Source: Gemmatimonadales bacterium (lineage in GTDB: Bacteria > Gemmatimonadota > Gemmatimonadetes > Gemmatimonadales > GWC2-71-9). Taken from it: DNA of 64,000 nucleotides. Shown piece by piece: positions 1-64,000 of the stretch. Below the pieces are notes generated by a model that had not been told where the DNA came from, did not search any database, and saw only the letters and a program-made list of their open reading frames with translations. The stretch is from contig JAICLE010000005.1 in assembly GCA_025927545.1 (NCBI GenBank), positions 1 through 64,000 on the forward strand. The letters run 5' to 3'. Within the stretch, counting starts at the first letter, position 1. The number at the start of each line of letters is the position of its first letter. The position numbers were made by a program, and so were the translations under genes.

Positions 1-1
1 C

Positions 2-157
2 CACCGTGGGTTTGCGCATCCCGCCCAGGTGAGCGAGCTTGCCACCGAAATGAAGAGCTACGCGAAGACGCTTCCGGGGTCGGTGTTCGTGGTGGACCGC
101 CGCCAGGGCACCAACGGCGAAGAGCGGTCGGGCGCGGGATCCAGAGAACAGCCGTGA
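2..157 (+). CDS. C-terminal end of an unrecognised protein (cut by window start)
   Basis: An open frame enters from the left edge and ends at TGA 155-157, giving 51 residues (HRGFAHPAQVSELATEM... near its start). It is absent from the ORF track because its start lies outside the window. The stop is 10 nt before the ATG of the zinc-ribbon gene, so the two are probably co-transcribed. The fragment ends in a polar tail and has no motif I can assign. The family is unknown. The spacing and the absence of a competing frame make it a likely real gene end. Confidence 0.5.
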   Translation, partial: HRGFAHPAQVSELATEMKSYAKTLPGSVFVVDRRQGTNGEERSGAGSREQP

Positions 158-167
158 GGGAGCCACG

Positions 168-911
168 ATGAACGTCACCTGTCCCAATTGCGGCACCGTC
201 TACCGGGTGGACCCGGCCAAGGTGCCGGAGGCAGGGGTGCGGGCCCGCTGCAGCATCTGCAGCGCCGTGTTCGCTGTCCGGCACGAAAGCGCGGCGCAGG
301 AGAGTTCCGCGCCGGCGGCCGCCTCGGCTCCGCAGCCGCCCGCGCCTCCGCCCGCGGCTCCGGCCGCGCCGGCTCCCCCGCCCAGACCGGCGCCCGCGCC
401 CATCACGTCCGCGGCACCAGCCGTGCCGGCTAGCGCACCGCGCGCCGCCGCACCACCCGCGGCGTCGGGTCCTGGGGCAGCAAGTGCGGCGGGTGCGCGC
501 CCGGCGGCGCCGGCCGCCGCCACTCCTGCGGCGCCTCCACCGGCCCCGGCTCCGCCGTCTCCGGCTCCGCCGATCAGGACTGCGGTGCCGCCCGCCGCGC
601 CCGCGCCGCATGCGTCGCCCGCCGCGCGTCCGGCACCCGGCCAGCGCCCGGTCAATCCGTTCCTGTCGCAGGATCCCGCGCTCAAGGCTCGGCGCCTCGC
701 CCGTGCGCTGATCTCGGACATGGTCGTGTACCACCCGGCCAAGCGGCAGGAGGGGCTTCGTGATGGGAACCTGAAAGAGCTGTTCGACGAGGAGATCAAG
801 AAGAGCTGGGAAGAATACGCGGATCAGGTCGGCAAGGACGTGGCCGATACCACGCCGTACTTCCGTGAAGCCCTGAACGAGATCCTCGCCGGCGGCCGCC
901 AGGTCTTCTAG
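168..911 (+). CDS. Zinc-ribbon domain protein with Pro/Ala-rich linker
   Basis: A 247-residue protein. The N-terminus is a zinc ribbon of the MJ0042 type, with CPNC at residues 5-8 and CSIC at 28-31. Residues about 45-165 are a low-complexity Pro/Ala tract that is probably disordered. The last about 80 residues are a compact charged domain (NPFLSQDPALKARRLARAL...) that looks helical. A good ribosome site (GAGGGAG) lies just before ATG 168. The function is unknown. Zinc-ribbon proteins of this layout often sit at the membrane in delta-proteobacteria and Gemmatimonadota, but no membrane segment is visible here. The linker's reverse strand produces long false ORFs. Confidence 0.75.
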   Translation: MNVTCPNCGTVYRVDPAKVPEAGVRARCSICSAVFAVRHESAAQESSAPAAASAPQPPAPPPAAPAAPAPPPRPAPAPITSAAPAVPASAPRAAAPPAASGPGAASAAGARPAAPAAATPAAPPPAPAPPSPAPPIRTAVPPAAPAPHASPAARPAPGQRPVNPFLSQDPALKARRLARALISDMVVYHPAKRQEGLRDGNLKELFDEEIKKSWEEYADQVGKDVADTTPYFREALNEILAGGRQVF

Positions 912-927
912 CCGCCGCCCGCTGAGC

Positions 928-953
928 GGTGAGGGGCGGAATAACCTCTCACC
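928..953 (+). terminator. Hairpin between the zinc-ribbon gene and prfB
   Basis: GGTGAGGGG (928-936) pairs with CCTCTCACC (945-953), a 9-bp stem with one G-U pair and an 8-nt loop. It starts 17 nt after the stop codon. No T tract follows, so it may be a weak terminator or an mRNA-end structure. Confidence 0.35.
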
Positions 954-1010
954 CCTCGCCTCTCACTTACTATCCCGTTCGCCAGCATCAACACCCGAGG
1001 AGTAGTCGGC

Positions 1011-2115
1011 ATGGATGAGCTCGTCGAGCGTCTCACGGAGCTGCAGCAACGTGTCACCGAACTTCGAGAGTTTCTTTGACCTGACGGCCAAGTCGGATCG
1101 GCTGCAGTCGCTCGAAGCGTCTCAGGCGGAGGCGGGGTTCTGGGCCAACCCCGAGAGCGCGCGCCGGACGGTGCAGGAGCTCCAGGCGCTGAGGGGCTGG
1201 GTGGGCCCATGGGCGGATTTGCACGGACGGCTCACCGGCGCGCTCGAGCTGGCCGAGCTGCTCGAAACCGAGCGGGACGAAGCGCTGGAGACCGATCTGG
1301 CGCGCGAAACCGACGCACTGGTCGAGGCGGTGGAAGCCTTCGAGCTCAAGGCCATGCTGCAGGGCCCGGACGACCGGCGCGACGCACTACTCACCATCCA
1401 CCCGGGCGCGGGCGGCACCGAGTCGCAGGACTGGGCGGAGATGCTCATGCGCATGTACGTCCGCTGGGCGGAGCGTCATGGCTTCCAGGTGGCCGTGCTC
1501 GACCTGTTGCCGGGTGAGGAGGCGGGCCTCAAGTCGGTCTCGATCCAGATCAAGGGCGAGTACGCCTACGGCTATCTCAAAGCCGAAAAGGGCGTGCACC
1601 GGCTGGTCCGGATCTCTCCCTACGACTCCCAGGCGCGGCGGCACACCTCGTTCGCGTCGGTATTCGTGTATCCCGACGTCGATGACACCATCGAGATCGA
1701 CCTCCGGGACGAGGACATCAGGATGGACGTTTTCCGCGCTTCGGGCGCCGGCGGGCAGCACGTCAACAAGACGTCCTCCGCCGTCCGCCTTACGCACGTG
1801 CCGACCAACACGATCGTCTCCTGCCAGCAGGAGCGCAGCCAGACCAAGAATCGGGCGACAGCCATGAAGATGCTTCGGGCTGCCATCTATCAGAAGAAGC
1901 TCGAGGAGCAGGAGGCGGCGCGGGCAGTCGTCGAGGCGACCAAATCCGACAATTCCTGGGGCAACCAGATCCGTTCGTACGTCTTCCAGCCGTACACCAT
2001 GGTGAACGACCACCGGACCGAGGTGAAGGTGGGCGACGTTCAGCGCGTGATGGACGGCGACCTCGACGAGTTCATCCAGGCCTACCTCAAGCGCTTCGGG
2101 GGCAAGGCCGCGTGA
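1011..2115 (+). CDS. prfB: Peptide chain release factor 2, with programmed +1 frameshift
   Basis: RF2 releases finished proteins at UGA and UAA stops. The ORF track starts it at 1015, but the true start is ATG 1011, eight bases after GAGGAG. That frame runs 22 codons to CTT TGA C (1074-1080), the classic RF2 recoding site. A +1 shift continues in the ORF-track frame at GAC 1078, giving about 367 residues as join(1011..1076,1078..2115). The catalytic GGQ motif is present (SGAGGQHVNKT). The codon-recognition tripeptide reads SPY instead of the usual SPF. The stop overlaps the lysS start (GTGA), so the two genes are translationally coupled. Confidence 0.95.
1065..1080 (+). promoter_or_regulatory. 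prfB: prfB programmed +1 frameshift site
   Basis: CGAGAG TTT CTT TGA C. The slippery CTT codon is followed by an in-frame UGA and then C, the weak stop context seen in RF2 genes. A purine-rich GAGAG element sits three bases before CTT, where the internal Shine-Dalgarno lies in E. coli (AGGGGG). When RF2 is scarce the ribosome slips forward and makes more RF2, which is an autoregulatory loop known for this family. Here the internal Shine-Dalgarno match is weaker than in E. coli. Confidence 0.9.
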
Positions 2116-3644
2116 CCGCCGCGGAGGAAGACGCCGCGGGCGACGAGGCACGCGGCTTCGTCGAGGCGGCGCGCCGGCGGAAGCGCGCCGCGCTCGAGGC
2201 GGCCGGGGTGCCCGCCTTCGCCTATCGCTACGAGCGCACGCACACGGCGGCCCAGGCGCTCGCGGCCTACGACGACGCCATGGGTGAGCAGGGCCCCGTC
2301 GTATCGGTGGCAGGCCGGGTCGCGGCGCTGCGCTCCCAGGGCAAGACGACCTTCCTGCACCTGGAGGACGTCTCCGGCCGGATCCAGGCCTATCTCCGCC
2401 GCGATCAGCTCGGCGAGGGCTACGGGCTGGTGGAGCAACTCGATCTGGACGATCACCTGGGCATCACCGGACCGCTGTTCCGCACCCGCGCCGGCGAGAT
2501 CACCGTGCGCGCCACGGCGCTCGTGCTGCTCGCCAAGTCCCTCCGGCCGCTGCCCCGTGGCAAGACGCAGCAGGGGGCGGCGGGCGCGGTGACCTTCGGC
2601 GGCCTGCAGGATCCCGAGCTCCGCTACCGCCAGCGCTACGCCGACCTGGCGGTGCATCCGGAGGTCCGGGCCGTCTTCCGGCTCCGTGCGCGGGCCGTGA
2701 GCTGGGTCCGGGCCTTCCTGGACGAGCGCGGCTTCCTCGAGGTCCAGACGCCCGTGCTCCAGCCGCTCTACGGCGGTGCGGCGGCGCGGCCGTTCGTGAC
2801 CCACCACCATGCGCTCGACATGCCGCTCTACCTCCGGATCGCCGACGAGCTCTACCTCAAGCGCCTCCTGGTCGGTGGGCTCGAGCGCGTCTACGAGATC
2901 GGGCACGACTTCCGGAACGAAGGCATGGACCGCACGCACAACCCCGAGTTCACCATGCTGGAGGCCTACCAGGCCTACGCCGACTACGAGGACATGATGC
3001 TCCTGGTCGAGGCGCTGGTGAGCGGCGTGGTCGAGCACTGCTGCGGCACCCTCCGGCTGGAGCGGGCCGGCACCACCCTCGACTTCACGCCGCCCTTCCG
3101 CCGGGTGCCGTTCATCGCTGGCGTCCGCGCCCGGTCCGGCCTCGATCTCCGCACGGCCTCCGACGACGCGATGCGCGAGTTCCTCCGGGCCCGCGGCGCC
3201 CTGGCAGAGGAGGTTGGGGCGCTCGCCGGCGGGCGGCTCCAGGACGAGGTATTCAAACTGGTGCTCGAGCCGGATCTGGTGCAGCCGACGTTCGTGCTGG
3301 ACTATCCCAAGGCGCTCTCGCCGCTGGCGAGGGAGCACCGCGTGGATGCCGCCCTCGCCGAGCGCTTCGAGCTGTTCGTCGGTGGCCGGGAGCTGGCCAA
3401 CGCCTTCAGCGAGCTGAACGACCCCGACGACCAGCGCCGCCGGTTCGAGGACCAGGTCCGCCAGCGCGCCGCGGGCAACGACGAGACCCAGCCCTACGAT
3501 GCCGACTACATCCGCGCGCTCGAGTACGGGATGCCGCCGGCGGGCGGGGTGGGGCTGGGTATCGACCGGCTCATCATGCTCCTGGCCGACCAGCCGTCCA
3601 TCCGGGACGTCATCCTGTTCCCGGCCATGCGGCCGGAAGGGTAG
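2112..3644 (+). CDS. lysS: Lysyl-tRNA synthetase, class II
   Basis: A 510-residue enzyme that charges tRNA-Lys in the cytoplasm. An OB-fold anticodon-binding domain (about 60-150) precedes the class II catalytic domain. Motif 2 appears as FRNEGMDRTHNPEFT and motif 3 as GVGLGIDRL (about 479-487). The family-typical KSLRPLP follows the OB fold. The start is GTG 2112, overlapping the prfB stop by four bases. The N-terminus carries a short charged extension (EEDAAGDEARG) before the usual start of the family. Length is normal. Confidence 0.95.
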   Translation: MTAAEEDAAGDEARGFVEAARRRKRAALEAAGVPAFAYRYERTHTAAQALAAYDDAMGEQGPVVSVAGRVAALRSQGKTTFLHLEDVSGRIQAYLRRDQLGEGYGLVEQLDLDDHLGITGPLFRTRAGEITVRATALVLLAKSLRPLPRGKTQQGAAGAVTFGGLQDPELRYRQRYADLAVHPEVRAVFRLRARAVSWVRAFLDERGFLEVQTPVLQPLYGGAAARPFVTHHHALDMPLYLRIADELYLKRLLVGGLERVYEIGHDFRNEGMDRTHNPEFTMLEAYQAYADYEDMMLLVEALVSGVVEHCCGTLRLERAGTTLDFTPPFRRVPFIAGVRARSGLDLRTASDDAMREFLRARGALAEEVGALAGGRLQDEVFKLVLEPDLVQPTFVLDYPKALSPLAREHRVDAALAERFELFVGGRELANAFSELNDPDDQRRRFEDQVRQRAAGNDETQPYDADYIRALEYGMPPAGGVGLGIDRLIMLLADQPSIRDVILFPAMRPEG

Positions 3645-3647
3645 CTG

Positions 3648-4948
3648 ATGCCCTCGGGACACATCGGCGAGCGCACCGACCTGTGGTCCATCCTCCGGTG
3701 GCCGTCGCGGCTCGAATGGCGGATCGCGCGCCGCTACCTGCGAAGCCGGCGCAGCTCGAGCGCCGCGTCGCTCACGACGGTGATCTCCGCGGGCGGCGTC
3801 GCGGTCGGCGTAATGGCACTGATCGTGGTGCTCGGCGTCATGAACGGACTCCGGAACGACTTGCGCGAGCGGATCCTCGTCGCCAACCCGCACCTGCGCA
3901 TTCTGACCTACGGCGCCGGCCTGCGGATGGACGACTGGCGGAAGGTGCTTGCGGTCGTGCGGCGGCAGCCCGGCGTGGTGGCGGCCGCGCCCGAGGTGAT
4001 CAGCCAGGCGGGGATCACGGCCGGGCAGGATTACGGCGAGGGGGTCAACCTCGTCGGATTCGATCCCGACACCGGCACCCATTCCGTGACCTCGCTCCCC
4101 CAGTCCATCAAGAAGGGCGATCTCTCGTTCCGGACCACCAAGCCAAACGTGGACGGCGGGATTCTGCTCGGGGTGCGGCTGGCCAACCGGCTCTCGGTCT
4201 ACCCCGGCGACGTGGTCACCCTGGTCCCCGTCACCGAAGCCAAGGTGAACCCCGCGCTCGGCGTCGCCGTGCCCCGGTTCTGGCGCTTCGAGGTGACCGG
4301 GCTCTTCGACACGGGGATGTTCCAGTACGACAACCAATTCGTGGTCGTGCGGCGGGACGTGGCACAACGGTTCACCGGGCTGGGCGACGCCGTGTCGGGA
4401 ATCGCCGTGCGGGTGGACAACCCGGACGACGCCCCGGCGATCGGCCAGGCGATCGAGCACCGGCTCGGCTACCCGTACCGCGCGCTCGACTGGCAGACCC
4501 AGAACGCGAGCCTCTTCAGCGCCCTCCAGCTCGAGAAGCTGGCCATGGGACTGATTATCTTCTTCATCATGGTGGTAGCGGCTTTCAATATCGTCGGGAC
4601 GCTCACCATGGTGGTGGCCGACAAGACCCGTGAGATCGGCATTCTCCGCGCGATGGGACTCACCGCGCCGGCGGTCGCCCGGGTGTTCCTGCTCCAGGGC
4701 GCCGTCATCGGCGGCGTGGGGACCGCGATCGGCCTGAGCGCCGGCCTGGTGCTGGCGTACGTCGTCGACAAGTCGGGATGGGTCCGGATCAATCCAGCCG
4801 TGTACTTCATCGATCATCTGCCGGTCCACGTCGAGGCATCGGACGTGCTGGTGGTCGTGCTCGCCAGCCTGGCCATCGCCATTCTCGCCACCGTGTATCC
4901 GTCGCGCTCCGCCGCGGGGCTCACGCCGGTCGACGCGATCCGGCACGA

Positions 4949-4952
<4 letters not shown>
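3648..4952 (+). CDS. lolC: LolC/LolE-type lipoprotein-releasing ABC transporter permease
   Basis: A 434-residue inner-membrane protein of the FtsX/MacB permease fold. One membrane segment lies near residues 40-65 (VAVGVMALIVVLGVMNG) and three lie at the C-terminus after a large periplasmic domain. The segment ADKTREIGILRAMG is the coupling-helix region typical of the family. With LolD it should extract outer-membrane lipoproteins from the inner membrane and hand them to LolA. Only one permease is present, so it may act as a homodimer (LolF-type) or its partner lies elsewhere; LolC and LolE cannot be told apart here. Its stop overlaps the ATG of lolD. Confidence 0.85.
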
Positions 4953-5649
<697 letters not shown>

Positions 5650-5650
<1 letters not shown>

Positions 5651-6141
5651 TGTCCTGCGACCAGTGCCGTGAGCGCGAGGCGGTCATCCATCTCACCCAG
5701 ATCGTCAACGAACAGGTGACGACACTGCACCTCTGTGAGAAGTGCGCGGCGGAAAAGGGGGTCGAGAGCCCGGGCGCGGTGGCCAAGACGCCGCTGGGGA
5801 GCTTTCTGGCCGCAATGGGGAAGGGCACCGAGCAGGCCCCCGCGCCACTGGCCAGGGAGGCGTGCGCGCGCTGCGGCGGCACGTTCCAGGACTTCCGCGA
5901 GACGGGCCGCCTGGGCTGCCCCGACTGCTACCGGACATTCGAGGCGCCGCTTCGCGACCTGCTCCGGCGGCTCCACGGCTCGACCCACCACCTGGGCGAG
6001 CGGTACGCCGAGCGCGAACCCTCGGCGGCCCAGGCCCGGGAGCAGGCGGCGGAGCTGCGCGAGCAGCTACGCCTCGCGGTCGAGACCGAAAATTTCGAGC
6101 TGGCGGCGGAGATCCGCGACCAGCTCCGCGTGCTCGAATGA
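5650..6141 (+). CDS. mcsA: McsA-like zinc-finger / UVR-motif protein, activator of McsB
   Basis: A 163-residue protein with four CxxC pairs: C3/C6 and C29/C32, then CARC and CPDC in the middle. A C-terminal UVR motif (about 128-163) is of the kind also found in UvrB/UvrC and ClpC. This is the layout of McsA, the partner that activates the McsB arginine kinase in Bacillus. The start ATG shares one base with the lolD stop, and its own stop overlaps mcsB (ATGA). The adjacency mcsA-mcsB-clpC supports the call. No ctsR is present. Confidence 0.85.
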
Positions 6142-7220
6142 TCGACCTGAGCCTCCTCACCGATGGCGGCGTCGGGTGGCTCGACGCGAGCGGGCCGTCC
6201 AGCCATCTGGTGCTCTCGACCCGGATCCGGCTGGCCCGCAACCTGGCCGATCACGTCTTCCAGGGCCGCACCTCCGAGACCCAGCGGGAGGAGATCCTCC
6301 AGACGGTCGAGGAGGCCGCCCGCGACTCCGTGCTGCTCCGGCGGGCCACGCGGTTCCGGCTCGACCGCCTGGACCGGGTCGACCGCCAACTGCTGCACGA
6401 GCGGCACCTCGTGAGCAAGGAGCTGGCGGGGCTCGATCCGGACGGGCGGGTGCGCTCCGGCGCCTCCCTGCTGGTCCAGGACCGCATGGGTGTGATGCTG
6501 AACGAGGAGGATCATCTCCGGATCCAGGGGCTCCATTCCGGGTTCGCGCTGGACGCGGCCTACGCGGAGGCGGACCGGCTGGACGCCGAACTGGGACAAC
6601 GACTTGCTTTCGCATTTCACCCGGAGTTCGGTTATCTTACCTCGTGTCCGACCAACGTCGGGACCGGGCTCCGCGCGTCGGTGCTGATCCATCTGCCCGG
6701 ACTCGTCCTCACCAAGGAAATCAGCAAGGTTCTGCAGGGGTTGGCCCAGGTCGGACTGACCCACCGCGGCCTGTATGGTGAGGGCAGCGAGGTCGTCGGC
6801 AACTTCTTCCAGTTGTCGAATCAGACCACGCTGGGCAGCTCGGAGCGCGAGCTGCTGGATCATCTCGGCAAGATGGTTCGGCAGGTCATGGACTACGAGG
6901 AGCAGGCGCGCCAGGTGCTGGTGCGCGACGCGCCCACCGTCATCGAGGACAAGGTCTGGCGAGCGTACGGGCTGCTCCGCTACGCGCGATCACTCTCGTT
7001 CGACGAGGCGATGAATCTACTGAGCGGCGTGCGGCTCGGCGTCGGCGTCGGTCTCATTCCCGATGTCGCGATGTACACGCTCAACAAGCTGCTGATCTAC
7101 GCACAGCCCGCCCATCTGGCGGTGGCGGAGGGCATCACGCCGGACGATGCCGAGTTGCCGCTGCGCCGGGCACGCTTCGTGCGAAAAGTGTTGGAATCCG
7201 AAGTGGGACGCCGTGGATGA
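6138..7220 (+). CDS. mcsB: Protein-arginine kinase McsB
   Basis: A 360-residue guanidino kinase family protein that phosphorylates arginine side chains and so tags proteins for ClpC-ClpP. The ORF track begins at 5742, but the real start is ATG 6138, overlapping mcsA by four bases. Family motifs visible are STRIRLARN, CPTNVGTGLRASV and RGLYGEGSEVVGNFFQLSN. No N-terminal ATP-guanido helical domain precedes the catalytic part, as expected for McsB rather than creatine kinase. McsA, McsB and ClpC are known to act together in Firmicutes. Here the same order lies in a genome with LPS genes. Confidence 0.92.
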   Translation: MIDLSLLTDGGVGWLDASGPSSHLVLSTRIRLARNLADHVFQGRTSETQREEILQTVEEAARDSVLLRRATRFRLDRLDRVDRQLLHERHLVSKELAGLDPDGRVRSGASLLVQDRMGVMLNEEDHLRIQGLHSGFALDAAYAEADRLDAELGQRLAFAFHPEFGYLTSCPTNVGTGLRASVLIHLPGLVLTKEISKVLQGLAQVGLTHRGLYGEGSEVVGNFFQLSNQTTLGSSERELLDHLGKMVRQVMDYEEQARQVLVRDAPTVIEDKVWRAYGLLRYARSLSFDEAMNLLSGVRLGVGVGLIPDVAMYTLNKLLIYAQPAHLAVAEGITPDDAELPLRRARFVRKVLESEVGRRG

Positions 7221-7259
7221 GCCGCGACGACGGCCTTCGGAGCAACGTAGGGTACCGCG

Positions 7260-9734
7260 ATGAACGGCTACAACTTCACTGATCGTGTCCGCAAGGTCCT
7301 GCAGATGGCCCGCGAAGAGGCGGCCCGTCTTCACCACGAGTACGTCGGCACGGAACACATTCTCCTCGGCCTCATCCGCGAGGGCGAGGGAGTGGCGGCG
7401 GCGGTGCTCACCAACCTGAACGTCGACCTCGAGGATATTCAGCAGAAGATCGAGGAGACCGTCAAGAAGGGGAAAGCGGCCGCGGCCGCCGGCCCCGACC
7501 TGCCGTACACGTCGCGCGCCAAGAAGGTGCTCGAGCTGGCGATGACCGAGGCCCGGGAGCTGAACCACTCCTACGTCGGCACCGAGCACCTGCTGCTCGG
7601 TCTGCTGCGCGAGGAGAAGGGAATCGCCGCCCAGGTCCTGACCGACGCGGGCGTGAATCTCGAGCAGAGCCGCGCCGAAACGCTGCGGCTGCTCGGGAGC
7701 GACATGCCCCAGGCCTCCGCCGGGGGCACCGCCGGGGCGCAGCCGAGTTCCGCGCCCAAGTCGGAAAAGAAATCCAAGACGCCCGCGCTCGACCACTTCT
7801 GCCGCGACCTCACCCAGCTCGCCGCCGAAGGCCAGCTCGATCCCACGATCGGGCGCGCCAAGGAGATCGAGCGCGTCATGGAGATCCTGGCTCGGCGGAA
7901 GAAGAACAATCCCGTGCTCATCGGCGAGCCGGGTGTGGGCAAGACCGCCATCGTCGAAGGGCTCGCGCTGCTGATCTCGAGCGGGCTCTGCCCCGACGTG
8001 CTCCGGGATCATCGGGTGCTCTCGCTCGACATGGCCGCGGTCATCGCCGGCACGAAGTACCGGGGCCAGTTCGAGGAGCGGCTCAAGGCGGTGATGAACG
8101 AGATCGCCCAGAACAAGCAGATCATCCTCTTCATCGACGAGCTGCACACGCTGGTCGGCGCGGGCGCGGCCGAAGGCGCCATCGACGCCTCCAACATGCT
8201 CAAGCCCGCGCTCGCGCGCGGGGAGCTGCAGTGCGTCGGCGCGTCCACGCTCAACGAGTACCGGAAGTACATCGAGAAGGACGGGGCGCTCGAGCGGCGC
8301 TTCCAGACCGTAGTCGTGGAGCCGCCTACGGTCGAAGAGACCGTGGAGATCCTGAAGGGCCTCCGGAAGAAGTACGAGGACCATCACCGGATCAGCCTCC
8401 CGGACCCCACCCTGACCGCCGCGGCTGAGCTGTCCGAGCGCTACATCACGGATCGCTTCCTGCCCGACAAGGCCATCGACGTGATCGACGAGGCCGGTGC
8501 CCGCGCGCGTCTGGCCTCGCAGGTCCCGCCGGCCGAGGTGGCGGAGCTCAAGGCCGGCCTGGAAAAGGTGAACCTCCAGAAGGAGGACGCCGTTCGCGAC
8601 CAGAACTTCGAGCGCGCGGCCTCGCTCCGCGATCAGGAGCGCGATCTCCAGAACCAGATCCGCCTGAAGAACGAGGAGTGGGAGAAGGAACGCCAGACGC
8701 GGCGTCCGGTCATCGACGAGGAGGCCATCGCCTTCATCGTCTCGCGGTGGACCGGGATCCCGGTCACCCGGCTGCAGGAGGCCGAGACCGCGCGGCTGAT
8801 GCGGATGGAAGAGGAGATCCACGCGTCGGTGGTCGGCCAGGACGAAGCCATCAAGGCGGTTTCCCGGGCCATCCGCCGCTCGCGCGCGGGGCTCAAGGAC
8901 CCGAACCGGCCGATCGGCTCGTTTATCTTCTCCGGCCCGACGGGCGTAGGAAAGACCGAGCTCGCCCGCGCCCTCGCCAGGTTCCTGTTCGCCGACGCCT
9001 CCGCCCTCATCCGGGTGGATATGTCGGAGTACATGGAGAAGTTCTCGGTGTCTCGCCTCATCGGCGCGCCGCCGGGCTACGTGGGCTACGAAGACTCGGG
9101 CACCCTGACCAAGGCTGTGCGCCGGAAGCCCTACTCGGTCGTCCTCCTGGACGAGATCGAGAAGGCGCACCCCGACGTCTTCAACATCCTGCTCCAGGTG
9201 CTCGACGAGGGCCATCTGACCGATAACTACGGCCGGGTGATCGACTTCAAGAACACGGTCGTGATCATGACCTCGAACGTCGGCGCCCGGGACATCATGT
9301 CCGGCAAGACGCTGGGCTTCCACGGCGGGGACGCGAAGGGCGGCTTCGAGAAGATGCAGGAGACGGTCAAGGAGGAGATGAACAAGGTGTTCAACCCCGA
9401 GTTCCTCAACCGGCTCGACGACGTCATCGTGTTCCACCCGCTCGACAAGCAGCACATCGCGCAGATCGTCACGATCCTCCTGCGCGAGGTCCAGCGCCGT
9501 CTGGGCGACGAAGTGCGGCTCACTCCGGCCGCGGTGGAGTTCCTGGTCGAGCACGGCTACGACCAGAGCTATGGCGCCCGGCCGCTCAAGCGGTCGATCC
9601 AGCGCTACATCGAGGACCCGCTCAGCGAGAAGATCCTGATGGGCGAGTTCGGACGCGGCGACGAGATCGAGGTCGATGTCGCGCCCGACGGTGAGCGGCT
9701 GGTTTTCCGGGCGCTGACGGGCACCCAGGCGTAG
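7260..9734 (+). CDS. clpC: ATP-dependent Clp protease ATP-binding subunit ClpC
   Basis: An 824-residue AAA+ unfoldase. Two Clp-N repeats (about 5-60 and 80-140) each contain EH(I/L)LLGL. The first AAA domain has Walker A GEPGVGKT near residue 222 and Walker [14 protein letters not shown] motif lies at about 440-466 in the middle domain, which marks ClpC rather than ClpB. The second Walker A is GPTGVGKT near 559. ClpC delivers substrates, including phospho-arginine proteins in Firmicutes, to ClpP. It starts 40 nt after mcsB and probably shares its transcript. No CtsR operator-like repeat was recognised upstream. Confidence 0.95.
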
Positions 9735-9759
9735 GGGCCCCGCCTCCCGTCGAGTGCGG

Positions 9760-12141
9760 ATGCAGCGTCTTCTTTTCCTCCGCGCCGCCGTGGCCCTCTT
9801 CCTGGGGGCTCCGGCGGCGCTTTCCGCGCAGGACGTCCAGCCGCCGCTGATCGACAGCATCGCGGTCCAGGGCAGCGGGCGGCTCACCGCGTCCCAGATC
9901 GTCGGTACCTCCGGCCTGGTGGCTAAACAGCCGGTCAACTATCGCGACATTCAGCGCGCCATCACGGCCCTTTTCCGGACCGGGCAGTTCGACGACGTGC
10001 TCGTCGAGCAGCAGCCACACGGCGGCGGGCTCCTGCTCACCATCAAGGTGAAGGAGCGGCCGCTGCTCGAGAAGTGGGCTGTGCGCGGCGTCACCAAGCT
10101 TTCCGAGGGCGAGGTCAAGGGCAGGGTGAAGCTCGTCAACGGCCGGCCGCTCGACCGGAACGCCGTCGAGCAGTCCCGCGCCGCGATCGATTCGCTCTAC
10201 ACCCACAACGGCTACTACTCCGCCCAGGTGAAGACGCTCGAGCTGCCGCAGGGCCCGGGACGGGAGCGGATCGTTTTCGACGTGGACGAGGGTCAGCGGG
10301 TCGCGATCAGCCAGGTCGTCATCGAGGGCAACAAGCGCTTCTCGGACAAGCAGGTCGTCAAACACATGGACACCAGGCCCGAAGGGTTCTGGTGGTTCCA
10401 GAAGGGCGAGTACGACGAGCGCAAGGTGGACCAGGACGTCCGCGAGCGCCTGCCGGGCTGGTACGCCGATCAGGGCTACGTGGACTTCCAGGTGACGCAC
10501 GATTCGCTGGTGGCCGACTCGAGCGGTGGCAAGGCGAGCCTCCGGCTCCAGGTGGAGGAGGGGCAGCAGTACCAGGTCGGCATCTTCACGGTCGACGGCA
10601 ACCGGCGCTTCTCCAGCGAGGAGCTGCAGACCCTCTACCCGTTCGGGCCGACCGGCCCCACCGGCGCGCCGCAGGGCGGGCCGCGGCCGTTCAGCCGGGC
10701 CGATTGGGAGGCCGCCACGTCCAAGCTGCAGGACCTCTACGCCAACAACGGCTACATCTACGCCCAGGTCGAGCCCGGCGAAACCCGGCGCACGGGGCGG
10801 GACGGCAAGCCGGTCGTGGACCTGCGCTGGACCATCCGCGAGGGCTCGCCGGCCACGATCAACAAGATCGAGATCGTCGGCAACGACGTGACCCACGAGC
10901 GGGTCATCCGCGAGGCGATCGTCATGCTCCCCGGCGACCTGTTCAGCCGTGAGCGGCTGATCCGCTCGTACCAGAACGTCGCCAACCTCGGCTTCTTTCA
11001 GCAGCCGCTGCCGAGTCCTGACGTGAAGCCCGCGGCCAACGGCGTGGACGTGGACGTGACGTTCCGGGTCGAGGAGCGGCGTACCGGAAACGTGAACTTC
11101 GGCGCCTCGCTCGGGCAGGGCACCGGCGTCGGCGGGTTCCTGGGACTGGAGGAGCCCAACCTCTTCGGCAAGGGCAAGCGCGGCAAGCTGCAGTGGCAGT
11201 TCGGCAAGAACATCAACGACTTCACGCTGAGCTACACCGATCCCGCCATTCGGGAGAGCCGGATCTCCGGCACCGTGTCGCTGTTCGACTCGCGCGCACG
11301 GTACACCATCGGCGACCTCGGGCGCCGCAAGCAGACGGGCGGGAGCCTCCAGCTCGGCTTCCCCTTCCTCGGGTCACGCTATACCCGGTTCTTCACCTCC
11401 TACTCGTACCAGCGGGTGCGCTACACGGAGGGGTCGGCCGATCTGCGCGCCCGGTTCAGTTGCAGCGCCTGCAGCCGCTCGTCGCTCGGAACCAGCATCC
11501 TGCGGGACACCCGCGTCGGGCTGCCGTTCGCGGTGGGCGGCTCGCTCACCAACGTGAGCGGTGAGCTCAACGGCGGCTTCCTCGGCGGCACGGGAAACTA
11601 CCGCAAGGTGGACCTCGAAGGCCGGTGGTACGCCCCGCTGGGCACGATGGGGGGCGGAGGGCAGCTCGGCGCCGGGGTACAGTTCGTGCTAGGGCTCACG
11701 GCCAAGTCGGGATTCATCTTCGGAGACGCGGGACCGTTCTTCACCGAGCTTTACTCGCTCGGGGGCGTGCAGTACGGCATCCCGCTCCGCGGCTACGACG
11801 AGTTCTCGATCACGCCCAACGGCTTCGACCCCTCGGCCAGCGGCAACCAGGCCAGCCCGGACGCGTTCGGGAAGTCATACGCGGCGTTCACGGTCGAGGG
11901 CGGCGCGCGCATCAGCCAGTCGCTCTACGTGAGCGCGTTCTTCGACGCGGGCAACGTTTACCGCAGCGCACGCCAGTGGGATCCGACCCGGCTCTTTCGG
12001 GGCGCGGGCGTGGGGGCGGCGGTCATCTCGCCACTGGGACCGATCGGCGTGGATCTGGGCTACGGCTTCGACAAGGTGAACGGGCAGGGTCTCCCCGCGC
12101 CCGGGTGGCAGCTCCACTTCAAGCTGGGCAATTTCTTCTAG
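9760..12141 (+). CDS. bamA: Outer membrane protein assembly factor BamA (Omp85)
   Basis: About 793 residues. A signal peptide (MQRLLFLRAAVALF...LSAQ) is followed by a run of POTRA domains to about residue 430 and a C-terminal beta-barrel ending in the outer-membrane signature GNFF. BamA folds and inserts barrel proteins into the outer membrane. ATG 9760 was preferred over the GTG at 9754 used by the ORF track; neither has a convincing ribosome site. A CSAC pair sits in the barrel (residues 568 and 571), which is unusual for this family. The next gene encodes a Skp-like chaperone and then lpxD, the common bamA-skp-lpxD order. Confidence 0.93.
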   Translation: MQRLLFLRAAVALFLGAPAALSAQDVQPPLIDSIAVQGSGRLTASQIVGTSGLVAKQPVNYRDIQRAITALFRTGQFDDVLVEQQPHGGGLLLTIKVKERPLLEKWAVRGVTKLSEGEVKGRVKLVNGRPLDRNAVEQSRAAIDSLYTHNGYYSAQVKTLELPQGPGRERIVFDVDEGQRVAISQVVIEGNKRFSDKQVVKHMDTRPEGFWWFQKGEYDERKVDQDVRERLPGWYADQGYVDFQVTHDSLVADSSGGKASLRLQVEEGQQYQVGIFTVDGNRRFSSEELQTLYPFGPTGPTGAPQGGPRPFSRADWEAATSKLQDLYANNGYIYAQVEPGETRRTGRDGKPVVDLRWTIREGSPATINKIEIVGNDVTHERVIREAIVMLPGDLFSRERLIRSYQNVANLGFFQQPLPSPDVKPAANGVDVDVTFRVEERRTGNVNFGASLGQGTGVGGFLGLEEPNLFGKGKRGKLQWQFGKNINDFTLSYTDPAIRESRISGTVSLFDSRARYTIGDLGRRKQTGGSLQLGFPFLGSRYTRFFTSYSYQRVRYTEGSADLRARFSCSACSRSSLGTSILRDTRVGLPFAVGGSLTNVSGELNGGFLGGTGNYRKVDLEGRWYAPLGTMGGGGQLGAGVQFVLGLTAKSGFIFGDAGPFFTELYSLGGVQYGIPLRGYDEFSITPNGFDPSASGNQASPDAFGKSYAAFTVEGGARISQSLYVSAFFDAGNVYRSARQWDPTRLFRGAGVGAAVISPLGPIGVDLGYGFDKVNGQGLPAPGWQLHFKLGNFF

Positions 12142-12174
12142 CACTTCGACCGCACCTTTCATCGGGAGCAACGC

Positions 12175-12711
12175 ATGAAGCTGTCCGTCGCGACAACCTG
12201 GGCCGTCCTGCTCACTCTCGTCTGTGCCGCCGCACCGCTCGCGGCACAGCAGGGGGGCGGGACCAAGATCGCCTACGTCAACACCCAGGCGATCCTCAAG
12301 GCGACGCCGGGCTATGCGCAGGCCGAGTCCACCTTCACGAAGGAGCTCGCGAGCTACCGGGGAGAAGTTCAGAAGCTGCAGGCCAGCCTGGACTCCGCGG
12401 CCTCCGACTTCGAACAGCAGTCGGTCATGCTCAGCCCGACGCAGCGGGCGGCCAAGCGGAAGGACCTCCAGGGCCAGCAGCAGAAGCTGGAACAGCGCAC
12501 GCAGGAGCTGCAGCAGCGCGCGACGGGCCGCGAGCGGGAGCTGCTCGACCCGATCCAGTCCAAGGTCAACAGCGTGATCGAAGGGATGCGCGCCTCGGGC
12601 AACTACGCGATGATTTTCGACGTGAGTGCGCCCAACAGCGGGGTCGTTACGGCGGACAAGTCGCTGGACCTCACCCAGAAGGTCATCCAGCAGCTCAAGT
12701 CCGGCAGCTAG
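12175..12711 (+). CDS. OmpH/Skp-family periplasmic chaperone
   Basis: A 178-residue protein with a signal peptide (MKLSVATTWAVLL...PLAAQQ) and the Skp N-terminal strand KIAYVNTQAIL. A long charged and Gln-rich helical region (about 60-130) would form the coiled-coil arms. A C-terminal segment returns to the body. Skp holds unfolded outer-membrane proteins in the periplasm for BamA. The position between bamA and lpxD is the classic one. A ribosome site (GGGAGCAACGC) precedes ATG 12175. Confidence 0.9.
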   Translation: MKLSVATTWAVLLTLVCAAAPLAAQQGGGTKIAYVNTQAILKATPGYAQAESTFTKELASYRGEVQKLQASLDSAASDFEQQSVMLSPTQRAAKRKDLQGQQQKLEQRTQELQQRATGRERELLDPIQSKVNSVIEGMRASGNYAMIFDVSAPNSGVVTADKSLDLTQKVIQQLKSGS

Positions 12712-12715
12712 CCAC

Positions 12716-13750
12716 GTGGCCGCGGCAGGTCTCACCGCGCAGGCGGTCGCCGATCTCGTCGGTGGCCGCCTGCTTGGCGATGGGACCGTGACGGTCAGCG
12801 CCGTGCGCCCGCTGGACCGGGCGGGCCCCGAGGCGCTCTCGCTGGCCGTCTCGGCCCGCTACGCGGAGGCGCTCCGGAGCTCCCGGGCCGGCGCCGTGCT
12901 GGTGCCGGAGGCGCTGGCCGCAACGCCCGAGGGCCGGCGCGCGCGCATCGTGGTCCCGGACCCGTACGCGGCGCTGGTGCGCGTGATGGCCGCACTCTTT
13001 CCTCCGGCCGCCCTCCAAGCCGGCGTGGATCGAGCCGCGCGCCTCGGCCCCGGCTGCGTGCTCGGCGCCGACGTCAGCATCGGGCCGTTCGTGGTCCTGG
13101 GTCGGGGAGTCCACCTGGGCGCGCGGTCGCGGCTGGCGGAAGGCGTGTCGCTCGGCGACGGGGTGACCATCGGCGAGGACACCGTGATCGGCCCCCGTGC
13201 CGTCTGCTATGCCGAGACCAGGATCGGCAGCCGGGTGGTGATCAAGGCCGGGGCGGTCATCGGCGGCCCGGGTTTCGGGTACCGGCGGGGCCCTGCGGGG
13301 CATGACCGGATTCCCCACGTGGGCGGCTGCATCGTGGCCGACGAGGTGGAGATCGGCTCCAACTCCTGCGTCGACCGCGGGAGCGTGGACGACACCGTCA
13401 TCGGGCGCGGCACCAAGCTCGACAACCTCGTGCACGTGGGGCACAACGTCCGGATCGGCGAGCGCTGCCTTCTGATGGCCGGCGTCGGGGTCGCGGGGAG
13501 CACCCACATCGGGAACGACGTCATTCTGGCGGGGCACGTGGGCGTGACGGACCACCTCCTGATCGGCGATGGAGCGCGAATCGCGGCCAAGAGCGCGGTA
13601 TTCGGCGACATCCCGGCGGGCGCCTCGTTCAGCGGCCACCCCGCACGGCCGCACCGTCAATTCCTCCGGGCACAGGCGGCACTTCATCGGCTGGCGCCGA
13701 TCATCGCGGACGTGGAGCGGGTCGTGGGGAGGGGGCGCCCCGATGCCTAG
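12716..13750 (+). CDS. lpxD: UDP-3-O-acylglucosamine N-acyltransferase LpxD
   Basis: A 344-residue enzyme for the third step of lipid A synthesis: it adds the N-linked acyl chain to UDP-3-O-acyl-glucosamine. The start is GTG 12716, just after the skp stop; the ORF-track start at 12626 lies inside skp. The N-terminal uridine-binding domain (about 1-100) is followed by a left-handed beta-helix of hexapeptide repeats. The catalytic His is in VHVGHNVRIGE. The substrate motif KAGAVIGGPGFGYRRG is present. It overlaps the start of lpxC-fabZ by eight bases. Confidence 0.93.
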   Translation: MAAAGLTAQAVADLVGGRLLGDGTVTVSAVRPLDRAGPEALSLAVSARYAEALRSSRAGAVLVPEALAATPEGRRARIVVPDPYAALVRVMAALFPPAALQAGVDRAARLGPGCVLGADVSIGPFVVLGRGVHLGARSRLAEGVSLGDGVTIGEDTVIGPRAVCYAETRIGSRVVIKAGAVIGGPGFGYRRGPAGHDRIPHVGGCIVADEVEIGSNSCVDRGSVDDTVIGRGTKLDNLVHVGHNVRIGERCLLMAGVGVAGSTHIGNDVILAGHVGVTDHLLIGDGARIAAKSAVFGDIPAGASFSGHPARPHRQFLRAQAALHRLAPIIADVERVVGRGRPDA

Positions 13751-15017
13751 ACGGACGCTCGCGGGGGTCGCCGTGGTGCGCGGCACGGGTCTGCATACCG
13801 GACGTGAGGCCAGCGTCCGCTGCCTCGCGGCGCCGGCGGGTCAGGGGATCGTCTTCCAGCGGATGGATCTGCCGGGCGCCCCGCGCATCCCGGCACGCAT
13901 CACCGAGGTGCAGAGCACCGACCGGCGGACCGCGCTGGGCGAGGGTGCCGCAACGGTGCAGACGGTCGAGCACCTGCTGGCGGCTGCCGCCGCACTCGGC
14001 CTCGACGATCTCACCGTCGAACTCGACGGCCCCGAGCCGCCGATCGGCGACGGGTCGTTCGCGCCATTCCTGGCGGCGCTCAGTGAGGCGGGCACCCGGG
14101 AGATCCCTGGCGAGCCGGTCGTCTACCGCGTCACGGCGCCGTTCCAGCTCGTGGAAGGGGACGCCAGCTATGTGGTGGCGCCGGCCCGATCGCTCCGGCT
14201 CACCACCACGATCGAATGGTCGCACCCGCTGATCGGCCGGCAGAGCGGCGCGTACGAGATCACCCCGGCCGAATTCTCGCGCGAGCTGGCGGGCGCCCGT
14301 ACGTTCGGGTTCCTGCACGAGGCGGAGGCGCTCCGCGCGCGCGGCCTGGCCCTGGGCGCGGGGCTGGACTCCACCCTGGTGCTCTCCGACGAGGGACTCG
14401 TGGGCGACGCCACCCTCCGCTGGCCGGACGAGTTCGTTCGCCACAAGTCGGCCGACATTCTGGGAGACCTGGCGCTGGTCGGGGGCCGGATCGAAGCGCA
14501 CGTGATCGCAACCAAGCCAAGCCATCAGGGCAACATCGCGCTGGCCCGCTGGCTCACCCGGACGGCGCAGCGCGACGGAGGCGTGGCGATGGACATCGGC
14601 CGGATCCTCGACGTGATCCCGCACCGGTACCCGTTCCTGCTGGTGGACCGCATCCTCGAGGTGGAGGGGACGAAACGGATCGTCGGGATCAAGAACGTCA
14701 CCATCAACGAGCCGTTTTTCCAAGGCCACTTTCCCGGCCACCCCATCATGCCCGGCGTGCTCATCATCGAGGCCATGGCCCAGGTCGGCGGGATGCTGCT
14801 GCTCGGCACGATCGAGGACCCCGACCAGAAGGTGGTGTACTTCATGTCGCTCGACAATGTGAAGTTCCGCCGGCCGGTGCTCCCGGGCGATCAGCTTCGC
14901 TGCGAGCTGGAGATGCTGCAGAACCGCGGGCGCACCTGCCGGATGAAGGGGGTGGCCTACGTGGACGGCAACGTCGTGGCCGAGGCCGAGATGATGGCGC
15001 GGGTGGTGGACCGGTGA
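13743..15017 (+). CDS. lpxC-fabZ: Bifunctional UDP-3-O-acyl-N-acetylglucosamine deacetylase / beta-hydroxyacyl-ACP dehydratase
   Basis: A 424-residue fusion starting at ATG 13743. Residues about 1-278 are LpxC, the committed lipid A deacetylase. The zinc ligands are visible as the His of VEHLLAA and the His and Asp of HKSADILGD, and the active-site His is in KPSHQGN. Residues about 280-424 are FabZ with [17 protein letters not shown] and catalytic Glu in LIIEAMAQ. FabZ uses the same hydroxyacyl-ACP pool as LpxA/LpxD, so the fusion may balance membrane lipid and lipid A synthesis. Such fusions are known in Bacteroidetes and relatives. The stop overlaps lpxA (GTGA). Confidence 0.95.
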
Positions 15018-15790
15018 CCACCGCGGTCCACCCGACCGCGCTCGTCGACCCGTCGGCGCGAATCGGGGCCGGCGTGGAGATCGGCCCCTGGGCCATGGTC
15101 GGGCCCGCGGTCACGGTGGGTGACCGCTGCCGGCTGGGCCCGCGCTCGCGGCTGGTACGCAACGTGGTGCTGGCCGAGGATGTGACCGTCGGCGACGGAT
15201 CGATTCTTGGCGGCGACCCCCAGGACCTCAAGTTCAAGGGGGAGGAGACCTGGGTGGAGATCGGAGCGGGCACCATCATCAGGGAATACTCCACCATCAA
15301 CCGCGCCACCTCGCAGAGTTACCGCACGGTGGTCGGCCAGCGCTGTTTCATCATGTCGTACGTGCACCTGGCGCACGATTGCCATGTGGGCGACGAGGTG
15401 ACGATCGCCAACGGCACCCAGTGCGCCGGGCACGTCACCATCCACGACCGGGCCGTCTTGAGCGGACTCAACGCGGTGCACCAGTTCGTCACCATCGGGA
15501 CCCATGCGTTCGTGGGCGGGGGATCGAGGGTGAACCAGGACATTCCGCCGTACGTCAAGGCAGTGGGGAACCCGATGGAGCTCTACGGCCTCAACTCGAT
15601 CGGCCTCCAGCGGGCCGGCTTCTCGGGCGACACGATCGCGGCGCTCAAGCGCGCCTACCGGCTGTTCTTCAATTCGGAGCTCAACCTGTCGCAGGCGCTG
15701 GAACGCGCCCGGACAGATCTTCCGGGGTCGCCCGAGGTGGAGCGCTTCCTCGCATTCGTGGAATCGTCCGAGCGCGGAGTGCCCGCGTGA
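15014..15790 (+). CDS. lpxA: UDP-N-acetylglucosamine acyltransferase LpxA
   Basis: A 258-residue enzyme for the first step of lipid A synthesis. It starts at GTG 15014, overlapping lpxC-fabZ by four bases; the longer ORF-track frame from 14216 is a read-through. Hexapeptide repeats form the beta-helix. Catalytic His is in YVHLAHDC (E. coli His125), and the HQF triad is in NAVHQFVTIG. Counting without gaps from that His, the acyl-chain ruler residue (E. coli Gly173) is Gly, in FVGGGS. This suggests a long chain near C14 rather than the C10 chosen by Pseudomonas; that is inference. The C-terminal helical domain is complete. Confidence 0.95.
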   Translation: MTTAVHPTALVDPSARIGAGVEIGPWAMVGPAVTVGDRCRLGPRSRLVRNVVLAEDVTVGDGSILGGDPQDLKFKGEETWVEIGAGTIIREYSTINRATSQSYRTVVGQRCFIMSYVHLAHDCHVGDEVTIANGTQCAGHVTIHDRAVLSGLNAVHQFVTIGTHAFVGGGSRVNQDIPPYVKAVGNPMELYGLNSIGLQRAGFSGDTIAALKRAYRLFFNSELNLSQALERARTDLPGSPEVERFLAFVESSERGVPA

Positions 15791-16767
15791 GCGCCCGGCT
15801 GCCCATTGGCGTGATCGGCGTCGGCGCGCTCGGCCGGCATCATGCGCGCCACCTGGCCGGACTCGCCGACGCCCGGCTCGCCGGCATCTACGATACCGAC
15901 GCCGGGCGCGCCCAGCAGGTGGCCCGCGAGCTCGGCACGACCGCCTGCGCCAGCCTGGACGAGCTGCTCGGCGCGGTCGAGGCGGTGACCGTCGCGGTCC
16001 CCACCCCGGCGCACGCGGAGGTCGGACTCGCCGCGCTCGCGGCGGGGGTCCCGGTACTGATGGAGAAGCCGCTCGCCGCCACGGTGGCCGAGGCGGACGC
16101 GCTCATCGCGGCCGCAGACCGGGGCGGGCTGCAGCTCCAGGTGGGGCACATCGAACGATACAATCGCGCCATCCGCGCCGCCGAACCGTACCTGCGCGGT
16201 CCCCGATACATCGAGAGCCAGCGTCTGGCGCCATTCCAGCCGCGCGGTACCGACGTGGCCGTGGTGCTCGACCTCATGATCCACGACCTGGATCTCGTGC
16301 TCCACCTCACCGGCGGCGCCGAAGCCCTCGAGGTCCGCGCGTCCGGCCTGCCGCTCCTCAGCGCGCACCTCGACCTCGCCAACGCGCGGGTCGAGTTCGC
16401 CAACGGGGCGGTGGCACTGGCCACGGCCAGCCGGGTGTCGCGCGAGCGGGTGCGCCGGCTCAGGCTGTTCCAGCCGAACGGCTACTTCTCGCTGGACCTC
16501 GCGAGCGGCGCCGGGGAATTCATGCGCGTCCGCGGGGACTGGCAGCCGGGCACGGGGAAGGCGCTGACCGACGTGGTCGAGCGGATCGTGCTGGAGGCGC
16601 CGGAGGCCGATGCGCTCCAGTTGGAGCTCCGGAGCTTCGTCCACGCGGTGCGCGGCCAGCGGGAGCCGGTGGTGAGCGGCGAGGAGGGACGGGCGGCGCT
16701 CGCGCTCGCGCTGCGAGTGGCCGAGGCCGTGCGGACCTCGCCGCTCACCGTCCCCGCGGCTGGATGA
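15787..16767 (+). CDS. Gfo/Idh/MocA-family oxidoreductase in the lpx operon (GnnA-position)
   Basis: A 326-residue NAD(P)-dependent oxidoreductase. It starts at GTG 15787, sharing GTGA with lpxA. The Rossmann motif is GVIGVGALGRHH, the family lysine is in MEKPLA, and GHIERYNRA follows in the catalytic domain. In Acidithiobacillus, gnnA of this superfamily lies between lpxA and lpxB and oxidises UDP-GlcNAc at C3, before GnnB adds an amino group. Here the position is the same but no aminotransferase neighbour exists. It also occupies the spot where LpxI is found in some bacteria, and no LpxH/LpxI/LpxG is visible nearby. Substrate unknown. Confidence 0.85.
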   Translation: MSARLPIGVIGVGALGRHHARHLAGLADARLAGIYDTDAGRAQQVARELGTTACASLDELLGAVEAVTVAVPTPAHAEVGLAALAAGVPVLMEKPLAATVAEADALIAAADRGGLQLQVGHIERYNRAIRAAEPYLRGPRYIESQRLAPFQPRGTDVAVVLDLMIHDLDLVLHLTGGAEALEVRASGLPLLSAHLDLANARVEFANGAVALATASRVSRERVRRLRLFQPNGYFSLDLASGAGEFMRVRGDWQPGTGKALTDVVERIVLEAPEADALQLELRSFVHAVRGQREPVVSGEEGRAALALALRVAEAVRTSPLTVPAAG

Positions 16768-17888
16768 TCGCGCGGCGCGCCCCCCGCATCTTCATCTCCG
16801 CCGGCGAGCCCTCGGGCGATCTTCACGGCGCCGGCGTGGTTCGCGCGCTTCGCGACCGCTACCCCGATTCCGTCATCGAAGCGCTGGGCGGCCCGCTGAT
16901 GGCCGCGGCCGGGGCGACGATCCGCTACCCCATGGAAGGGCTCGCCGCCTTCGGTGTGGTCGAGATCGTCACCAAGCTGGCGGCGCACGTGCGGCTGCTC
17001 CGCGCCCTGCGGGCCGACTTCCGCGCCGGCCGCTACGATCTCGCGATCGTGATCGACTACCCCGGCTTTCACGTGCGGGTGGCCGAGGCGGCGCGGGAGG
17101 CGGGCATCAAGGTCCTTTACTACATTGCGCCGCAGCTCTGGGCGTGGCGTCCCGGCCGGGCGCGCCGGTTCGCGTCGGCGGTGGACCGGCTGGCCGTGGT
17201 GCTGCCGTTCGAGCAGCGCTTCTTCGGAGGGCTGGGACTCCGGAGCGACTACGTGGGACACCCGCTGGTCGATCGCGGGGCGTGGCCCAGCCGCGCGGCG
17301 GCACGGGAGCAGATCGGCATCCGCTCGGAGGCCCGGGTGCTCGGGCTCTTTCCGGGAAGCCGGCACCAGGAGATCCGCCGGCTCTGGCGGCCGTTTCGGG
17401 ACGCGGCGCACCAGCTCCTGAGCGAGGGGCGCTGCGACCGGGTGCTGGTGGCGGGCACGCCCGACGGGGATTATCCGGATCCGGGCCAGCTCGAGCTCCT
17501 CCGCGGCGATCCCATCCCGGTTTTCGCGGCGGCGGACGCTGCGCTCGCCAAGTCGGGCACCACCACGCTCGAGGCCGCGCTCGCGGACGTGCCGATGGTG
17601 GTCGCGTACAAGGTCCATCCGCTGACCTGGCACATGTTCCAGCGGCTCCGGACAGTGCAGTGGGTGAGCCTGGTGAACCTCGTCGCCGAGCGGGAGGTCG
17701 TGCCCGAGATGCTGCAGGACCGCGCGGAGGCGTCCCCGCTGGCCGAGGCGCTCCGCCCGCTGCTCGACCCACGCGACCCGGCCACCGTGGCGCAGCGCGA
17801 AGGACTTGCGCTGGTGCGGGAGCGACTGGGCGAGCCTGGCGCCACGACCCGGGTGGTGGCGCTGGCGGACGAGTTGCTGGGCGAGTGA
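16764..17888 (+). CDS. lpxB: Lipid-A-disaccharide synthase LpxB
   Basis: A 374-residue GT-B glycosyltransferase (family 19). It joins UDP-2,3-diacylglucosamine and lipid X to form the lipid A disaccharide at the inner membrane face. The start ATG 16764 overlaps the previous stop (ATGA). Family motifs are ISAGEPSGDLHGA at residues about 11-23, YYIAPQLWAW, and LFPGSRHQEI. KSGTTTLEAAL lies in the UDP-binding half. Its stop overlaps the DUF374 acyltransferase. Confidence 0.95.
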   Translation: MIARRAPRIFISAGEPSGDLHGAGVVRALRDRYPDSVIEALGGPLMAAAGATIRYPMEGLAAFGVVEIVTKLAAHVRLLRALRADFRAGRYDLAIVIDYPGFHVRVAEAAREAGIKVLYYIAPQLWAWRPGRARRFASAVDRLAVVLPFEQRFFGGLGLRSDYVGHPLVDRGAWPSRAAAREQIGIRSEARVLGLFPGSRHQEIRRLWRPFRDAAHQLLSEGRCDRVLVAGTPDGDYPDPGQLELLRGDPIPVFAAADAALAKSGTTTLEAALADVPMVVAYKVHPLTWHMFQRLRTVQWVSLVNLVAEREVVPEMLQDRAEASPLAEALRPLLDPRDPATVAQREGLALVRERLGEPGATTRVVALADELLGE

Positions 17889-18514
17889 GGCTCCGGGTTC
17901 CGCCGGCCGTGGCGCGGGCGCTGGCGGGGCCGGCCATCCGGGCGCTCGCCACGACCTGGCGAATCACCACGGTGCACGAGGAGCGCTGGCGGCCGTTGTT
18001 CGAGGCCCGGCGACCCCACGTGTTTCTGCTGTGGCACGAGGCGCTGCTGCCGCTCCTGTGGCATCACCGGCGGCAGGCTATCGCCATCGTCGTCAGCGAA
18101 GCGCGCGACGGGCAGTACCTGGCGGACTTCGCCGCCTCGCTGGGGTATCGGGCCGTGCGCGGCTCGAGCACACGGGGCGCGGCGCGGGCTCTCCTCGGCG
18201 CGGTGCGGGAGCTTCGGTCGGGGTACGCCGTCGCCTTCACGCCCGACGGCCCGCTGGGGCCCCGCCGGGCGCTCAAGCCCGGGGTGGTGGCGGCGGCCCA
18301 GCGCGGCGGGGGCATCGTCGTGCCGCTCCACGCCGAGGCGGGCCGGGCGTGGCGGTTAAATTCCTGGGACCGGTTCATGATCCCGAAACCAGGGGCGCGC
18401 GTGCGGGTCGTCTATGGGCGCCCGTTCGAGGTGGCCGCCGGCGACGCGGGGCTCGCCCGGGGAGTGGCGGACGCGGAGGAGCGACTGCGCGAGATCGCGG
18501 GGAGCGACCGATGA
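17885..18514 (+). CDS. DUF374 acyltransferase, LpxJ-like lipid A late acyltransferase candidate
   Basis: A 209-residue protein starting at GTG 17885 (GTGA overlap with lpxB). It carries the lysophospholipid-acyltransferase-type motif LLWHEALLPLL and the DUF374 hallmark FTPDGPLGPRR. In Helicobacter and Campylobacter a DUF374 protein, LpxJ, adds a secondary acyl chain to lipid A and does not need Kdo first. The position between lpxB and lpxK fits such a role. No LpxL or Kdo transferase gene is seen in this window. It could instead act on another lipid; the lpx context makes lipid A the best guess. Confidence 0.75.
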   Translation: MRLRVPPAVARALAGPAIRALATTWRITTVHEERWRPLFEARRPHVFLLWHEALLPLLWHHRRQAIAIVVSEARDGQYLADFAASLGYRAVRGSSTRGAARALLGAVRELRSGYAVAFTPDGPLGPRRALKPGVVAAAQRGGGIVVPLHAEAGRAWRLNSWDRFMIPKPGARVRVVYGRPFEVAAGDAGLARGVADAEERLREIAGSDR

Positions 18515-19551
18515 GCCGGCGGGGCGACACGCATCGGGTCATGCGCTGGCTATGGACCAGCCGGCGGGCAGACGCGCGGCTCGCCCGCCTCGCGCTGCTG
18601 CCGGTCTCCGGGCTTTGGCGCGTCGCCGTAGGCGCCCGACGGACGGCCTACCGGCAGGGCTGGCTCCCGGTGCACGACCTTCCGCTGCCGAGCGTGGCGG
18701 TGGGCAATCTCACCGTGGGCGGCTCCGGCAAGACCCCCATCGCCATCTGGATCGCCCGGCACTACGTGGCGCGCGGTCTCCGCCCGGGCATCCTCCTCCG
18801 CGGCTACGGGGGCGACGAAACGCTCGTGCATCAGCATTCGGTGCCCGAGGCGGTCGTGGTGGCCGACCCCGACCGGGCCGCGGGAGCCGAGCGCGCGCTG
18901 GCCCGAGGGGCGGACGTGCTGGTGCTGGATGACGCCTATCAGCGGCTCGACGTGCACCGGGACCTCAACGTCCTGGTCATGAGCGCCGAGACCACGCGCG
19001 CGGTGCGCTGGCCGCTCCCCGCGGGCCCGTGGCGGGAGAGCTGGGACGCGCTCGACCGGGCGGACGCCGTGGTGGTGACCCGGAAGCGGGCCACCGCCGA
19101 GGCCGCCCGCACGCTGGCGGGGACGCTGGCAGAGCGGGTGCGGGCTCCGATTGCGATCGCCCACCTCGGCCTGGGCACGCTCGAGGGACTGGTGAGCGGA
19201 ACCCGCCGTCCCGCATCGATCCTGGCCGGCAAGCGGGTCGTGGCCGCGTCGGGCATCGCGGATCCGGACGCCTTCGTGGCGCAGACCAAGGCGACCGGCG
19301 CGGCCGTACAGGTTGCCACGTGGAAGGACCACCACGACTACCGCGATGAGGACGTGGCCTGGCTTGCCCACGCCGCGCGTCGGGCCGACCACGTGGTGAT
19401 CACGCAGAAGGACGCCGTCAAGCTGCGCGACCGGTGGCCGGCGGCCGTCCCCGAGCCGCTCGTGGCCCTGCTCGACCTGAGCTGGGAGAAAGGCGGCGAG
19501 CGCTTCGCCGCCGTGCTGGACGCCGTCGTCACACCCGTCGACCGCCTGTAA
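18511..19551 (+). CDS. lpxK: Tetraacyldisaccharide 4'-kinase LpxK
   Basis: A 346-residue membrane-associated kinase that adds the 4'-phosphate of lipid A. The ORF track reads it from 17806, but the true start is ATG 18511, overlapping the acyltransferase stop. The P-loop is [12 protein letters not shown] (about residues 65-76), followed by GILLRGYGG and the Walker B-like LVLDDAYQ, where most LpxK have DDGFQ. The C-terminal part contains WKDHHDY and [11 protein letters not shown], which are usual for the family. It is the last gene of the lpx block; a 25-nt gap precedes gdhA. Confidence 0.93.
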
Positions 19552-19576
19552 CCACCATCGGAGCATTCCGACACCT

Positions 19577-20881
19577 ATGAGTGCCACCAGCCGCCCCTCA
19601 CCGCTCCTCATCCGCCCCGAGAAGGACACCTTCCTCAACGAGGAAAACCCATTCGAAGGGATGATGTCACGCTTCGATTACGCGGCGGAGCGTCTGAGCC
19701 TGGACCAGGGACTGTACAAGGTGCTGCGCAGTCCGGAAAAGCAGATCATCGTCTCGGTACCGTTCCAGCGGGACACGGGCGAGGTGGAGGTCTACACCGG
19801 CTACCGCGTGCTCTACAACACGAGCCGCGGCCCCGCGAAAGGCGGCATCCGGTTCGATTTGAACGTGACGCTCGACGAGGTGAAGGCGCTGGCGGCGTGG
19901 ATGACCTGGAAATGCGCGCTCGTCAACATTCCGTTCGGAGGCTCCAAGGGCGGGGTGGTCTGCGACCCCGCCACACTCTCCAATACCGAGCTCGAGCGCA
20001 TCACCCGCCGCTACACCTCCGCCATCATCGAAATCCTGGGACCCGACTCCGACGTACCCGCGCCCGACGTGAACACCAATGAGCGGGTCATGGCCTGGAT
20101 CATGGACACGTATTCCATGCACAAGCGGCACACGGTCACCGCCGTCGTCACCGGGAAGCCGATCGCCATGGGCGGCTCCCTCGGCCGGCGCGAGGCGACC
20201 GGCCGGGGCTGCATGCTGGTGACCCGCGAGGCGCTCCGGAAGCTCGGGATGCCGATCGCCGGGACACGGGTGGCCGTCCAGGGCTTCGGCAACGTGGGCT
20301 CGACCGCGGCGATGCTCATGGAGGAGCTGGGGCTCACCATCGTGGCGGTCAGCGACAAGTCGGGCGGGGTCTACAACCCGAAGGGACTGCGCATCAAGGA
20401 GCTGCAGCAGCACGTCCGCGAGCATCGCTTCCTCGGCGAGTACAAGGAGGCCGAGCCGATCACCAACGAACAGCTCCTCACGGTCGACTGCGAGGTCCTC
20501 GTGCCCGCGGCGCTGGAGAACGTCATCACCCGGCACAATGCGGGCGACGTGAAGGCCCGTATCATCTGCGAGGGAGCCAACGGCCCCACCACGGCCAATG
20601 CCGACCGCATCCTGGAAGAGAAGGGCGTGTTCGTGGTGCCCGACATCCTGGCGAATGCGGGAGGCGTCACGGTCAGCTACTTCGAGTGGGTGCAGGACCG
20701 GGGCGGCTACTTCTGGGACGAGGAAACCGTCAACCAGCGGCTCGAGCGCATCATGGTGCAGTCGTTCGACGAAGTGATCACCATGTCGGAGAAGCACCGC
20801 GTCAATCTGCGCACCGGTGCGTACATGCAGGCGATCGAGCGGGTGGCGGCGGTGCATCGCCTGCGGGGCATGTACGCCTAG
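19577..20881 (+). CDS. gdhA: Glutamate dehydrogenase
   Basis: A 434-residue NAD(P)-linked glutamate dehydrogenase interconverting glutamate and 2-oxoglutarate plus ammonia. The substrate-binding and catalytic lysines lie in GPAKGGIRF and [11 protein letters not shown]. The dinucleotide-binding motif is VQGFGNVGS. The length matches the about 420-450 residue hexameric type found in Bacillus and archaea. Coenzyme choice cannot be decided by eye. A stop directly abutting the rlmH GTG suggests shared transcription. Confidence 0.95.
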
Positions 20882-21358
20882 GTGGAACTGGTGCTGCTGG
20901 CCGTCGGCAAACTGCGCCCGAGCTATCGCGAGACATGCGACGACTATCTCCGCCGGCTCAGCCGTCGCGTGACCATCCGGCAGCTCGAGGTCCGCGAGGC
21001 CAGCCGCGCGCCGACGGCGGCGGCGCAGCGCGACGAGGAGGCCGCTCGGCTGCTCGCACGGGCGCCGGCGCGGGCGCGCCTCGTGGCGCTTACCCGCGAG
21101 GGGACGGCGTGGAGCAGCGAGGAGGTGTCTCGCCAGCTGGAGCGCTGGATGCGCGAGGCCCGGCCGGTGGCGCTCGTCATCGGCGGCTCGCGCGGCCTGG
21201 CCCCCGACCTCCTCGCCCGGGCGGCCGACCGATGGAGCCTGGGGCCGCTCACGCTGCCGCACGAGCTGGCGCGCGTCGTCGTGGCGGAGCAGCTCTACCG
21301 GGCCGTCACGATCCTCCGCGGGGAGCCGTATCACAAGGGTCCCGGTGCGCCGCGATGA
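20882..21358 (+). CDS. rlmH: 23S rRNA pseudouridine(1915)-N3-methyltransferase RlmH
   Basis: A 158-residue SPOUT methyltransferase acting on the ribosomal A site helix H69. It starts at GTG 20882 immediately after the gdhA stop. The knot region shows GGSRGLAPDLL, the trailing LGPLTLPHELARVVVAEQLYRA and the C-terminal GEPYHKG; the last is the RlmH hallmark. Length is normal for the family. Confidence 0.94.
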   Translation: MELVLLAVGKLRPSYRETCDDYLRRLSRRVTIRQLEVREASRAPTAAAQRDEEAARLLARAPARARLVALTREGTAWSSEEVSRQLERWMREARPVALVIGGSRGLAPDLLARAADRWSLGPLTLPHELARVVVAEQLYRAVTILRGEPYHKGPGAPR

Positions 21359-22071
21359 CCGAATGGTTCGAGGAGTGGTTCGGCGAGGAGTACCTTCACC
21401 TCTATCCGCACCGGGACGCGGTGGAGGCGGAGCGTGCCGTGGCGCTCATCCTCGAGCGGGTCGGATTCGCGCCGGGCTGGCGGGTGCTGGACGTGGCCTG
21501 CGGCGCGGGTCGCCACGCGCGCGCGTTCGAGGCAGCCGGCGCGCGCTGCGTCGGCCTCGACCTGTCCGCCGCGCTGCTGCGCATCGCGCGGGGCTCGACC
21601 GGCGCGCCGCTCGTGCGGGCCGACATGCGCGCGCTGCCGGTGCGCCCCGGCTCCATGGACCTCACGGTCAACCTGTTCACCAGCTTCGGCTACTTCGAGC
21701 GCGACTCGGAGCACGCGGAAGCGCTGGGTGAAATGGTGGGGACGGTCCGCCCCGGCGGGTGGTTCGTGATCGACTTCCTCAACGCCGCCGCGGTGCGCGC
21801 GCGGCTCGTCCCGTGCGAGGCGCAGTGGCTCGACGGCACCCGGGTGACGGTGCACCGCTCGGTGTCGGCCGACGGGCGCTACGTCAGGAAGACGATCGAG
21901 CCCGCGAGCGGCCGACGCTTTACCGAGCGCGTGCGACTGTTCGAGCCGGTGCAGATCGCCGCCATGCTGGCGGCCGCGGGTGTCACGGTCCGGCACCGGT
22001 TCGGCGACTACGACGCTTCCAGCCTCACGGCCGACTCCCCTCGCACCATTCTGATGGGACAGGTGGCATGA
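21355..22071 (+). CDS. Class I SAM-dependent methyltransferase
   Basis: A 238-residue protein. The SAM-binding motif I is VLDVACGAGRHA near residue 44, with the acidic motif II in CVGLDLS and motif III region DLTVNLFTSFGYF. The start ATG 21355 overlaps rlmH, and the stop overlaps bshC, so it is embedded in a coupled run. The substrate is unknown. The residues NLFTSFGYF followed by a Gly-rich loop are common in small-molecule methyltransferases of this group. Confidence 0.85.
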   Translation: MTEWFEEWFGEEYLHLYPHRDAVEAERAVALILERVGFAPGWRVLDVACGAGRHARAFEAAGARCVGLDLSAALLRIARGSTGAPLVRADMRALPVRPGSMDLTVNLFTSFGYFERDSEHAEALGEMVGTVRPGGWFVIDFLNAAAVRARLVPCEAQWLDGTRVTVHRSVSADGRYVRKTIEPASGRRFTERVRLFEPVQIAAMLAAAGVTVRHRFGDYDASSLTADSPRTILMGQVA

Positions 22072-23597
22072 CGCTGCGCTTCGTGCCGACGCCGCTGGAG
22101 CATCCGCTCGGGCCGCCGGTGCCGGCCGCCGGCGGCCTCGACCCGGCCCTGGCGGAGGCGTTCGTCCCTTCGTCCACGCGGGACGCGCAACTGGCCCGCC
22201 TGCTCCAGCCCGGCGCGCTCGCCGTCACCACCGGCCAGCAGCCCGGCCTTTTCACCGGCCCGCTCTACACGATCCACAAAGCGCTGAGCGCCGTCGCGCT
22301 AGCCCGGCTGCTCGAACGCCGCTGGGGGCGGCCCGTACTCCCGATATTCTGGCTCGCCGGCGACGACCACGACTTCGCCGAGGCGAGCAGCGCGTCGTGG
22401 ATCGCGGCGGACGGATCGGTGGCGAGCGCGGCCCTCCCACCGCGTCCGCCCGACGCTCCGCTCACGCCGATGTACCGCCAGCCCCTGGGCGAGGGCGTCG
22501 TGGCCGCGCTGGCGGCGCTGGCCGAAGGGCTCCCGGCGTCGGAGTTCCGGGACGCGACGCTCGCCTGGCTCGAGCGGCACTACCGGCCCGAAGCGAGCGT
22601 CGCGGGCAGCTTTGCCGGCGCCATGGCCGAACTGCTCGAGCCGCTCGGCGTGCTCGCCTTCGACAGCACGCATCCCGCGGCCAAGCAGGCCGCGGCTCCA
22701 CACTTGGTTGCGGCGCTCCGACAGGCGGGTGAGCTGGACGACGCACTCGACCGCTGGTCGGAAGAGCAGGGGGCGGCGGCCCGCAACTCCGGGATCACCG
22801 TCGGCGATGGCGCGGCGCTCGTAATGCTGGAGGCCAGCCTCGGACGCGACCGCCTGGTGCGGGACGACAGCGGGTTCGTCACCCGTCGGAGCCGGGAGCG
22901 GTTCGATCTCGCGGCCATCGAGCGGATCGCGGCGGACGCACCCTCGCGGCTCTCGCCCAACGTTCTCCTCCGGCCCGTGGTGGAACGCGCGCTGCTCCCC
23001 ACCGTGGCGTACCTGGGGGGCCCCGGCGAGCTCCGATATCTCGAGCTGACGCCGCCGATCTACTCCCTCATGAGGGTCCCGCGACAGCTTCCGCTGCCCA
23101 GGTGGTCGGGCGTCATCGTGGAGCCGCGGGTGGACCGCGTGCTCGAGAAATTCGGGCTCTCGCTCGAGGAGCTGCTCGCGCCCGCCGGGCCGCTCGAGGC
23201 GCGCCTGGTCCGCTCCCAGCTCCCCTCGGACGCGCTCACGTCGCTCGAGCGGCTCCGGACGGCGCTCGACACCGAGTACGGTCTCCTCGAGCACGTCGCC
23301 ACGGCAATCGACCCCACCCTGGCGCGCCCGACCCGGAGCGCCCGGCAGCAGGCTCTGGCCGGGACCCAGGACGTGGAGAAAAAGCTGGTGCAGCACCTCA
23401 AGCGGCGGCAGGAGACGGAGCTCGGGCAGCTGGCCCGGGCGCGTAACGCGGTGGCACCCGGGGGCAAGCCGCAGGAACGGGTGCTCACGCTGGCACCGTT
23501 CCTCGCGCGGTACGGACCGACGCTGCTCGAGGAGTTGACCGGGGCGATCCAGGCGTGGTACGGCGGCGCCCTTGAAGGGCCGCCGCAACCCGCGTAG
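22068..23597 (+). CDS. bshC: Bacillithiol biosynthesis cysteine-adding enzyme BshC
   Basis: A 509-residue protein from ATG 22068. The family motif VTTGQQPGLFTGPLYTIHK is near residue 52, followed by FWLAGDDHDFAEA. BshC joins cysteine to glucosaminyl-malate to complete bacillithiol, a low-molecular-weight thiol that replaces glutathione in many bacteria. The C-terminal half carries the expected coiled-coil stretch (about 420-480) with QHLKRRQETELGQL. bshA and bshB are not recognised in this window. Length is close to the family norm of about 540. Confidence 0.93.
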   Translation: MTLRFVPTPLEHPLGPPVPAAGGLDPALAEAFVPSSTRDAQLARLLQPGALAVTTGQQPGLFTGPLYTIHKALSAVALARLLERRWGRPVLPIFWLAGDDHDFAEASSASWIAADGSVASAALPPRPPDAPLTPMYRQPLGEGVVAALAALAEGLPASEFRDATLAWLERHYRPEASVAGSFAGAMAELLEPLGVLAFDSTHPAAKQAAAPHLVAALRQAGELDDALDRWSEEQGAAARNSGITVGDGAALVMLEASLGRDRLVRDDSGFVTRRSRERFDLAAIERIAADAPSRLSPNVLLRPVVERALLPTVAYLGGPGELRYLELTPPIYSLMRVPRQLPLPRWSGVIVEPRVDRVLEKFGLSLEELLAPAGPLEARLVRSQLPSDALTSLERLRTALDTEYGLLEHVATAIDPTLARPTRSARQQALAGTQDVEKKLVQHLKRRQETELGQLARARNAVAPGGKPQERVLTLAPFLARYGPTLLEELTGAIQAWYGGALEGPPQPA

Positions 23598-23607
23598 ACT
23601 CGACCCC

Positions 23608-23886
23608 ATGTCGGTCATCGCGCTCTTCCTGCTCGTGGCGCTCCTGATCCCGATCCTCGGGATCGTGGTGGACTCGCCGATCGGGCGCGCGCTGGCGCGG
23701 CGGCTGGAAGGTCCGCAGGAAGCGCCCGCCGACGTGGTGGCGCTCGCCAAGCGCGTCGAACTGCTCGAGGCGGAAGTGGACGACCTCAACCGCACGATGC
23801 AGGGGCTGCAGGACGAGGCGGCCTTTCTCCAGCGCCTGCTCGCGACCCCGGCCCCCGCTCCCCTCCCACCGTCGCCCGAGTCCTGA
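23608..23886 (+). CDS. Small membrane protein with coiled coil, unknown function
   Basis: A 92-residue protein. The ATG at 23608 was preferred over the TTG at 23572 that the ORF track uses, because the latter lies inside bshC. One N-terminal membrane segment (about 3-22, VIALFLLVALLIPILGIVV) is followed by a short coiled coil (about 45-72, heptads of Leu/Val) and a Pro-rich tail. This resembles phage-shock PspB-like or divisome-type small proteins only in outline. No family is assigned. Confidence 0.65.
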   Translation: MSVIALFLLVALLIPILGIVVDSPIGRALARRLEGPQEAPADVVALAKRVELLEAEVDDLNRTMQGLQDEAAFLQRLLATPAPAPLPPSPES

Positions 23887-23921
23887 CCGCCGGCCAGCGC
23901 CGCACCGCGCGACCCGCGGTC

Positions 23922-25466
23922 ATGGTGGCGGCCGGCATCCTCCTCAGCCGGCTCGTCGGTCTCGTTCGCAACCGGGTCTTCGCCCACTATTTCGGCACCT
24001 CCGACGCCGCGGACGCCTTCAATGCGGCGTTCAGGATCCCGAACTTCCTGCAGAACCTCTTCGGCGAAGGGGTGCTCTCCGCATCGTTCATCCCGGTGTA
24101 CGCTGGCCTCCGCGCCCGGGGAGACGAGACGGAAGCCCGCCGCGTGGCCGGCGCCGTGGCCGCGCTGCTGGCGCTGGTCACGTCGCTGCTCGTGCTCGTG
24201 GGGGTGCTGCTCACGCCCTGGCTCATCGCGATCATCGCGCCGGGCTTCACCGGCGAGAAGCGCGAAGCGACCATCCGCCTCGTGCGTATCCTGTTCCCCG
24301 GGGCCGGGCTGCTCGTGCTCTCCGCCTGGTGTCTCGGCGTGCTCAACAGCCACCGCCGATTCTTCCTCAGCTATGCCGCGCCGGTGCTATGGAACCTGGC
24401 GATCATCGCGGGCCTCGTCGCCTTCGGACGGAGCCGGCCGCAGTACCCGCTCGCGGAAATCGCGGCCTGGAGCTCCGTGCTGGGCAGTCTGCTCCAGCTC
24501 CTCGTGCAGCTCCCGACGGTGGCGAAGCTGCTCCGGGGCATTCGCCCGCGCCTGCTCCGCGGCTCCGCGCAGGTGCGCGCGGTGCTTCACAACTTCGGGC
24601 CCGTGTTCGTCGGCCGCGGTGTGGTGCAGATCAGCGCGTACGTGGACACCGTTCTGGCGAGCCTCCTCCCCGGGGGAGCCGTGGCGGCGCTCTCGTACGC
24701 GCAAGTACTCTACACCCTCCCCGTGAGCCTGTTCGGCATGTCCGTGTCGGCAGCCGAGCTGCCCGCGATGGCGAGCGCCGTGGGGAGCGACGAGGAACGC
24801 GCCGCCTACCTCCGGCAGCGACTCGGCGCGGGTCTCCGGCAGATCGCCTTCTTCGTGGTGCCCTCGGCCGTGGCATTTCTCGCCCTGGGCGATGTCGTGG
24901 CCGGGGCGCTCTACCAATCGGGCGCGTTCACCCGGGGAATGACCTTGTACGTCTGGGGAATCCTGGCAGGGTCGGCCGTCGGGCTGCTCGCCTCGACCAT
25001 GGGACGGCTCTACGCCTCCACCTACTACGCGCTCCAGGACACGCGCACGCCGCTTCGCTTCGCCGTGGTTCGGGTCGCCCTCACGATCGCGCTGGGCTAC
25101 CTGTTCGCGCTGCCGCTGCCGAGAGCGCTCGGCGTGGACCAGCGCTGGGGGGCGGCCGGCCTGACCGCGTCGGCCGGAATCGCGGGGTGGATCGAGTTTC
25201 TCCTGCTCCGCCGCGCGCTCAACGCCCGCATCGGCACGACCGGGCTGCCGATTCCGCTGGCGGTGAGGCTCTGGGTGGCGGCGGCCCTGGGCGCGGCGGC
25301 GGCCTGGGCGCTCCGCGCCGCAGCGCCGATCCGGCAGCCGGTGATCTCGGCGCTCGTGCTGCTGACGGTGTACGGGGCGGTGTATTTTTCAGTCACCCAC
25401 CGCTTCGGCGTTCCGGAGTCCGGCGCGGTGGTCCGACGCCTCCGGTTCCTGCGACAACCCTCATGA
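23922..25466 (+). CDS. murJ: Lipid II flippase MurJ
   Basis: A 514-residue MATE/MVF-fold membrane protein with about 14 membrane segments that moves lipid II across the inner membrane for peptidoglycan synthesis. The N-terminal LLSRLVGLVRNRVFAHYFG and DAFNAAFRIPNFLQNLFGEG are strongly MurJ-like. The frame is open upstream of ATG 23922 to about residue -12 (PTVARVLTAGQRR...), so a non-ATG start might add a few residues. It ends four bases into uvrC. Confidence 0.93.
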   Translation: MVAAGILLSRLVGLVRNRVFAHYFGTSDAADAFNAAFRIPNFLQNLFGEGVLSASFIPVYAGLRARGDETEARRVAGAVAALLALVTSLLVLVGVLLTPWLIAIIAPGFTGEKREATIRLVRILFPGAGLLVLSAWCLGVLNSHRRFFLSYAAPVLWNLAIIAGLVAFGRSRPQYPLAEIAAWSSVLGSLLQLLVQLPTVAKLLRGIRPRLLRGSAQVRAVLHNFGPVFVGRGVVQISAYVDTVLASLLPGGAVAALSYAQVLYTLPVSLFGMSVSAAELPAMASAVGSDEERAAYLRQRLGAGLRQIAFFVVPSAVAFLALGDVVAGALYQSGAFTRGMTLYVWGILAGSAVGLLASTMGRLYASTYYALQDTRTPLRFAVVRVALTIALGYLFALPLPRALGVDQRWGAAGLTASAGIAGWIEFLLLRRALNARIGTTGLPIPLAVRLWVAAALGAAAAWALRAAAPIRQPVISALVLLTVYGAVYFSVTHRFGVPESGAVVRRLRFLRQPS

Positions 25467-27283
25467 CGGCACCCCGACTTCACGACTCGCTGCAGCGCAA
25501 GCTCGACACCCTACCGGACGGCCCCGGCGTCTACCTCTGGAAGGACGCTGCCGGGGAGATTCTGTACGTCGGCAAGGCCAAGCGGCTCAGCAGCCGGGTG
25601 CGGAGCTACTTCGCCGCCGACGTCGAGGCGAGCCCCAAGAACCGCCTGCTCCAGCGGCTGATCGCGGACGTCGAGACGATCGTGGTCGCCTCCGAGCCCC
25701 AATCGCTGATCCTCGAGAACAATCTGATCAAGGAGTACCGCCCGCGGTTCAACGTGCGGCTCAAGGACGACAAGAGCTACCCGTCCATCGCCGTGACGCT
25801 GGCGGAGCCGTTTCCCCGGGTGCTGGTAACGCGCCGGCGTGATATCCCGGGGGCACGCTACTACGGTCCCTACACCGACGTGGGCCAGCTCCGGCGCACG
25901 CTGGCGATCATCCGCCGGCTCTATACCGTCCGGAGCTGCGCGGACGGGCTGCCAGGGGAGACGCGGGAGCGTCCGTGCCTCGACTACCACATCGGCCGGT
26001 GCCGGGCGCCCTGCGTCGGCTGGCAGTCGGCCGCCGATTACCGGCGGATGGTCGACGACGTCGTCGATTTTCTCGAGGGACGCACCGGCGACGTCCGACA
26101 GAAGGTGCGTGAGGCGATGCTGGCCGCCAGCGGCCGCGAGGACTACGAGCGCGCGAAGGAGATGCGCGACGCGCTCCGGTGGCTCGAACGGCTGGAGGAG
26201 CCGGCCAGCGTGGAGGTGATCGGTACCGGTGACGCCGACGTCGTGGGCTACGCCCGGGACGGAGACGACGCGGTTGGGGTGCTCATCCGCGTGCGCGAAG
26301 GCCGGGTGGTGGGCCGGGAGCACCGGTTCCTCGAGGGGCTCGAGGAGGAGGCCGACGGCGCCGTGCTGAGTGCCTTTCTCGTCCGATATTACGTCCCGAC
26401 GGAATCGCGGGCGCGGCGCGTCGTGGTCCCTTTTCCGCCGGACGACTGGGATGCGCTGCGCGAGCTCGTCCCCGAGGCGGACTGGACGATCCCGCAGCGG
26501 GGAACCGCCCACCGCTGGCTCGAGCTGGCCGACCACAACGCCCGGCACCTGCTGGAGAGCCTGCGGATCGAGTCGTTCGAAACGGAGGAGCGCGCCGAGG
26601 ATCCGGTGTACGCCCTGGGCCGCGATCTGGGGCTCAACTCGGTGCCACGCAGCCTGGTCTGCGTGGACATCTCCCACAATCAGGGCCGCGACACGGTCGG
26701 CTCGCTGGTCTGGTTCGAGGCCGGCCGCCCGAAGAAGAGCGAGTACCGGAAGTTCCGGATCCAGGGCCTGGGGCAGCAGGACGACTTCGCGGCCATTCAC
26801 GAGGTCATCACCCGCTATCTCACGCGTCGCCGGGACGAGGGGCTTCCGCTGCCGGACCTGATCGTGATCGACGGCGGCAAGGGCCAGCTCAACGCCGCGC
26901 TCGACGCGATGGAAAAGGTGGGTCTCGGCCCGATCCCGATGGTGAGCCTGGCCAAGCGCGAAGAGGAGGTGTTCCTGCCGGGCCGGTCGGAGAGCCTGCG
27001 GCTGTCCCGCCGGAGCCCGTCGCTCCGGCTGCTGCAGCGGGCACGCGACGAGGCACACCGGTTCGGACTGGCCTACAACCGGCAGCGCCGCACCCGGCGG
27101 ACGATCACGTCGGAGCTGCTCAACATTCCCGGCGTGGGCCCCAACCGGCGACGGCAGCTGCTCGAGCGCTTCGGCAGCCTGGCGGGCGTGAAATCCGCCT
27201 CGGTCACGGAGCTCGCGACCGTTCCCGGCTTCTCAGCGCGTCTGGCCGAGCGGGTCCTCTCCCACCTGAATGGCACTCAGTGA
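25463..27283 (+). CDS. uvrC: UvrABC system protein C (excinuclease subunit)
   Basis: A 606-residue nuclease making both incisions in nucleotide excision repair. The ORF track opens at 24329 inside murJ; the true start is ATG 25463, overlapping the murJ stop. The GIY-YIG domain (about 13-95) shows PGVYLWKDAAGEILYVGKAKRL. A UVR motif lies near 205-240, an RNase H-like nuclease in the middle with VCVDISHNQG, and a helix-hairpin-helix pair at the C-terminus (NIPGVGPNRRRQLLERFGS). All catalytic regions appear intact. Confidence 0.95.
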   Translation: MTAPRLHDSLQRKLDTLPDGPGVYLWKDAAGEILYVGKAKRLSSRVRSYFAADVEASPKNRLLQRLIADVETIVVASEPQSLILENNLIKEYRPRFNVRLKDDKSYPSIAVTLAEPFPRVLVTRRRDIPGARYYGPYTDVGQLRRTLAIIRRLYTVRSCADGLPGETRERPCLDYHIGRCRAPCVGWQSAADYRRMVDDVVDFLEGRTGDVRQKVREAMLAASGREDYERAKEMRDALRWLERLEEPASVEVIGTGDADVVGYARDGDDAVGVLIRVREGRVVGREHRFLEGLEEEADGAVLSAFLVRYYVPTESRARRVVVPFPPDDWDALRELVPEADWTIPQRGTAHRWLELADHNARHLLESLRIESFETEERAEDPVYALGRDLGLNSVPRSLVCVDISHNQGRDTVGSLVWFEAGRPKKSEYRKFRIQGLGQQDDFAAIHEVITRYLTRRRDEGLPLPDLIVIDGGKGQLNAALDAMEKVGLGPIPMVSLAKREEEVFLPGRSESLRLSRRSPSLRLLQRARDEAHRFGLAYNRQRRTRRTITSELLNIPGVGPNRRRQLLERFGSLAGVKSASVTELATVPGFSARLAERVLSHLNGTQ

Positions 27284-28464
27284 CCGCCGGGCCCGCCGCC
27301 GACTGGACGCTCGAGTGTTCGAGCTGCGGCGCGGGACGTGGGCCCGAAGGGCTTCCCACGGTGTGCGAGGGCTGCGGCATGCCGTGGCTCGTGCGCTACC
27401 CCCACCGGGTGCCGGTGCTGGTCGATCGCGCGGAGCTGCGCCGGCTGCACGGGATGTGGCGGTTCCGTCGGTTTCTCCCGCTGGCCGAGGGAGAGGAGCC
27501 GGTCACGCTCGGCGAGGGCGACACGCCGCTCCTCCGGACTGCGCGCGCGGGGAGCCGGCTCGGGCTCCACGATCTCTGGGTCAAGGACGAGGGGGCCAAC
27601 CCGACCGGCTCGTTCAAGGCGCGGGGGCTGAGCGCCGCCGTGACCCGCGCGGTGCTCGCGGGCGCGGAGCGCTTCGTGCTGCCGACGGCGGGCAACGCAG
27701 GCGTGGCGGCCGCCGCATATGCCGCCCGCGCGGGTGTCCCCGTCCGGGTCTATGCCCCCACGACGACACCGCGGACCATCCTCTCGCAGATCCTGGCGTT
27801 CGGTGGCGAGCTCGTGCTGCTCGACGGACACATCGGCCACTGCGGCTCGGCGGCGAGGGCATACGCGGCGGAAACCGGGGCCGTGGACCTCTCCACGCTG
27901 CGGGAGCCCTATCGCATCGAGGGAAAGAAGACGCTCGGACTGGAGCTCGCCCTGCAGCTGGGTTGGCGGCTGCCGGCTGCCATCATCTATCCAACCGGGG
28001 GCGGGACGGGTCTCATCGGGATGTGGAAGGCGTTCGCCGAGCTCCGGGCCGCGGGCTGGGTTCAGGATTCCCTGCCGCGCATGTACACGGTGCAGAGCAG
28101 CGGCTGCGCGCCGGTGGTGCGAGCGTTCGACACGTGGGCCGAGCAGTGCGAGCCGTGGGAGGCGCCGGAGACCGTCGCGAGCGGGCTCCGCGTCCCCAAC
28201 CCCCTTGGCGGCCGACTGATGCTGCAGGCGCTCCGGGAGAGCGGAGGAGGGGCCGTCGCGGTGAGCGACGTCGAGCTGGAGCGCGAGGCCCTGGCCGCAA
28301 CTCGCGAGGAAGGCATCGACTTCTCCCCCGAGGGTGGCGCTACGCTGGCGGCGGCGCGCGCGCTGCTCGACCGGGGAGCGCTCCGGCCGGACGAGCGAGT
28401 GGTCGCGTTCAACACCGGAGCCGGCTGGCTCTATCGGGACCCCTCGGGTTTGCCTCCGGTCTGA
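27280..28464 (+). CDS. thrC: Threonine synthase
   Basis: A 394-residue PLP enzyme converting O-phosphohomoserine to threonine. It starts at GTG 27280 (GTGA overlap with uvrC). The N-terminus has a small zinc-binding segment with CSSCG and CEGCGM, as in many bacterial and archaeal ThrC. The PLP lysine is in NPTGSFKARGL, and the phosphate-binding loop is PTGGGTGLIGMW. Cysteate synthase and related fold-type II enzymes look similar. The neighbours give no further hint, but the motif set favours ThrC. Confidence 0.85.
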   Translation: MTAGPAADWTLECSSCGAGRGPEGLPTVCEGCGMPWLVRYPHRVPVLVDRAELRRLHGMWRFRRFLPLAEGEEPVTLGEGDTPLLRTARAGSRLGLHDLWVKDEGANPTGSFKARGLSAAVTRAVLAGAERFVLPTAGNAGVAAAAYAARAGVPVRVYAPTTTPRTILSQILAFGGELVLLDGHIGHCGSAARAYAAETGAVDLSTLREPYRIEGKKTLGLELALQLGWRLPAAIIYPTGGGTGLIGMWKAFAELRAAGWVQDSLPRMYTVQSSGCAPVVRAFDTWAEQCEPWEAPETVASGLRVPNPLGGRLMLQALRESGGGAVAVSDVELEREALAATREEGIDFSPEGGATLAAARALLDRGALRPDERVVAFNTGAGWLYRDPSGLPPV

Positions 28465-28487
28465 TCCCCGCCCATATTCACAAGTCT

Positions 28488-29810
28488 ATGGTTGATGGAC
28501 GTTTTGCCATCATCGACCCGGCCGCGGGAATCAGCGGGGACATGCTGCTGGGCGCGCTCGTCGCGGCCGGCGCACCCGTGGAGTGGCTGCGCGGACTCCC
28601 GGCTCGGCTGGGCTCCCCCGAGGTCACGGTCTCGGTCACGCCGGTAGACCGCTGCGGGCTGCGGGCGACCAAAGTGGACGTCATCCTGCCCGGCGGCGAG
28701 CAGGAACAGCCGAGCAACCCCGTCGTACATGCGCATGCGCATGATGAACGCGACGAGGGCGGGGCTCACCACTCCCACGAGCACCCACCCCACTCGCCCG
28801 GGGCACATCGGCACATCACCCACCTGATCGCCGCCGTCGAGTGCGCACCGCTGTCGGCCTGGGTGCGGGAGCGTGCTGTGCGGGCCTTCCGCCTGCTCGG
28901 CCAGGCGGAGGGTCGCGTCCACGGGCTGCCGGCCGAGCAGGTGGCGCTCCACGAGGTCGGCGCGGTCGACGCGCTGATCGACATCGTGGGGGCCATCGAA
29001 GGTTTCGAGCAGCTCGGCATCAACCGGATCTACAATCGTCCGATCGGCGTGGGAGACGGCTGGGTGCGGGCCGCGCACGGCATCATACCTGTCCCGGCTC
29101 CCGCCACGGCGATCCTGCTCGAGGGACTCGAAGTCGGCCCCAACGGCCCCGTCACAGGGGAGGCCGTGACCCCGACGGGAGCGGTCCTGCTGCGCGTGCT
29201 CTCCGAGGGAGCGCCGCCGGCCCGCTGGCGGGGCGTGGTCGCGGGCGCCTGGGGCGCGGGCGGGCGCAACCCATCCACCTACGCCAACGCGCTCCGCCTC
29301 ATCGTCGCCGAGCCGGTGGCGGAGGCAGGTGAGGTCGTCCTCCTGTCCACGAACCTCGACGACATGAGTCCCGAGTACCTCGACCCGCTGCGCGAGGCAC
29401 TGGTCGCCGCCGGCGCCCTCGACGTGCAGGTCTGGTCCACGCAGATGAAGAAGGGCCGCACCGGATTCCGGGTGGAGGCCGTGGCACCGGCGCCGCTCGT
29501 CGACAGGGTCACGGACGCCTTCTTCCGCCACAGCACCACCGCGGGGGTGCGGCGGCAGCCGGCGGAGCGGGTGACGCTCCCGCGGCGTGAGGTCCAGGTC
29601 GAAGCGGCCGACGGCACGCGCGTCCGGGTGAAGGTGCTCGAGGCGCCCGACGGCCCCAGGATGAAACCGGAATACGACGATGTGGCAGCCCTGTCCCTGC
29701 GGACGGGACAGCCCGCCCACGAGGTGGCAAGGGACTTGCGTGAGCGGGCGCTTCGCCTGGTGAGCCCCGAGGGCGCCACCGGGCTCCGGACCTCGAACAA
29801 GGAGTCATGA
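28488..29810 (+). CDS. larC: LarC-family protein (nickel-pincer cofactor synthesis, DUF111)
   Basis: A 440-residue protein starting at ATG 28488. The ORF track's start at 27270 reads through thrC. The N-terminus FAIIDPAAGISGDMLLGAL is the family signature, and NLDDMSPEYLDPL begins the C-terminal domain. LarC inserts nickel into the pincer cofactor of lactate racemase-type LarA enzymes. A His-rich loop (about residues 80-110, HAHAHDERDEGG... and HSHEHPPHSPGAHRH) could hold metal. In Lactobacillus, LarC needs a frameshift between LarC1 and LarC2; here the gene is one frame. larA, larB and larE are not seen here. Confidence 0.87.
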   Translation: MVDGRFAIIDPAAGISGDMLLGALVAAGAPVEWLRGLPARLGSPEVTVSVTPVDRCGLRATKVDVILPGGEQEQPSNPVVHAHAHDERDEGGAHHSHEHPPHSPGAHRHITHLIAAVECAPLSAWVRERAVRAFRLLGQAEGRVHGLPAEQVALHEVGAVDALIDIVGAIEGFEQLGINRIYNRPIGVGDGWVRAAHGIIPVPAPATAILLEGLEVGPNGPVTGEAVTPTGAVLLRVLSEGAPPARWRGVVAGAWGAGGRNPSTYANALRLIVAEPVAEAGEVVLLSTNLDDMSPEYLDPLREALVAAGALDVQVWSTQMKKGRTGFRVEAVAPAPLVDRVTDAFFRHSTTAGVRRQPAERVTLPRREVQVEAADGTRVRVKVLEAPDGPRMKPEYDDVAALSLRTGQPAHEVARDLRERALRLVSPEGATGLRTSNKES

Positions 29811-29813
29811 CGA

Positions 29814-31253
29814 GTGAACGCCCAGATCGCGTCGACCTTCATCCTGCTGTCCCTGAGTGCGACCGCGGTGAGCGCCCAGCAGCCGGCGCTGAACGACCGC
29901 GTGGCCGCGGCGATGCCGAGCAAGTACGAGGGAGCCAGTTGCGGCATCAAGCCGAACCATTTCAAGGTGAGCAGCGGAGCCTCGTACCTGAAGACCAGCA
30001 TCGAGACGGAAGTTCCCGAAAACAAGGCGCGGTCGCTCGGCAACGGCGAGCGGGTCCTGCTCGAGGCCATCAAGCAGAACGGCCAGGACAAGAATCCCGC
30101 CGCCTGGTACTACCTCGGCCGGATCTACCTGCGCCAGGGCGATCTGTACCACGCGGATTCCGCGCTCAGCCGCGCGCAGGCGCTGGCGCCTGACTGTGCC
30201 AAGGACATCTCCGGCTACCGGCGCGCCGCCTGGGGCGCGCTGCTCAACGCGGGAAGCAAGTTCGAGCAGGAGAAGAACAGCGATTCGGCTCTGGCCATGT
30301 TCCGTCAGGCCGGAGTCATCTATCCGGGGTCTCCTCGCGTCTACTACGGGATGGCCACGATCATGAACGACAAGGGCCAGACCGACAGCGCCGCATACTA
30401 CTTCGGCCAGGCGGCGTCGGCGGGCGAGAATGCCACGGATACGATCGACGTGCAGATCCGCGACCGGTCCGCGTTCAACCAGGCGGCGCTGCTGCTCAAC
30501 GCCAAGAAGTATGACGAGGCGGCGGCCGCGTTCGAGCGCTATCTCAAGTGGAACCCGAAGGACGTCGAGGCCAAGCGCGGGCTCGCGGGCGCCTATCGCG
30601 GCGCCGGCAAGGTGGAGCAGGCACAGGCACTGGAGAAGGAGCTCGTCGCGGCCGGAGGCGCCCCGAGCGCCGCCGGGGCGCCCCCGGCTTCGCAGGATCT
30701 GATGGCGATCGGCGTGAACTTCTACAACGAGAAAAAGTATCCCGACGCCGCCGCGGCATTCGAGAAGGTGGTCGCGTCGGAGCCTTACAACCGGGATGCC
30801 CTCTCGAACCTGAGCAACACCTACCTGGCCATGAAGAATGGCGCCAAGCTGGCGGAGACGGCGGCCAAGCTGGTGGCCATCGAGCCGCTGAGCGAAAATG
30901 CCCTGAAGCTCCTCGGCGAGGGCTACAAGCAGGCAGGCAAGGTGGACCAGGCCGTCAAGACCGCCGAGCAGGTGCTGGCCCTGCCTGCCGACGTCAAGGC
31001 CTCGAACTTCGTCGTGTCCGCGGGAGACGCCACGCTGACCCTGTCGGCGTCGGGCCGTGCGGCTCAGACACCTTCCGGCAAGGCCATTCCACCCGCGCCG
31101 GTGGCGATCGTGGTGGAGTTCCTCAACGCGGCCGGCGGCGTGGTCGCCACCGAGGAGGCGCAGGTCCCGGCGCTTAAGTCCGGCGCCTCGCAGGAGATCC
31201 CTGTCGCGGCGAAGGGGAGTGGAATCACGGCCTGGCGCTACCGGCGGAAGTAG
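29814..31253 (+). CDS. Periplasmic TPR-repeat protein, unknown function
   Basis: A 479-residue protein starting at GTG 29814, about eight bases after GGAG in AAGGAGTCATGACGA. A signal peptide (to about residue 23, SATAVSAQQ) is followed by several TPR-like repeats, for example YYLGRIYLRQGDL, AALLLNAKKYDEAAAAFERYL and GVNFYNEKKYPDAAAAFEKV. A C-terminal beta-rich domain (about 390-479) ends at GITAWRYRRK. TPR proteins are scaffolds; nothing here shows a partner. It lies three bases after larC, so it may be co-transcribed. Confidence 0.8.
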   Translation: MNAQIASTFILLSLSATAVSAQQPALNDRVAAAMPSKYEGASCGIKPNHFKVSSGASYLKTSIETEVPENKARSLGNGERVLLEAIKQNGQDKNPAAWYYLGRIYLRQGDLYHADSALSRAQALAPDCAKDISGYRRAAWGALLNAGSKFEQEKNSDSALAMFRQAGVIYPGSPRVYYGMATIMNDKGQTDSAAYYFGQAASAGENATDTIDVQIRDRSAFNQAALLLNAKKYDEAAAAFERYLKWNPKDVEAKRGLAGAYRGAGKVEQAQALEKELVAAGGAPSAAGAPPASQDLMAIGVNFYNEKKYPDAAAAFEKVVASEPYNRDALSNLSNTYLAMKNGAKLAETAAKLVAIEPLSENALKLLGEGYKQAGKVDQAVKTAEQVLALPADVKASNFVVSAGDATLTLSASGRAAQTPSGKAIPPAPVAIVVEFLNAAGGVVATEEAQVPALKSGASQEIPVAAKGSGITAWRYRRK

Positions 31254-31280
31254 TCTGGAGCAGACCACAGAGGAGGGGCC

Positions 31281-32219
31281 ATGGCGGGGGCACGGGCGGA
31301 GCGCGCGATCAAGAGCGGACTGACCACCACGCGCGCGCCGTTCATCGAACAGGCGCAGGCCGAGGGCCGGCTGTACATCCACCAGCCCTACGAACTCTAC
31401 ACCGACGACAATCACGAAGCCTGGCGGCGACTGTTCACCCGCATGGAAGATCGCTGGCGCCGCTACGCCAACCCGCGGTTTCTCCAGGGCATCGACAATC
31501 TCTGCCTCGACCCGGCGCGCGTGCCCCGGCTCGAGGACGTCAACCGATTTCTGAGCCCCCTCACCGGCTTCCAGGCCAAGCCGGTGAGCGGGTACGTTCC
31601 TTCCTTCCTGTTCTTCGACTGTCTGCGCAACCGCGAGTTCCCGACCACGATCACGATCCGGGACGGCGCCACGCTCGACTATCTGCCCGAGCCGGACATC
31701 TTCCACGATATCGCCGGGCACGTGCCGATGCATACCGACCGTGCGTTCGCCGACACGCTGGTCCGGTTCGGCGACTGTGCCCACACCGCGGCGGAAATCG
31801 TGGCGGGAATCCGGGACGAGCACGAGCAGATCCGGCGGGTCACCAGCATCTTCAAGGCGCTCGCGCGGTTCTTCTGGTTCACGATCGAGTTCGGGCTCAT
31901 GCGGGGCCCGAACGGGCACGGCCTCAAGGTGTACGGGAGCGGGCTGCTGAGCTCTCACGGCGAAATCGCTCATGCGATCGATTCACCCGAGGTGCAGCGG
32001 TATCCGATGCAGCTCGAGTGGGTCATCAACCAGTACTTCGAGATCGACCACTACCAGCCCCTGCTGTTCGTGGTGGACTCGTTCGAGCACCTCTTCGACC
32101 TGGTCGGCGAGCTCGAGCGGTGGATGCGGGAGGGCCGGCTGGACAACGTCTCGCCCGGGGAGCCGGCCGTGAGTGAGCCGGACCTGCGGAGCTTCCTGGA
32201 TGCGTCGCGGGGGAAGTGA
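31281..32219 (+). CDS. phhA: Phenylalanine 4-hydroxylase, pterin-dependent
   Basis: A 312-residue non-haem iron, biopterin-dependent aromatic amino acid hydroxylase. The iron ligands are the two His in FHDIAGHVPM and the Glu in FTIEFGL. The region PDIFHD and the FEHLFDLVGEL end are typical of the bacterial enzyme. It converts phenylalanine to tyrosine and may begin Phe breakdown. No pterin carbinolamine dehydratase or homogentisate gene lies nearby. ATG 31281 follows AGAGGAGGGGCC, a clear ribosome site. Confidence 0.93.
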   Translation: MAGARAERAIKSGLTTTRAPFIEQAQAEGRLYIHQPYELYTDDNHEAWRRLFTRMEDRWRRYANPRFLQGIDNLCLDPARVPRLEDVNRFLSPLTGFQAKPVSGYVPSFLFFDCLRNREFPTTITIRDGATLDYLPEPDIFHDIAGHVPMHTDRAFADTLVRFGDCAHTAAEIVAGIRDEHEQIRRVTSIFKALARFFWFTIEFGLMRGPNGHGLKVYGSGLLSSHGEIAHAIDSPEVQRYPMQLEWVINQYFEIDHYQPLLFVVDSFEHLFDLVGELERWMREGRLDNVSPGEPAVSEPDLRSFLDASRGK

Positions 32220-32232
32220 GCGCCGCGTCGGC

Positions 32233-32261
32233 TTGACACCGGCCGGCGGGGCGATGACACT
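32233..32261 (+). promoter_or_regulatory. Promoter of the truncated tRNA-Gly(GCC)
   Basis: TTGACA (32233-32238) is a perfect -35 box. A 17-bp spacer leads to GACACT (32256-32261), a 3-of-6 match to the -10 consensus. The tRNA-like sequence begins 12 bases later at 32274. This geometry is what a tRNA promoter needs. It is also downstream of phhA and away from other genes. Confidence 0.5.
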
Positions 32262-32273
32262 CGCCTCTCGCTC

Positions 32274-32338
32274 GCGGGCGCGATTCAGTGATAGAATGCC
32301 GGCTTGCCAAGCTGGGCACCTACTCGGCTAACTCCCGC
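32274..32338 (+). pseudogene. Truncated tRNA-Gly(GCC) remnant
   Basis: GCGGGCG CG ATTC AGTGATA GAAT G CCGGC TTGCCAA GCTGG. This gives a full 5' acceptor strand, a D arm and an anticodon arm whose loop TTGCCAA carries GCC, the main glycine anticodon. The first 45 bases closely match the intact tRNA-Gly(CCC) at 33332. After the anticodon arm the T arm is missing: no TTCRANY loop is present. The run CTCCCGC at 32332-32338 could pair only imperfectly (6 of 7) with the acceptor 5' strand. It is therefore probably non-functional, and a working tRNA-Gly(GCC) must lie elsewhere. Confidence 0.6.
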
Positions 32339-32414
32339 CCAAGTCAGCGCCTCACAACGACTCCGAATCCCTCCCCGTGGGTTGCTGGTCTCTGCAAACC
32401 GTTCCCCGGCCCAT

Positions 32415-32951
32415 TCAGTAAGTGATCGTGCCCTCAATCGTGAAATGGGCAGTACCGGTACCAGCGACAGGGTCGAGAGCCGCGGTCCCCTTGGTGTAGG
32501 CCGTGCCCGCAGCATCAGCGAAGCGTCCGGTTCCGCCTCGGAAGCGCTCCGTACCTTCGAAGGTCGCCGTGAAGTCGGACAGGTTCGTGACACCCGTCCC
32601 GCTAAACGAGGAGTTCACTCGATCACCGTTGGCGGCGACATACGCCCCAGTGTTGGTGACGACCCCCGGCAGGAGCCCGTTGACCGGAGGCCCTGAGGGC
32701 ACGACCGACTGTAGGACCGTGTTGTGGCTGAGTCCGAGATGGGAGAGTTGGCACGTATACTCGATCCTGAGATCGAGGCGGCCGTCTGGGGCAACGTCTA
32801 GTATCGTGACCTCGGTGTCGCAGCGGCCGCCCAATGGGTGCGAAACCTCGGAGTGCCCGCCTCGAGCGAACGACGGAGCAGTCGGAGTGTCCGTAGAAGA
32901 GCATGCTGCAAGCGCGACGAGGGTGGCGGCGCCAAATCCGGTCCTATGCAT
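32415..32951 (-). CDS. Lipoprotein with a beta-rich repeat domain, unknown family
   Basis: A 178-residue minus-strand gene within a + strand region. The ATG at 32951 was chosen over 33119 because GGAGG precedes it by seven bases and the protein then starts with a lipoprotein signal (MHRTGFGAATLVALAACSS; lipobox ALAAC, Cys at residue 17). The mature part is rich in Gly/Thr and contains FTATFEGTERFRGGTGRFADAAG, reminiscent of beta-barrel secreted domains that prevent polymer collapse. No family is certain. Opposite strand and isolated placement suggest it was acquired. Confidence 0.7.
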   Translation of the reverse strand: MHRTGFGAATLVALAACSSTDTPTAPSFARGGHSEVSHPLGGRCDTEVTILDVAPDGRLDLRIEYTCQLSHLGLSHNTVLQSVVPSGPPVNGLLPGVVTNTGAYVAANGDRVNSSFSGTGVTNLSDFTATFEGTERFRGGTGRFADAAGTAYTKGTAALDPVAGTGTAHFTIEGTITY

Positions 32952-33331
32952 GGTGGGCCTCCGGAGGTATGTGGCGCTACGGTAGGGAACGGTACCAGAG
33001 TCGTCAAGCGGACTCAGAAAGATCGGTGTGCAGCCGTCGTGAGTTGGTGTGTCTATCGTGATATGAAACCGGATACCAGGATTTAGTTCCCTCTCCATCC
33101 GCGAGGGGCCTTGTGGCAAGCCTGGTGGGCTGCATCGACGGCGTGAGATGGGGTCAGTGCTTCACAGACGTGGCAGCGGAGCCGCGACGGAGGTCCGCGG
33201 GCGCAAGATCATCGGGCCTCGCCCTGAGTGTTCGATATGCAGCGAACCTGTGCCGGAAGGGCTTGATGTGTCGGCCACCTTTGGTCATATTGGTCGAGTC
33301 ACAGATTGCCAAGTCATTCTAGCGCAATTCC
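32952..33331. other. Non-coding stretch between the minus-strand lipoprotein and tRNA-Gly(CCC)
   Basis: About 380 bases with no convincing gene. The first 60 bases hold the lipoprotein's leader and promoter. The rest is visibly richer in A+T than the flanks and contains only a frame (33148-33423) that runs into the tRNA, which marks it as spurious. That frame includes ECSICSEPVPEG, so a decayed zinc-binding gene is possible. No repeat or attachment site was made out. Confidence 0.4.
32979..33007 (-). promoter_or_regulatory. Candidate promoter for the minus-strand lipoprotein
   Basis: On the minus strand TTGACG (33007-33002) is followed after 17 bases by TACCGT (32984-32979). The lipoprotein start codon lies 28 bases further on with GGAGG between. 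The -35 matches 5 of 6 and the -10 matches 3 of 6 consensus bases. Confidence 0.4.
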
Positions 33332-33403
<72 letters not shown>

Positions 33404-33416
33404 CTCGGAAGTTGTT

Positions 33417-33450
33417 CGCCTGACGTGGGCACACCTGCGTCAGGCGTTTT
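33417..33450 (+). terminator. Rho-independent terminator after tRNA-Gly(CCC)
   Basis: CGCCTGACG (33417-33425) pairs perfectly with CGTCAGGCG (33438-33446) around a 12-base loop, followed by TTTT. It lies 13 bases after the tRNA and is the clearest intrinsic terminator in the window. Confidence 0.8.
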
Positions 33451-33532
33451 CATGCGCCGGACGGCGCATCGTGGAGCGGCAGCCCTCCGGCGTCAAGCTC
33501 ATCTTCACATACGTGTTGGCGTAGGTTGATCG

Positions 33533-33994
33533 ATGCTCCTCCCGGGCGATGAGTCGTACATGCGGCGCTGCCTGGAGCTGGCGCGGCGTGCACTCGCCGC
33601 AGGCGAGGTCCCGGTCGGCGCGGTCGTCGTGCGCGCTGGCGACGTGATCGGCGAGGGTTGCGAGCGGACGCGCGAGCTGCTCGACCCCGCGGCGCACGCC
33701 GAGATCGAGGCCCTTCGCGCCGCGTGCCGCGCCAGCGGCACGCTCGATCTGGCCAGCGCCACCCTCTACACCACCGTCGAGCCGTGTGTGCTCTGTGCGT
33801 ATGCCGTGCGGCGGACGCGTATCCGCCGCGTCGTGTTCGGCGTACCCGCCGGCGTACTTGGAGGGGTGAGCGGAGGCTGCCCGCTGCTCACCGACGTCGC
33901 GTCGTTCACGGGCGCCGAGCCACCGCTGGTAACGGCCGGCGTTCTGGCCGAGGATTGCCGGCGACTGCTCGCCGCGCCCCATCCAGACGCCTAG
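33533..33994 (+). CDS. Nucleoside / tRNA adenosine deaminase-like protein (TadA family)
   Basis: A 153-residue cytidine-deaminase-fold enzyme. The zinc site is HAEIEAL (about residue 64) and TVEPCVLCAYAVRR (PCxxC), with catalytic Glu in HAE. TadA edits adenosine to inosine at the wobble base of tRNA-Arg(ACG). The segment after PCxxC (VFGVPAGVLGGVSGG) differs from the usual TadA sequence, so guanine or cytosine deaminase roles remain possible. It is flanked by tRNA-Gly and by a secreted protein gene, so context does not decide. The motif CAYAVRR in place of CAGAI is notable. Confidence 0.7.
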   Translation: MLLPGDESYMRRCLELARRALAAGEVPVGAVVVRAGDVIGEGCERTRELLDPAAHAEIEALRAACRASGTLDLASATLYTTVEPCVLCAYAVRRTRIRRVVFGVPAGVLGGVSGGCPLLTDVASFTGAEPPLVTAGVLAEDCRRLLAAPHPDA

Positions 33995-34089
33995 GCGGCC
34001 GGCGGCGCCTCCGAGCTGGGCTCCTGGAGGCCTTCGCCTGTGACCAGCCTCACGGCTCGAGCCGGGCCAATGACCGAGTATGGCTCGGT

Positions 34090-34112
34090 GCGGCGCTCAA
34101 GCGGAGCGCCGC
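34090..34112 (+). terminator. Hairpin between the deaminase and the secreted protein
   Basis: GCGGCGCT (34090-34097) pairs perfectly with AGCGCCGC (34105-34112) around CAAGCGG. It lies 95 bases after the deaminase stop and 21 before the next start. No T tract, so it may be a terminator or a leader hairpin of the next gene. Confidence 0.35.
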
Positions 34113-34133
34113 CGGATTTGTCGAGGAGGACAC

Positions 34134-34682
34134 ATGAAAGGTTTGATACTCGGGATCGGGGCGCTGGCGGCCGTCATGCTCGTCCCGGCCACGGCCAGCG
34201 CGCAGATGCCGGTCGTATTGGTGTGCCAGGACGGGAGCACTCAGCCAGGGCCGTCGCAGGTCGCCTGCAAGAACCACGGGGACGTGGACTGGACTACGAC
34301 GAACGTCTGGACCAAGATGCGCGCCGGGCAGTTCGCCTCCACGGACACGGTGGCATGCAAGGACGGCCAAGCCGCCGCGGCCTCGGCCACGGCGTGTGAC
34401 AGCCACGGAGGGGTGGACAGCGTCTCGACGCTTGCGGCCATCAAGCGCCGGCAGCAGGCGAACCGCTATGCCAGGCCGGACTCCGGGAAGGTCGGAGCGG
34501 ACACCACACGCGGCTATCAGCCGGGTGCCACCGGCGCCGACACCGCGGCCAGGACGGATACGGCTTCGATGAAGAACAGCACGTCGGCATCCGACACGTC
34601 TTCGATGCGAGACTCGTCCTCCATGCGGGACACGTCGTCCGCTGGAGCGCCATCGAGTAGCGATAGCTCGCACTCGAGGTAG
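34134..34682 (+). CDS. Secreted protein with two DUF3761-like Cys repeats
   Basis: A 182-residue protein with a signal peptide (to about residue 24, ATASAQM) and two imperfect repeats, CQDGSTQPGPSQVACKNHGDVD and the later CKDGQAAAASATACDSHGGVD, each with two Cys. The pattern (CxDG ... ACxxHGGV) resembles DUF3761. The last 70 residues are a Ser/Thr/Asp-rich tail with repeated SSMRD-type units. The start ATG 34134 follows GAGGAGGA. Function unknown. A clean terminator follows, so it is probably a single-gene transcript. Confidence 0.75.
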   Translation: MKGLILGIGALAAVMLVPATASAQMPVVLVCQDGSTQPGPSQVACKNHGDVDWTTTNVWTKMRAGQFASTDTVACKDGQAAAASATACDSHGGVDSVSTLAAIKRRQQANRYARPDSGKVGADTTRGYQPGATGADTAARTDTASMKNSTSASDTSSMRDSSSMRDTSSAGAPSSSDSSHSR

Positions 34683-34705
34683 CCGGCCTGCCTGCGGCAT
34701 GCCTT

Positions 34706-34740
34706 CGAGGCCCCGATCCCGACCAGGGATCGGGGCCTCG
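34706..34740 (+). terminator. Terminator after the DUF3761-like gene
   Basis: A perfect 15-bp stem: CGAGGCCCCGATCCC (34706-34720) and its complement (34726-34740) around GACCA, with GCTTTA after it. The short T run is weak, but the stem is the longest perfect inverted repeat I noticed in the window. Confidence 0.7.
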
Positions 34741-34823
34741 GCTTTACGCCCCCAGGCGCTTGACTCCCCGCGCTCGGGGGCAGATCATTCCGCTACCCCC
34801 TCGTTTCACTTCGCGGAAGTCCC

Positions 34824-36809
34824 GTGGACGAGCCCGTCCGTCGCGCGACCCGCACGCGGCGTTTTCCTCTCGCCCGGCTGCGCGTGCTGATGGTGACCCA
34901 GGACCCGGCCGCAACCGCGGACGTCCTGGCTGCGCTGCGCGCCGAAGTTCCGCCGGAGTTCGCGGTGGTGGCCGCATCCCGGGTGGCCGCGGCCCTGGGC
35001 CAGCTCCAGGCAGACCGGTTCGACGCGGTGCTGCTCGACCTCACGATCCCGGAGCTCGGCGGCCCTCCGACGATCCTGTCGCTGCACGAGCGCTGGCCCG
35101 AGCTGCCGATCCTCGCCCTTGGCGCCGACGGGGAGCCCGCGGCGGCCGCGGAAGCGCTGAGACTCGGCGCACAGGATTTCCTCCCGCGCGCGGCGCTCCG
35201 CACCCCTCACCTGGCGCGCTCGCTGCGGCACGCCGTCTGGCGCGCGGCAGCCGGCCGCGCGCGAGTGCAGCGCGAGAGCGAGCGGCAGCTCCACAGCATT
35301 ACGGAGGGCATTCCGGGCGCCGTGTACCACTATCGGCTGTCGCCCGACGGCCGCGAGTCGTTCCGTTTCCTGAGCGCGGGCATTCGGAAGCTGGCGGGCA
35401 TCGGGTCGGAAGAAGCCGAAGCCGATGGGAGCCGGTTCTGGTCGCTGGTGCACGCGGACGACATCGCCACCTGCCGTGCCACCCTCCTCCAGTCGGCGAG
35501 AACGCTCCGGCCCTGGCTGCTCGAATTCCGCCTCACGCCAAAGGATGGCGCCCCGAAGTGGATCAGAGGCAGCGCACTCCCGACGCCCGAAGCCGACGGC
35601 GGCACGTTGTGGAACGGCATCTTCGTGGACGTGGGCGAGCAGCGGTTCCTCGAGGAGCAACTCCGGCAGGCACAGAAGATGGAAGCGGTCGGCCAGCTCG
35701 CGGGAGGCGTCGCGCACGACTTCAACAATCTCCTCACCGCCATCGGCAGCTCGGCCGATATGGCGCTGGAGGAGCTTGCGGACCAGGAGGCGGTGCGGGA
35801 ACACCTGGGGGAGATCCAGCGCGCCACCGTACGCGCGGCAGACCTGACACGTCAGCTCCTGGCGTTCAGTCGCCGGCAGGTGTTGAACCTGGAAGTGGTC
35901 GCGCTGGCCGACGTCGTGCACGAGGGCGAGCGCATGCTGCGGCGGCTCATCGGCGAACCCATCCGGCTCGAGACTGCGATCGATCCGGACGCGCCGCCGG
36001 TCCGCGCCGACCGCACTCAGCTCGCCCAGGTCCTCATGAACCTGGCAGTGAACGCGCGTGACGCCATGCCCGACGGGGGCACGCTCACGCTGGCAACCGG
36101 GCACCGCGTCGTCCGCCCCTCGGACGCGCGGCGCCAGCGCGGCCTCTCGCCCGGGGCGTACAGTCTCCTGGTGGTGCGGGACACCGGCACCGGCATGGAC
36201 GAGGCGACCCGCTCGCGCATCTTCGAGCCGTTCTTCACCACGAAGGAGCGGGGGAAGGGCACCGGCCTCGGGCTCTCGATGGTGTACGGCATCGTGAAGC
36301 AGACGGGCGGATACATCCACGTGGACACCGCGCCGGGACGCGGCACGGCGTTCACGATCCACCTGCCGGTCGCCCCGGCGGGCCTGAGCGGGGCTGAGCG
36401 GCCACCAGCACGGCGCCGGGTGCGGAGCCGGGGCACGGAGCGGGTGCTGGTCGTGGAAGACGAAGACGGCGTGCGCGCCCCGGTCCGCCGGATACTGCTG
36501 GCGCACGGCTACCGCGTCCTGGAGGCGCCCGATGGGCCGTCCGCACTGCGGGTGGCGGAGGAGCAGCCGGGGAAGATCGACCTGCTGCTGACCGACGTGG
36601 TAATGCCCGGGATGAACGGCGGCGAACTCGCCCGCCGGCTGCGCCGGCTCAGGCCCGGCATCAGAGTCGTGTTCATGTCGGGCTACAGCGCCGAGGCGGT
36701 CGCGATGCATGGCGAGCTCTCGCCAGGCGCCGCCTTCCTGCAGAAGCCCTTCAGCGTCGAGGAGCTGACCGAGCGGCTCCGGGATGCGCTGGAGCACGAG
36801 CAGCCATAG
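34824..36809 (+). CDS. Hybrid sensor histidine kinase (REC-PAS-HisKA-HATPase-REC)
   Basis: A 661-residue kinase starting at GTG 34824. The N-terminal receiver-like domain (about 10-125) keeps the acceptor Asp in AVLLDLTIPE, but its usual acidic pair is reduced to VTQD and the conserved Lys appears as Arg (DFLPRAAL). A PAS domain (about 150-275) is followed by the H box GGVAHDFNNLL, the N box LMNLAVNARDAM, and G boxes RDTGTGMDE and GTGLGLSMV. A C-terminal receiver (about 542-661) has DLLLTDVVMPGMNG and ends FLQKPFS. No DNA-binding output lies beside it, so its partner is elsewhere. No membrane segment is seen, so it is probably cytoplasmic. Confidence 0.85.
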   Translation: MDEPVRRATRTRRFPLARLRVLMVTQDPAATADVLAALRAEVPPEFAVVAASRVAAALGQLQADRFDAVLLDLTIPELGGPPTILSLHERWPELPILALGADGEPAAAAEALRLGAQDFLPRAALRTPHLARSLRHAVWRAAAGRARVQRESERQLHSITEGIPGAVYHYRLSPDGRESFRFLSAGIRKLAGIGSEEAEADGSRFWSLVHADDIATCRATLLQSARTLRPWLLEFRLTPKDGAPKWIRGSALPTPEADGGTLWNGIFVDVGEQRFLEEQLRQAQKMEAVGQLAGGVAHDFNNLLTAIGSSADMALEELADQEAVREHLGEIQRATVRAADLTRQLLAFSRRQVLNLEVVALADVVHEGERMLRRLIGEPIRLETAIDPDAPPVRADRTQLAQVLMNLAVNARDAMPDGGTLTLATGHRVVRPSDARRQRGLSPGAYSLLVVRDTGTGMDEATRSRIFEPFFTTKERGKGTGLGLSMVYGIVKQTGGYIHVDTAPGRGTAFTIHLPVAPAGLSGAERPPARRRVRSRGTERVLVVEDEDGVRAPVRRILLAHGYRVLEAPDGPSALRVAEEQPGKIDLLLTDVVMPGMNGGELARRLRRLRPGIRVVFMSGYSAEAVAMHGELSPGAAFLQKPFSVEELTERLRDALEHEQP

Positions 36810-36946
36810 CCCGACACGCCCGCCTCACCGACCGTCGTGATGGCGCCACAGTCGCCGGACGGTCTTGCCGAACCGCGTTGCCGACAGCACGTTAAGCCCT
36901 GACGCGCAGCCTCCCGGCTGGCGCGAATCGTGCGCTTCCAACCGGA

Positions 36947-38851
36947 ATGCCCCGTCCCCTGCATCCGATGACTCCTGTTTCGCGTGGTAGCAAGCGTCTC
37001 ATGTTGGCCGCGTCACTCGCGGTTGCGTCGGTCACGTGCGGCGGCGAGGAGCTCACCCAGCCCGGTACCGAGCCCACCGCGGGCAACGTCTCGCTCTCGG
37101 CCGGCCCGGCGGCCTCGATCAAAATCGTGGTCCAACCGCCGGCGAGCGCCCTGGATCGCGAAGTCTGGGATCCGGCCCGGCAACCTGTCGTACTAGTCAA
37201 GGACGCAAGCGGGAGCGGAGTCGGGGGAGCCGTCGTCACGGTGAGCATCGCCACCGGATCGGGGACGGTGCAGGGGACCGTGACGGCAACGACGCTCGCC
37301 ACCGGCAAGGCCAAGTTCGCCGACCTGGGCATCGCCGGCACGGGCCCGCACACGCTTCGCTACTCGACCGGTGCCGTCACGGCCACGTCCTCCCCGGTCA
37401 CGCTCGGCGCGCTGCCGCCGGAGGCGACGACGGGCCAGTGGGACGCGCCCGTCAACTGGGACATCGTCCCGCTGCACATGAGCCTCCTGCCCACCGGGAA
37501 GATCATCGCCTGGGGCAAGTACGAGGCGGGCACGGCGATGATGGCCAACCCACGCCTGTGGGACCCGGCGGCCGGCCCGCCCACGACGGCCGTCGAGGTG
37601 CCCGCCGATACCATGCTGTTCTGCTCGGGGCACGCGCTCATGGCCGACGGCCGCCTGATGGTTTCGGGCGGCCACAAGGACGACGATCGCGGGCTCGACG
37701 TCACCAACATCTTCGACCCGTTTACGGAGCGGTGGGTGACGGGCCTCCCCAAGATGGCCCAGGGTCGCTGGTACCCCACCGTGACCACGCTCGCGGATGG
37801 GCGGATGGTTACCGTGGCGGGACGCGATACCACCTCGACCGAGGTGCTCATCCCGGAGATCTGGGAAAACGGCCGGTGGGTGCGCCTTACCGGCGCGAGC
37901 CTCAAGCTGCCGTACTATCCCCGGCAATTCCTGGCGCCGAACGGGAAGGTGTTCTACGCCGGTGAGCGGGTGAAGGCCCGGTGGCTCGACGTGGACGTCG
38001 TGACGTCCAGCGGCCGGGGCAAGTGGACTTCGGGCTCGGGGCTCACGCACATCTGGCCCTATAACCGCGACTACGGCTCGGCCGTGATGTACGAAACCGG
38101 CAAGGTCCTGGTCGTCGGCGGCGGCGGCGACCTCAAGTGGAGCACGAACGATCCCAAGTCCAGCACGCCCACAGCCTCGGCCGAGACGATCGACCTGAAC
38201 ACCTCCAGCCCGCGCTGGACCGGCACCGATCCGATGCAGTTCGCCCGGCGGCACATGAACGCGACCATCCTGCCGGACGGCCAGGTGCTGGCGACGGGCG
38301 GCACCAGCGCGGGCGGCTTCAACACCCTGTCAGGAGCCGTGCACGCGGCCGAGGTGTGGAACCCCCGGACCGGTCACTGGACACAGCTCGCCAGCAACCG
38401 GATCGACCGGGCATATCACTCGGTGTCGCTGCTGCTGCCCGACGGCACGGTGCTGCATGGAGCGAGCGGCGACGCAAACGTCCCGCTCACGCCGGAGCCG
38501 TACCCGGCCCAGCGCAACCACGAGATCTTCCGGCCACCCTATCTGTTCAAGGGCGCCCGGCCCGTCATCACCAGCCTGTCCCAGACGACCGTGGGATACG
38601 GCCAGAGCTTCTTCGTCACCACGCCCAACGCCGCCCAGATCACCGAGGCGCGGTGGATCCGGCTCGGGTCGGTCACGCACGCGTTCGACGCGAACCAGCG
38701 CGCCAATACGCTGACGCTGGCGCGGCTCTCGGGGAAGGTGCGGGTCACGACGCCGACCACCAGCCGGCGGGCACCCCCCGGCCACTATATCCTGTTCCTG
38801 CTGAATCGGAACGGCGTGCCGTCGGCCGGCACGATCATGAAGCTGCAGTAG
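36947..38851 (+). CDS. Lipoprotein copper-radical oxidase (galactose/glyoxal oxidase family, DUF1929)
   Basis: A 634-residue extracytoplasmic protein. The signal ends in a lipobox-like SVTC, so it may be lipid-anchored. An Ig-like domain (about 70-160) precedes a kelch beta-propeller and a C-terminal DUF1929 domain. The copper-radical site of galactose oxidase is complete by motif: Cys226 in LFCSGHA, Tyr276 in GRWYPTVTT, Tyr490-His491 in [13 protein letters not shown] and His578 in GSVTHAFD. These would form the Cys-Tyr cofactor and copper ligands. The enzyme probably oxidises an alcohol or aldehyde and makes H2O2; the substrate is unknown. ATG 36968 is an alternative start. Confidence 0.85.
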
Positions 38852-38937
38852 CCAGCCCAGCAGGAGCGGCGTTGAACCGCTCCCTCCAGCGTCATTTGTG
38901 CTTGTCGGATGCCTCGCCGGACCGACTAGATTCCGGA

Positions 38938-41031
38938 GTGGCCAGACCAAATCCCACCCTCGATACCCCCGTGGCGGCCGCGGCGCTCGAGCGCGCGCTC
39001 CACGAGCGGTTCGGCCTCCGCGCCTTCCGGCCCGGGCAGCGGGAGGCCGCGCTGGCCGTGCTGCAGGGGCGCGACCTCGTGGCCGTCATGCCCACCGGCG
39101 CGGGAAAGTCCCTCTGTTTTCAGCTTCCCGCGCTGCTGCTCGACGGCACGACCGTCGTGGTATCGCCGCTGATCGCCCTGATGAAGGACCAGGTCGACGG
39201 GCTGCGCGCGCGCGGCATTGCGGCTGCTGCGCTCCACTCCGGCCTGGCGCCGCACGAGCGCGCCGCAGTTGAGGGCGAGCTCGCCGCAGGGCGGCTCGAT
39301 CTGCTGTACGTCGCCCCCGAGCGTCTGGGTAGCGCCGCCTTCCGGGACGCGCTCCGGCGCACCTCCCCCGCACGGCTCGTCGTCGATGAGGCACACTGCA
39401 TCAGCCAATGGGGCCACGATTTCCGGCCGGACTACCGGCGGCTCGCCGGCTTTCGCGCGGAGCTCGGCGTGCCGGCCGCGGCATTCACGGCGACCGCCAC
39501 ACCCGAGGTCCGCGCCGACATCGCGACGCAGCTCGAGCTGCGCGAGCCACTCGACCTCATCACCGGTTTCGAGCGCACCAATCTGACGCTCGCGGTCGAG
39601 ACCTGTCGCGGCCGCGACGACAAGGCCGCCGCGCTCGCGCGCCTCGTCACCGAGGTCGGGCCGCCCGGCATCGTCTACGCGGCCACGCGAAAGGCGGTGG
39701 AGCTGTGGGGGGACTACCTCACGGGGCTCGGGCTGCGCGCCGGACGGTATCACGCCGGACTGTCCGACGAGGAGCGGTCCCGGGCGCAAGAGGACTTCCT
39801 GGCGGGACGCCTCGACGTGATCGCCGCAACGAACGCCTTCGGAATGGGCGTGGACAAGCCGGACATCCGGTTCGTGGCCCACGCGGAGCTGCCTGGAAGC
39901 GTGGAGGCGTACTACCAGGAGGCGGGCCGCGCGGGGCGCGACGGGCAGCCCGCGCGATGCACGCTGCTGTTCTCGCCGGCCGACGTGCGCACGCAGGAGT
40001 TCTTTCTGGCCGGGGCGAATCCGTCGCCGGCGGTGCTGCGATCGGTCTGGCGCCTGCTGGGCGAAGGGACGAGCGACGAGGAGATCGTGAACCGGCTGGG
40101 GAACGACGGCGCTTCGTCCTCGATGAGCGCGGCGACGGCGGTGCGGCTGCTCCGGCGCACAGCGGAGGGCAGCGGGACACTTCCCGGCGCCGGCCCGATG
40201 CCGCTCCCGGACGAGGTTCGCGCACTCAAGGCGCAGCGCGACCGCCAGCGGCTCGACAGCATGGTGCGCTACGCCTTCTCGCGCGGGTGCCGGACCCGAT
40301 TCATCTATGATTACTTCGCTGGCGGCGCCCGCGGGGGCGCGGCCCCTCGCTGCGGAACGTGCGACGTCTGCCTCGGCTGGGGCCGGACCAGCGGCCGGCC
40401 GCTGGATGACGACGAGCTGCTGCGGGTGCGCATCGCCCTCTCGGGCGTGGGCCGGCTCTCGGGGCGGTTCGGCGTCGAGCGGATCGCGCAGGTGCTGACG
40501 GGTAGCCAGGTGCGTGACGTCCTCTCCCGCGGGCTCGATCGGGTGCCGACCTATGGCAAACTCGCCGGCGTCCCCCTCGACCAGGTCAAGGAGCTGCTCA
40601 ATGTGCTCGCCGACGCGGGGCTGATCGAACGTCAGGGCATCGAGGGTGGGCGGCCGGGCGCATTCGTGCTCGCGCTGACGGCGGAGGGCCGGCGGGTGGC
40701 CCTGGGCGAGGTCCGGCCGGAGCTGGCGCTGCCCTCGGCGCCGGCGCCTCGAACCCGGACGCCGCGCGCCGCGCGGCGAGGGACGGCCCCCGAGCCGCTC
40801 GCCGCGCCCCCGGCAGACGTCGACCCCGAGCTCCTCGCACGGCTCAAGAGCTGGCGCTCCGAGGAGGCGCGCCGGCAGGGAATGCCACCCTACGTCATCT
40901 TCCACGACCGCACCCTCGAGTCGCTGGCGGCCACCCAGCCGCAGGATCGTGAGGCGCTTCGCCGGGTGCGCGGCATCGGCCCGGCCAAACTGGAGGCGTA
41001 CGCCGAGGCGCTCCTCCGGCTGCTGGCCTGA
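38938..41031 (+). CDS. recQ: ATP-dependent DNA helicase RecQ
   Basis: A 697-residue 3'-5' helicase for recombination and fork repair. The GTG at 38938 was chosen; the ORF-track start at 38137 lies in the previous gene. Helicase motifs: [15 protein letters not shown] (I), [15 protein letters not shown] (II), TATATPEV (III) and [12 protein letters not shown] (VI). A zinc-binding segment carries [11 protein letters not shown] and CGTCDVC. A winged-helix region follows and an HRDC domain ends the protein (about 630-697). Confidence 0.92.
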
Positions 41032-41046
41032 CAGCAGCTAAGAAGT

Positions 41047-41070
41047 CACTTCCCACGTCGGCGGGAAGTG
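41047..41070 (+). terminator. Hairpin after recQ
   Basis: CACTTCCC (41047-41054) pairs perfectly with GGGAAGTG (41063-41070) around an eight-base loop, 16 bases after the recQ stop. The sequence after it (CTTCGACGTCTTGAATTT) has only scattered T residues. Confidence 0.5.
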
Positions 41071-41152
41071 CTTCGACGTCTTGAATTTACCAGCTTCACC
41101 GACGATCTTTGCGAGCTGGGCAGCAGGGACCGTCTCCGAGAGGTGCGCAGGA

Positions 41153-42430
41153 ATGATTCGGGTAACCGCGGTAGCTCCGGAGTCGATCGGCGAAGAGCTC
41201 GGGCTTCAGGTCGGCACCGAGCTGCTCTCGGTAAACGGGCGCGAGCTCGAGGATTTCCTCGACTGGGAGTTCCTCACCGCCGAGGAGCAGATGCTGCTCC
41301 ACATCCGCCAGCCGGACGGCGAGGAGATCGAGTACGACATCGAGCGGCCGCTGGGCGAGCCGCTGGGGGTCTCGCTCGAGCCCGCGCGCATCCGCCGCTG
41401 CGCCAACCGCTGCGACTTCTGCTTCGTGGACGGGCTCCCGGACGGGCTCCGTGACGTGCTCTACATCCGGGACGACGATTATCGGCTGTCGTTCCGCTAT
41501 GGCAACTTTGCGACGCTGACCAACCTGAAGCCCAAGGACACCGAGCGCATCATCGAGTACCGGCTCTCCCCCCTGTACGTGTCGGTCCACGCGACCGACC
41601 CGACCGTGCGGCGCTATCTGCTGCGCAATCCGACGGCACCCGAGATCCTCCCGCAACTCCGCATGTTCGCCGAGCACGGGATCCGCTTTCACACGCAGAT
41701 CGTGATGTCTCCGGGCGTCAATGACGGCGCGGTGCTCGAACAGACGCTGCGCGAGCTGTACGAGTTCGGGCCCGAGATCCTCGGCTGCTCGGTCGTACCG
41801 GTCGGCCTTACCGAGTACAGCAAGCACCAGCTCGTGCGCGAACCGACCAGCGACGAGTGCCGCGCGGCGATCGACCTCGTCAGCGCCCGTGCGGCCATCG
41901 CGCTTCGCGAGCGCGGCATCCACTGGGCGCTTGGCGCGGACGAGCTCTTTCTGCGAGCCGGCGTCGAGCTGCCGCCGCCCGCGATCTACGATGACTTCGA
42001 CCAGGTCGAGAACGGGGTGGGCAGCGTCCGGTGGCTGCAGCGCCAGATCGAGCGCGGGGCGGGGGACCTGCCCGTCACGCCGGGCCGCCGCGTCGGCGTC
42101 GTGACCGGCACGGCGATGGCGCCGCTGATGCCGATGGTGCTCGAGCCGCTCGCGCGCGCCACCGGCGGCGCCTACGAGCTGCTTCCGGTGATCAACACGC
42201 TCTTCGGCGCGTCGGTCACCACCGCGGGGCTGCTGCCGGGCATGGCGATGCAGCAGGCGCTCGTGGCGCGACACGATCTCGACCTCGCGCTGCTGCCGAG
42301 AGAATCCGTCAATGACGACGGCCTCTTCATGGACGGCATGCGCCTCGAGCTGCTGGCCGCCTCGGTTCCGATGGAGCTCCGGCTCTCCCGGGATTTCGTC
42401 GACGCGCTCGCGGAGCCCTCGGCCGCGTGA
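41153..42430 (+). CDS. PDZ / radical-SAM / DUF512 protein, conserved neighbour of der
   Basis: A 425-residue protein. The ORF track starts at 41081, but ATG 41153 follows GCAGGA and begins at the PDZ-like domain (IRVTAVAPESIGEELGLQVG). The radical-SAM cluster motif is CANRCDFC (CX3CX2C, near residue 82). The C-terminal DUF512 domain follows. Proteins of this layout occur next to der in many bacteria, and the biochemical role is unknown to me. It ends overlapping the der start (GTGA), so the two are made together. Confidence 0.85.
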   Translation: MIRVTAVAPESIGEELGLQVGTELLSVNGRELEDFLDWEFLTAEEQMLLHIRQPDGEEIEYDIERPLGEPLGVSLEPARIRRCANRCDFCFVDGLPDGLRDVLYIRDDDYRLSFRYGNFATLTNLKPKDTERIIEYRLSPLYVSVHATDPTVRRYLLRNPTAPEILPQLRMFAEHGIRFHTQIVMSPGVNDGAVLEQTLRELYEFGPEILGCSVVPVGLTEYSKHQLVREPTSDECRAAIDLVSARAAIALRERGIHWALGADELFLRAGVELPPPAIYDDFDQVENGVGSVRWLQRQIERGAGDLPVTPGRRVGVVTGTAMAPLMPMVLEPLARATGGAYELLPVINTLFGASVTTAGLLPGMAMQQALVARHDLDLALLPRESVNDDGLFMDGMRLELLAASVPMELRLSRDFVDALAEPSAA

Positions 42431-43749
42431 GCAAGCCCACGGTCGCCATCGTGGGCCGGCCCAACGTCGGCAAGTCCACCCTCTTCAATCGCATTCTCGG
42501 CGGCCGGCCGGCCATCGTCTCGGAGCAGCCGGGCACCACCCGCGATCGGCATTTCGGCGACGCCGAATGGCAGGGACGCCATTTCTGGCTGGTGGATACC
42601 GGGGGGCTGATGCCGGAGTCCGAAGACTCCATGGACCGCGCCATCCGCCGCCAGGTGGAGTTCGCGCTGGCGGAGTCGGATCTGGTGCTCTTCGTCGTGG
42701 ATGGCCGTGAAGGGCTCAGCCCGGTGGACGAGGCGATCGCCGATCTCCTGCGCAAGACCCGGCGCCCGGTCGTGCTGGCCGTGAACAAGCTCGACGACCT
42801 GGAGCGCAGCACGGCGCAATACGACTTCTACCGGCTGGGCTTCGGCGACCCGGCCGGCGTAAGCGCCGCGATCGGGAAGGGAAGCGGCGACCTGCTGGAC
42901 GCGGTGGTCGAACGGCTGCCGGCGTTCGACCCGCTGGAAGCGGAGGACGCGATCCGGGTGGCGGTGGTGGGAAGGCCCAACGCGGGAAAGTCGTCCCTGG
43001 TCAACCGCCTGCTGGGCGAGGAGCGCCACGTCGTGGCGCCGGAGGCGGGGACGACACGCGACGCGGTGGATTCCCTCTTGCGCTATCGAGACAAAAACCT
43101 GAACTTCGTTGATACCGCAGGCTTACGTCGTCGGGCTAAAGTAGAGGATGACCTCGAGTTCTACTCGTCCCTCCGGACCGAGCGGGCCATCGAGCGGGCC
43201 GAGGTGTGTGTCCTGGTGGTGGACGCGGCGCTGGGCATGCACAACCAGGACCTGCGGATCGCCACCGAGGCCTGGGATCACGGGTGCGGGCTGACCGTGA
43301 TCGTGAACAAATGGGATCTGGTCGAAGGCAAGGACGCCAACACGGCGCGTCGCGGGCAGGATGAGTTGATCGCCAAGGCGCCGTTTCTCCAGTACGTTCC
43401 GTTCCTCTACGCCTCGGCGCTCACGGGTCAGCGGGTGCGGAAGCTCCTCGACCTCATCCTCGAGGTGGCGGAGGCCAGGGCGCAGCGGGTGCCGACCGCG
43501 GAGGTAAACCGGGTGCTGACGTCCCTGATCGAGCGCACGGCCCCGCCGCAGAAGCCGGGCGAAGAGGTCAAGCTGCTCTATGCCTCCCAGATCGACGTGG
43601 CTCCGCCGACGATCGCGATCGTGAGCAACCGGCCGCACGACGTGCCCGAGGCCTACCAGCGCTACCTGATCCACGGGTTTCGCGAGGCGTGGCCGTTCCC
43701 GGGCTCACCGCTCCGGCTCAAGTTCACCGCGCGCGGCGCCCGGCGTTGA
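42427..43749 (+). CDS. der: Ribosome biogenesis GTPase Der (EngA)
   Basis: A 440-residue protein with two GTPase domains. The first has G1 GRPNVGKSTLFN, DTGG and NKLD. The second has GRPNAGKSSLVNRLLGE, DTAGLRRRAK and NKWD. A KH-like domain forms the C-terminal about 90 residues. Der is needed for 50S subunit maturation. It starts at GTG 42427, overlapping the DUF512 gene by four bases, and shares one base with the plsY start (TGATG). Confidence 0.96.
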   Translation: MSKPTVAIVGRPNVGKSTLFNRILGGRPAIVSEQPGTTRDRHFGDAEWQGRHFWLVDTGGLMPESEDSMDRAIRRQVEFALAESDLVLFVVDGREGLSPVDEAIADLLRKTRRPVVLAVNKLDDLERSTAQYDFYRLGFGDPAGVSAAIGKGSGDLLDAVVERLPAFDPLEAEDAIRVAVVGRPNAGKSSLVNRLLGEERHVVAPEAGTTRDAVDSLLRYRDKNLNFVDTAGLRRRAKVEDDLEFYSSLRTERAIERAEVCVLVVDAALGMHNQDLRIATEAWDHGCGLTVIVNKWDLVEGKDANTARRGQDELIAKAPFLQYVPFLYASALTGQRVRKLLDLILEVAEARAQRVPTAEVNRVLTSLIERTAPPQKPGEEVKLLYASQIDVAPPTIAIVSNRPHDVPEAYQRYLIHGFREAWPFPGSPLRLKFTARGARR

Positions 43750-44366
43750 TGACGGCGCTCCCCTGGCTGCTCGCCTCCTATCTGCTCGGCGCCATCCCGA
43801 CGAGCTATCTGGCGGCCCGGGCGTTCCGCGGCATCGACCTGCGCGAGCACGGCAGCCGCAACCTCGGCGCCACCAACCTCTATCGCGTCCTCGGCTGGCG
43901 CTTCGCGCTCCCGGTGGGCCTGTTCGACGCGGCCAAGGGGCTGATCCCGGTGCTGGTGTTCGCCCCGCGCGTGTCCTCCTCGGAGCTGTTTGCCCTGGTG
44001 TGCGGGCTCATGGCCGTGCTGGGGCACGTCTTCTCCGTCTTCGTCAGGTTCCGGGGCGGGAAGGGTGTCGCCACCGCGGCGGGCGTCATGCTCGGGCTCA
44101 CGCCGGCGGCGCTGGGCCTGGCGCTCGCCGTCTGGATCGTGGTGGTGTACTGCACCGGGTATGTCTCGCTCGGGAGCATCGCGGGCGCGGCCATCTTTCC
44201 GGTCGCCGTGCTGCTGCTCGACCCGCCCTCGGCGCCGCTGGTGCTCTGGCTCGACATCGCCGTGGCGGCCGCGATCATCTGGCTGCACCGCGGCAACATC
44301 AAGCGTCTGCTCAACGGGACGGAGAATCGCTTCGGCCGCCGCGCGGCCCCCGCGCCCCGACCGTGA
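43749..44366 (+). CDS. plsY: Glycerol-3-phosphate acyltransferase PlsY
   Basis: A 205-residue multi-pass membrane protein that uses acyl-phosphate to acylate glycerol-3-phosphate, the first phospholipid step. The start ATG 43749 shares a base with the der stop; the ORF-track start 43689 is inside der. The conserved loops are REHGSRNLGATNLYR, FRGGKGVATAAGV and a final N-rich segment near HRGNIKRLLNGTE. PlsX is not seen here. It overlaps gpsA, which makes its substrate. Confidence 0.93.
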   Translation: MTALPWLLASYLLGAIPTSYLAARAFRGIDLREHGSRNLGATNLYRVLGWRFALPVGLFDAAKGLIPVLVFAPRVSSSELFALVCGLMAVLGHVFSVFVRFRGGKGVATAAGVMLGLTPAALGLALAVWIVVVYCTGYVSLGSIAGAAIFPVAVLLLDPPSAPLVLWLDIAVAAAIIWLHRGNIKRLLNGTENRFGRRAAPAPRP

Positions 44367-45361
44367 GCGCCGTCGCGGTCCTGGGCGCCGGGAGCTGGGG
44401 CACCACGCTCGCCAATCTGCTTGCCCGCAAGGGCGAGACCGTCCGCCTCTGGGCGCACGAGCCCGACGTCGTGGAAACGATCAACCGCGAGCACGAAAAC
44501 CCGGCGTTCCTTCCCGGTATTCCACTCGCCCGCGAGCTCCACGCCCTCGCGGATGCCCGGGAGGCGGTGGACGGGGCGGGGGTAATCGTGTCAGCGGCGC
44601 CGAGTCACGCGGTGCGCAGCGTCATCGGATTCGCGGCCGGGGCGGTGGCGCCGGGCACGCTGGTCGTGAGCGCCACCAAGGGCATCGAGACCGAGAGCCT
44701 CGCGCTCATGTCCACCGTCGTGGCCGAGTGTCTGCCGGAGGCCAGGTTCGCGGCGCTCTCGGGGCCGAGCTTCGCGCTGGAGGTATGCCAGGGCCAGCCG
44801 ACCGCGGTGGTGGCGGCGGGACGTGACGAGGCCACGGCGCGCGACGCGCAGCAGCTCTTCGCCACCTCCGCGTTCCGGGTGTACTCGGGCACCGACGTGA
44901 TCGGCGTGGAGCTGGCGGGCGCCCTCAAGAACGTGATCGCGATCGCGGCGGGGATCCTCGAGGGGCTCGGACTGGGCCACAATCCGCGCGCGGCGCTCAT
45001 CACCCGCGGTCTGGCCGAGATCAGCCGGCTCGGCAGCGCCATGGGCGCCGACCCGCTCACCTTTGCCGGGCTGGCCGGCATGGGCGATCTGGTGCTCACC
45101 GCCACCGGCCGCCTGAGCCGGAACCGTGCCCTCGGCGTGGCGCTGGCGGAGGGTACCACGCTGGAGCAGTACCGGGCGACCCACCGCAGCGTCGCCGAAG
45201 GCGCCAACACCTCGCGCGCCGGCGCGGCGCTCGGCGCGCGTCTGGGAGTGGAGCTCCCGATCATCGAGAAGGTCTACGAGGTCCTGTTCACCGGCAAGTC
45301 GGCGCGCGGCGCCGTGCCCGAGCTCATGGGGCGCGAACTCAAGTCGGAGCACTGGAGATGA
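44363..45361 (+). CDS. gpsA: Glycerol-3-phosphate dehydrogenase [NAD(P)+]
   Basis: A 332-residue enzyme reducing dihydroxyacetone phosphate to glycerol-3-phosphate for PlsY, encoded just upstream. It starts at GTG 44363 with GTGA overlap; the ORF track begins too early at 44000. The Rossmann motif is VLGAGSWGTTLA. Family motifs are SGPSFALEV, the catalytic Lys region AGALKNVIAIAAG, and AGMGDLVLT. The stop overlaps the MerR gene (ATGA). Confidence 0.95.
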   Translation: MSAVAVLGAGSWGTTLANLLARKGETVRLWAHEPDVVETINREHENPAFLPGIPLARELHALADAREAVDGAGVIVSAAPSHAVRSVIGFAAGAVAPGTLVVSATKGIETESLALMSTVVAECLPEARFAALSGPSFALEVCQGQPTAVVAAGRDEATARDAQQLFATSAFRVYSGTDVIGVELAGALKNVIAIAAGILEGLGLGHNPRAALITRGLAEISRLGSAMGADPLTFAGLAGMGDLVLTATGRLSRNRALGVALAEGTTLEQYRATHRSVAEGANTSRAGAALGARLGVELPIIEKVYEVLFTGKSARGAVPELMGRELKSEHWR

Positions 45362-45729
45362 CCACGACACGGCCGGTCCAGGAGTTCTACTCGATTGGCG
45401 AGGTCTGTGCGCTCACGGATCTCAAGCCCCATGTGCTGCGCTACTGGGAAAGCCAGTTCCGCTTCCTCAATCCGGCCAAGAACCGCTCGGGCAACCGGGT
45501 CTACAAGAGCCGGGAGGTGGAGCTGATCATGTTGGTCAAGCACCTGCTGTACACGGAGAAGTTCACCATCGACGGTGCGCGCCAGCGGATCGATCAGTAC
45601 CGGCGGACCGGCGAGCTTCGCGCCTCCGCCCGCACGGCGTACGCGGCCGAGCTGGCGACCGAGATGCGGGCGACGATCGAGGAGGTCCTGGCAATCCTGG
45701 AGGGGAGGGCTCACCTTTCGCCGCCATGA
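45358..45729 (+). CDS. MerR-family transcriptional regulator
   Basis: A 123-residue protein. The N-terminal winged helix shows YSIGEVCALTDLKPHVLRYWESQF and an RSGNRVYKSREVELI segment, both MerR hallmarks. A dimerisation helix follows, and there is no visible Cys-containing metal-binding end, so the effector is unknown. It is embedded by overlaps between gpsA and surE. MerR proteins of this short type sit next to gpsA or infC-rpmI genes in several high-GC bacteria. Targets cannot be predicted here. Confidence 0.85.
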   Translation: MTTTRPVQEFYSIGEVCALTDLKPHVLRYWESQFRFLNPAKNRSGNRVYKSREVELIMLVKHLLYTEKFTIDGARQRIDQYRRTGELRASARTAYAAELATEMRATIEEVLAILEGRAHLSPP

Positions 45730-46475
45730 ACATCCTGGTGACGAACGACGATGGCATCCTCGCGCCCGGCGTGGCCCTGCTGGCGGATGTCTGCCGCGAA
45801 GTGGCGACCGTGACCGTCGTAGCGCCGGACCGGGAGCAGAGCGGTACGTCGCACTCGCTCACGCTGCACCGGCCGCTTCGGCCGGCGCGGCGGCCCGATG
45901 GAGCATGGCAGGTGGACGGCACGCCGACGGACTGCGTGATGCTCGCGGTCCAGGCGCTGATCCCCGAGCGGCCCGACTTCGTCTTCTCCGGGGTCAACCA
46001 CGGCCCCAACATGGGCGAGGACGTGCTCTATTCGGGCACCGTGGCGGCGGCCATGGAGGCGGTGACGCTCGACGTGCCCGGCATCGCCATCTCGTTCTCG
46101 GGCAGCCAGCCGGAGATGCTCGGCACCTATCGGCACCTCCTAGTGGAGCTGGTGCGGCGGATCACCCGCGTGCCGCGCTTTCCGGAGCAGATGCTGCTCA
46201 ACATCAATCTTCCGGCGGTGCCCGCCTCCGAAGTGCTCGGCATCCGGGTCACGAAGCTCGGGAGCCGGTTCTTCTCCGAATCGCTGACCCGGATGACAGA
46301 CCCGTGGGGACGGGAGATCTTCTGGATCGGCGGCGGGACCATCACCTGGACCGGAACGGAGAACTCGGACCATCTCGCCGTGGCGGAGGGATATATCTCG
46401 GTCACGCCGCTCCACATGGACCTCACCAACTACTCGCTGCTCGAGACGGTCAAGGGATGGGCGCTGGAGGGGTAG
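45726..46475 (+). CDS. surE: 5'/3'-nucleotidase SurE
   Basis: A 249-residue divalent-metal phosphatase acting on nucleoside monophosphates. The N-terminal NDDGILAPG holds the metal ligands (Asp-Asp), with GTSHSLT and SGVNHGPNMGED completing the site. It starts at ATG 45726, overlapping the MerR gene by four bases. SurE is commonly coupled with pcm in stationary-phase survival clusters, as here, where pcm begins inside its last codons. Confidence 0.93.
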   Translation: MNILVTNDDGILAPGVALLADVCREVATVTVVAPDREQSGTSHSLTLHRPLRPARRPDGAWQVDGTPTDCVMLAVQALIPERPDFVFSGVNHGPNMGEDVLYSGTVAAAMEAVTLDVPGIAISFSGSQPEMLGTYRHLLVELVRRITRVPRFPEQMLLNINLPAVPASEVLGIRVTKLGSRFFSESLTRMTDPWGREIFWIGGGTITWTGTENSDHLAVAEGYISVTPLHMDLTNYSLLETVKGWALEG

Positions 46476-47119
46476 GGGCGGGCGACAGCTACGGAGGCTA
46501 TCGGAGCCAACTAGTCGAGACCCTGCAGCAGAAGGGCATCCGCGACCTGGCCGTGCTCCGCGCCGTCGGCACCGTGCCCCGGCACCTGTTCGTCCCCGAG
46601 AGTGTGCGCCACCGCGCCTACGACGACGCGGCGCTCCCGATCGGGGGCGGCCAGACGATCTCGCAGCCATGGGTGCAGGCGCGCTATCTCGAGCTCTGCG
46701 CCCTGACCGGGCGGGAGCGGGTGCTCGAGGTCGGCGCGGGATCGGGCTACCAGACGGGGCTGCTCGCCCAGCTCGCGGACGCCGTCTTCGCGGTCGAGCG
46801 CATCCCGGCCCTGGCGCATCACGCGCGGGCGGCACTCGAAGCGGCCGGGATCCGGAATGTCACCGTGCTCGTGGGCGACGGCACGCTCGGCTGGCGTCCG
46901 TTCGCGCCCTACGACGCGATCCTCGTGGCCGCGGCCTCGCCGGAGGTGCCGCTGCCGCTGATCGAGCAGCTCGCGCCCGGGGGTCGCCTGGTCATCCCCA
47001 TCGGAAACCGGGACTCGCAGGTGCTGACGCTGGTCCAGCGGGTAGGTGACGAGGTGCAGACGCGCACCGTCGCCGATGTCCGCTTCGTCCCGTTGCTCGG
47101 CGAGTTCGGCTTTCGCTGA
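46457..47119 (+). CDS. pcm: Protein-L-isoaspartate O-methyltransferase
   Basis: A 220-residue SAM enzyme that starts the repair of isoaspartyl damage in aged proteins. The true start is ATG 46457, 19 bases inside surE, rather than the ORF-track 45575. Motif I is VLEVGAGSGYQTG. The substrate loop PIGGGQTISQPWVQA is typical of PCMT. The long overlap with surE indicates coupled translation. Confidence 0.92.
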   Translation: MGAGGVGAGDSYGGYRSQLVETLQQKGIRDLAVLRAVGTVPRHLFVPESVRHRAYDDAALPIGGGQTISQPWVQARYLELCALTGRERVLEVGAGSGYQTGLLAQLADAVFAVERIPALAHHARAALEAAGIRNVTVLVGDGTLGWRPFAPYDAILVAAASPEVPLPLIEQLAPGGRLVIPIGNRDSQVLTLVQRVGDEVQTRTVADVRFVPLLGEFGFR

Positions 47120-47146
47120 GCCGCCGCTTCACTTCGGAGCGCACGC

Positions 47147-47785
47147 ATGGAACTACTGAAGAAACTGGCCGATCTCTTTCTGCACCTGGACACCCACCTG
47201 AGCCAGGTGATCGCCCAGTACGGGGTGTGGACCTATCTCATCCTGTTTCTCATCATCTTCTGCGAGACCGGCCTGGTCGTGACGCCGTTCCTGCCGGGTG
47301 ATTCGCTCCTCTTCGCGGCCGGGGCCTTCGCCGCCCTCGGCGCGCTGGACGTGCGCCTGCTAGTGCCGCTCCTGATCGTGGCCGCCGTCCTGGGCGATAC
47401 GATCAATTATCGGGTGGGCGCCGCCATCGGCCCGCGGGCGTTCGAGGGGAAGCTTCGCTTCCTGCGGAAGGAACACCTGGACCGCACGCGCGCCTTCTAC
47501 GACCGCCACGGCGGCAAGACGATCATCCTGGCGCGGTTCGTCCCCATCGTGCGGACGTTCGCGCCGTTCGTCGCGGGCGTGGGCACGATGAGCTACGGGC
47601 GGTTCCTCACCTATAATCTCGTGGGTGCCGTGCTCTGGGTCGGGCTGCTGGTCCTTGCCGGCTACTTCTTCGGCAACGTTCCCGTGGTGCGCGAGAACTT
47701 CTCCCTTGTGGTGCTCGCCATCATCGCGATCTCGGTGATGCCGATCGCGTTAGAGGCGGTGCGGGGCAGGAGGCGGCCGGCGTGA
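47147..47785 (+). CDS. DedA-family membrane protein
   Basis: A 212-residue protein of the SNARE-associated Golgi/DedA family with about five membrane segments. The family motif FCETGLVVTPFLPGDSLLF is near residue 40, and RFVPIVRTFAPFVAGVG near residue 125 has the conserved Arg pair. DedA proteins influence membrane energetics and recycle undecaprenyl phosphate or phospholipids. It overlaps the acylphosphatase start (GTGA). Specific substrate unknown. Confidence 0.9.
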   Translation: MELLKKLADLFLHLDTHLSQVIAQYGVWTYLILFLIIFCETGLVVTPFLPGDSLLFAAGAFAALGALDVRLLVPLLIVAAVLGDTINYRVGAAIGPRAFEGKLRFLRKEHLDRTRAFYDRHGGKTIILARFVPIVRTFAPFVAGVGTMSYGRFLTYNLVGAVLWVGLLVLAGYFFGNVPVVRENFSLVVLAIIAISVMPIALEAVRGRRRPA

Positions 47786-48057
47786 TCTGCCGGTTTCTCG
47801 TGACCGGCGTGGTCCAGGGCGTAGGCTACCGCTGGTATGCCGCCCGGCACGCGCGCGAGCTCGGGCTGTCGGGATTCGCGCAGAACATGGGGGACGGCCG
47901 CGTGGAGGTGGTGGCCGCCGGCGGGGACGCCGCGGCCATGAGCCGGCTCGAGGCGCTGCTCCGCGCCGGCCCGGCCCACGCGCGTGTGGACGCGGTCGAA
48001 CGACACGACAACGTGACGGACCCGCAGGTCCCGACGAGGAGCTTCGACATCCGATGA
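47782..48057 (+). CDS. acyP: Acylphosphatase
   Basis: A 91-residue enzyme splitting carboxyl-phosphate bonds. The catalytic Arg is in GVVQGVGYRWYA and Asn in GFAQNMGDGRVEVVA. GTG 47782 overlaps the DedA gene by four bases, and its stop overlaps apt (ATGA). Length is normal. Confidence 0.92.
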   Translation: MICRFLVTGVVQGVGYRWYAARHARELGLSGFAQNMGDGRVEVVAAGGDAAAMSRLEALLRAGPAHARVDAVERHDNVTDPQVPTRSFDIR

Positions 48058-48590
48058 CTACCGTCACCCCCCTCTCCCGCCACGTGCTCGATACACTTCG
48101 CGCCGTGCCGAACTACCCGAAACCGGGGATCATCTACCAGGACATCACGCCGGTGCTCCGTGACGGTCGGCTGTTCCATACCGTGGTCCAGGCCATGGCG
48201 GAGCCGTTCCGCGAGCTCGATGTCACGCACGTGCTCGGGATCGAGGCGCGCGGCTTCATCCTCGGCGGCGCGGTGGCCGTGAATCTGGGCGCCGGGTTCG
48301 TCCCCGCGCGGAAGCCGGGGAAGCTCCCCTGGGAGCGGGTCACCGAGTCGTACGACCTGGAGTACGGCCAGGATGCCCTCGAGTGTCACCGGGACGGACT
48401 ACCGGCGCCGGCCCGGGTGTTGATCGTGGACGACGTGCTCGCCACCGGCGGCACGGCGAGGGCAGCGGGCTTGCTGGCCCGGGGATTGGGCGCGGAAGTG
48501 GTGGGGTGGAGCTTTCTCCTCGAGATCGCGGGTCTTGGTGGGCTGGAACAGCTCGCCGGAGGCATCGTCCACGTGGTGGCCAAACGCTGA
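48054..48590 (+). CDS. apt: Adenine phosphoribosyltransferase
   Basis: A 178-residue purine salvage enzyme converting adenine and PRPP to AMP. The PRPP-binding motif is VLIVDDVLATGGTAR, and IEARGFILGGAVAVNLGAGFVPARK is the family signature. The N-terminal NYPKPGIIYQDITPV is Apt-typical. It is last in the coupled run before tRNA-Arg. Confidence 0.94.
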   Translation: MTTVTPLSRHVLDTLRAVPNYPKPGIIYQDITPVLRDGRLFHTVVQAMAEPFRELDVTHVLGIEARGFILGGAVAVNLGAGFVPARKPGKLPWERVTESYDLEYGQDALECHRDGLPAPARVLIVDDVLATGGTARAAGLLARGLGAEVVGWSFLLEIAGLGGLEQLAGGIVHVVAKR

Positions 48591-48653
48591 CCTCGGGGTT
48601 ACCATACCGCGCGGCGTACCGCCCGCGACCGCGTTATTTTCCGGCACGACCCG

Positions 48654-48727
48654 GCCCCCGTAGCTCAGATGGATAGAGCAGCAGTTTCCTAAACTGTTGG
48701 CCGCGTGTTCGAGTCACGCCGGGGGCA
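48654..48727 (+). tRNA. tRNA-Arg (anticodon CCT)
   Basis: A 74-base cloverleaf. The acceptor GCCCCCG (48654-48660) pairs with CGGGGGC (48720-48726), discriminator A. The D arm is GCTC/GAGC. The anticodon arm is GCAGT TTCCTAA ACTGT with anticodon CCT, reading AGG. The T arm contains GTTCGAG. CCA is not encoded. A 6-bp hairpin (CACTGC/GCAGTG, 48726-48743) follows without a T tract. Confidence 0.93.
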
Positions 48728-48774
48728 CTGCGGGAGAGCAGTGAACCACGACACCACCTTTCAGTCGGATCGAC

Positions 48775-49440
48775 ATGGCAACGATAGTGCAACCCACGAC
48801 GCGGGAACGGACCAGCGTGGAGACGACGGCGGCAGCCCCATGGTATCGCGCCCGGAGCCGGCAACTGATCACCGGGGTCGTCGCGCTCGTGGTGGCGGGC
48901 CTCATCGCGTGGCTGCTCGTGAGCAGCGGCCGCCGGAAGGAGGAATTCGCCGCGCGGAGCCTCAACCAGGCCCGGGCGGCCGCGGAGGCGGGCAATCTGC
49001 CGTTGGCTTCGAGCGAGCTGCAGAAGCTGATCCAGAGCTACAAGGGGACCGACGCCGCCAAGGAAGCGGTCATCACCCTCAACCAGGTGCGCATGGTCAA
49101 CGGCCAGAGCGAACTGGCGGCTGTCGGCCTGCGGGAGTTCCTGGCCACCAACCCACCACCCGAGTACGCCGCGCCTGCCTACGGCCTGCTCGGCTCGGCG
49201 CTCGAGAACGCGAAGAAATGGTCGGACGCGGGAGATGCGTTCGCGAGCGGCGCCAAGGCCGCCGAGCTCGAGTATCTGAAGGCGCGCTATCTGGTGGAGG
49301 CGGGTCGGGCGTACCGGGAGGCCGGCAAGACCCAGGCGGCGGAGACGTCCTACCGTGAGGTGATCCAGAAGTACCCGAAGAGCTCCAGCATGACCGAGGC
49401 CCAGGTGCGGTTGGCGGAGCTGACGGACGGGAAGATGTAG
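48775..49440 (+). CDS. Membrane-anchored TPR protein (YfgM-like)
   Basis: A 221-residue protein with one membrane segment (about 33-52, LITGVVALVVAGLIAWLLV) after a short cytoplasmic N-terminus, then a chain of TPR-like helices in the periplasm, for example LASSELQKLIQSYKG and ETSYREVIQKYPKSS. This matches the layout of YfgM, an accessory factor at the Sec translocon, but the match is by outline only. Confidence 0.7.
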   Translation: MATIVQPTTRERTSVETTAAAPWYRARSRQLITGVVALVVAGLIAWLLVSSGRRKEEFAARSLNQARAAAEAGNLPLASSELQKLIQSYKGTDAAKEAVITLNQVRMVNGQSELAAVGLREFLATNPPPEYAAPAYGLLGSALENAKKWSDAGDAFASGAKAAELEYLKARYLVEAGRAYREAGKTQAAETSYREVIQKYPKSSSMTEAQVRLAELTDGKM

Positions 49441-49458
49441 TTCTCAAGGAGAGTTCCC

Positions 49459-50250
49459 ATGCGGGGCAGGCATCTGATACTGGCGGCCGCCGCTGCGGCC
49501 ATGGGGAGCGCCGGGGCACCATCCCTGGCTGCCCAGACGGGCTTCAACGGCGTCATCACGTTCACGCAGGATCGCGACGGCAAGCCCGCCACATTCGTGC
49601 AAACCACCAAGGGTCGGAAGGTACGGCTGCAGGGCTTCGGCAGTGACTCCGGCGCGCTGATCGTCGATGGCGATGCCAAGGTCATGATGATGGTGAATCC
49701 GAAGGAGCAGCAGTACATGGTCATGACGGACGAGGATGCGAAGCAAATGGCCGCGATGGCGGAGCAGATGAAGGCGAAGCATGCGGAGGCGGACCGGGGT
49801 CAGATGAGCTTCACCAATACGGGGCGCCGCGAGACGGTGGCCGGCGTACCGTGCGAGGTGTGGCACGGGACCTATTCGGGCGGTGAGAGCGACGAGAAGC
49901 GGGAGGGCGATGCCTGCATGGCCAAGGGTGTCGGGTTCGCCCTGGCGGAGATCACCCTGGGCAATCCTATGCTGCAGCGCGGCGCTCCGGGCTGGTCGCA
50001 GATGCAGCAGTACCGTGACCTGGTCGCCGGGGGCAAGGGCATCCTCAGGGCGACGACGACGAAGGACGGCAAGGTTACGACCGAGCTGGAGGCCACCAAG
50101 ATCGAGCCGAAGGTGGTGAGTGACGACGCGTTCAAGCCGCCCGCCGGCTACAAGGAAATCCGGATGGGCGACATGATGCTGAAAGCGCAGAACGCGATGC
50201 AGGAAATGCGGGACAAGATGAAGGCCAATCAAGGGAAGTCGCAGCCGTAG
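49459..50250 (+). CDS. DUF4412-type secreted protein
   Basis: A 263-residue protein with a signal peptide (MRGRHLILAAAAAAMG... to about residue 26). Its middle carries the DUF4412-style segments GRKVRLQG and KEQQYMVMTDED. A Cys pair at GVPCEVWHGTY and GDACMAKG may form a disulfide. A Met/Lys-rich C-terminus ends the protein. Function unknown; likely periplasmic. A ribosome site (AAGGAGAG) precedes ATG 49459. Confidence 0.75.
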   Translation: MRGRHLILAAAAAAMGSAGAPSLAAQTGFNGVITFTQDRDGKPATFVQTTKGRKVRLQGFGSDSGALIVDGDAKVMMMVNPKEQQYMVMTDEDAKQMAAMAEQMKAKHAEADRGQMSFTNTGRRETVAGVPCEVWHGTYSGGESDEKREGDACMAKGVGFALAEITLGNPMLQRGAPGWSQMQQYRDLVAGGKGILRATTTKDGKVTTELEATKIEPKVVSDDAFKPPAGYKEIRMGDMMLKAQNAMQEMRDKMKANQGKSQP

Positions 50251-50261
50251 CACCCGCACGC

Positions 50262-50296
50262 CGGCCGGCCGCAATCGGAGCGCGGTCGGCCGGCCG
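50262..50296. terminator. Bidirectional terminator-like hairpin between convergent genes
   Basis: CGGCCGGCCG (50262-50271) pairs with CGGCCGGCCG (50287-50296), a 10-bp stem, followed by TTCT on the + strand. It lies between the end of the + strand run (50250) and the end of the minus-strand run (50392). The spacer to 50392 also holds an A+T-rich piece (TATAAGATATGTTATGTTAA). Confidence 0.6.
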
Positions 50297-50391
50297 TTCT
50301 ACGCGTAAAGGTGAGCGACGTATAAGATATGTTATGTTAAGTTCGCGTGCGGATATCTGTGGAGAACTGGGCGGTTCTCCACCCACCGCCG

Positions 50392-51267
50392 CTATTTCGT
50401 TGTGCAATTGGGAGTTACGGAAGCCGGTGCCGCAGGGTCGAAACCGTCGGCTTCCCAGACAGCGCGGAACACCAGCTTGCCTTGGCCGCCGAGCCAGACG
50501 TTTGAGGCCCGATCGCCGTTCAGATCGGCCTCGACCAGCAGGGGCTCCCCGCCCCGGCTTCTCAGAGTCACCGGGAGCGAGGCCTCGCCCCGGGCGGCCA
50601 GAAGCAGCCCGGCGGCCACCGTGCCGGTGCCGCAGGCCAGCGTCTCGCCTTCGATGCCTCGCTCGTAAGTCCGGATCAACCACGGCTGGCCCGCGGGTCC
50701 GGGCGCCACGAAATTCACGTTGGCACCGGCAGCGCCGAGCCGCGGACTGAAGCGCAGGCTCCGCCCGCGGCCGAGCAGGTCGATCCGCTCGATGTCATCC
50801 ACCCGGACGACCAGGTGCGGCACCCCGACCTGGGCGAACCCCATCCAGCGCTCGCCGGCGGCCGGCTCCAGTCCCTCGACCTCACGGGCGACCTCGAAGC
50901 CCGGCAGCCCGATTTCCGCCTGGTCGCCTCCCACGGGTGCGCGTGCGCGGACGACGCCGGCATCCGTGAGCAGGCAGAGCTCGCCCGGCGGGACGAGCTC
51001 CAGGTGGACGGCCAGCCGCGCGCTGCAGAGTGCCGCGTTGCCGCACATCGCCGCGCGCGAGCCGTCGGCGTTCCAGTACGTCATGCGGATCGCGCCGGGC
51101 CCCTCGGGCGTCAGGATCACGAGGCCGTCCGCGCCCACGCCGGCGCGGCGGTCGCACAGCGCGGCCACCCGCGCGGCGGGCCACGCCTCGGGAACCGCCG
51201 AGCGGCCGTCGAGCAGGACGAAGTCGTTGCCCGACCCCGTCATCTTGTGCACGATGGTTCCTCTCAC
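50392..51267 (-). CDS. dapF: Diaminopimelate epimerase
   Basis: A 291-residue enzyme epimerising LL- to meso-diaminopimelate for lysine and peptidoglycan. The start is GTG 51267, which overlaps the upstream glycosyltransferase stop (GTGA); the ORF track begins too early. The N-terminus VHKMTGSGNDFVLLDGR fits the family. The two catalytic Cys are in AMCGNAALC and LACGTGTVAAG. It is the last gene of a 13-gene minus-strand run. Confidence 0.92.
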   Translation of the reverse strand: MRGTIVHKMTGSGNDFVLLDGRSAVPEAWPAARVAALCDRRAGVGADGLVILTPEGPGAIRMTYWNADGSRAAMCGNAALCSARLAVHLELVPPGELCLLTDAGVVRARAPVGGDQAEIGLPGFEVAREVEGLEPAAGERWMGFAQVGVPHLVVRVDDIERIDLLGRGRSLRFSPRLGAAGANVNFVAPGPAGQPWLIRTYERGIEGETLACGTGTVAAGLLLAARGEASLPVTLRSRGGEPLLVEADLNGDRASNVWLGGQGKLVFRAVWEADGFDPAAPASVTPNCTTK

Positions 51268-51983
51268 AATCTCCCCACCGTGGACTGCAGCCGGAGCCAC
51301 CAGACCATCCAGATCGCCTCGCGCACGATGCGCTTGTTCATCTTGCTCTGGCCCTCCACCCGGTCGGTGAAAATGATCGGGATCTCGAGCAGGCGAAATC
51401 CCTTCTTCCACGCGCGGAAGCTCATCTCGATCTGGAAGGAGTAGCCGTTGGATCGCACCCGGTCGAGGTCGATGGCCTCGAGCACCTGCCGGCGGAAGCA
51501 CTTGAACCCGCCGGTGGAATCGGTGAGCGGAAGGCCGGTGACCCGCCGGGCGTACTCGTTGGCCCCCACGGAGAGCAACAGCCGTGCGATGGGCCAGTTG
51601 ATCACGTTCACGCCATGGCGGTAGCGCGAACCGATGACCAGGTCGGCATTCTCGATCGCCCGCAGGAACTCGGGGAGAAACTTGGGGTCATGACTGAAGT
51701 CCGCGTCCATCTCGAATATCAGATCGTACCCGCGCTCGAGCGCCCAGCGAAACCCCGCGATGTACGCCTTGCCCAGCCCCGCCTTCGCCGGCCGGTGCAG
51801 CACGTGCACCCGCGGCTCGACTGCGCTCAGCTCGTCGGCCAGCCGGCCGGTACCATCGGGCGAGTTGTCGTCCACCACGAGTACCTCGAGCCGCGGATCC
51901 TGGTGGAGGATCTGGGGCACGACGAGCGGCAGGTTCACCCGCTCGTTGTACGTGGGAATAACGACAAGGGCCCGCTCAGCCAT
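51264..51983 (-). CDS. Polyprenol-phosphate sugar transferase (DPM1-type GT2)
   Basis: A 239-residue soluble GT-A glycosyltransferase. The sugar-nucleotide motif is VVIPTYNERVNLP and the metal site is DADFSHDP. These and FQIEMSFRAWKKGFR are typical of dolichol-phosphate mannose synthase homologues that make polyprenyl-phosphate mannose or glucose as a lipid-linked donor. It overlaps the YfhO gene by eight bases and shares GTGA with dapF. The donor sugar cannot be predicted. Confidence 0.88.
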   Translation of the reverse strand: MAERALVVIPTYNERVNLPLVVPQILHQDPRLEVLVVDDNSPDGTGRLADELSAVEPRVHVLHRPAKAGLGKAYIAGFRWALERGYDLIFEMDADFSHDPKFLPEFLRAIENADLVIGSRYRHGVNVINWPIARLLLSVGANEYARRVTGLPLTDSTGGFKCFRRQVLEAIDLDRVRSNGYSFQIEMSFRAWKKGFRLLEIPIIFTDRVEGQSKMNKRIVREAIWMVWWLRLQSTVGRL

Positions 51984-54327
51984 CGGCGACTCTCCGCCGC
52001 CCGCGACGCCAGAGCGGCGCGGCCAGGAGCGCCGCGGTCGCGAGCAGCGCCACCAGGGTGACGAGCTTGCCCCTGGCGTAGGCGGAGGAGGCGAAGTGCA
52101 GCGTCACCTCGCGCGCGCCGGGCGGCAGCACCACGCTCAGGAGCGCGTGATCAGCCCGCAGGAGCGGCGCCGGCTTCCCGTCCACCGCTGCATGCCAGTC
52201 GGGATACCAGGTCTCGCCGATCACGAGGTAGCTGGAGCTGTCGGCGGCGCCGTCCAGCCGGATCCGCATGTGCCCCGGCCCCCAGTCGGCCAGCGTAGCA
52301 TGGACCGGCACGGGCGCAGGCACCTGCCCGCCCCGGATGGGCGCGGGGTGCACGGAGGCGGTGTCGGGGTAGAGCGCAATCCGGTTGTACGGGAATCGGG
52401 GATCGATCACCGTCGGGATCACCTGATCGTCGGGCAGTTTGGCGGCGCCGGGCAGGACCCGGACGTAGGCGGGCAGCGAGTCGCGCTCGAGCAGGACAGC
52501 GGGCGAGCCGGGCGTGGTGGGAACGGGGCCGAGCACGTGGTGGTAGCCGGGCACGGCCTGCGCCTGGGGCAGCAGCAGGTACCGCACGGCGAGGAGGTCC
52601 AGCAGCGCCGGGCTCCCGGCATTGCGCCACTCCCCCTTCCCACCGAGGAGCTCGTCGTAGAAACGGACCTCGTTGCCATGGTAGCCGAGCATGGTCTGGA
52701 TGTCGTGGGCCATGAGATAGGAGCCCTGATACACGCCGACGTCGAGCACGCGGAACGGTTTCCGCTCCGCGCGGAGCCGACTGGTGACCGCGTCGTCCGC
52801 GTAGATGACGGACGCGGGGTCGCGGAAATCGAAGAAGAGCCGATCGATGCTCCACATGTCGCCGACGACCACCGCGGCGAGTGCCGCGGCGGCGGCACCC
52901 GCTCCGATCCGGCCGCTCCACACGGACCAGAGCGCTGCCCCGCCGATCAGCGTGACGAGCAGCAGCCGGAGCGCTCCCATCTGCAGCGCGGGTGCGTTGG
53001 CCGCCACCCGCGCGGCCTGGTCCGGGCCGGCGAGCACCACGGCAACCGATTGCAGCAGGCCGATCGCACCGAGCACCGCGATTGCGCCGAGCACCGCCAC
53101 CGGCACGACGAGCGCCTTGCGCGACACCTCGCCGCGGAGGAGCCGGTCGGTCCCGAAGCCGGCGAATGCCGCGACCGGCAGCGCCACCAGGAAAAAGGCC
53201 ATGCCGGGCGCGCGCACCTTCTTCATCATCGGCATCACCTCGTACCACGCATAATAGAATGGGGTGTGGCCGCCGAAGGAGACGAGCAGGAAGAGCACCG
53301 CGATCACACCAAGTGCCCGGACGGTGCGGCGCCGGGTCCGGTCGCCCAGGCCGAGCACTGCGAGCACCACCACGATGGCCCCGAGATACTCCGTGTGAAG
53401 CTTGAAGACGTTCCGTCCCCAATAGCTCTGCAGCACCCCGTTGAACTGCGGGAGGACCGTCGTGACGATCTCCTCGGGCGGCATCGAGAACAACACGGCG
53501 TAGTCCCAGCCCCCGCTGGGACCGCCCGCGGCCCGGGGCGAGTATGGGATGTACTGGAGGAACGGCAGCACCTGGATGGCCGCGATGGCCAGCCCGAGCA
53601 GCACGGCGCCGAAGGCAAGCGCCAGCTCGCGCCACCACACCAAGCCCACCGGCCGCTCCGGGTCGAAGAACACCAGATACACGGTCCAGACGGCCGCGCC
53701 CACCAGCAGGTAATAGGTCAACTGGTAATGCGGACTCAGCATGCAGAGTCCCACCACCAGCGCGAGCAGGCCGTAGCCCCACCACCGCCGGTCGCGCACC
53801 GCCGCGAGCAACGCCAGCAGCGCGAGTGGCGCCAGCGCCGAGACGAAGAGCTTGCCGTCGTGCCCCGGCTTGACCAGCGAGGCAACGATGCCGGTCAGCT
53901 CGTACGCCAGCCCGCCCACCAGCGCGCCCGTCCAGCTCACGCGCAGCGCGCGCAACAGGGCGTACATGCACGCGCCCGCCAGCACGATGTGCGCGAAGAA
54001 ACCGAGATTCATCGCGGTGTCGACCGGGAGAATCCAGCGCAGCCAGGCGGTCGGATAGAAGATGTCTCCGTGCTGCGCGGCGATGTACGGCAGGCCGCCG
54101 AACAGATAGGGGTTCCACTCGGGGATGTGGCCGGTCGCGCGGAACATCTCTGCGCCGAACAGGCGGAACCCGTAACCGGCGATGTACTGGTCATCGCCCA
54201 GCAGCCAGCGACCGGCCAGCATGGGCCAGCAGAGGGTGAGCGCGGCGAGGAGAAACACCGCCGTCGCGAGCAGCGCCGGGCGGCGGGGCTCGAACGGGAC
54301 GCTCGAGGGGGACTCAGGGTGCGACAC
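51976..54327 (-). CDS. YfhO-family membrane protein (glycosyltransferase-like)
   Basis: A 783-residue protein starting at GTG 54327, since the ORF track's 54405 is inside the neighbour. About 12 or more membrane segments form the N-terminal part, with acidic loop motifs (GDDQYIAGYGFRLFG, PYLFGGLPY) typical of GT-C glycosyltransferases. The C-terminal extracytoplasmic domain ends in GETWYPDWHAAVDGKPAP, a YfhO hallmark. YfhO proteins glycosylate envelope polymers from polyprenyl-phosphate sugars, which the DPM1-type neighbour could supply. Confidence 0.82.
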   Translation of the reverse strand: MSHPESPSSVPFEPRRPALLATAVFLLAALTLCWPMLAGRWLLGDDQYIAGYGFRLFGAEMFRATGHIPEWNPYLFGGLPYIAAQHGDIFYPTAWLRWILPVDTAMNLGFFAHIVLAGACMYALLRALRVSWTGALVGGLAYELTGIVASLVKPGHDGKLFVSALAPLALLALLAAVRDRRWWGYGLLALVVGLCMLSPHYQLTYYLLVGAAVWTVYLVFFDPERPVGLVWWRELALAFGAVLLGLAIAAIQVLPFLQYIPYSPRAAGGPSGGWDYAVLFSMPPEEIVTTVLPQFNGVLQSYWGRNVFKLHTEYLGAIVVVLAVLGLGDRTRRRTVRALGVIAVLFLLVSFGGHTPFYYAWYEVMPMMKKVRAPGMAFFLVALPVAAFAGFGTDRLLRGEVSRKALVVPVAVLGAIAVLGAIGLLQSVAVVLAGPDQAARVAANAPALQMGALRLLLVTLIGGAALWSVWSGRIGAGAAAAALAAVVVGDMWSIDRLFFDFRDPASVIYADDAVTSRLRAERKPFRVLDVGVYQGSYLMAHDIQTMLGYHGNEVRFYDELLGGKGEWRNAGSPALLDLLAVRYLLLPQAQAVPGYHHVLGPVPTTPGSPAVLLERDSLPAYVRVLPGAAKLPDDQVIPTVIDPRFPYNRIALYPDTASVHPAPIRGGQVPAPVPVHATLADWGPGHMRIRLDGAADSSSYLVIGETWYPDWHAAVDGKPAPLLRADHALLSVVLPPGAREVTLHFASSAYARGKLVTLVALLATAALLAAPLWRRGRRRVADG

Positions 54328-55240
54328 GCGCTCTCCACCGGGTGAAGACGAGGAAGGGGACGGCCGCCCCGAACTCGGTGATCGTGAGCAGCAGCCGCGA
54401 GGCAACGGCCAGCGCCGTGGCCGCGCCGATGCCGAGGGGGCGCTGCAGCATGAGGATGAACAGCGCTTCCCGCACGCCCAGGCCCCCGGGGGCGAAGAGC
54501 GCCAGGAAGCCCGCGAGATACGACGCCGTGAACACGGCTACGGCGAGCCCGGGCTCGAGACCGGCCTCCGGCAGCAGTCCCCGGGCGAGCAGCCAGAGCG
54601 CCGCGCCGTAGCCAAGCCACGCGATCACGTTGGCGGCGATCCCGATGCCGACGCCGGCCGCGGCCGGCGCGCCGCGTGCCTCCGCGTCGGGCGCGAGCAG
54701 GCGAAGCAGCCGGCGGAGGAACGGCGGCCAGAGGAGCAGCGCGATGCCGACGATGGAGCCCACCACGAGCAGGGCGAGCACGGCCCGGGCGCCGGGATGC
54801 GCCGCCTCGAGCGCCTCGCGGCCCGTCAGGCCGGCCACTGCGGCGCCGGTGCCGATCGCGAGCCCCTGCATCACCACGGCCGATCCGGTCGCCGCCCACG
54901 GCGGGACGCCGGCCCGCTGCGCCAGAATCGCCATGCCGGCCACCGCCCACACCTTCCCCGGGAGGTACTTCCCCAGGCTGGAGATCGTCCAGATGGCGCC
55001 GGCCGTCCAACCGTCGAGCCGCTGTCCCCAGCCGGCGAGCACGCCGCGCCAGGCGATGATCAGCACGCCGTACATCAGCCAGACGACCAGCGCGCTCAGC
55101 ACGAGCCAGCCCGGCTCGATGTGCCAGTCGAGCGGCTGCGAACGGAGCTCCTCCCAGTTCCGCACCAGGCTCCGCGCCGCAAACGCTACGATTGCGAGCC
55201 CCACGAGCCCGAGCAGCACCCGCACCCATGGCCTACGCAC
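54314..55240 (-). CDS. UPF0104 / lysylphosphatidylglycerol synthase-like membrane protein
   Basis: A 308-residue protein with about eight membrane segments. The true start is GTG 55240; the ORF-track extension to 55450 reads through the neighbouring gene. It shows GKYLPGKVWAVAG and LFAPGGLGVREAL, both typical of this family. Members include flippase-like proteins and the membrane part of MprF. No lysyl-transfer domain is present. With the glycosyltransferases around it, a role in lipid-linked sugar handling is likely but unproven. Confidence 0.8.
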   Translation of the reverse strand: MRRPWVRVLLGLVGLAIVAFAARSLVRNWEELRSQPLDWHIEPGWLVLSALVVWLMYGVLIIAWRGVLAGWGQRLDGWTAGAIWTISSLGKYLPGKVWAVAGMAILAQRAGVPPWAATGSAVVMQGLAIGTGAAVAGLTGREALEAAHPGARAVLALLVVGSIVGIALLLWPPFLRRLLRLLAPDAEARGAPAAAGVGIGIAANVIAWLGYGAALWLLARGLLPEAGLEPGLAVAVFTASYLAGFLALFAPGGLGVREALFILMLQRPLGIGAATALAVASRLLLTITEFGAAVPFLVFTRWRARVAP

Positions 55241-56375
55241 CGAGCGCCTCGCGATACCACCCCTCGCACAACTCGGCCACGTGCGCGGGCGAGAGCCGCG
55301 CACGCCAGGATTCACCCACCAGCCTGGCCGCCGCGAGGCGGTCGGGATCCTGGAGCAGATCCAGCGTGGCGTCGCTGAGTGCTTCGGGCGAGGGCAGCGT
55401 GAGGCGCCCAGCGCCTGACTCCGGAACGACGTCGAGGAGCCCGCCGCCATCCCAGCACGCCACCACCGGCACCCCGGCCATCAGCGCCTCCGCGGCTGCG
55501 AGCCCGAAGCCCTCGCCTTGCGCGGGAAAGAACATCACGTCGGCGGTCGCCAGATGGGAGATCACCTGTCCCGGGGGCACCGCCCCCGCGAATCGGACGA
55601 ACGACTCGATCCCGAGCCGCGCGGTCTGGTGCTCGAGTGCCGCGCGCTCGGGGCCGTCGCCGAGCACCGTGAGCGGCAGGCCGTGGCCGCACGAGGCCAG
55701 AAACGCGGTCGTCTCGAGCGCCAGCGAGATGCGCTTTTGCCTGGTGAGCCGCGCGACGACGATCGCCCCACCGCCGCCCGTGGTCCACGGCCAGGCACGG
55801 GTGTCTACCGGCATCGGATGCACGTGGTCGGCGGTGATCGGGCGGCCGGTCGAGGTCTGGACCCAGCCCGCGAGCTCGCGTGAGACAGCGGTCACGACCC
55901 GGGCCCGGTGGAGCACCGGCCGGGCGAGCCGCCGCGCCAGCCGCGAGCGGCGGAGCAGCGCCGCATCGGTGCCGTGAATGGTGACCACCAGCGGCACCTC
56001 GGCCGGGGCCGCGAGGCCGGCCGGCACCCACCAGTGGGCGTGCACCAGGTCCGCACCGGCGGCGACCTCCTCGCGGGCTGCGCGCCGGAGGGCCCGCCAG
56101 AGGCTGGCGAGCGCGCGCCAACCGCCCGGCGCGCGGAGCGCGGACGCCATGGTGCCCCGGTACGCGAGCGACTCTCCCCGGGCCGATGCGTACCGCACCC
56201 GCCGCACGCGCACGCCGTCCACCTCCTCCTCCCCGCCCTGCCCCGCGTCGCTCGGCGCCACGACCCGCACTTCGAGCCCGCGCGCAACGAGCGCCGTGGC
56301 CAGAGTTGCCAGGAACGATCCCGATAGATCGCCGGGCCAGCGGGGATAGTTGTGGGTCAGGAATACGACCCGCAC
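55233..56375 (-). CDS. Glycosyltransferase family 4
   Basis: A 380-residue GT-B glycosyltransferase starting at GTG 56375. The N-terminal THNYPRWPGDLSGSF and the C-terminal FFPAQGEGFGLAAAEALMAGVPVVA (the E-x7-E region) are typical of GT4. The donor-binding KRISLAL is near 220. It likely adds a sugar to a lipid-linked or surface glycan. It resembles the BshA fold only at family level. A three-base gap separates it from the GT2 gene. Confidence 0.88.
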   Translation of the reverse strand: MRVVFLTHNYPRWPGDLSGSFLATLATALVARGLEVRVVAPSDAGQGGEEEVDGVRVRRVRYASARGESLAYRGTMASALRAPGGWRALASLWRALRRAAREEVAAGADLVHAHWWVPAGLAAPAEVPLVVTIHGTDAALLRRSRLARRLARPVLHRARVVTAVSRELAGWVQTSTGRPITADHVHPMPVDTRAWPWTTGGGGAIVVARLTRQKRISLALETTAFLASCGHGLPLTVLGDGPERAALEHQTARLGIESFVRFAGAVPPGQVISHLATADVMFFPAQGEGFGLAAAEALMAGVPVVACWDGGGLLDVVPESGAGRLTLPSPEALSDATLDLLQDPDRLAAARLVGESWRARLSPAHVAELCEGWYREALGA

Positions 56376-56378
56376 GGC

Positions 56379-57335
56379 TCAGTCCCGCGGGTCGGGCTTG
56401 TCCAGCCGATCGAGCGCGCGGGCGACCGCCCGCGTCTCCTCCTGGACCCCCGCGATCATCTCTCCCAGCAGCCCGAAGCCGAAGAGCACGATGCCGCTGA
56501 TCACCATCGTCTCGACCAGGTTGAGCAGCGGGCGGAGGCCGATGCCGAAGCCGAAGCGCAGCACCAGTGCGACGACTCCCGCCAGGAGACCGATGACGAA
56601 CAGCGTGGCCCCGCCGATGCCGAAGAACAGCATCGGCTTCCGGCCGAATCGGAGCTGGAACCAGACGCTGAGCAGATCGAACATCCCTACCGGAATCCGG
56701 CGCCAGCCGAATTTGGAGACGCCGGCGCGGCGGGGGTGGAGCGGCACGGGCAGCGAGTCGAGGCGGAAACCGTCCGCCGCGGCGATCACCACCATGTATC
56801 GGTGCCAGTCGGGCCGGAGCGGGACCCCCTGCATCACCTCGCGCCGGTACGCCTTGACGGAGTTGAGGTCGGTCACCCGCACGCCGAACAGCCAGCGGCA
56901 CAGGGTATTGTAGACCCGGCTCACGAATGCCTTCTCGTACTTCCCCTGCTTCGTGCCGGTGACGATGTCGGCGCGGCCGGCGAGGATCGGTGCGACGAGC
57001 CCGGGGATGTCCTCGGGGAGATACTGCAGATCGGCCGGGTAGAAGACGAACACGTCGCCCCGGGCCACCTCGCCCGCGGAGCGGAGCGCGTCGGCGATGC
57101 CGCGCTGCCGGCGGTGAGTGACGACGCGCAGAAACGGGTAGGTCCGCTCCAGCTCGCGTAGCACCCGCGCGGTTTCATCGCGCGAGCCGTCGTCGACGAC
57201 CACCACCTCGAACGAGAACGCCGCCGGCGAGAGTGCCTCGCCGCACAGCCGGAGAAACTCGGGGAGGTTCTCCGCCTCGTCCTTGGCCGGCACCAGGACG
57301 CTGACGTCCAGCGTCTCGGCCGCCGCACCAGTCAT
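56379..57335 (-). CDS. Glycosyltransferase family 2 with C-terminal membrane segments
   Basis: A 318-residue GT-A glycosyltransferase. The nucleotide-sugar motif is VLVPAKDEAENLP, the DDG site is VVVDDGSRDETA, and the ADLQYLP motif supplies metal binding. Two membrane helices (about residues 233-260 and 265-295) anchor the C-terminus, like the ArnC/GtrB group that makes undecaprenyl-phosphate sugars. The ATG overlaps the rpoN stop. With the DPM1-type gene there are two candidate lipid-donor synthases in this cluster. Confidence 0.87.
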   Translation of the reverse strand: MTGAAAETLDVSVLVPAKDEAENLPEFLRLCGEALSPAAFSFEVVVVDDGSRDETARVLRELERTYPFLRVVTHRRQRGIADALRSAGEVARGDVFVFYPADLQYLPEDIPGLVAPILAGRADIVTGTKQGKYEKAFVSRVYNTLCRWLFGVRVTDLNSVKAYRREVMQGVPLRPDWHRYMVVIAAADGFRLDSLPVPLHPRRAGVSKFGWRRIPVGMFDLLSVWFQLRFGRKPMLFFGIGGATLFVIGLLAGVVALVLRFGFGIGLRPLLNLVETMVISGIVLFGFGLLGEMIAGVQEETRAVARALDRLDKPDPRD

Positions 57336-58846
57336 ACCCGCTTCCGCATGCGCGCCGGCAGGATGCCGAGTTGGTCGCGGTACTTGGCCACCGTGCGCCG
57401 GGCGATCTGGATGCCCTGCTCCTGGAACAGATGCACGATCTGCTGGTCCGTGAGCGGCTTCGCGCTGTCCTCTTCGCCCACCATCTTCTGCAGCTTGGCG
57501 CGGATGGAGCGGGCGCTGGCGTCCTCACCCGACGCGGTGGCGAGCGCGCTCGAGAAGAAGAACTTGAGCGGGAGCACCCCGCGGGGGGTTTGCACGTACT
57601 TCTCGTTGGTTACGCGGCTGACGGTGGACTCGTGCATGTTGATCACCTCCGCCACCTCCCGCAGGGTGAGCGGCCGGAGATGCTCGATCCCCTTCTCGAA
57701 GAAATCGCGCTGCCGGTCCACGATGAAGTTCATGACCTTGAGCATGGTCTGCCGGCGCTGCTCGATGGCCTGGATCATCCAGTTGGCGCTGTTCATCTTC
57801 GACGCGATGAACTCGCGGTTCTCGGGGGTCATCTTCTTCTTGTCGCGCGCGATCTCCTGGTAGGAGCGGCTGAGGCGCAGGCGGGGCATCCCGGTGTCGT
57901 TGAGGAACACCTGGTAGCGGGTGCCGATCTTTTCCACGATCAAATCGGGGATGATGTAGCCGTCGCTCTGGCTGGCGTGCTTGAGCCCGGGCTTGGGATC
58001 GAGCCGGGCCAGCTCGTCGGCCGCGGCCTGCACCGCCACGGGCTCCACGCCGAACCGCTTGGCCAGATCGTTCCACCGGTGCGCGATGAGGTCCTGGAAG
58101 GCATCGTGCACCAGGCGATAGGTAAGCGAGGTGACGTCGGCCTGCTCGCCGAGCTGAATGAGGAGGCACTCGCGCAGGTCCCGCGCCCCGATGCCGGGCG
58201 GGTCGAGGCGCTGGATGATGGCCAGCATCTCCTCGGCCTCGGGCAGCGTGTAGAAGGCGGGCGAGGCGGCGTCGATGCCGGCCGGCGCGGCCGGCGCCGC
58301 GGTATCGTCCTCGGCATCGGACTCGTCCTCCGCCTCGGGTTCGCCCTCGACATGTCCTTCGACCAGGTGATTGACCGAGCCGAGGATCTCCTCCAGCGAT
58401 GCCGCCAGGTACCCCTCGTCATTGATGTTGCCGAGGAACTCCTCGGCGAGGAGGAGCTGGCGGGGCGTCAGCGTCAGCATCTGGAGCTGCTCCCGCAGGT
58501 AGTCGATCAGGTCCTTGGTCTCGACCGTCACGGGCTCGGTGTACTCGAGCTGCTCGTACTGCTCCCGCGTGCCGCCGACCTCGAAGCCGTTGAGGAGGAT
58601 CTCCTCCCAGTCCATCTCCTCCTCTTTTTCCTTCTGTTCCTTCTCCTGCTCGGCGTCCTTCTGCTCCGGCGCCTCCTCCTCCTCGGGCTCCAGCAGCTCC
58701 AGGAACGGGTTGACCAGCAGCTCCTGCTTCAGGTGCTGCTGGAGGTCCATCATGGGCATGTAGAGCATGTCCATGGCCTGGTAGAGCCGCGGGTTGACGC
58801 GCAGCTCCTGCCGCATGCTGGTGTGCTGGGAGAGTCCCGTTCTCAT
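57332..58846 (-). CDS. rpoN: RNA polymerase sigma-54 factor RpoN
   Basis: A 504-residue sigma factor for -24/-12 promoters that need AAA+ activators. Region I is present (LRVNPRLYQAMDMLYMPMMDLQQHL). An acidic Glu/Lys-rich stretch lies at about 55-78 and a second acidic insert near 170-190 (EPEAEDESDAEDD). The core-binding and -12 regions follow, and the RpoN box ARRTVAKYRDQL ends the protein. ATG 58846 overlaps the lptB stop (ATGA), preserving the lptB-rpoN pairing seen in proteobacteria. Confidence 0.95.
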   Translation of the reverse strand: MRTGLSQHTSMRQELRVNPRLYQAMDMLYMPMMDLQQHLKQELLVNPFLELLEPEEEEAPEQKDAEQEKEQKEKEEEMDWEEILLNGFEVGGTREQYEQLEYTEPVTVETKDLIDYLREQLQMLTLTPRQLLLAEEFLGNINDEGYLAASLEEILGSVNHLVEGHVEGEPEAEDESDAEDDTAAPAAPAGIDAASPAFYTLPEAEEMLAIIQRLDPPGIGARDLRECLLIQLGEQADVTSLTYRLVHDAFQDLIAHRWNDLAKRFGVEPVAVQAAADELARLDPKPGLKHASQSDGYIIPDLIVEKIGTRYQVFLNDTGMPRLRLSRSYQEIARDKKKMTPENREFIASKMNSANWMIQAIEQRRQTMLKVMNFIVDRQRDFFEKGIEHLRPLTLREVAEVINMHESTVSRVTNEKYVQTPRGVLPLKFFFSSALATASGEDASARSIRAKLQKMVGEEDSAKPLTDQQIVHLFQEQGIQIARRTVAKYRDQLGILPARMRKRV

Positions 58847-60006
58847 GCCACGGACTCCAGACGGGCGCGCAGGCGCGCGGTGAGAGTGGGACCCAGATAG
58901 AGCTGGGCCACGCGGTCGTCGTACACGAGCTCGCTGACTTTGCCGGCCGCCTGCACCTTGCCTTCGAACATGATGTAGGCCCGATCCACGATATCGAGGG
59001 TCTGTTCGACGTTATGATCGGTGATGAGCACGCCGATGCCCCGGTGCCTGAGGCCGGCGACGATGGTCTGGATGTCGTGCACCGCGATCGGGTCGACGCC
59101 CGCGAAGGGCTCGTCGAGCAGCATGAACTTGGGATCGGTCACCAGCGCCCGGGTGATCTCGAGGCGCCGGCGCTCGCCGCCGCTCAGGCTGTAGGCCCGG
59201 TTCCGCCGGAGATGCTTGATCGACAACTCGTCGAGCATGCGGTCGAGCTGGCGCTGGCGGTCCGCCCGCGACAGGTCCCTCGTCTCCAGGATGGCCAGAA
59301 TGTTTTCCTCGACCGTCATCTTCCGGAAGATCGAGGGTTCCTGGGCCAGGTATCCGATCCCCGCCCGGGCCCGCTCGTACATCGGCGCCCGGGTCAGGTC
59401 GAGCCCGTCGAGCCGCACATGCCCGGCGTCCGGCCGGATGAGTCCCGTTATAAGGTAGAAGGTCGTGGTCTTTCCCGCCCCGTTGGGGCCGAGCAGTCCC
59501 ACGATCTCCCCCTGTGCCACGCGGACGCTCACCTCGTTCACGACCCGCCGGCCCTTGAAACTCTTGACGAGGCGCACGCCCTCCAGGACGCTGGTGGCGG
59601 CACGCGACGGCGTCGCCGGCCGGGAGCGCTGGGCCGCGCGCCGGGCCGCGGCGACCAGCGCGTCGTAGATCGCCCGCCGGTCCTCCGCGTCCGCGCCCCA
59701 CCAGGCGACCCGCGGCCGTACCGGGTTCCACTCCGTCTCCGCGGTGTCGAGGATCCAGCCCTCGGTGGCCAGGCGCGGCAGGACGGAGCGGCCCAGGTGG
59801 GCGCGGGTCTCGTCGCCCGTGATCTCCTGCTCCTTGGCGGTGCCGATCGCCTGGTAGCAGGCGAGGTGCGCCTCGCGGTAGGTCATCACGAGGTCGGCGA
59901 AGGGGGCCGAGTCGCTCGGCCCCGCGGCCTTGGTGATCGCGGCGAGCCCGATGGCGACGGAGGGATCCCGGTCGCCGAGCGCGGCGATCCATTCGGGGGC
60001 GGTCAC
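58843..60006 (-). CDS. lptB: LPS export ABC ATPase LptB with an N-terminal extra domain
   Basis: A 387-residue protein starting at GTG 60006, which overlaps the lptA stop (GTGA); the ORF track's 60363 start is in lptA. The C-terminal about 245 residues are LptB: Walker A GPNGAGKTTTFYLITG, signature YSLSGGERRRLEI, Walker B LLDEPFAGVD and ITDHN switch. The first about 135 residues are an unrelated helical domain (GDRDPSVAIGLAAITKAAGP, DALVAAARRAA) of unknown family. No ATG, GTG or TTG lies at the junction (SRAATSVLEGVRL), so LptB has no start of its own. Confidence 0.9.
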   Translation of the reverse strand: MTAPEWIAALGDRDPSVAIGLAAITKAAGPSDSAPFADLVMTYREAHLACYQAIGTAKEQEITGDETRAHLGRSVLPRLATEGWILDTAETEWNPVRPRVAWWGADAEDRRAIYDALVAAARRAAQRSRPATPSRAATSVLEGVRLVKSFKGRRVVNEVSVRVAQGEIVGLLGPNGAGKTTTFYLITGLIRPDAGHVRLDGLDLTRAPMYERARAGIGYLAQEPSIFRKMTVEENILAILETRDLSRADRQRQLDRMLDELSIKHLRRNRAYSLSGGERRRLEITRALVTDPKFMLLDEPFAGVDPIAVHDIQTIVAGLRHRGIGVLITDHNVEQTLDIVDRAYIMFEGKVQAAGKVSELVYDDRVAQLYLGPTLTARLRARLESVA

Positions 60007-61403
60007 CGGGCCCTCCCGCGCTTCCGGGCGGTGTCGGCCGGGGTGGCGGTCGAATCGGTCGCGGCCTCGAGCTGGATCCCGTCCACCTTGCCGCGAATGT
60101 CCACCCGCTCCACGCCGCCGTCCGGCGCGGGGTCCATGGTGACCGTGATCGCGTCGCCCCGGGCGTAGTTGATGGACGGCCGCCGGGGCGCGCTGGCGTT
60201 GCGCTCCAGGTGGTAGGACTGCGCCCCCGTCCGCGCCTCGATGCGGCTCAGCACCGCGCGCTTCCGGCCGGCGGAATCGGCCACCGCGAACCGGGCGATG
60301 ACGGTATCGCCCCGCATCCAGTCCCGGTCCTTCGCGGCCGAGTCCACGGTGCCGCCGAGCCATGCCTTGCCGAAGCCGCGCACCTCCTTGAGGAGCTGCC
60401 CGGGCGATTCGAGCACGAGCGAGTCGGCCCGCATCGCATAGCTCGGCGAGACCGCGTAGGGCCGCGTCGTCTTCCCCCAGGCCACCGTGCGCTCCAGCTT
60501 CCGGTCGGTAAGGTCGAGCGCGATGGTGTCAGCCACGAGATCCCACTCGCCGTTCACGGCGTGGCCCGCGCCCTTGGCCACGACCCGGTCGAGCTCACGC
60601 TGCTCGAGCCGCAGGTCGATCCGTTTCCCGGTGAGCCGGAAGCTGTCGGGGCCAAGGCCGTGCAGGACCGGCTCGCCGCCCAGAAGCGTGCCGTCGCTCC
60701 CCGCGCCGGTGTCGAGCCGCATCGAGTCGGAGCGGGCGGCGAAGTCGCTCCGGTCGATCGTGACCTTGCCGCCGGCAAAGATCCGGTCGTTGCCCTTGAA
60801 CCGGACGCGATCGGCCACGATCAGGTACGGCTCGGGACGGCGTCCGGTGGCGGCGCTGTCGGCCTCGACGTACTGGATCTTCGGGCGGCCGACGGCGTAC
60901 ATCTCGAGCGTATCGCGCACGCCGGGCACCGCGCGGTAGTAGTCGAGCGATGGACCGGTCAAGGTCGAGCCGGTCTCGAGATTCTTCGTGCTCACGTCGC
61001 CACGCGCGGCCCAGCGTTCCCCGTTCTTGTAGTACGTCCCGCGGTCGGCGTCCATGGTGAGCGTCGAATCCCGGTACTTCACGTGCCCGATGAACTGCAC
61101 CACGTTGCCGCCGTACGCGGCGACGCTGTCGCTCTGCATGGCGATCTCGGTGCCGCGGCAGCTCAACCGCACGTTGCCGCCGGCGAAATAGTTGGTCCCG
61201 GTCGGGGTCTCGTTGACGGCGCCCCGGCGATCCACATTATCGATCTGGAACACGCAGCGCTCGGAGGCGGGCGCGGGCGGCGCGGGAGCCGGAGGCTTGC
61301 GCCCGGCCGGCTGCTGCGCGGCGGCCCCCGTGACCAGCGCCAGGCACGCGATGACCGTCGTCCCGGGCGCTCTGGCGCCGAGCCCCGCGCGGCGTCCCGT
61401 CAC
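60003..61403 (-). CDS. lptA: Long LptA/OstA-like periplasmic LPS transport protein
   Basis: A 466-residue protein with a signal peptide (about 1-30, LALVTGAAAQQP) and a repeated beta-jellyroll pattern: GNVRLSCRGTEIAMQSDSV, HVKYRDSTLTMDADRGTYY and FAGGKVTIDRSDFAARSDSM. LptA carries LPS across the periplasm from the inner-membrane complex to LptD. Standard LptA is about 185 residues; this is more than twice that, with later repeats extending the chain. GTG 61403 overlaps the lptC stop. The position between lptC and lptB supports the call. Confidence 0.82.
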   Translation of the reverse strand: MTGRRAGLGARAPGTTVIACLALVTGAAAQQPAGRKPPAPAPPAPASERCVFQIDNVDRRGAVNETPTGTNYFAGGNVRLSCRGTEIAMQSDSVAAYGGNVVQFIGHVKYRDSTLTMDADRGTYYKNGERWAARGDVSTKNLETGSTLTGPSLDYYRAVPGVRDTLEMYAVGRPKIQYVEADSAATGRRPEPYLIVADRVRFKGNDRIFAGGKVTIDRSDFAARSDSMRLDTGAGSDGTLLGGEPVLHGLGPDSFRLTGKRIDLRLEQRELDRVVAKGAGHAVNGEWDLVADTIALDLTDRKLERTVAWGKTTRPYAVSPSYAMRADSLVLESPGQLLKEVRGFGKAWLGGTVDSAAKDRDWMRGDTVIARFAVADSAGRKRAVLSRIEARTGAQSYHLERNASAPRRPSINYARGDAITVTMDPAPDGGVERVDIRGKVDGIQLEAATDSTATPADTARKRGRAR

Positions 61404-61966
61404 TGTTCCTGGCCCGGCAGCAGCAGCCCGTCGCCGGCGACGCCGCGCGGGCGGTCGGTGACGACGTTCTTGAAGTCGGGGTCGGAGGTGAAGCTGTTCC
61501 CTTCCAGGTGCTCCGTGCCCTTGTCGAAGGTGAAGTGGGTGCTCGTCGAGATGGTGTTCTTCGCGTTGTCGTACCGGAGATTCGCGGTGCGCAGCGTCCG
61601 CCCGTCCGGCGACACGACGACCACCGTGCTCTCGGCATCCATCGACCCGTCCTGCCAGCGATATGTGCCCCGTTTGGCGGTGAGCGTGGAGCCTTCTTCG
61701 CCGCGCGCGTCGAAGAAGACGACCCGGATATTGCGCAGGTCCGTGATCTGGCTGGCCTCGTAGAAATATGCCGTGTCGGCATCCACCCGGCTCCGCCGGA
61801 TGCCCTCCCGGGTGACATAGTGCGAGAACCCCTCGAGCACCTGGTCGGCACTGTCGGGCGCCTGAACGGTGGTCGTGGGCTTGGCCCCACTCTCTTCACA
61901 GCCGGCGAGCACGGCACAGGCCGAGAGGATGACCAGTGCGTCTCTTCCAAGGCTCCCGCTTCTCAC
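61400..61966 (-). CDS. lptC: LPS export protein LptC (lipoprotein-like)
   Basis: A 188-residue protein starting at GTG 61966 (GTGA overlap with kdsD; the ORF-track start at 62143 is in kdsD). The N-terminus ends in a lipobox-like AVLAGC, so it is probably lipid-anchored instead of being held by the usual single membrane helix. The body has the LptC jellyroll segments YFYEASQITDLRNIRVVFFD and LTAKRGTYRWQDG. It passes LPS to LptA. Confidence 0.82.
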   Translation of the reverse strand: MRSGSLGRDALVILSACAVLAGCEESGAKPTTTVQAPDSADQVLEGFSHYVTREGIRRSRVDADTAYFYEASQITDLRNIRVVFFDARGEEGSTLTAKRGTYRWQDGSMDAESTVVVVSPDGRTLRTANLRYDNAKNTISTSTHFTFDKGTEHLEGNSFTSDPDFKNVVTDRPRGVAGDGLLLPGQEQ

Positions 61967-62928
61967 ACCGCCCCCGCCCGCATCAGATCGTGCAGGTGCA
62001 CCGCACCGACCACGGCGCCGCCGCCATCCACCACCGGCAGAGCGATGACGCCGTGCCGCTCCATCGTGCCGACCGCCGCGGCGGCGAGCTCGTCGGCGGC
62101 CGCGGTGCGCGGTGCGCGCGTCATGACGGATGCCACGGGGCAATCGAGGAAATCGGAATCGCGCTCCGCCAGACGGGTGAGATCGCCGGTCGTGAGCACG
62201 CCGGCAAGCCGGCCATCGTCCACCACGAGCGCCAGTCCGCGATCGCGCGCCAGGCTCACCACCGCCTCCCGCATCGTGGCCGCGGGCCCGAGCAGGTGCA
62301 CCGGGCGGACCATCACGTCCCTCACGCGGAGCAGCAGCCTGCGGCCGAGCGAGCCGCCGGGATGGAGTGCCGCGAAGTCCTCGCGGCGGAACCCCTTCAC
62401 CTCCAGCAGGGCGATGGCCAGCGCGTCGCCCAGCGCGAGGGCGACCGTCGTACTCGTCGTCGGCGCGAGACCGTGGGGGCAGGCCTCGTCGGCGACCCCG
62501 CCGTCGAGTGCCACCGTGGCCACCCGCGCGAGCGTCGAGCCCATGGCACCGGTGATCGCGACGAGCGGCACGCCCGTCCGCTGCAGCGCGCCCACCAGCC
62601 CGAACAGCTCTTCCGACTCGCCACTCTTGCTCAGCACGATGGCCGCGTCGCTGGGCCGGACGAGCCCGAGGTCGCCGTGCAGCGAATCCACCGGATGGAC
62701 GTAGCTGGCCGGCGTGCCGGTCGAGGTCAGCGTGGCCGCCAGCTTCCGCGCGATGAGCCCCGACTTGCCGACGCCCGACACGATGACCCGGCCCGAGGCG
62801 TCGGCCAGCAGCCGCACGGCGCGCGCGAACCGGTCATCGAGCCGTTCGGCGGCCGCGACGACGGCGGCGGCCTCCTGTTCCAGCACCTGGCGCCCGAGGG
62901 CGGTGAGGGCCGGAGTCTCAAAGGGCAC
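61963..62928 (-). CDS. kdsD: Arabinose-5-phosphate isomerase KdsD
   Basis: A 321-residue SIS-domain enzyme with two CBS domains. It converts ribulose-5-phosphate to arabinose-5-phosphate, the first step to Kdo. The SIS site shows VIVSGVGKSGLIARKLAATL and VLSKSGESEEL, then LHGDLGL and HPGGSLGRRLL. CBS pair: VRDVMVRPV and VASVMTRAP. GTG 62928 overlaps the kdsC stop. Confidence 0.94.
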   Translation of the reverse strand: MPFETPALTALGRQVLEQEAAAVVAAAERLDDRFARAVRLLADASGRVIVSGVGKSGLIARKLAATLTSTGTPASYVHPVDSLHGDLGLVRPSDAAIVLSKSGESEELFGLVGALQRTGVPLVAITGAMGSTLARVATVALDGGVADEACPHGLAPTTSTTVALALGDALAIALLEVKGFRREDFAALHPGGSLGRRLLLRVRDVMVRPVHLLGPAATMREAVVSLARDRGLALVVDDGRLAGVLTTGDLTRLAERDSDFLDCPVASVMTRAPRTAAADELAAAAVGTMERHGVIALPVVDGGGAVVGAVHLHDLMRAGAV

Positions 62929-63481
62929 GGGCCGCCGGCTCCGAGAAGTAGCGCTCGAGCATCTCCGGCCAGACGCCGCGCGCCCGGAGCAGCGCCTCGA
63001 CCACTTCGCGCACCGCCCCGTGGCCGCCGGGCGCCCGGGTGACGAAGCTCGCCACCGCCTTCACCTCCGCCACGGCATTGGCGACCGCGATCGGAAGCCC
63101 CACGCGGCGGAGCACCTGCAGGTCCGCCAGGTCGTCGCCCACGAAGGCGACCTCCTCCCAGCCGAGGCTCCGGCGCTGGAGCAGGTCGCCGACGGCCTCG
63201 AGCTTCCGCGGACCAGGCACCTGCAGCAGCTCGTCGATCGCGAGCTCGCGCGCGCGGAGCGCCGTGGCTTCCGAGTGCCGCCCGCTGACCCAGACGACGG
63301 GCAGCCCCGCGGTCCTGAGGAGCACGTGCCCGAGGCCGTCCTGGATATCGAATCGCTTCAGCTCGACCGGCCGGCCGTCCACCGGGCCCAGAAAAATGCC
63401 GTTGTCGGTGAGCACGCCGTCCACGTCGAGTCCGAGAAGGCGGATGCGCCCCGCGAGCGCCGGATCAATCATGGGCGTCAC
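62918..63481 (-). CDS. kdsC: 3-deoxy-D-manno-octulosonate 8-phosphate phosphatase KdsC
   Basis: A 187-residue HAD phosphatase for the third Kdo step. The catalytic Asp pair is in LGLDVDGVLTDN, with VSGRHS, KLEAVGDLL and FVGDDLADL completing the HAD site. GTG 63481 gives the listed length; an ATG at 63472 would remove three residues. It overlaps the kdsA end. Confidence 0.93.
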   Translation of the reverse strand: MTPMIDPALAGRIRLLGLDVDGVLTDNGIFLGPVDGRPVELKRFDIQDGLGHVLLRTAGLPVVWVSGRHSEATALRARELAIDELLQVPGPRKLEAVGDLLQRRSLGWEEVAFVGDDLADLQVLRRVGLPIAVANAVAEVKAVASFVTRAPGGHGAVREVVEALLRARGVWPEMLERYFSEPAARAL

Positions 63482-64000
63482 GCGCGCGGGACCAGAGATC
63501 GAGCGTCCGGCCGAGCAGCGCGTCGAGCTGGTCGAGCGGCCACTGGGTGGCCGCGTCGCTCAGGGCACGCGCCGGATCGGGGTGGGTCTCCAGAAAGAAT
63601 CCGTCGGCGCCGGCCACAGCCGCGGCGGCGAGCAGCGCCGGGATGTGCTCCCGCGCGCCGCCGCTGGCCCCATCGACGCCCCGCCCGGGCTGCTGCACGG
63701 CGTGCGTGGCGTCGAAGACTACCGGGGCGCCGGTGCTCTCCCGCAGACGGGCGAAGCTCCGCATGTCCACCACGAGATCGCCATAGCCGAAGAAGGTCCC
63801 GCGCTCGGTGACCGCCAGATCCGCCCCGCCCGCCGCACGCACCTTCTCCAGCGCGCCGGCCATCGCCTCGGGCTGCAGCCACTGGCCCTTCTTGACGTTG
63901 ACGGGGCGGCCGGTGCGCCCCGCGGCGGTGAGCAGGTCGGTCTGCCGGCAGAGGAACGCCGGAATCTGCAGCGCGTCGGCCACTGCCGCCGTGGGGGCGG
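63465..64000 (-). CDS. kdsA: 3-deoxy-8-phosphooctulonate synthase KdsA, cut by window end
   Basis: The reading frame continues through the right edge. The visible part ends the enzyme that condenses arabinose-5-phosphate with PEP to make Kdo-8-phosphate. Motifs are DALQIPAFLCRQTDLL, FDATHAVQQPGRG and GADGFFLETHPDP. The ORF-track start at 63983 is only an internal codon, since residues before it (APTAAVADALQI) still match KdsA. Its downstream overlap with kdsC supports one transcript. Confidence 0.95.
   Translation of the reverse strand, partial: APTAAVADALQIPAFLCRQTDLLTAAGRTGRPVNVKKGQWLQPEAMAGALEKVRAAGGADLAVTERGTFFGYGDLVVDMRSFARLRESTGAPVVFDATHAVQQPGRGVDGASGGAREHIPALLAAAAVAGADGFFLETHPDPARALSDAATQWPLDQLDALLGRTLDLWSRARDAHD

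Follow-up and report, generated by a model that had tools for sequence, protein, structure and literature searches.

The LPS-export ATPase LptB ranks with the best-conserved components of the LPS exporter and, to our knowledge, normally carries no accessory domain. In a Gemmatimonadales bacterium, and in many of its relatives, we found LptB fused to an additional N-terminal domain. The fusion is real, and we did not find it described in the open literature that was searched, where nothing relevant turned up on Gemmatimonadota LptB or on extended forms of LptB. The best reading of the observations detailed below is that the domain is a lineage-specific, dispensable protein-interaction module on the LPS-export ATPase. 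More specifically, there appears to be about an even chance that the gene encodes a single protein in which LptB is preceded, on a flexible linker, by an acidic winged-helix-like domain that serves as an accessory module for protein contacts. The gene was noticed in a window comprising the first 64,000 nucleotides of contig JAICLE010000005.1 (Table 1). The first-pass annotation, made from the letters of this window, had described one frame that opens at a GTG overlapping the lptA stop and encodes LptB behind a mostly helical domain of a family that it could not name. The coordinates proved correct, with the gene on the minus strand (GTG at 60006-60004, last codon at 58846, TGA at 58845-58843), and the description of the product was borne out as well, by a TIGR04406 match in the LptB part and the lack of any Pfam or NCBIfam match in the rest, with the topology now refined to winged-helix-like.

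Table 1. Features of the fusion gene and its neighbours (window coordinates, except for the last line, which refers to another genome)
Feature	Position	Strand	Remarks
Fusion gene (N-terminal winged-helix-like domain + LptB)	58843..60006	-	387 aa; GTG start, TGA stop
N-terminal domain, residues 1-128	59623..60006	-	predicted helices 3-13, 15-27, 36-51, 64-81, 107-128; short strands 34, 84, 96-98; winged-helix order
Putative helix-turn-helix, residues 36-81	59764..59901	-	helices 36-51, 64-81; near-invariant L71, R78, L79
Linker, residues 129-138	59593..59622	-	pLDDT <50 at 130-136
LptB ATPase, residues 139-387	58846..59592	-	TIGR04406 and motifs
Val144, sole in-frame GTG near the LptB boundary	59575..59577	-	unconserved in relatives
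GTGA overlap	60003..60006	-	fusion start with lptA stop (60005-60003)
rpoN (sigma-54, TIGR02395)	57332..58846	-	its ATG overlaps the fusion stop (ATGA)
Divergent OstA-like protein in lptA position, upstream neighbour	60003..61403	-	weak OstA_2 match, E 0.058, under cutoff
lptC (TIGR04409)	61400..62143	-	lipobox VLAGC
Unfused domain gene in G207 (L229, G207:C85)	about 1444-1858		between lptA position and plain lptB

The ATPase part carries the full set of LptB features. The TIGR04406 equivalog model matches residues 143-374 with 352.5 bits, against a cutoff of 240, and comparison with solved LptB chains places the beginning of LptB near residue 139. The Walker A motif GPNGAGKT (173-180), the signature LSGGE (274-278), D298/E299 of Walker B, H331 of the H-loop, Q222 and F227/R228 are all invariant in alignment A3. 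Within its own genome, the fusion is the sole LptB-grade match: the runner-up ABC ATPase scores 115 bits against 507 for the fusion, and hence there is no second LptB. The gene order around the fusion (kdsC-like, kdsD-like of the KdsD/KpsF family, lptC, OstA-like, fusion, rpoN) is the usual setting of LPS export, and the partners LptF and LptG are represented by adjacent PF03739 matches on contig C109 of the same genome. In one LptF/LptG-family protein there (G000:C109:1203-2600; loci L288 and L289), the Pfam model is matched in two stretches of a single frame about 80 residues apart, which suggests an insertion within this protein. The gene in the lptA position encodes 466 aa, and it is identified as lptA by its position and by a weak similarity; it is also detected by an LptC/OstA-type profile. 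The lipobox of the window LptC suggests a lipoprotein, and the protein has no obvious transmembrane helix, as is the case in many relatives with or without the domain; all these lipoboxes were called with a simple pattern rather than a signal-peptide predictor. Long open frames on the plus strand (57371-58900 and 60210-61763), antisense to rpoN and lptA, are ordinary in G+C-rich DNA and were not counted as genes.

The N-terminal domain belongs to no family known from Pfam, NCBIfam, PADLOC or the PDB sequences, and, when searched by themselves, residues 1-143 give no Pfam or NCBIfam match up to E 10. Searches with winged-helix sequence families returned just isolated sub-threshold matches across the 75-77 domain members, none of them significant. 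An AlphaFold2 model of residues 1-143, built with nine relatives, reached a pLDDT of 82.9 and a pTM of 0.77; its elements run helix-helix-strand-helix-helix-strand-strand-helix, with very short strands, and thus contain the winged-helix order (helix-strand-helix-helix-strand-strand). Foldseek comparison of this model with the PDB yielded nothing at E 0.001 or better, the top match (E 0.38) being an unrelated silk domain, and comparison with viral models yielded nothing significant (best E 0.70, probability 0.90, TMq 0.55). The weak PDB matches are mostly winged-helix proteins (ORC, MarR, ArsR, ROQ and MukBEF subunits), and it is because of the topology and the kind of protein that dominates these matches, with no significant match among them, that we use the label winged-helix-like. 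The model, then, points to a winged-helix-like topology outside any named family. When the full-length protein is modelled, both parts are well folded, the linker falls under 50 at residues 130-136, and the pTM is 0.61, so that the relative placement of the domain and LptB is not fixed, as would fit a tethered domain. A flexible, disordered linker is accordingly predicted to tether the domain to LptB; in relatives, the gap from the end of the domain to LptB is mostly 22-28 residues long (range 19-113).

The best conserved positions of the domain are a Gly at 32 (Asp in the window), L71, R78, L79, D14, S16, R44, W103 and R110. The Trp residues, to which the first-pass annotation had drawn attention, fare unequally among 75 sequences: W103 is strongly conserved (60/75), whereas the others are not (31/75 for W93, 14/75 for W84 and 12/75 for W102). 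A short T-G-E-[H/Y/F] motif recurs at the junction of the last domain helix and the linker in many loci of family f2 (e.g. L137, L151, L156). Nucleotide sensing, also proposed at first sight, found no support, given that the domain matches no nucleotide-binding family or fold.

Other Gemmatimonadota share the fusion, and in one genome (G207) a separate gene for the domain lies beside lptB; these are the two arrangements that the first-pass annotation had proposed to look for. An initial search covered 101 genomes, namely, the organism's own and relatives of the same genus, family and order, and found the domain in most of them; the resulting profile (A1, 77 members) matches 68 genomes of the order, with 8 unmatched, as well as genomes from further families of the class. 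The unfused gene of G207 starts with a TTG that overlaps the preceding stop and ends with a stop that overlaps the ATG of a plain lptB; no other such case was seen, the genome is a draft, and an assembly frameshift may account for the split. Of 30 relatives lacking a domain match or showing just a weak one, 24 yielded an LptB when it was sought, and in most of these, the protein begins at the LptB boundary, or not more than a few dozen residues from it, with no recognisable domain. An exception (L240, in genome G222) carries the domain (E 1.6e-6) despite the earlier search, so that divergent copies may also be present in some of the other unmatched genomes. No free copy of the domain was found in the genomes that apparently lost the fusion.

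Another 46 genomes were searched: 6 (L042-L044, L047-L049) contributed plain-LptB loci that fall on the Gemmatimonadota branch or close to it, and the remaining 40 lie outside this branch. Nothing convincing was found across the 46, the sole match being partial (E 0.034, in the L048 genome), and the domain is seen in none of the 40, most of them labelled as other phyla, in a sample that was picked by LptB similarity and is no survey. One of the six (L044) is labelled Gammaproteobacteria, yet its LptB sits among Gemmatimonadota on the tree; it is probably a misnamed or contaminated assembly. A rapid LptB tree (127 sequences; partial support, with 50 of its 124 inner branches open) shows fused forms intermixed with plain ones inside the phylum; the labels of L172, a long-branch paralogue, and of L045 and L080, which come without upstream sequence, are unreliable. 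The simplest reading of this pattern is an ancient fusion followed by several losses, for instance, in G266 and G268, each of which stands beside a fused relative; independent gains are the formal alternative. If repeatedly lost, the domain must be dispensable for LPS export as such, and, being also old, it would be accessory or regulatory rather than essential.

That the fusion is a start-site artefact, in which translation of LptB begins internally and the frame ahead of it forms no part of the protein, is highly improbable, even if there is something to be said for it. The first-pass annotation held that no start codon lies at the LptB boundary, which is accurate insofar as no conserved start occurs there, but overlooks an in-frame GTG at 59577-59575 (Val144), which, judged against E. 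coli LptB, lies about six residues inside the LptB part and has a GGAGG only 2 nt upstream. In relatives, GTG codons are common at positions -2 and +5, and GTG is somewhat over-represented at -2, where it accounts for 44 of 62 listed Val codons (71%) compared with 49% across genes; this commonest of the GTG sites coincides with a Val that is frequent in the SVLEG motif. Most genes, however, have neither a Val nor a start codon at -2, Shine-Dalgarno-like tetramers precede this site in just 26 of 138, and 14 of the 138 distinct genes offer no ATG, GTG or TTG anywhere between the domain and LptB. The start is conserved instead at the front of the domain: in all 9 same-genus relatives, and in one locus from another genus of the family (L014), an ATG or GTG occupies the very position at which the fusion of the window starts, nine residues ahead of the domain. 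Among 181 profile-matched frames in the fetched loci, 177 have the domain in frame with LptB, and the four exceptions are two contig-end fragments (L270, L275) and the one unfused locus, counted twice (L229/L257). The domain is conserved as a protein across the class, with mean column identities of 37% and 31%, and it is under purifying selection in frame, with a median dN/dS among close relatives of about 0.25, compared with 0.08 for LptB. In view of this dN/dS value and of the homologues that most of the order's genomes contain, the frame ahead of LptB is no product of chance. The check for a conserved separate start before LptB in relatives found none, and the fusion was not refuted. To judge from sequence comparison, the fusion is not a start-site error, and several families of the class share both the joining to LptB and the conservation of the frame at the protein level; in this particular species, a second, domain-less LptB could in principle be made from Val144.

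With regard to what the domain does, the main rival of a protein-contact role is a near-neutral one, whereby two overlapping genes gave rise to the fusion, in which the domain now acts as a passive tether or a folding or stability tag with little role in export. The repeated losses, the evolution of the domain at a rate exceeding that of LptB and the disordered linker all speak for such a tag, whereas the persistence of purifying selection, the retention of the domain in most genomes of the order and the conservation of D14, S16, R44, R78, W103 and R110 speak against it, and on balance it seems somewhat unlikely. Distinctly unlikely is that the domain is a DNA-binding winged helix that makes LptB a membrane-tethered transcription regulator linking LPS export to gene expression. 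The topology is what such a regulator would have, and MarR, ArsR and ORC proteins are among the weak PDB matches, but DNA binding is disfavoured because the domain is acidic: across 140 distinct domains, the net charge averages -6.1 and ranges from -17 to 0, with not one positive, and the median pI is 4.9. Some winged-helix proteins that are acidic overall still bind DNA via a local basic patch; in the window, the putative recognition-helix stretch is net neutral, and no Pfam HTH family matches the domain. Yet another conceivable role, and an unlikely one, is that the domain replaces the regulatory transmembrane helix of LptC, the LptC found here being a putative lipoprotein devoid of this helix. 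The lipobox of LptC favours this possibility, as does the observation that, in E. coli, LptC reduces the ATPase rate of LptB2FG via its transmembrane helix (PMC9972910), but a lipobox LptC is also present in domain-less Gemmatimonadota (e.g. L291, L293-L299), which argues that the two traits are not linked.

The most economical reading remains a module for protein contacts, with either LptB2FG or a cytosolic partner. The LptB dimer would carry two copies of the domain in the cytoplasm, and these would act through protein-protein contact, not through DNA binding or nucleotide sensing. Such contacts could be with LptB2FG itself, tuning its ATPase activity or assembly, or else, could recruit a cytosolic partner; in either case, the fusion would be accessory to the export cycle because it appears to be old in the phylum and repeatedly lost. 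Control of LPS export by the domain is a putative role. The most far-reaching version of this idea, that an uncatalogued Gemmatimonadota family of winged-helix-like domains directly regulates LptB2FG from the cytoplasmic side and thus represents a control point of LPS export undescribed elsewhere, is a tentative possibility. The envelope biology of Gemmatimonadota is little studied; with a lineage-wide fusion, one naturally occurring unfused form and several losses, the phylum offers a convenient natural comparison with which to ask whether LPS export can be tuned by an input from the cytoplasm.

Among known systems, the closest is the LptB of LptB2FG itself (TIGR04406; e.g. PDB 6mhu, 5x5y, 9doh), with which the fusion shares a complete ATPase with all motifs and the kdsD-lptC-lptA-lptB-rpoN gene order; the LptB chains in the PDB, of about 240-280 aa, align from about residue 139, and the fusion differs in adding some 138 N-terminal residues. 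The winged helices of MarR, ArsR and ORC/Cdc6, which account for many of the weak structural matches, have the same order of helices and strands as the predicted domain, but the latter is acidic, sits on an ABC ATPase and shows no significant sequence or structure match to them. A functional parallel can be drawn with MukE and MukF of MukBEF and with JetB-like proteins. A search with MukE/JetB-like profiles matched 1 of 75 domain members (JetB, E 0.0056), which is at chance level, as are the matches to MukBEF chains. Without demonstrable homology to the domain, MukE/MukF and JetB-like proteins are likewise small, of the winged-helix type and partnered with an ABC ATPase, except that those systems act on DNA, whereas the fusion acts on LPS export.
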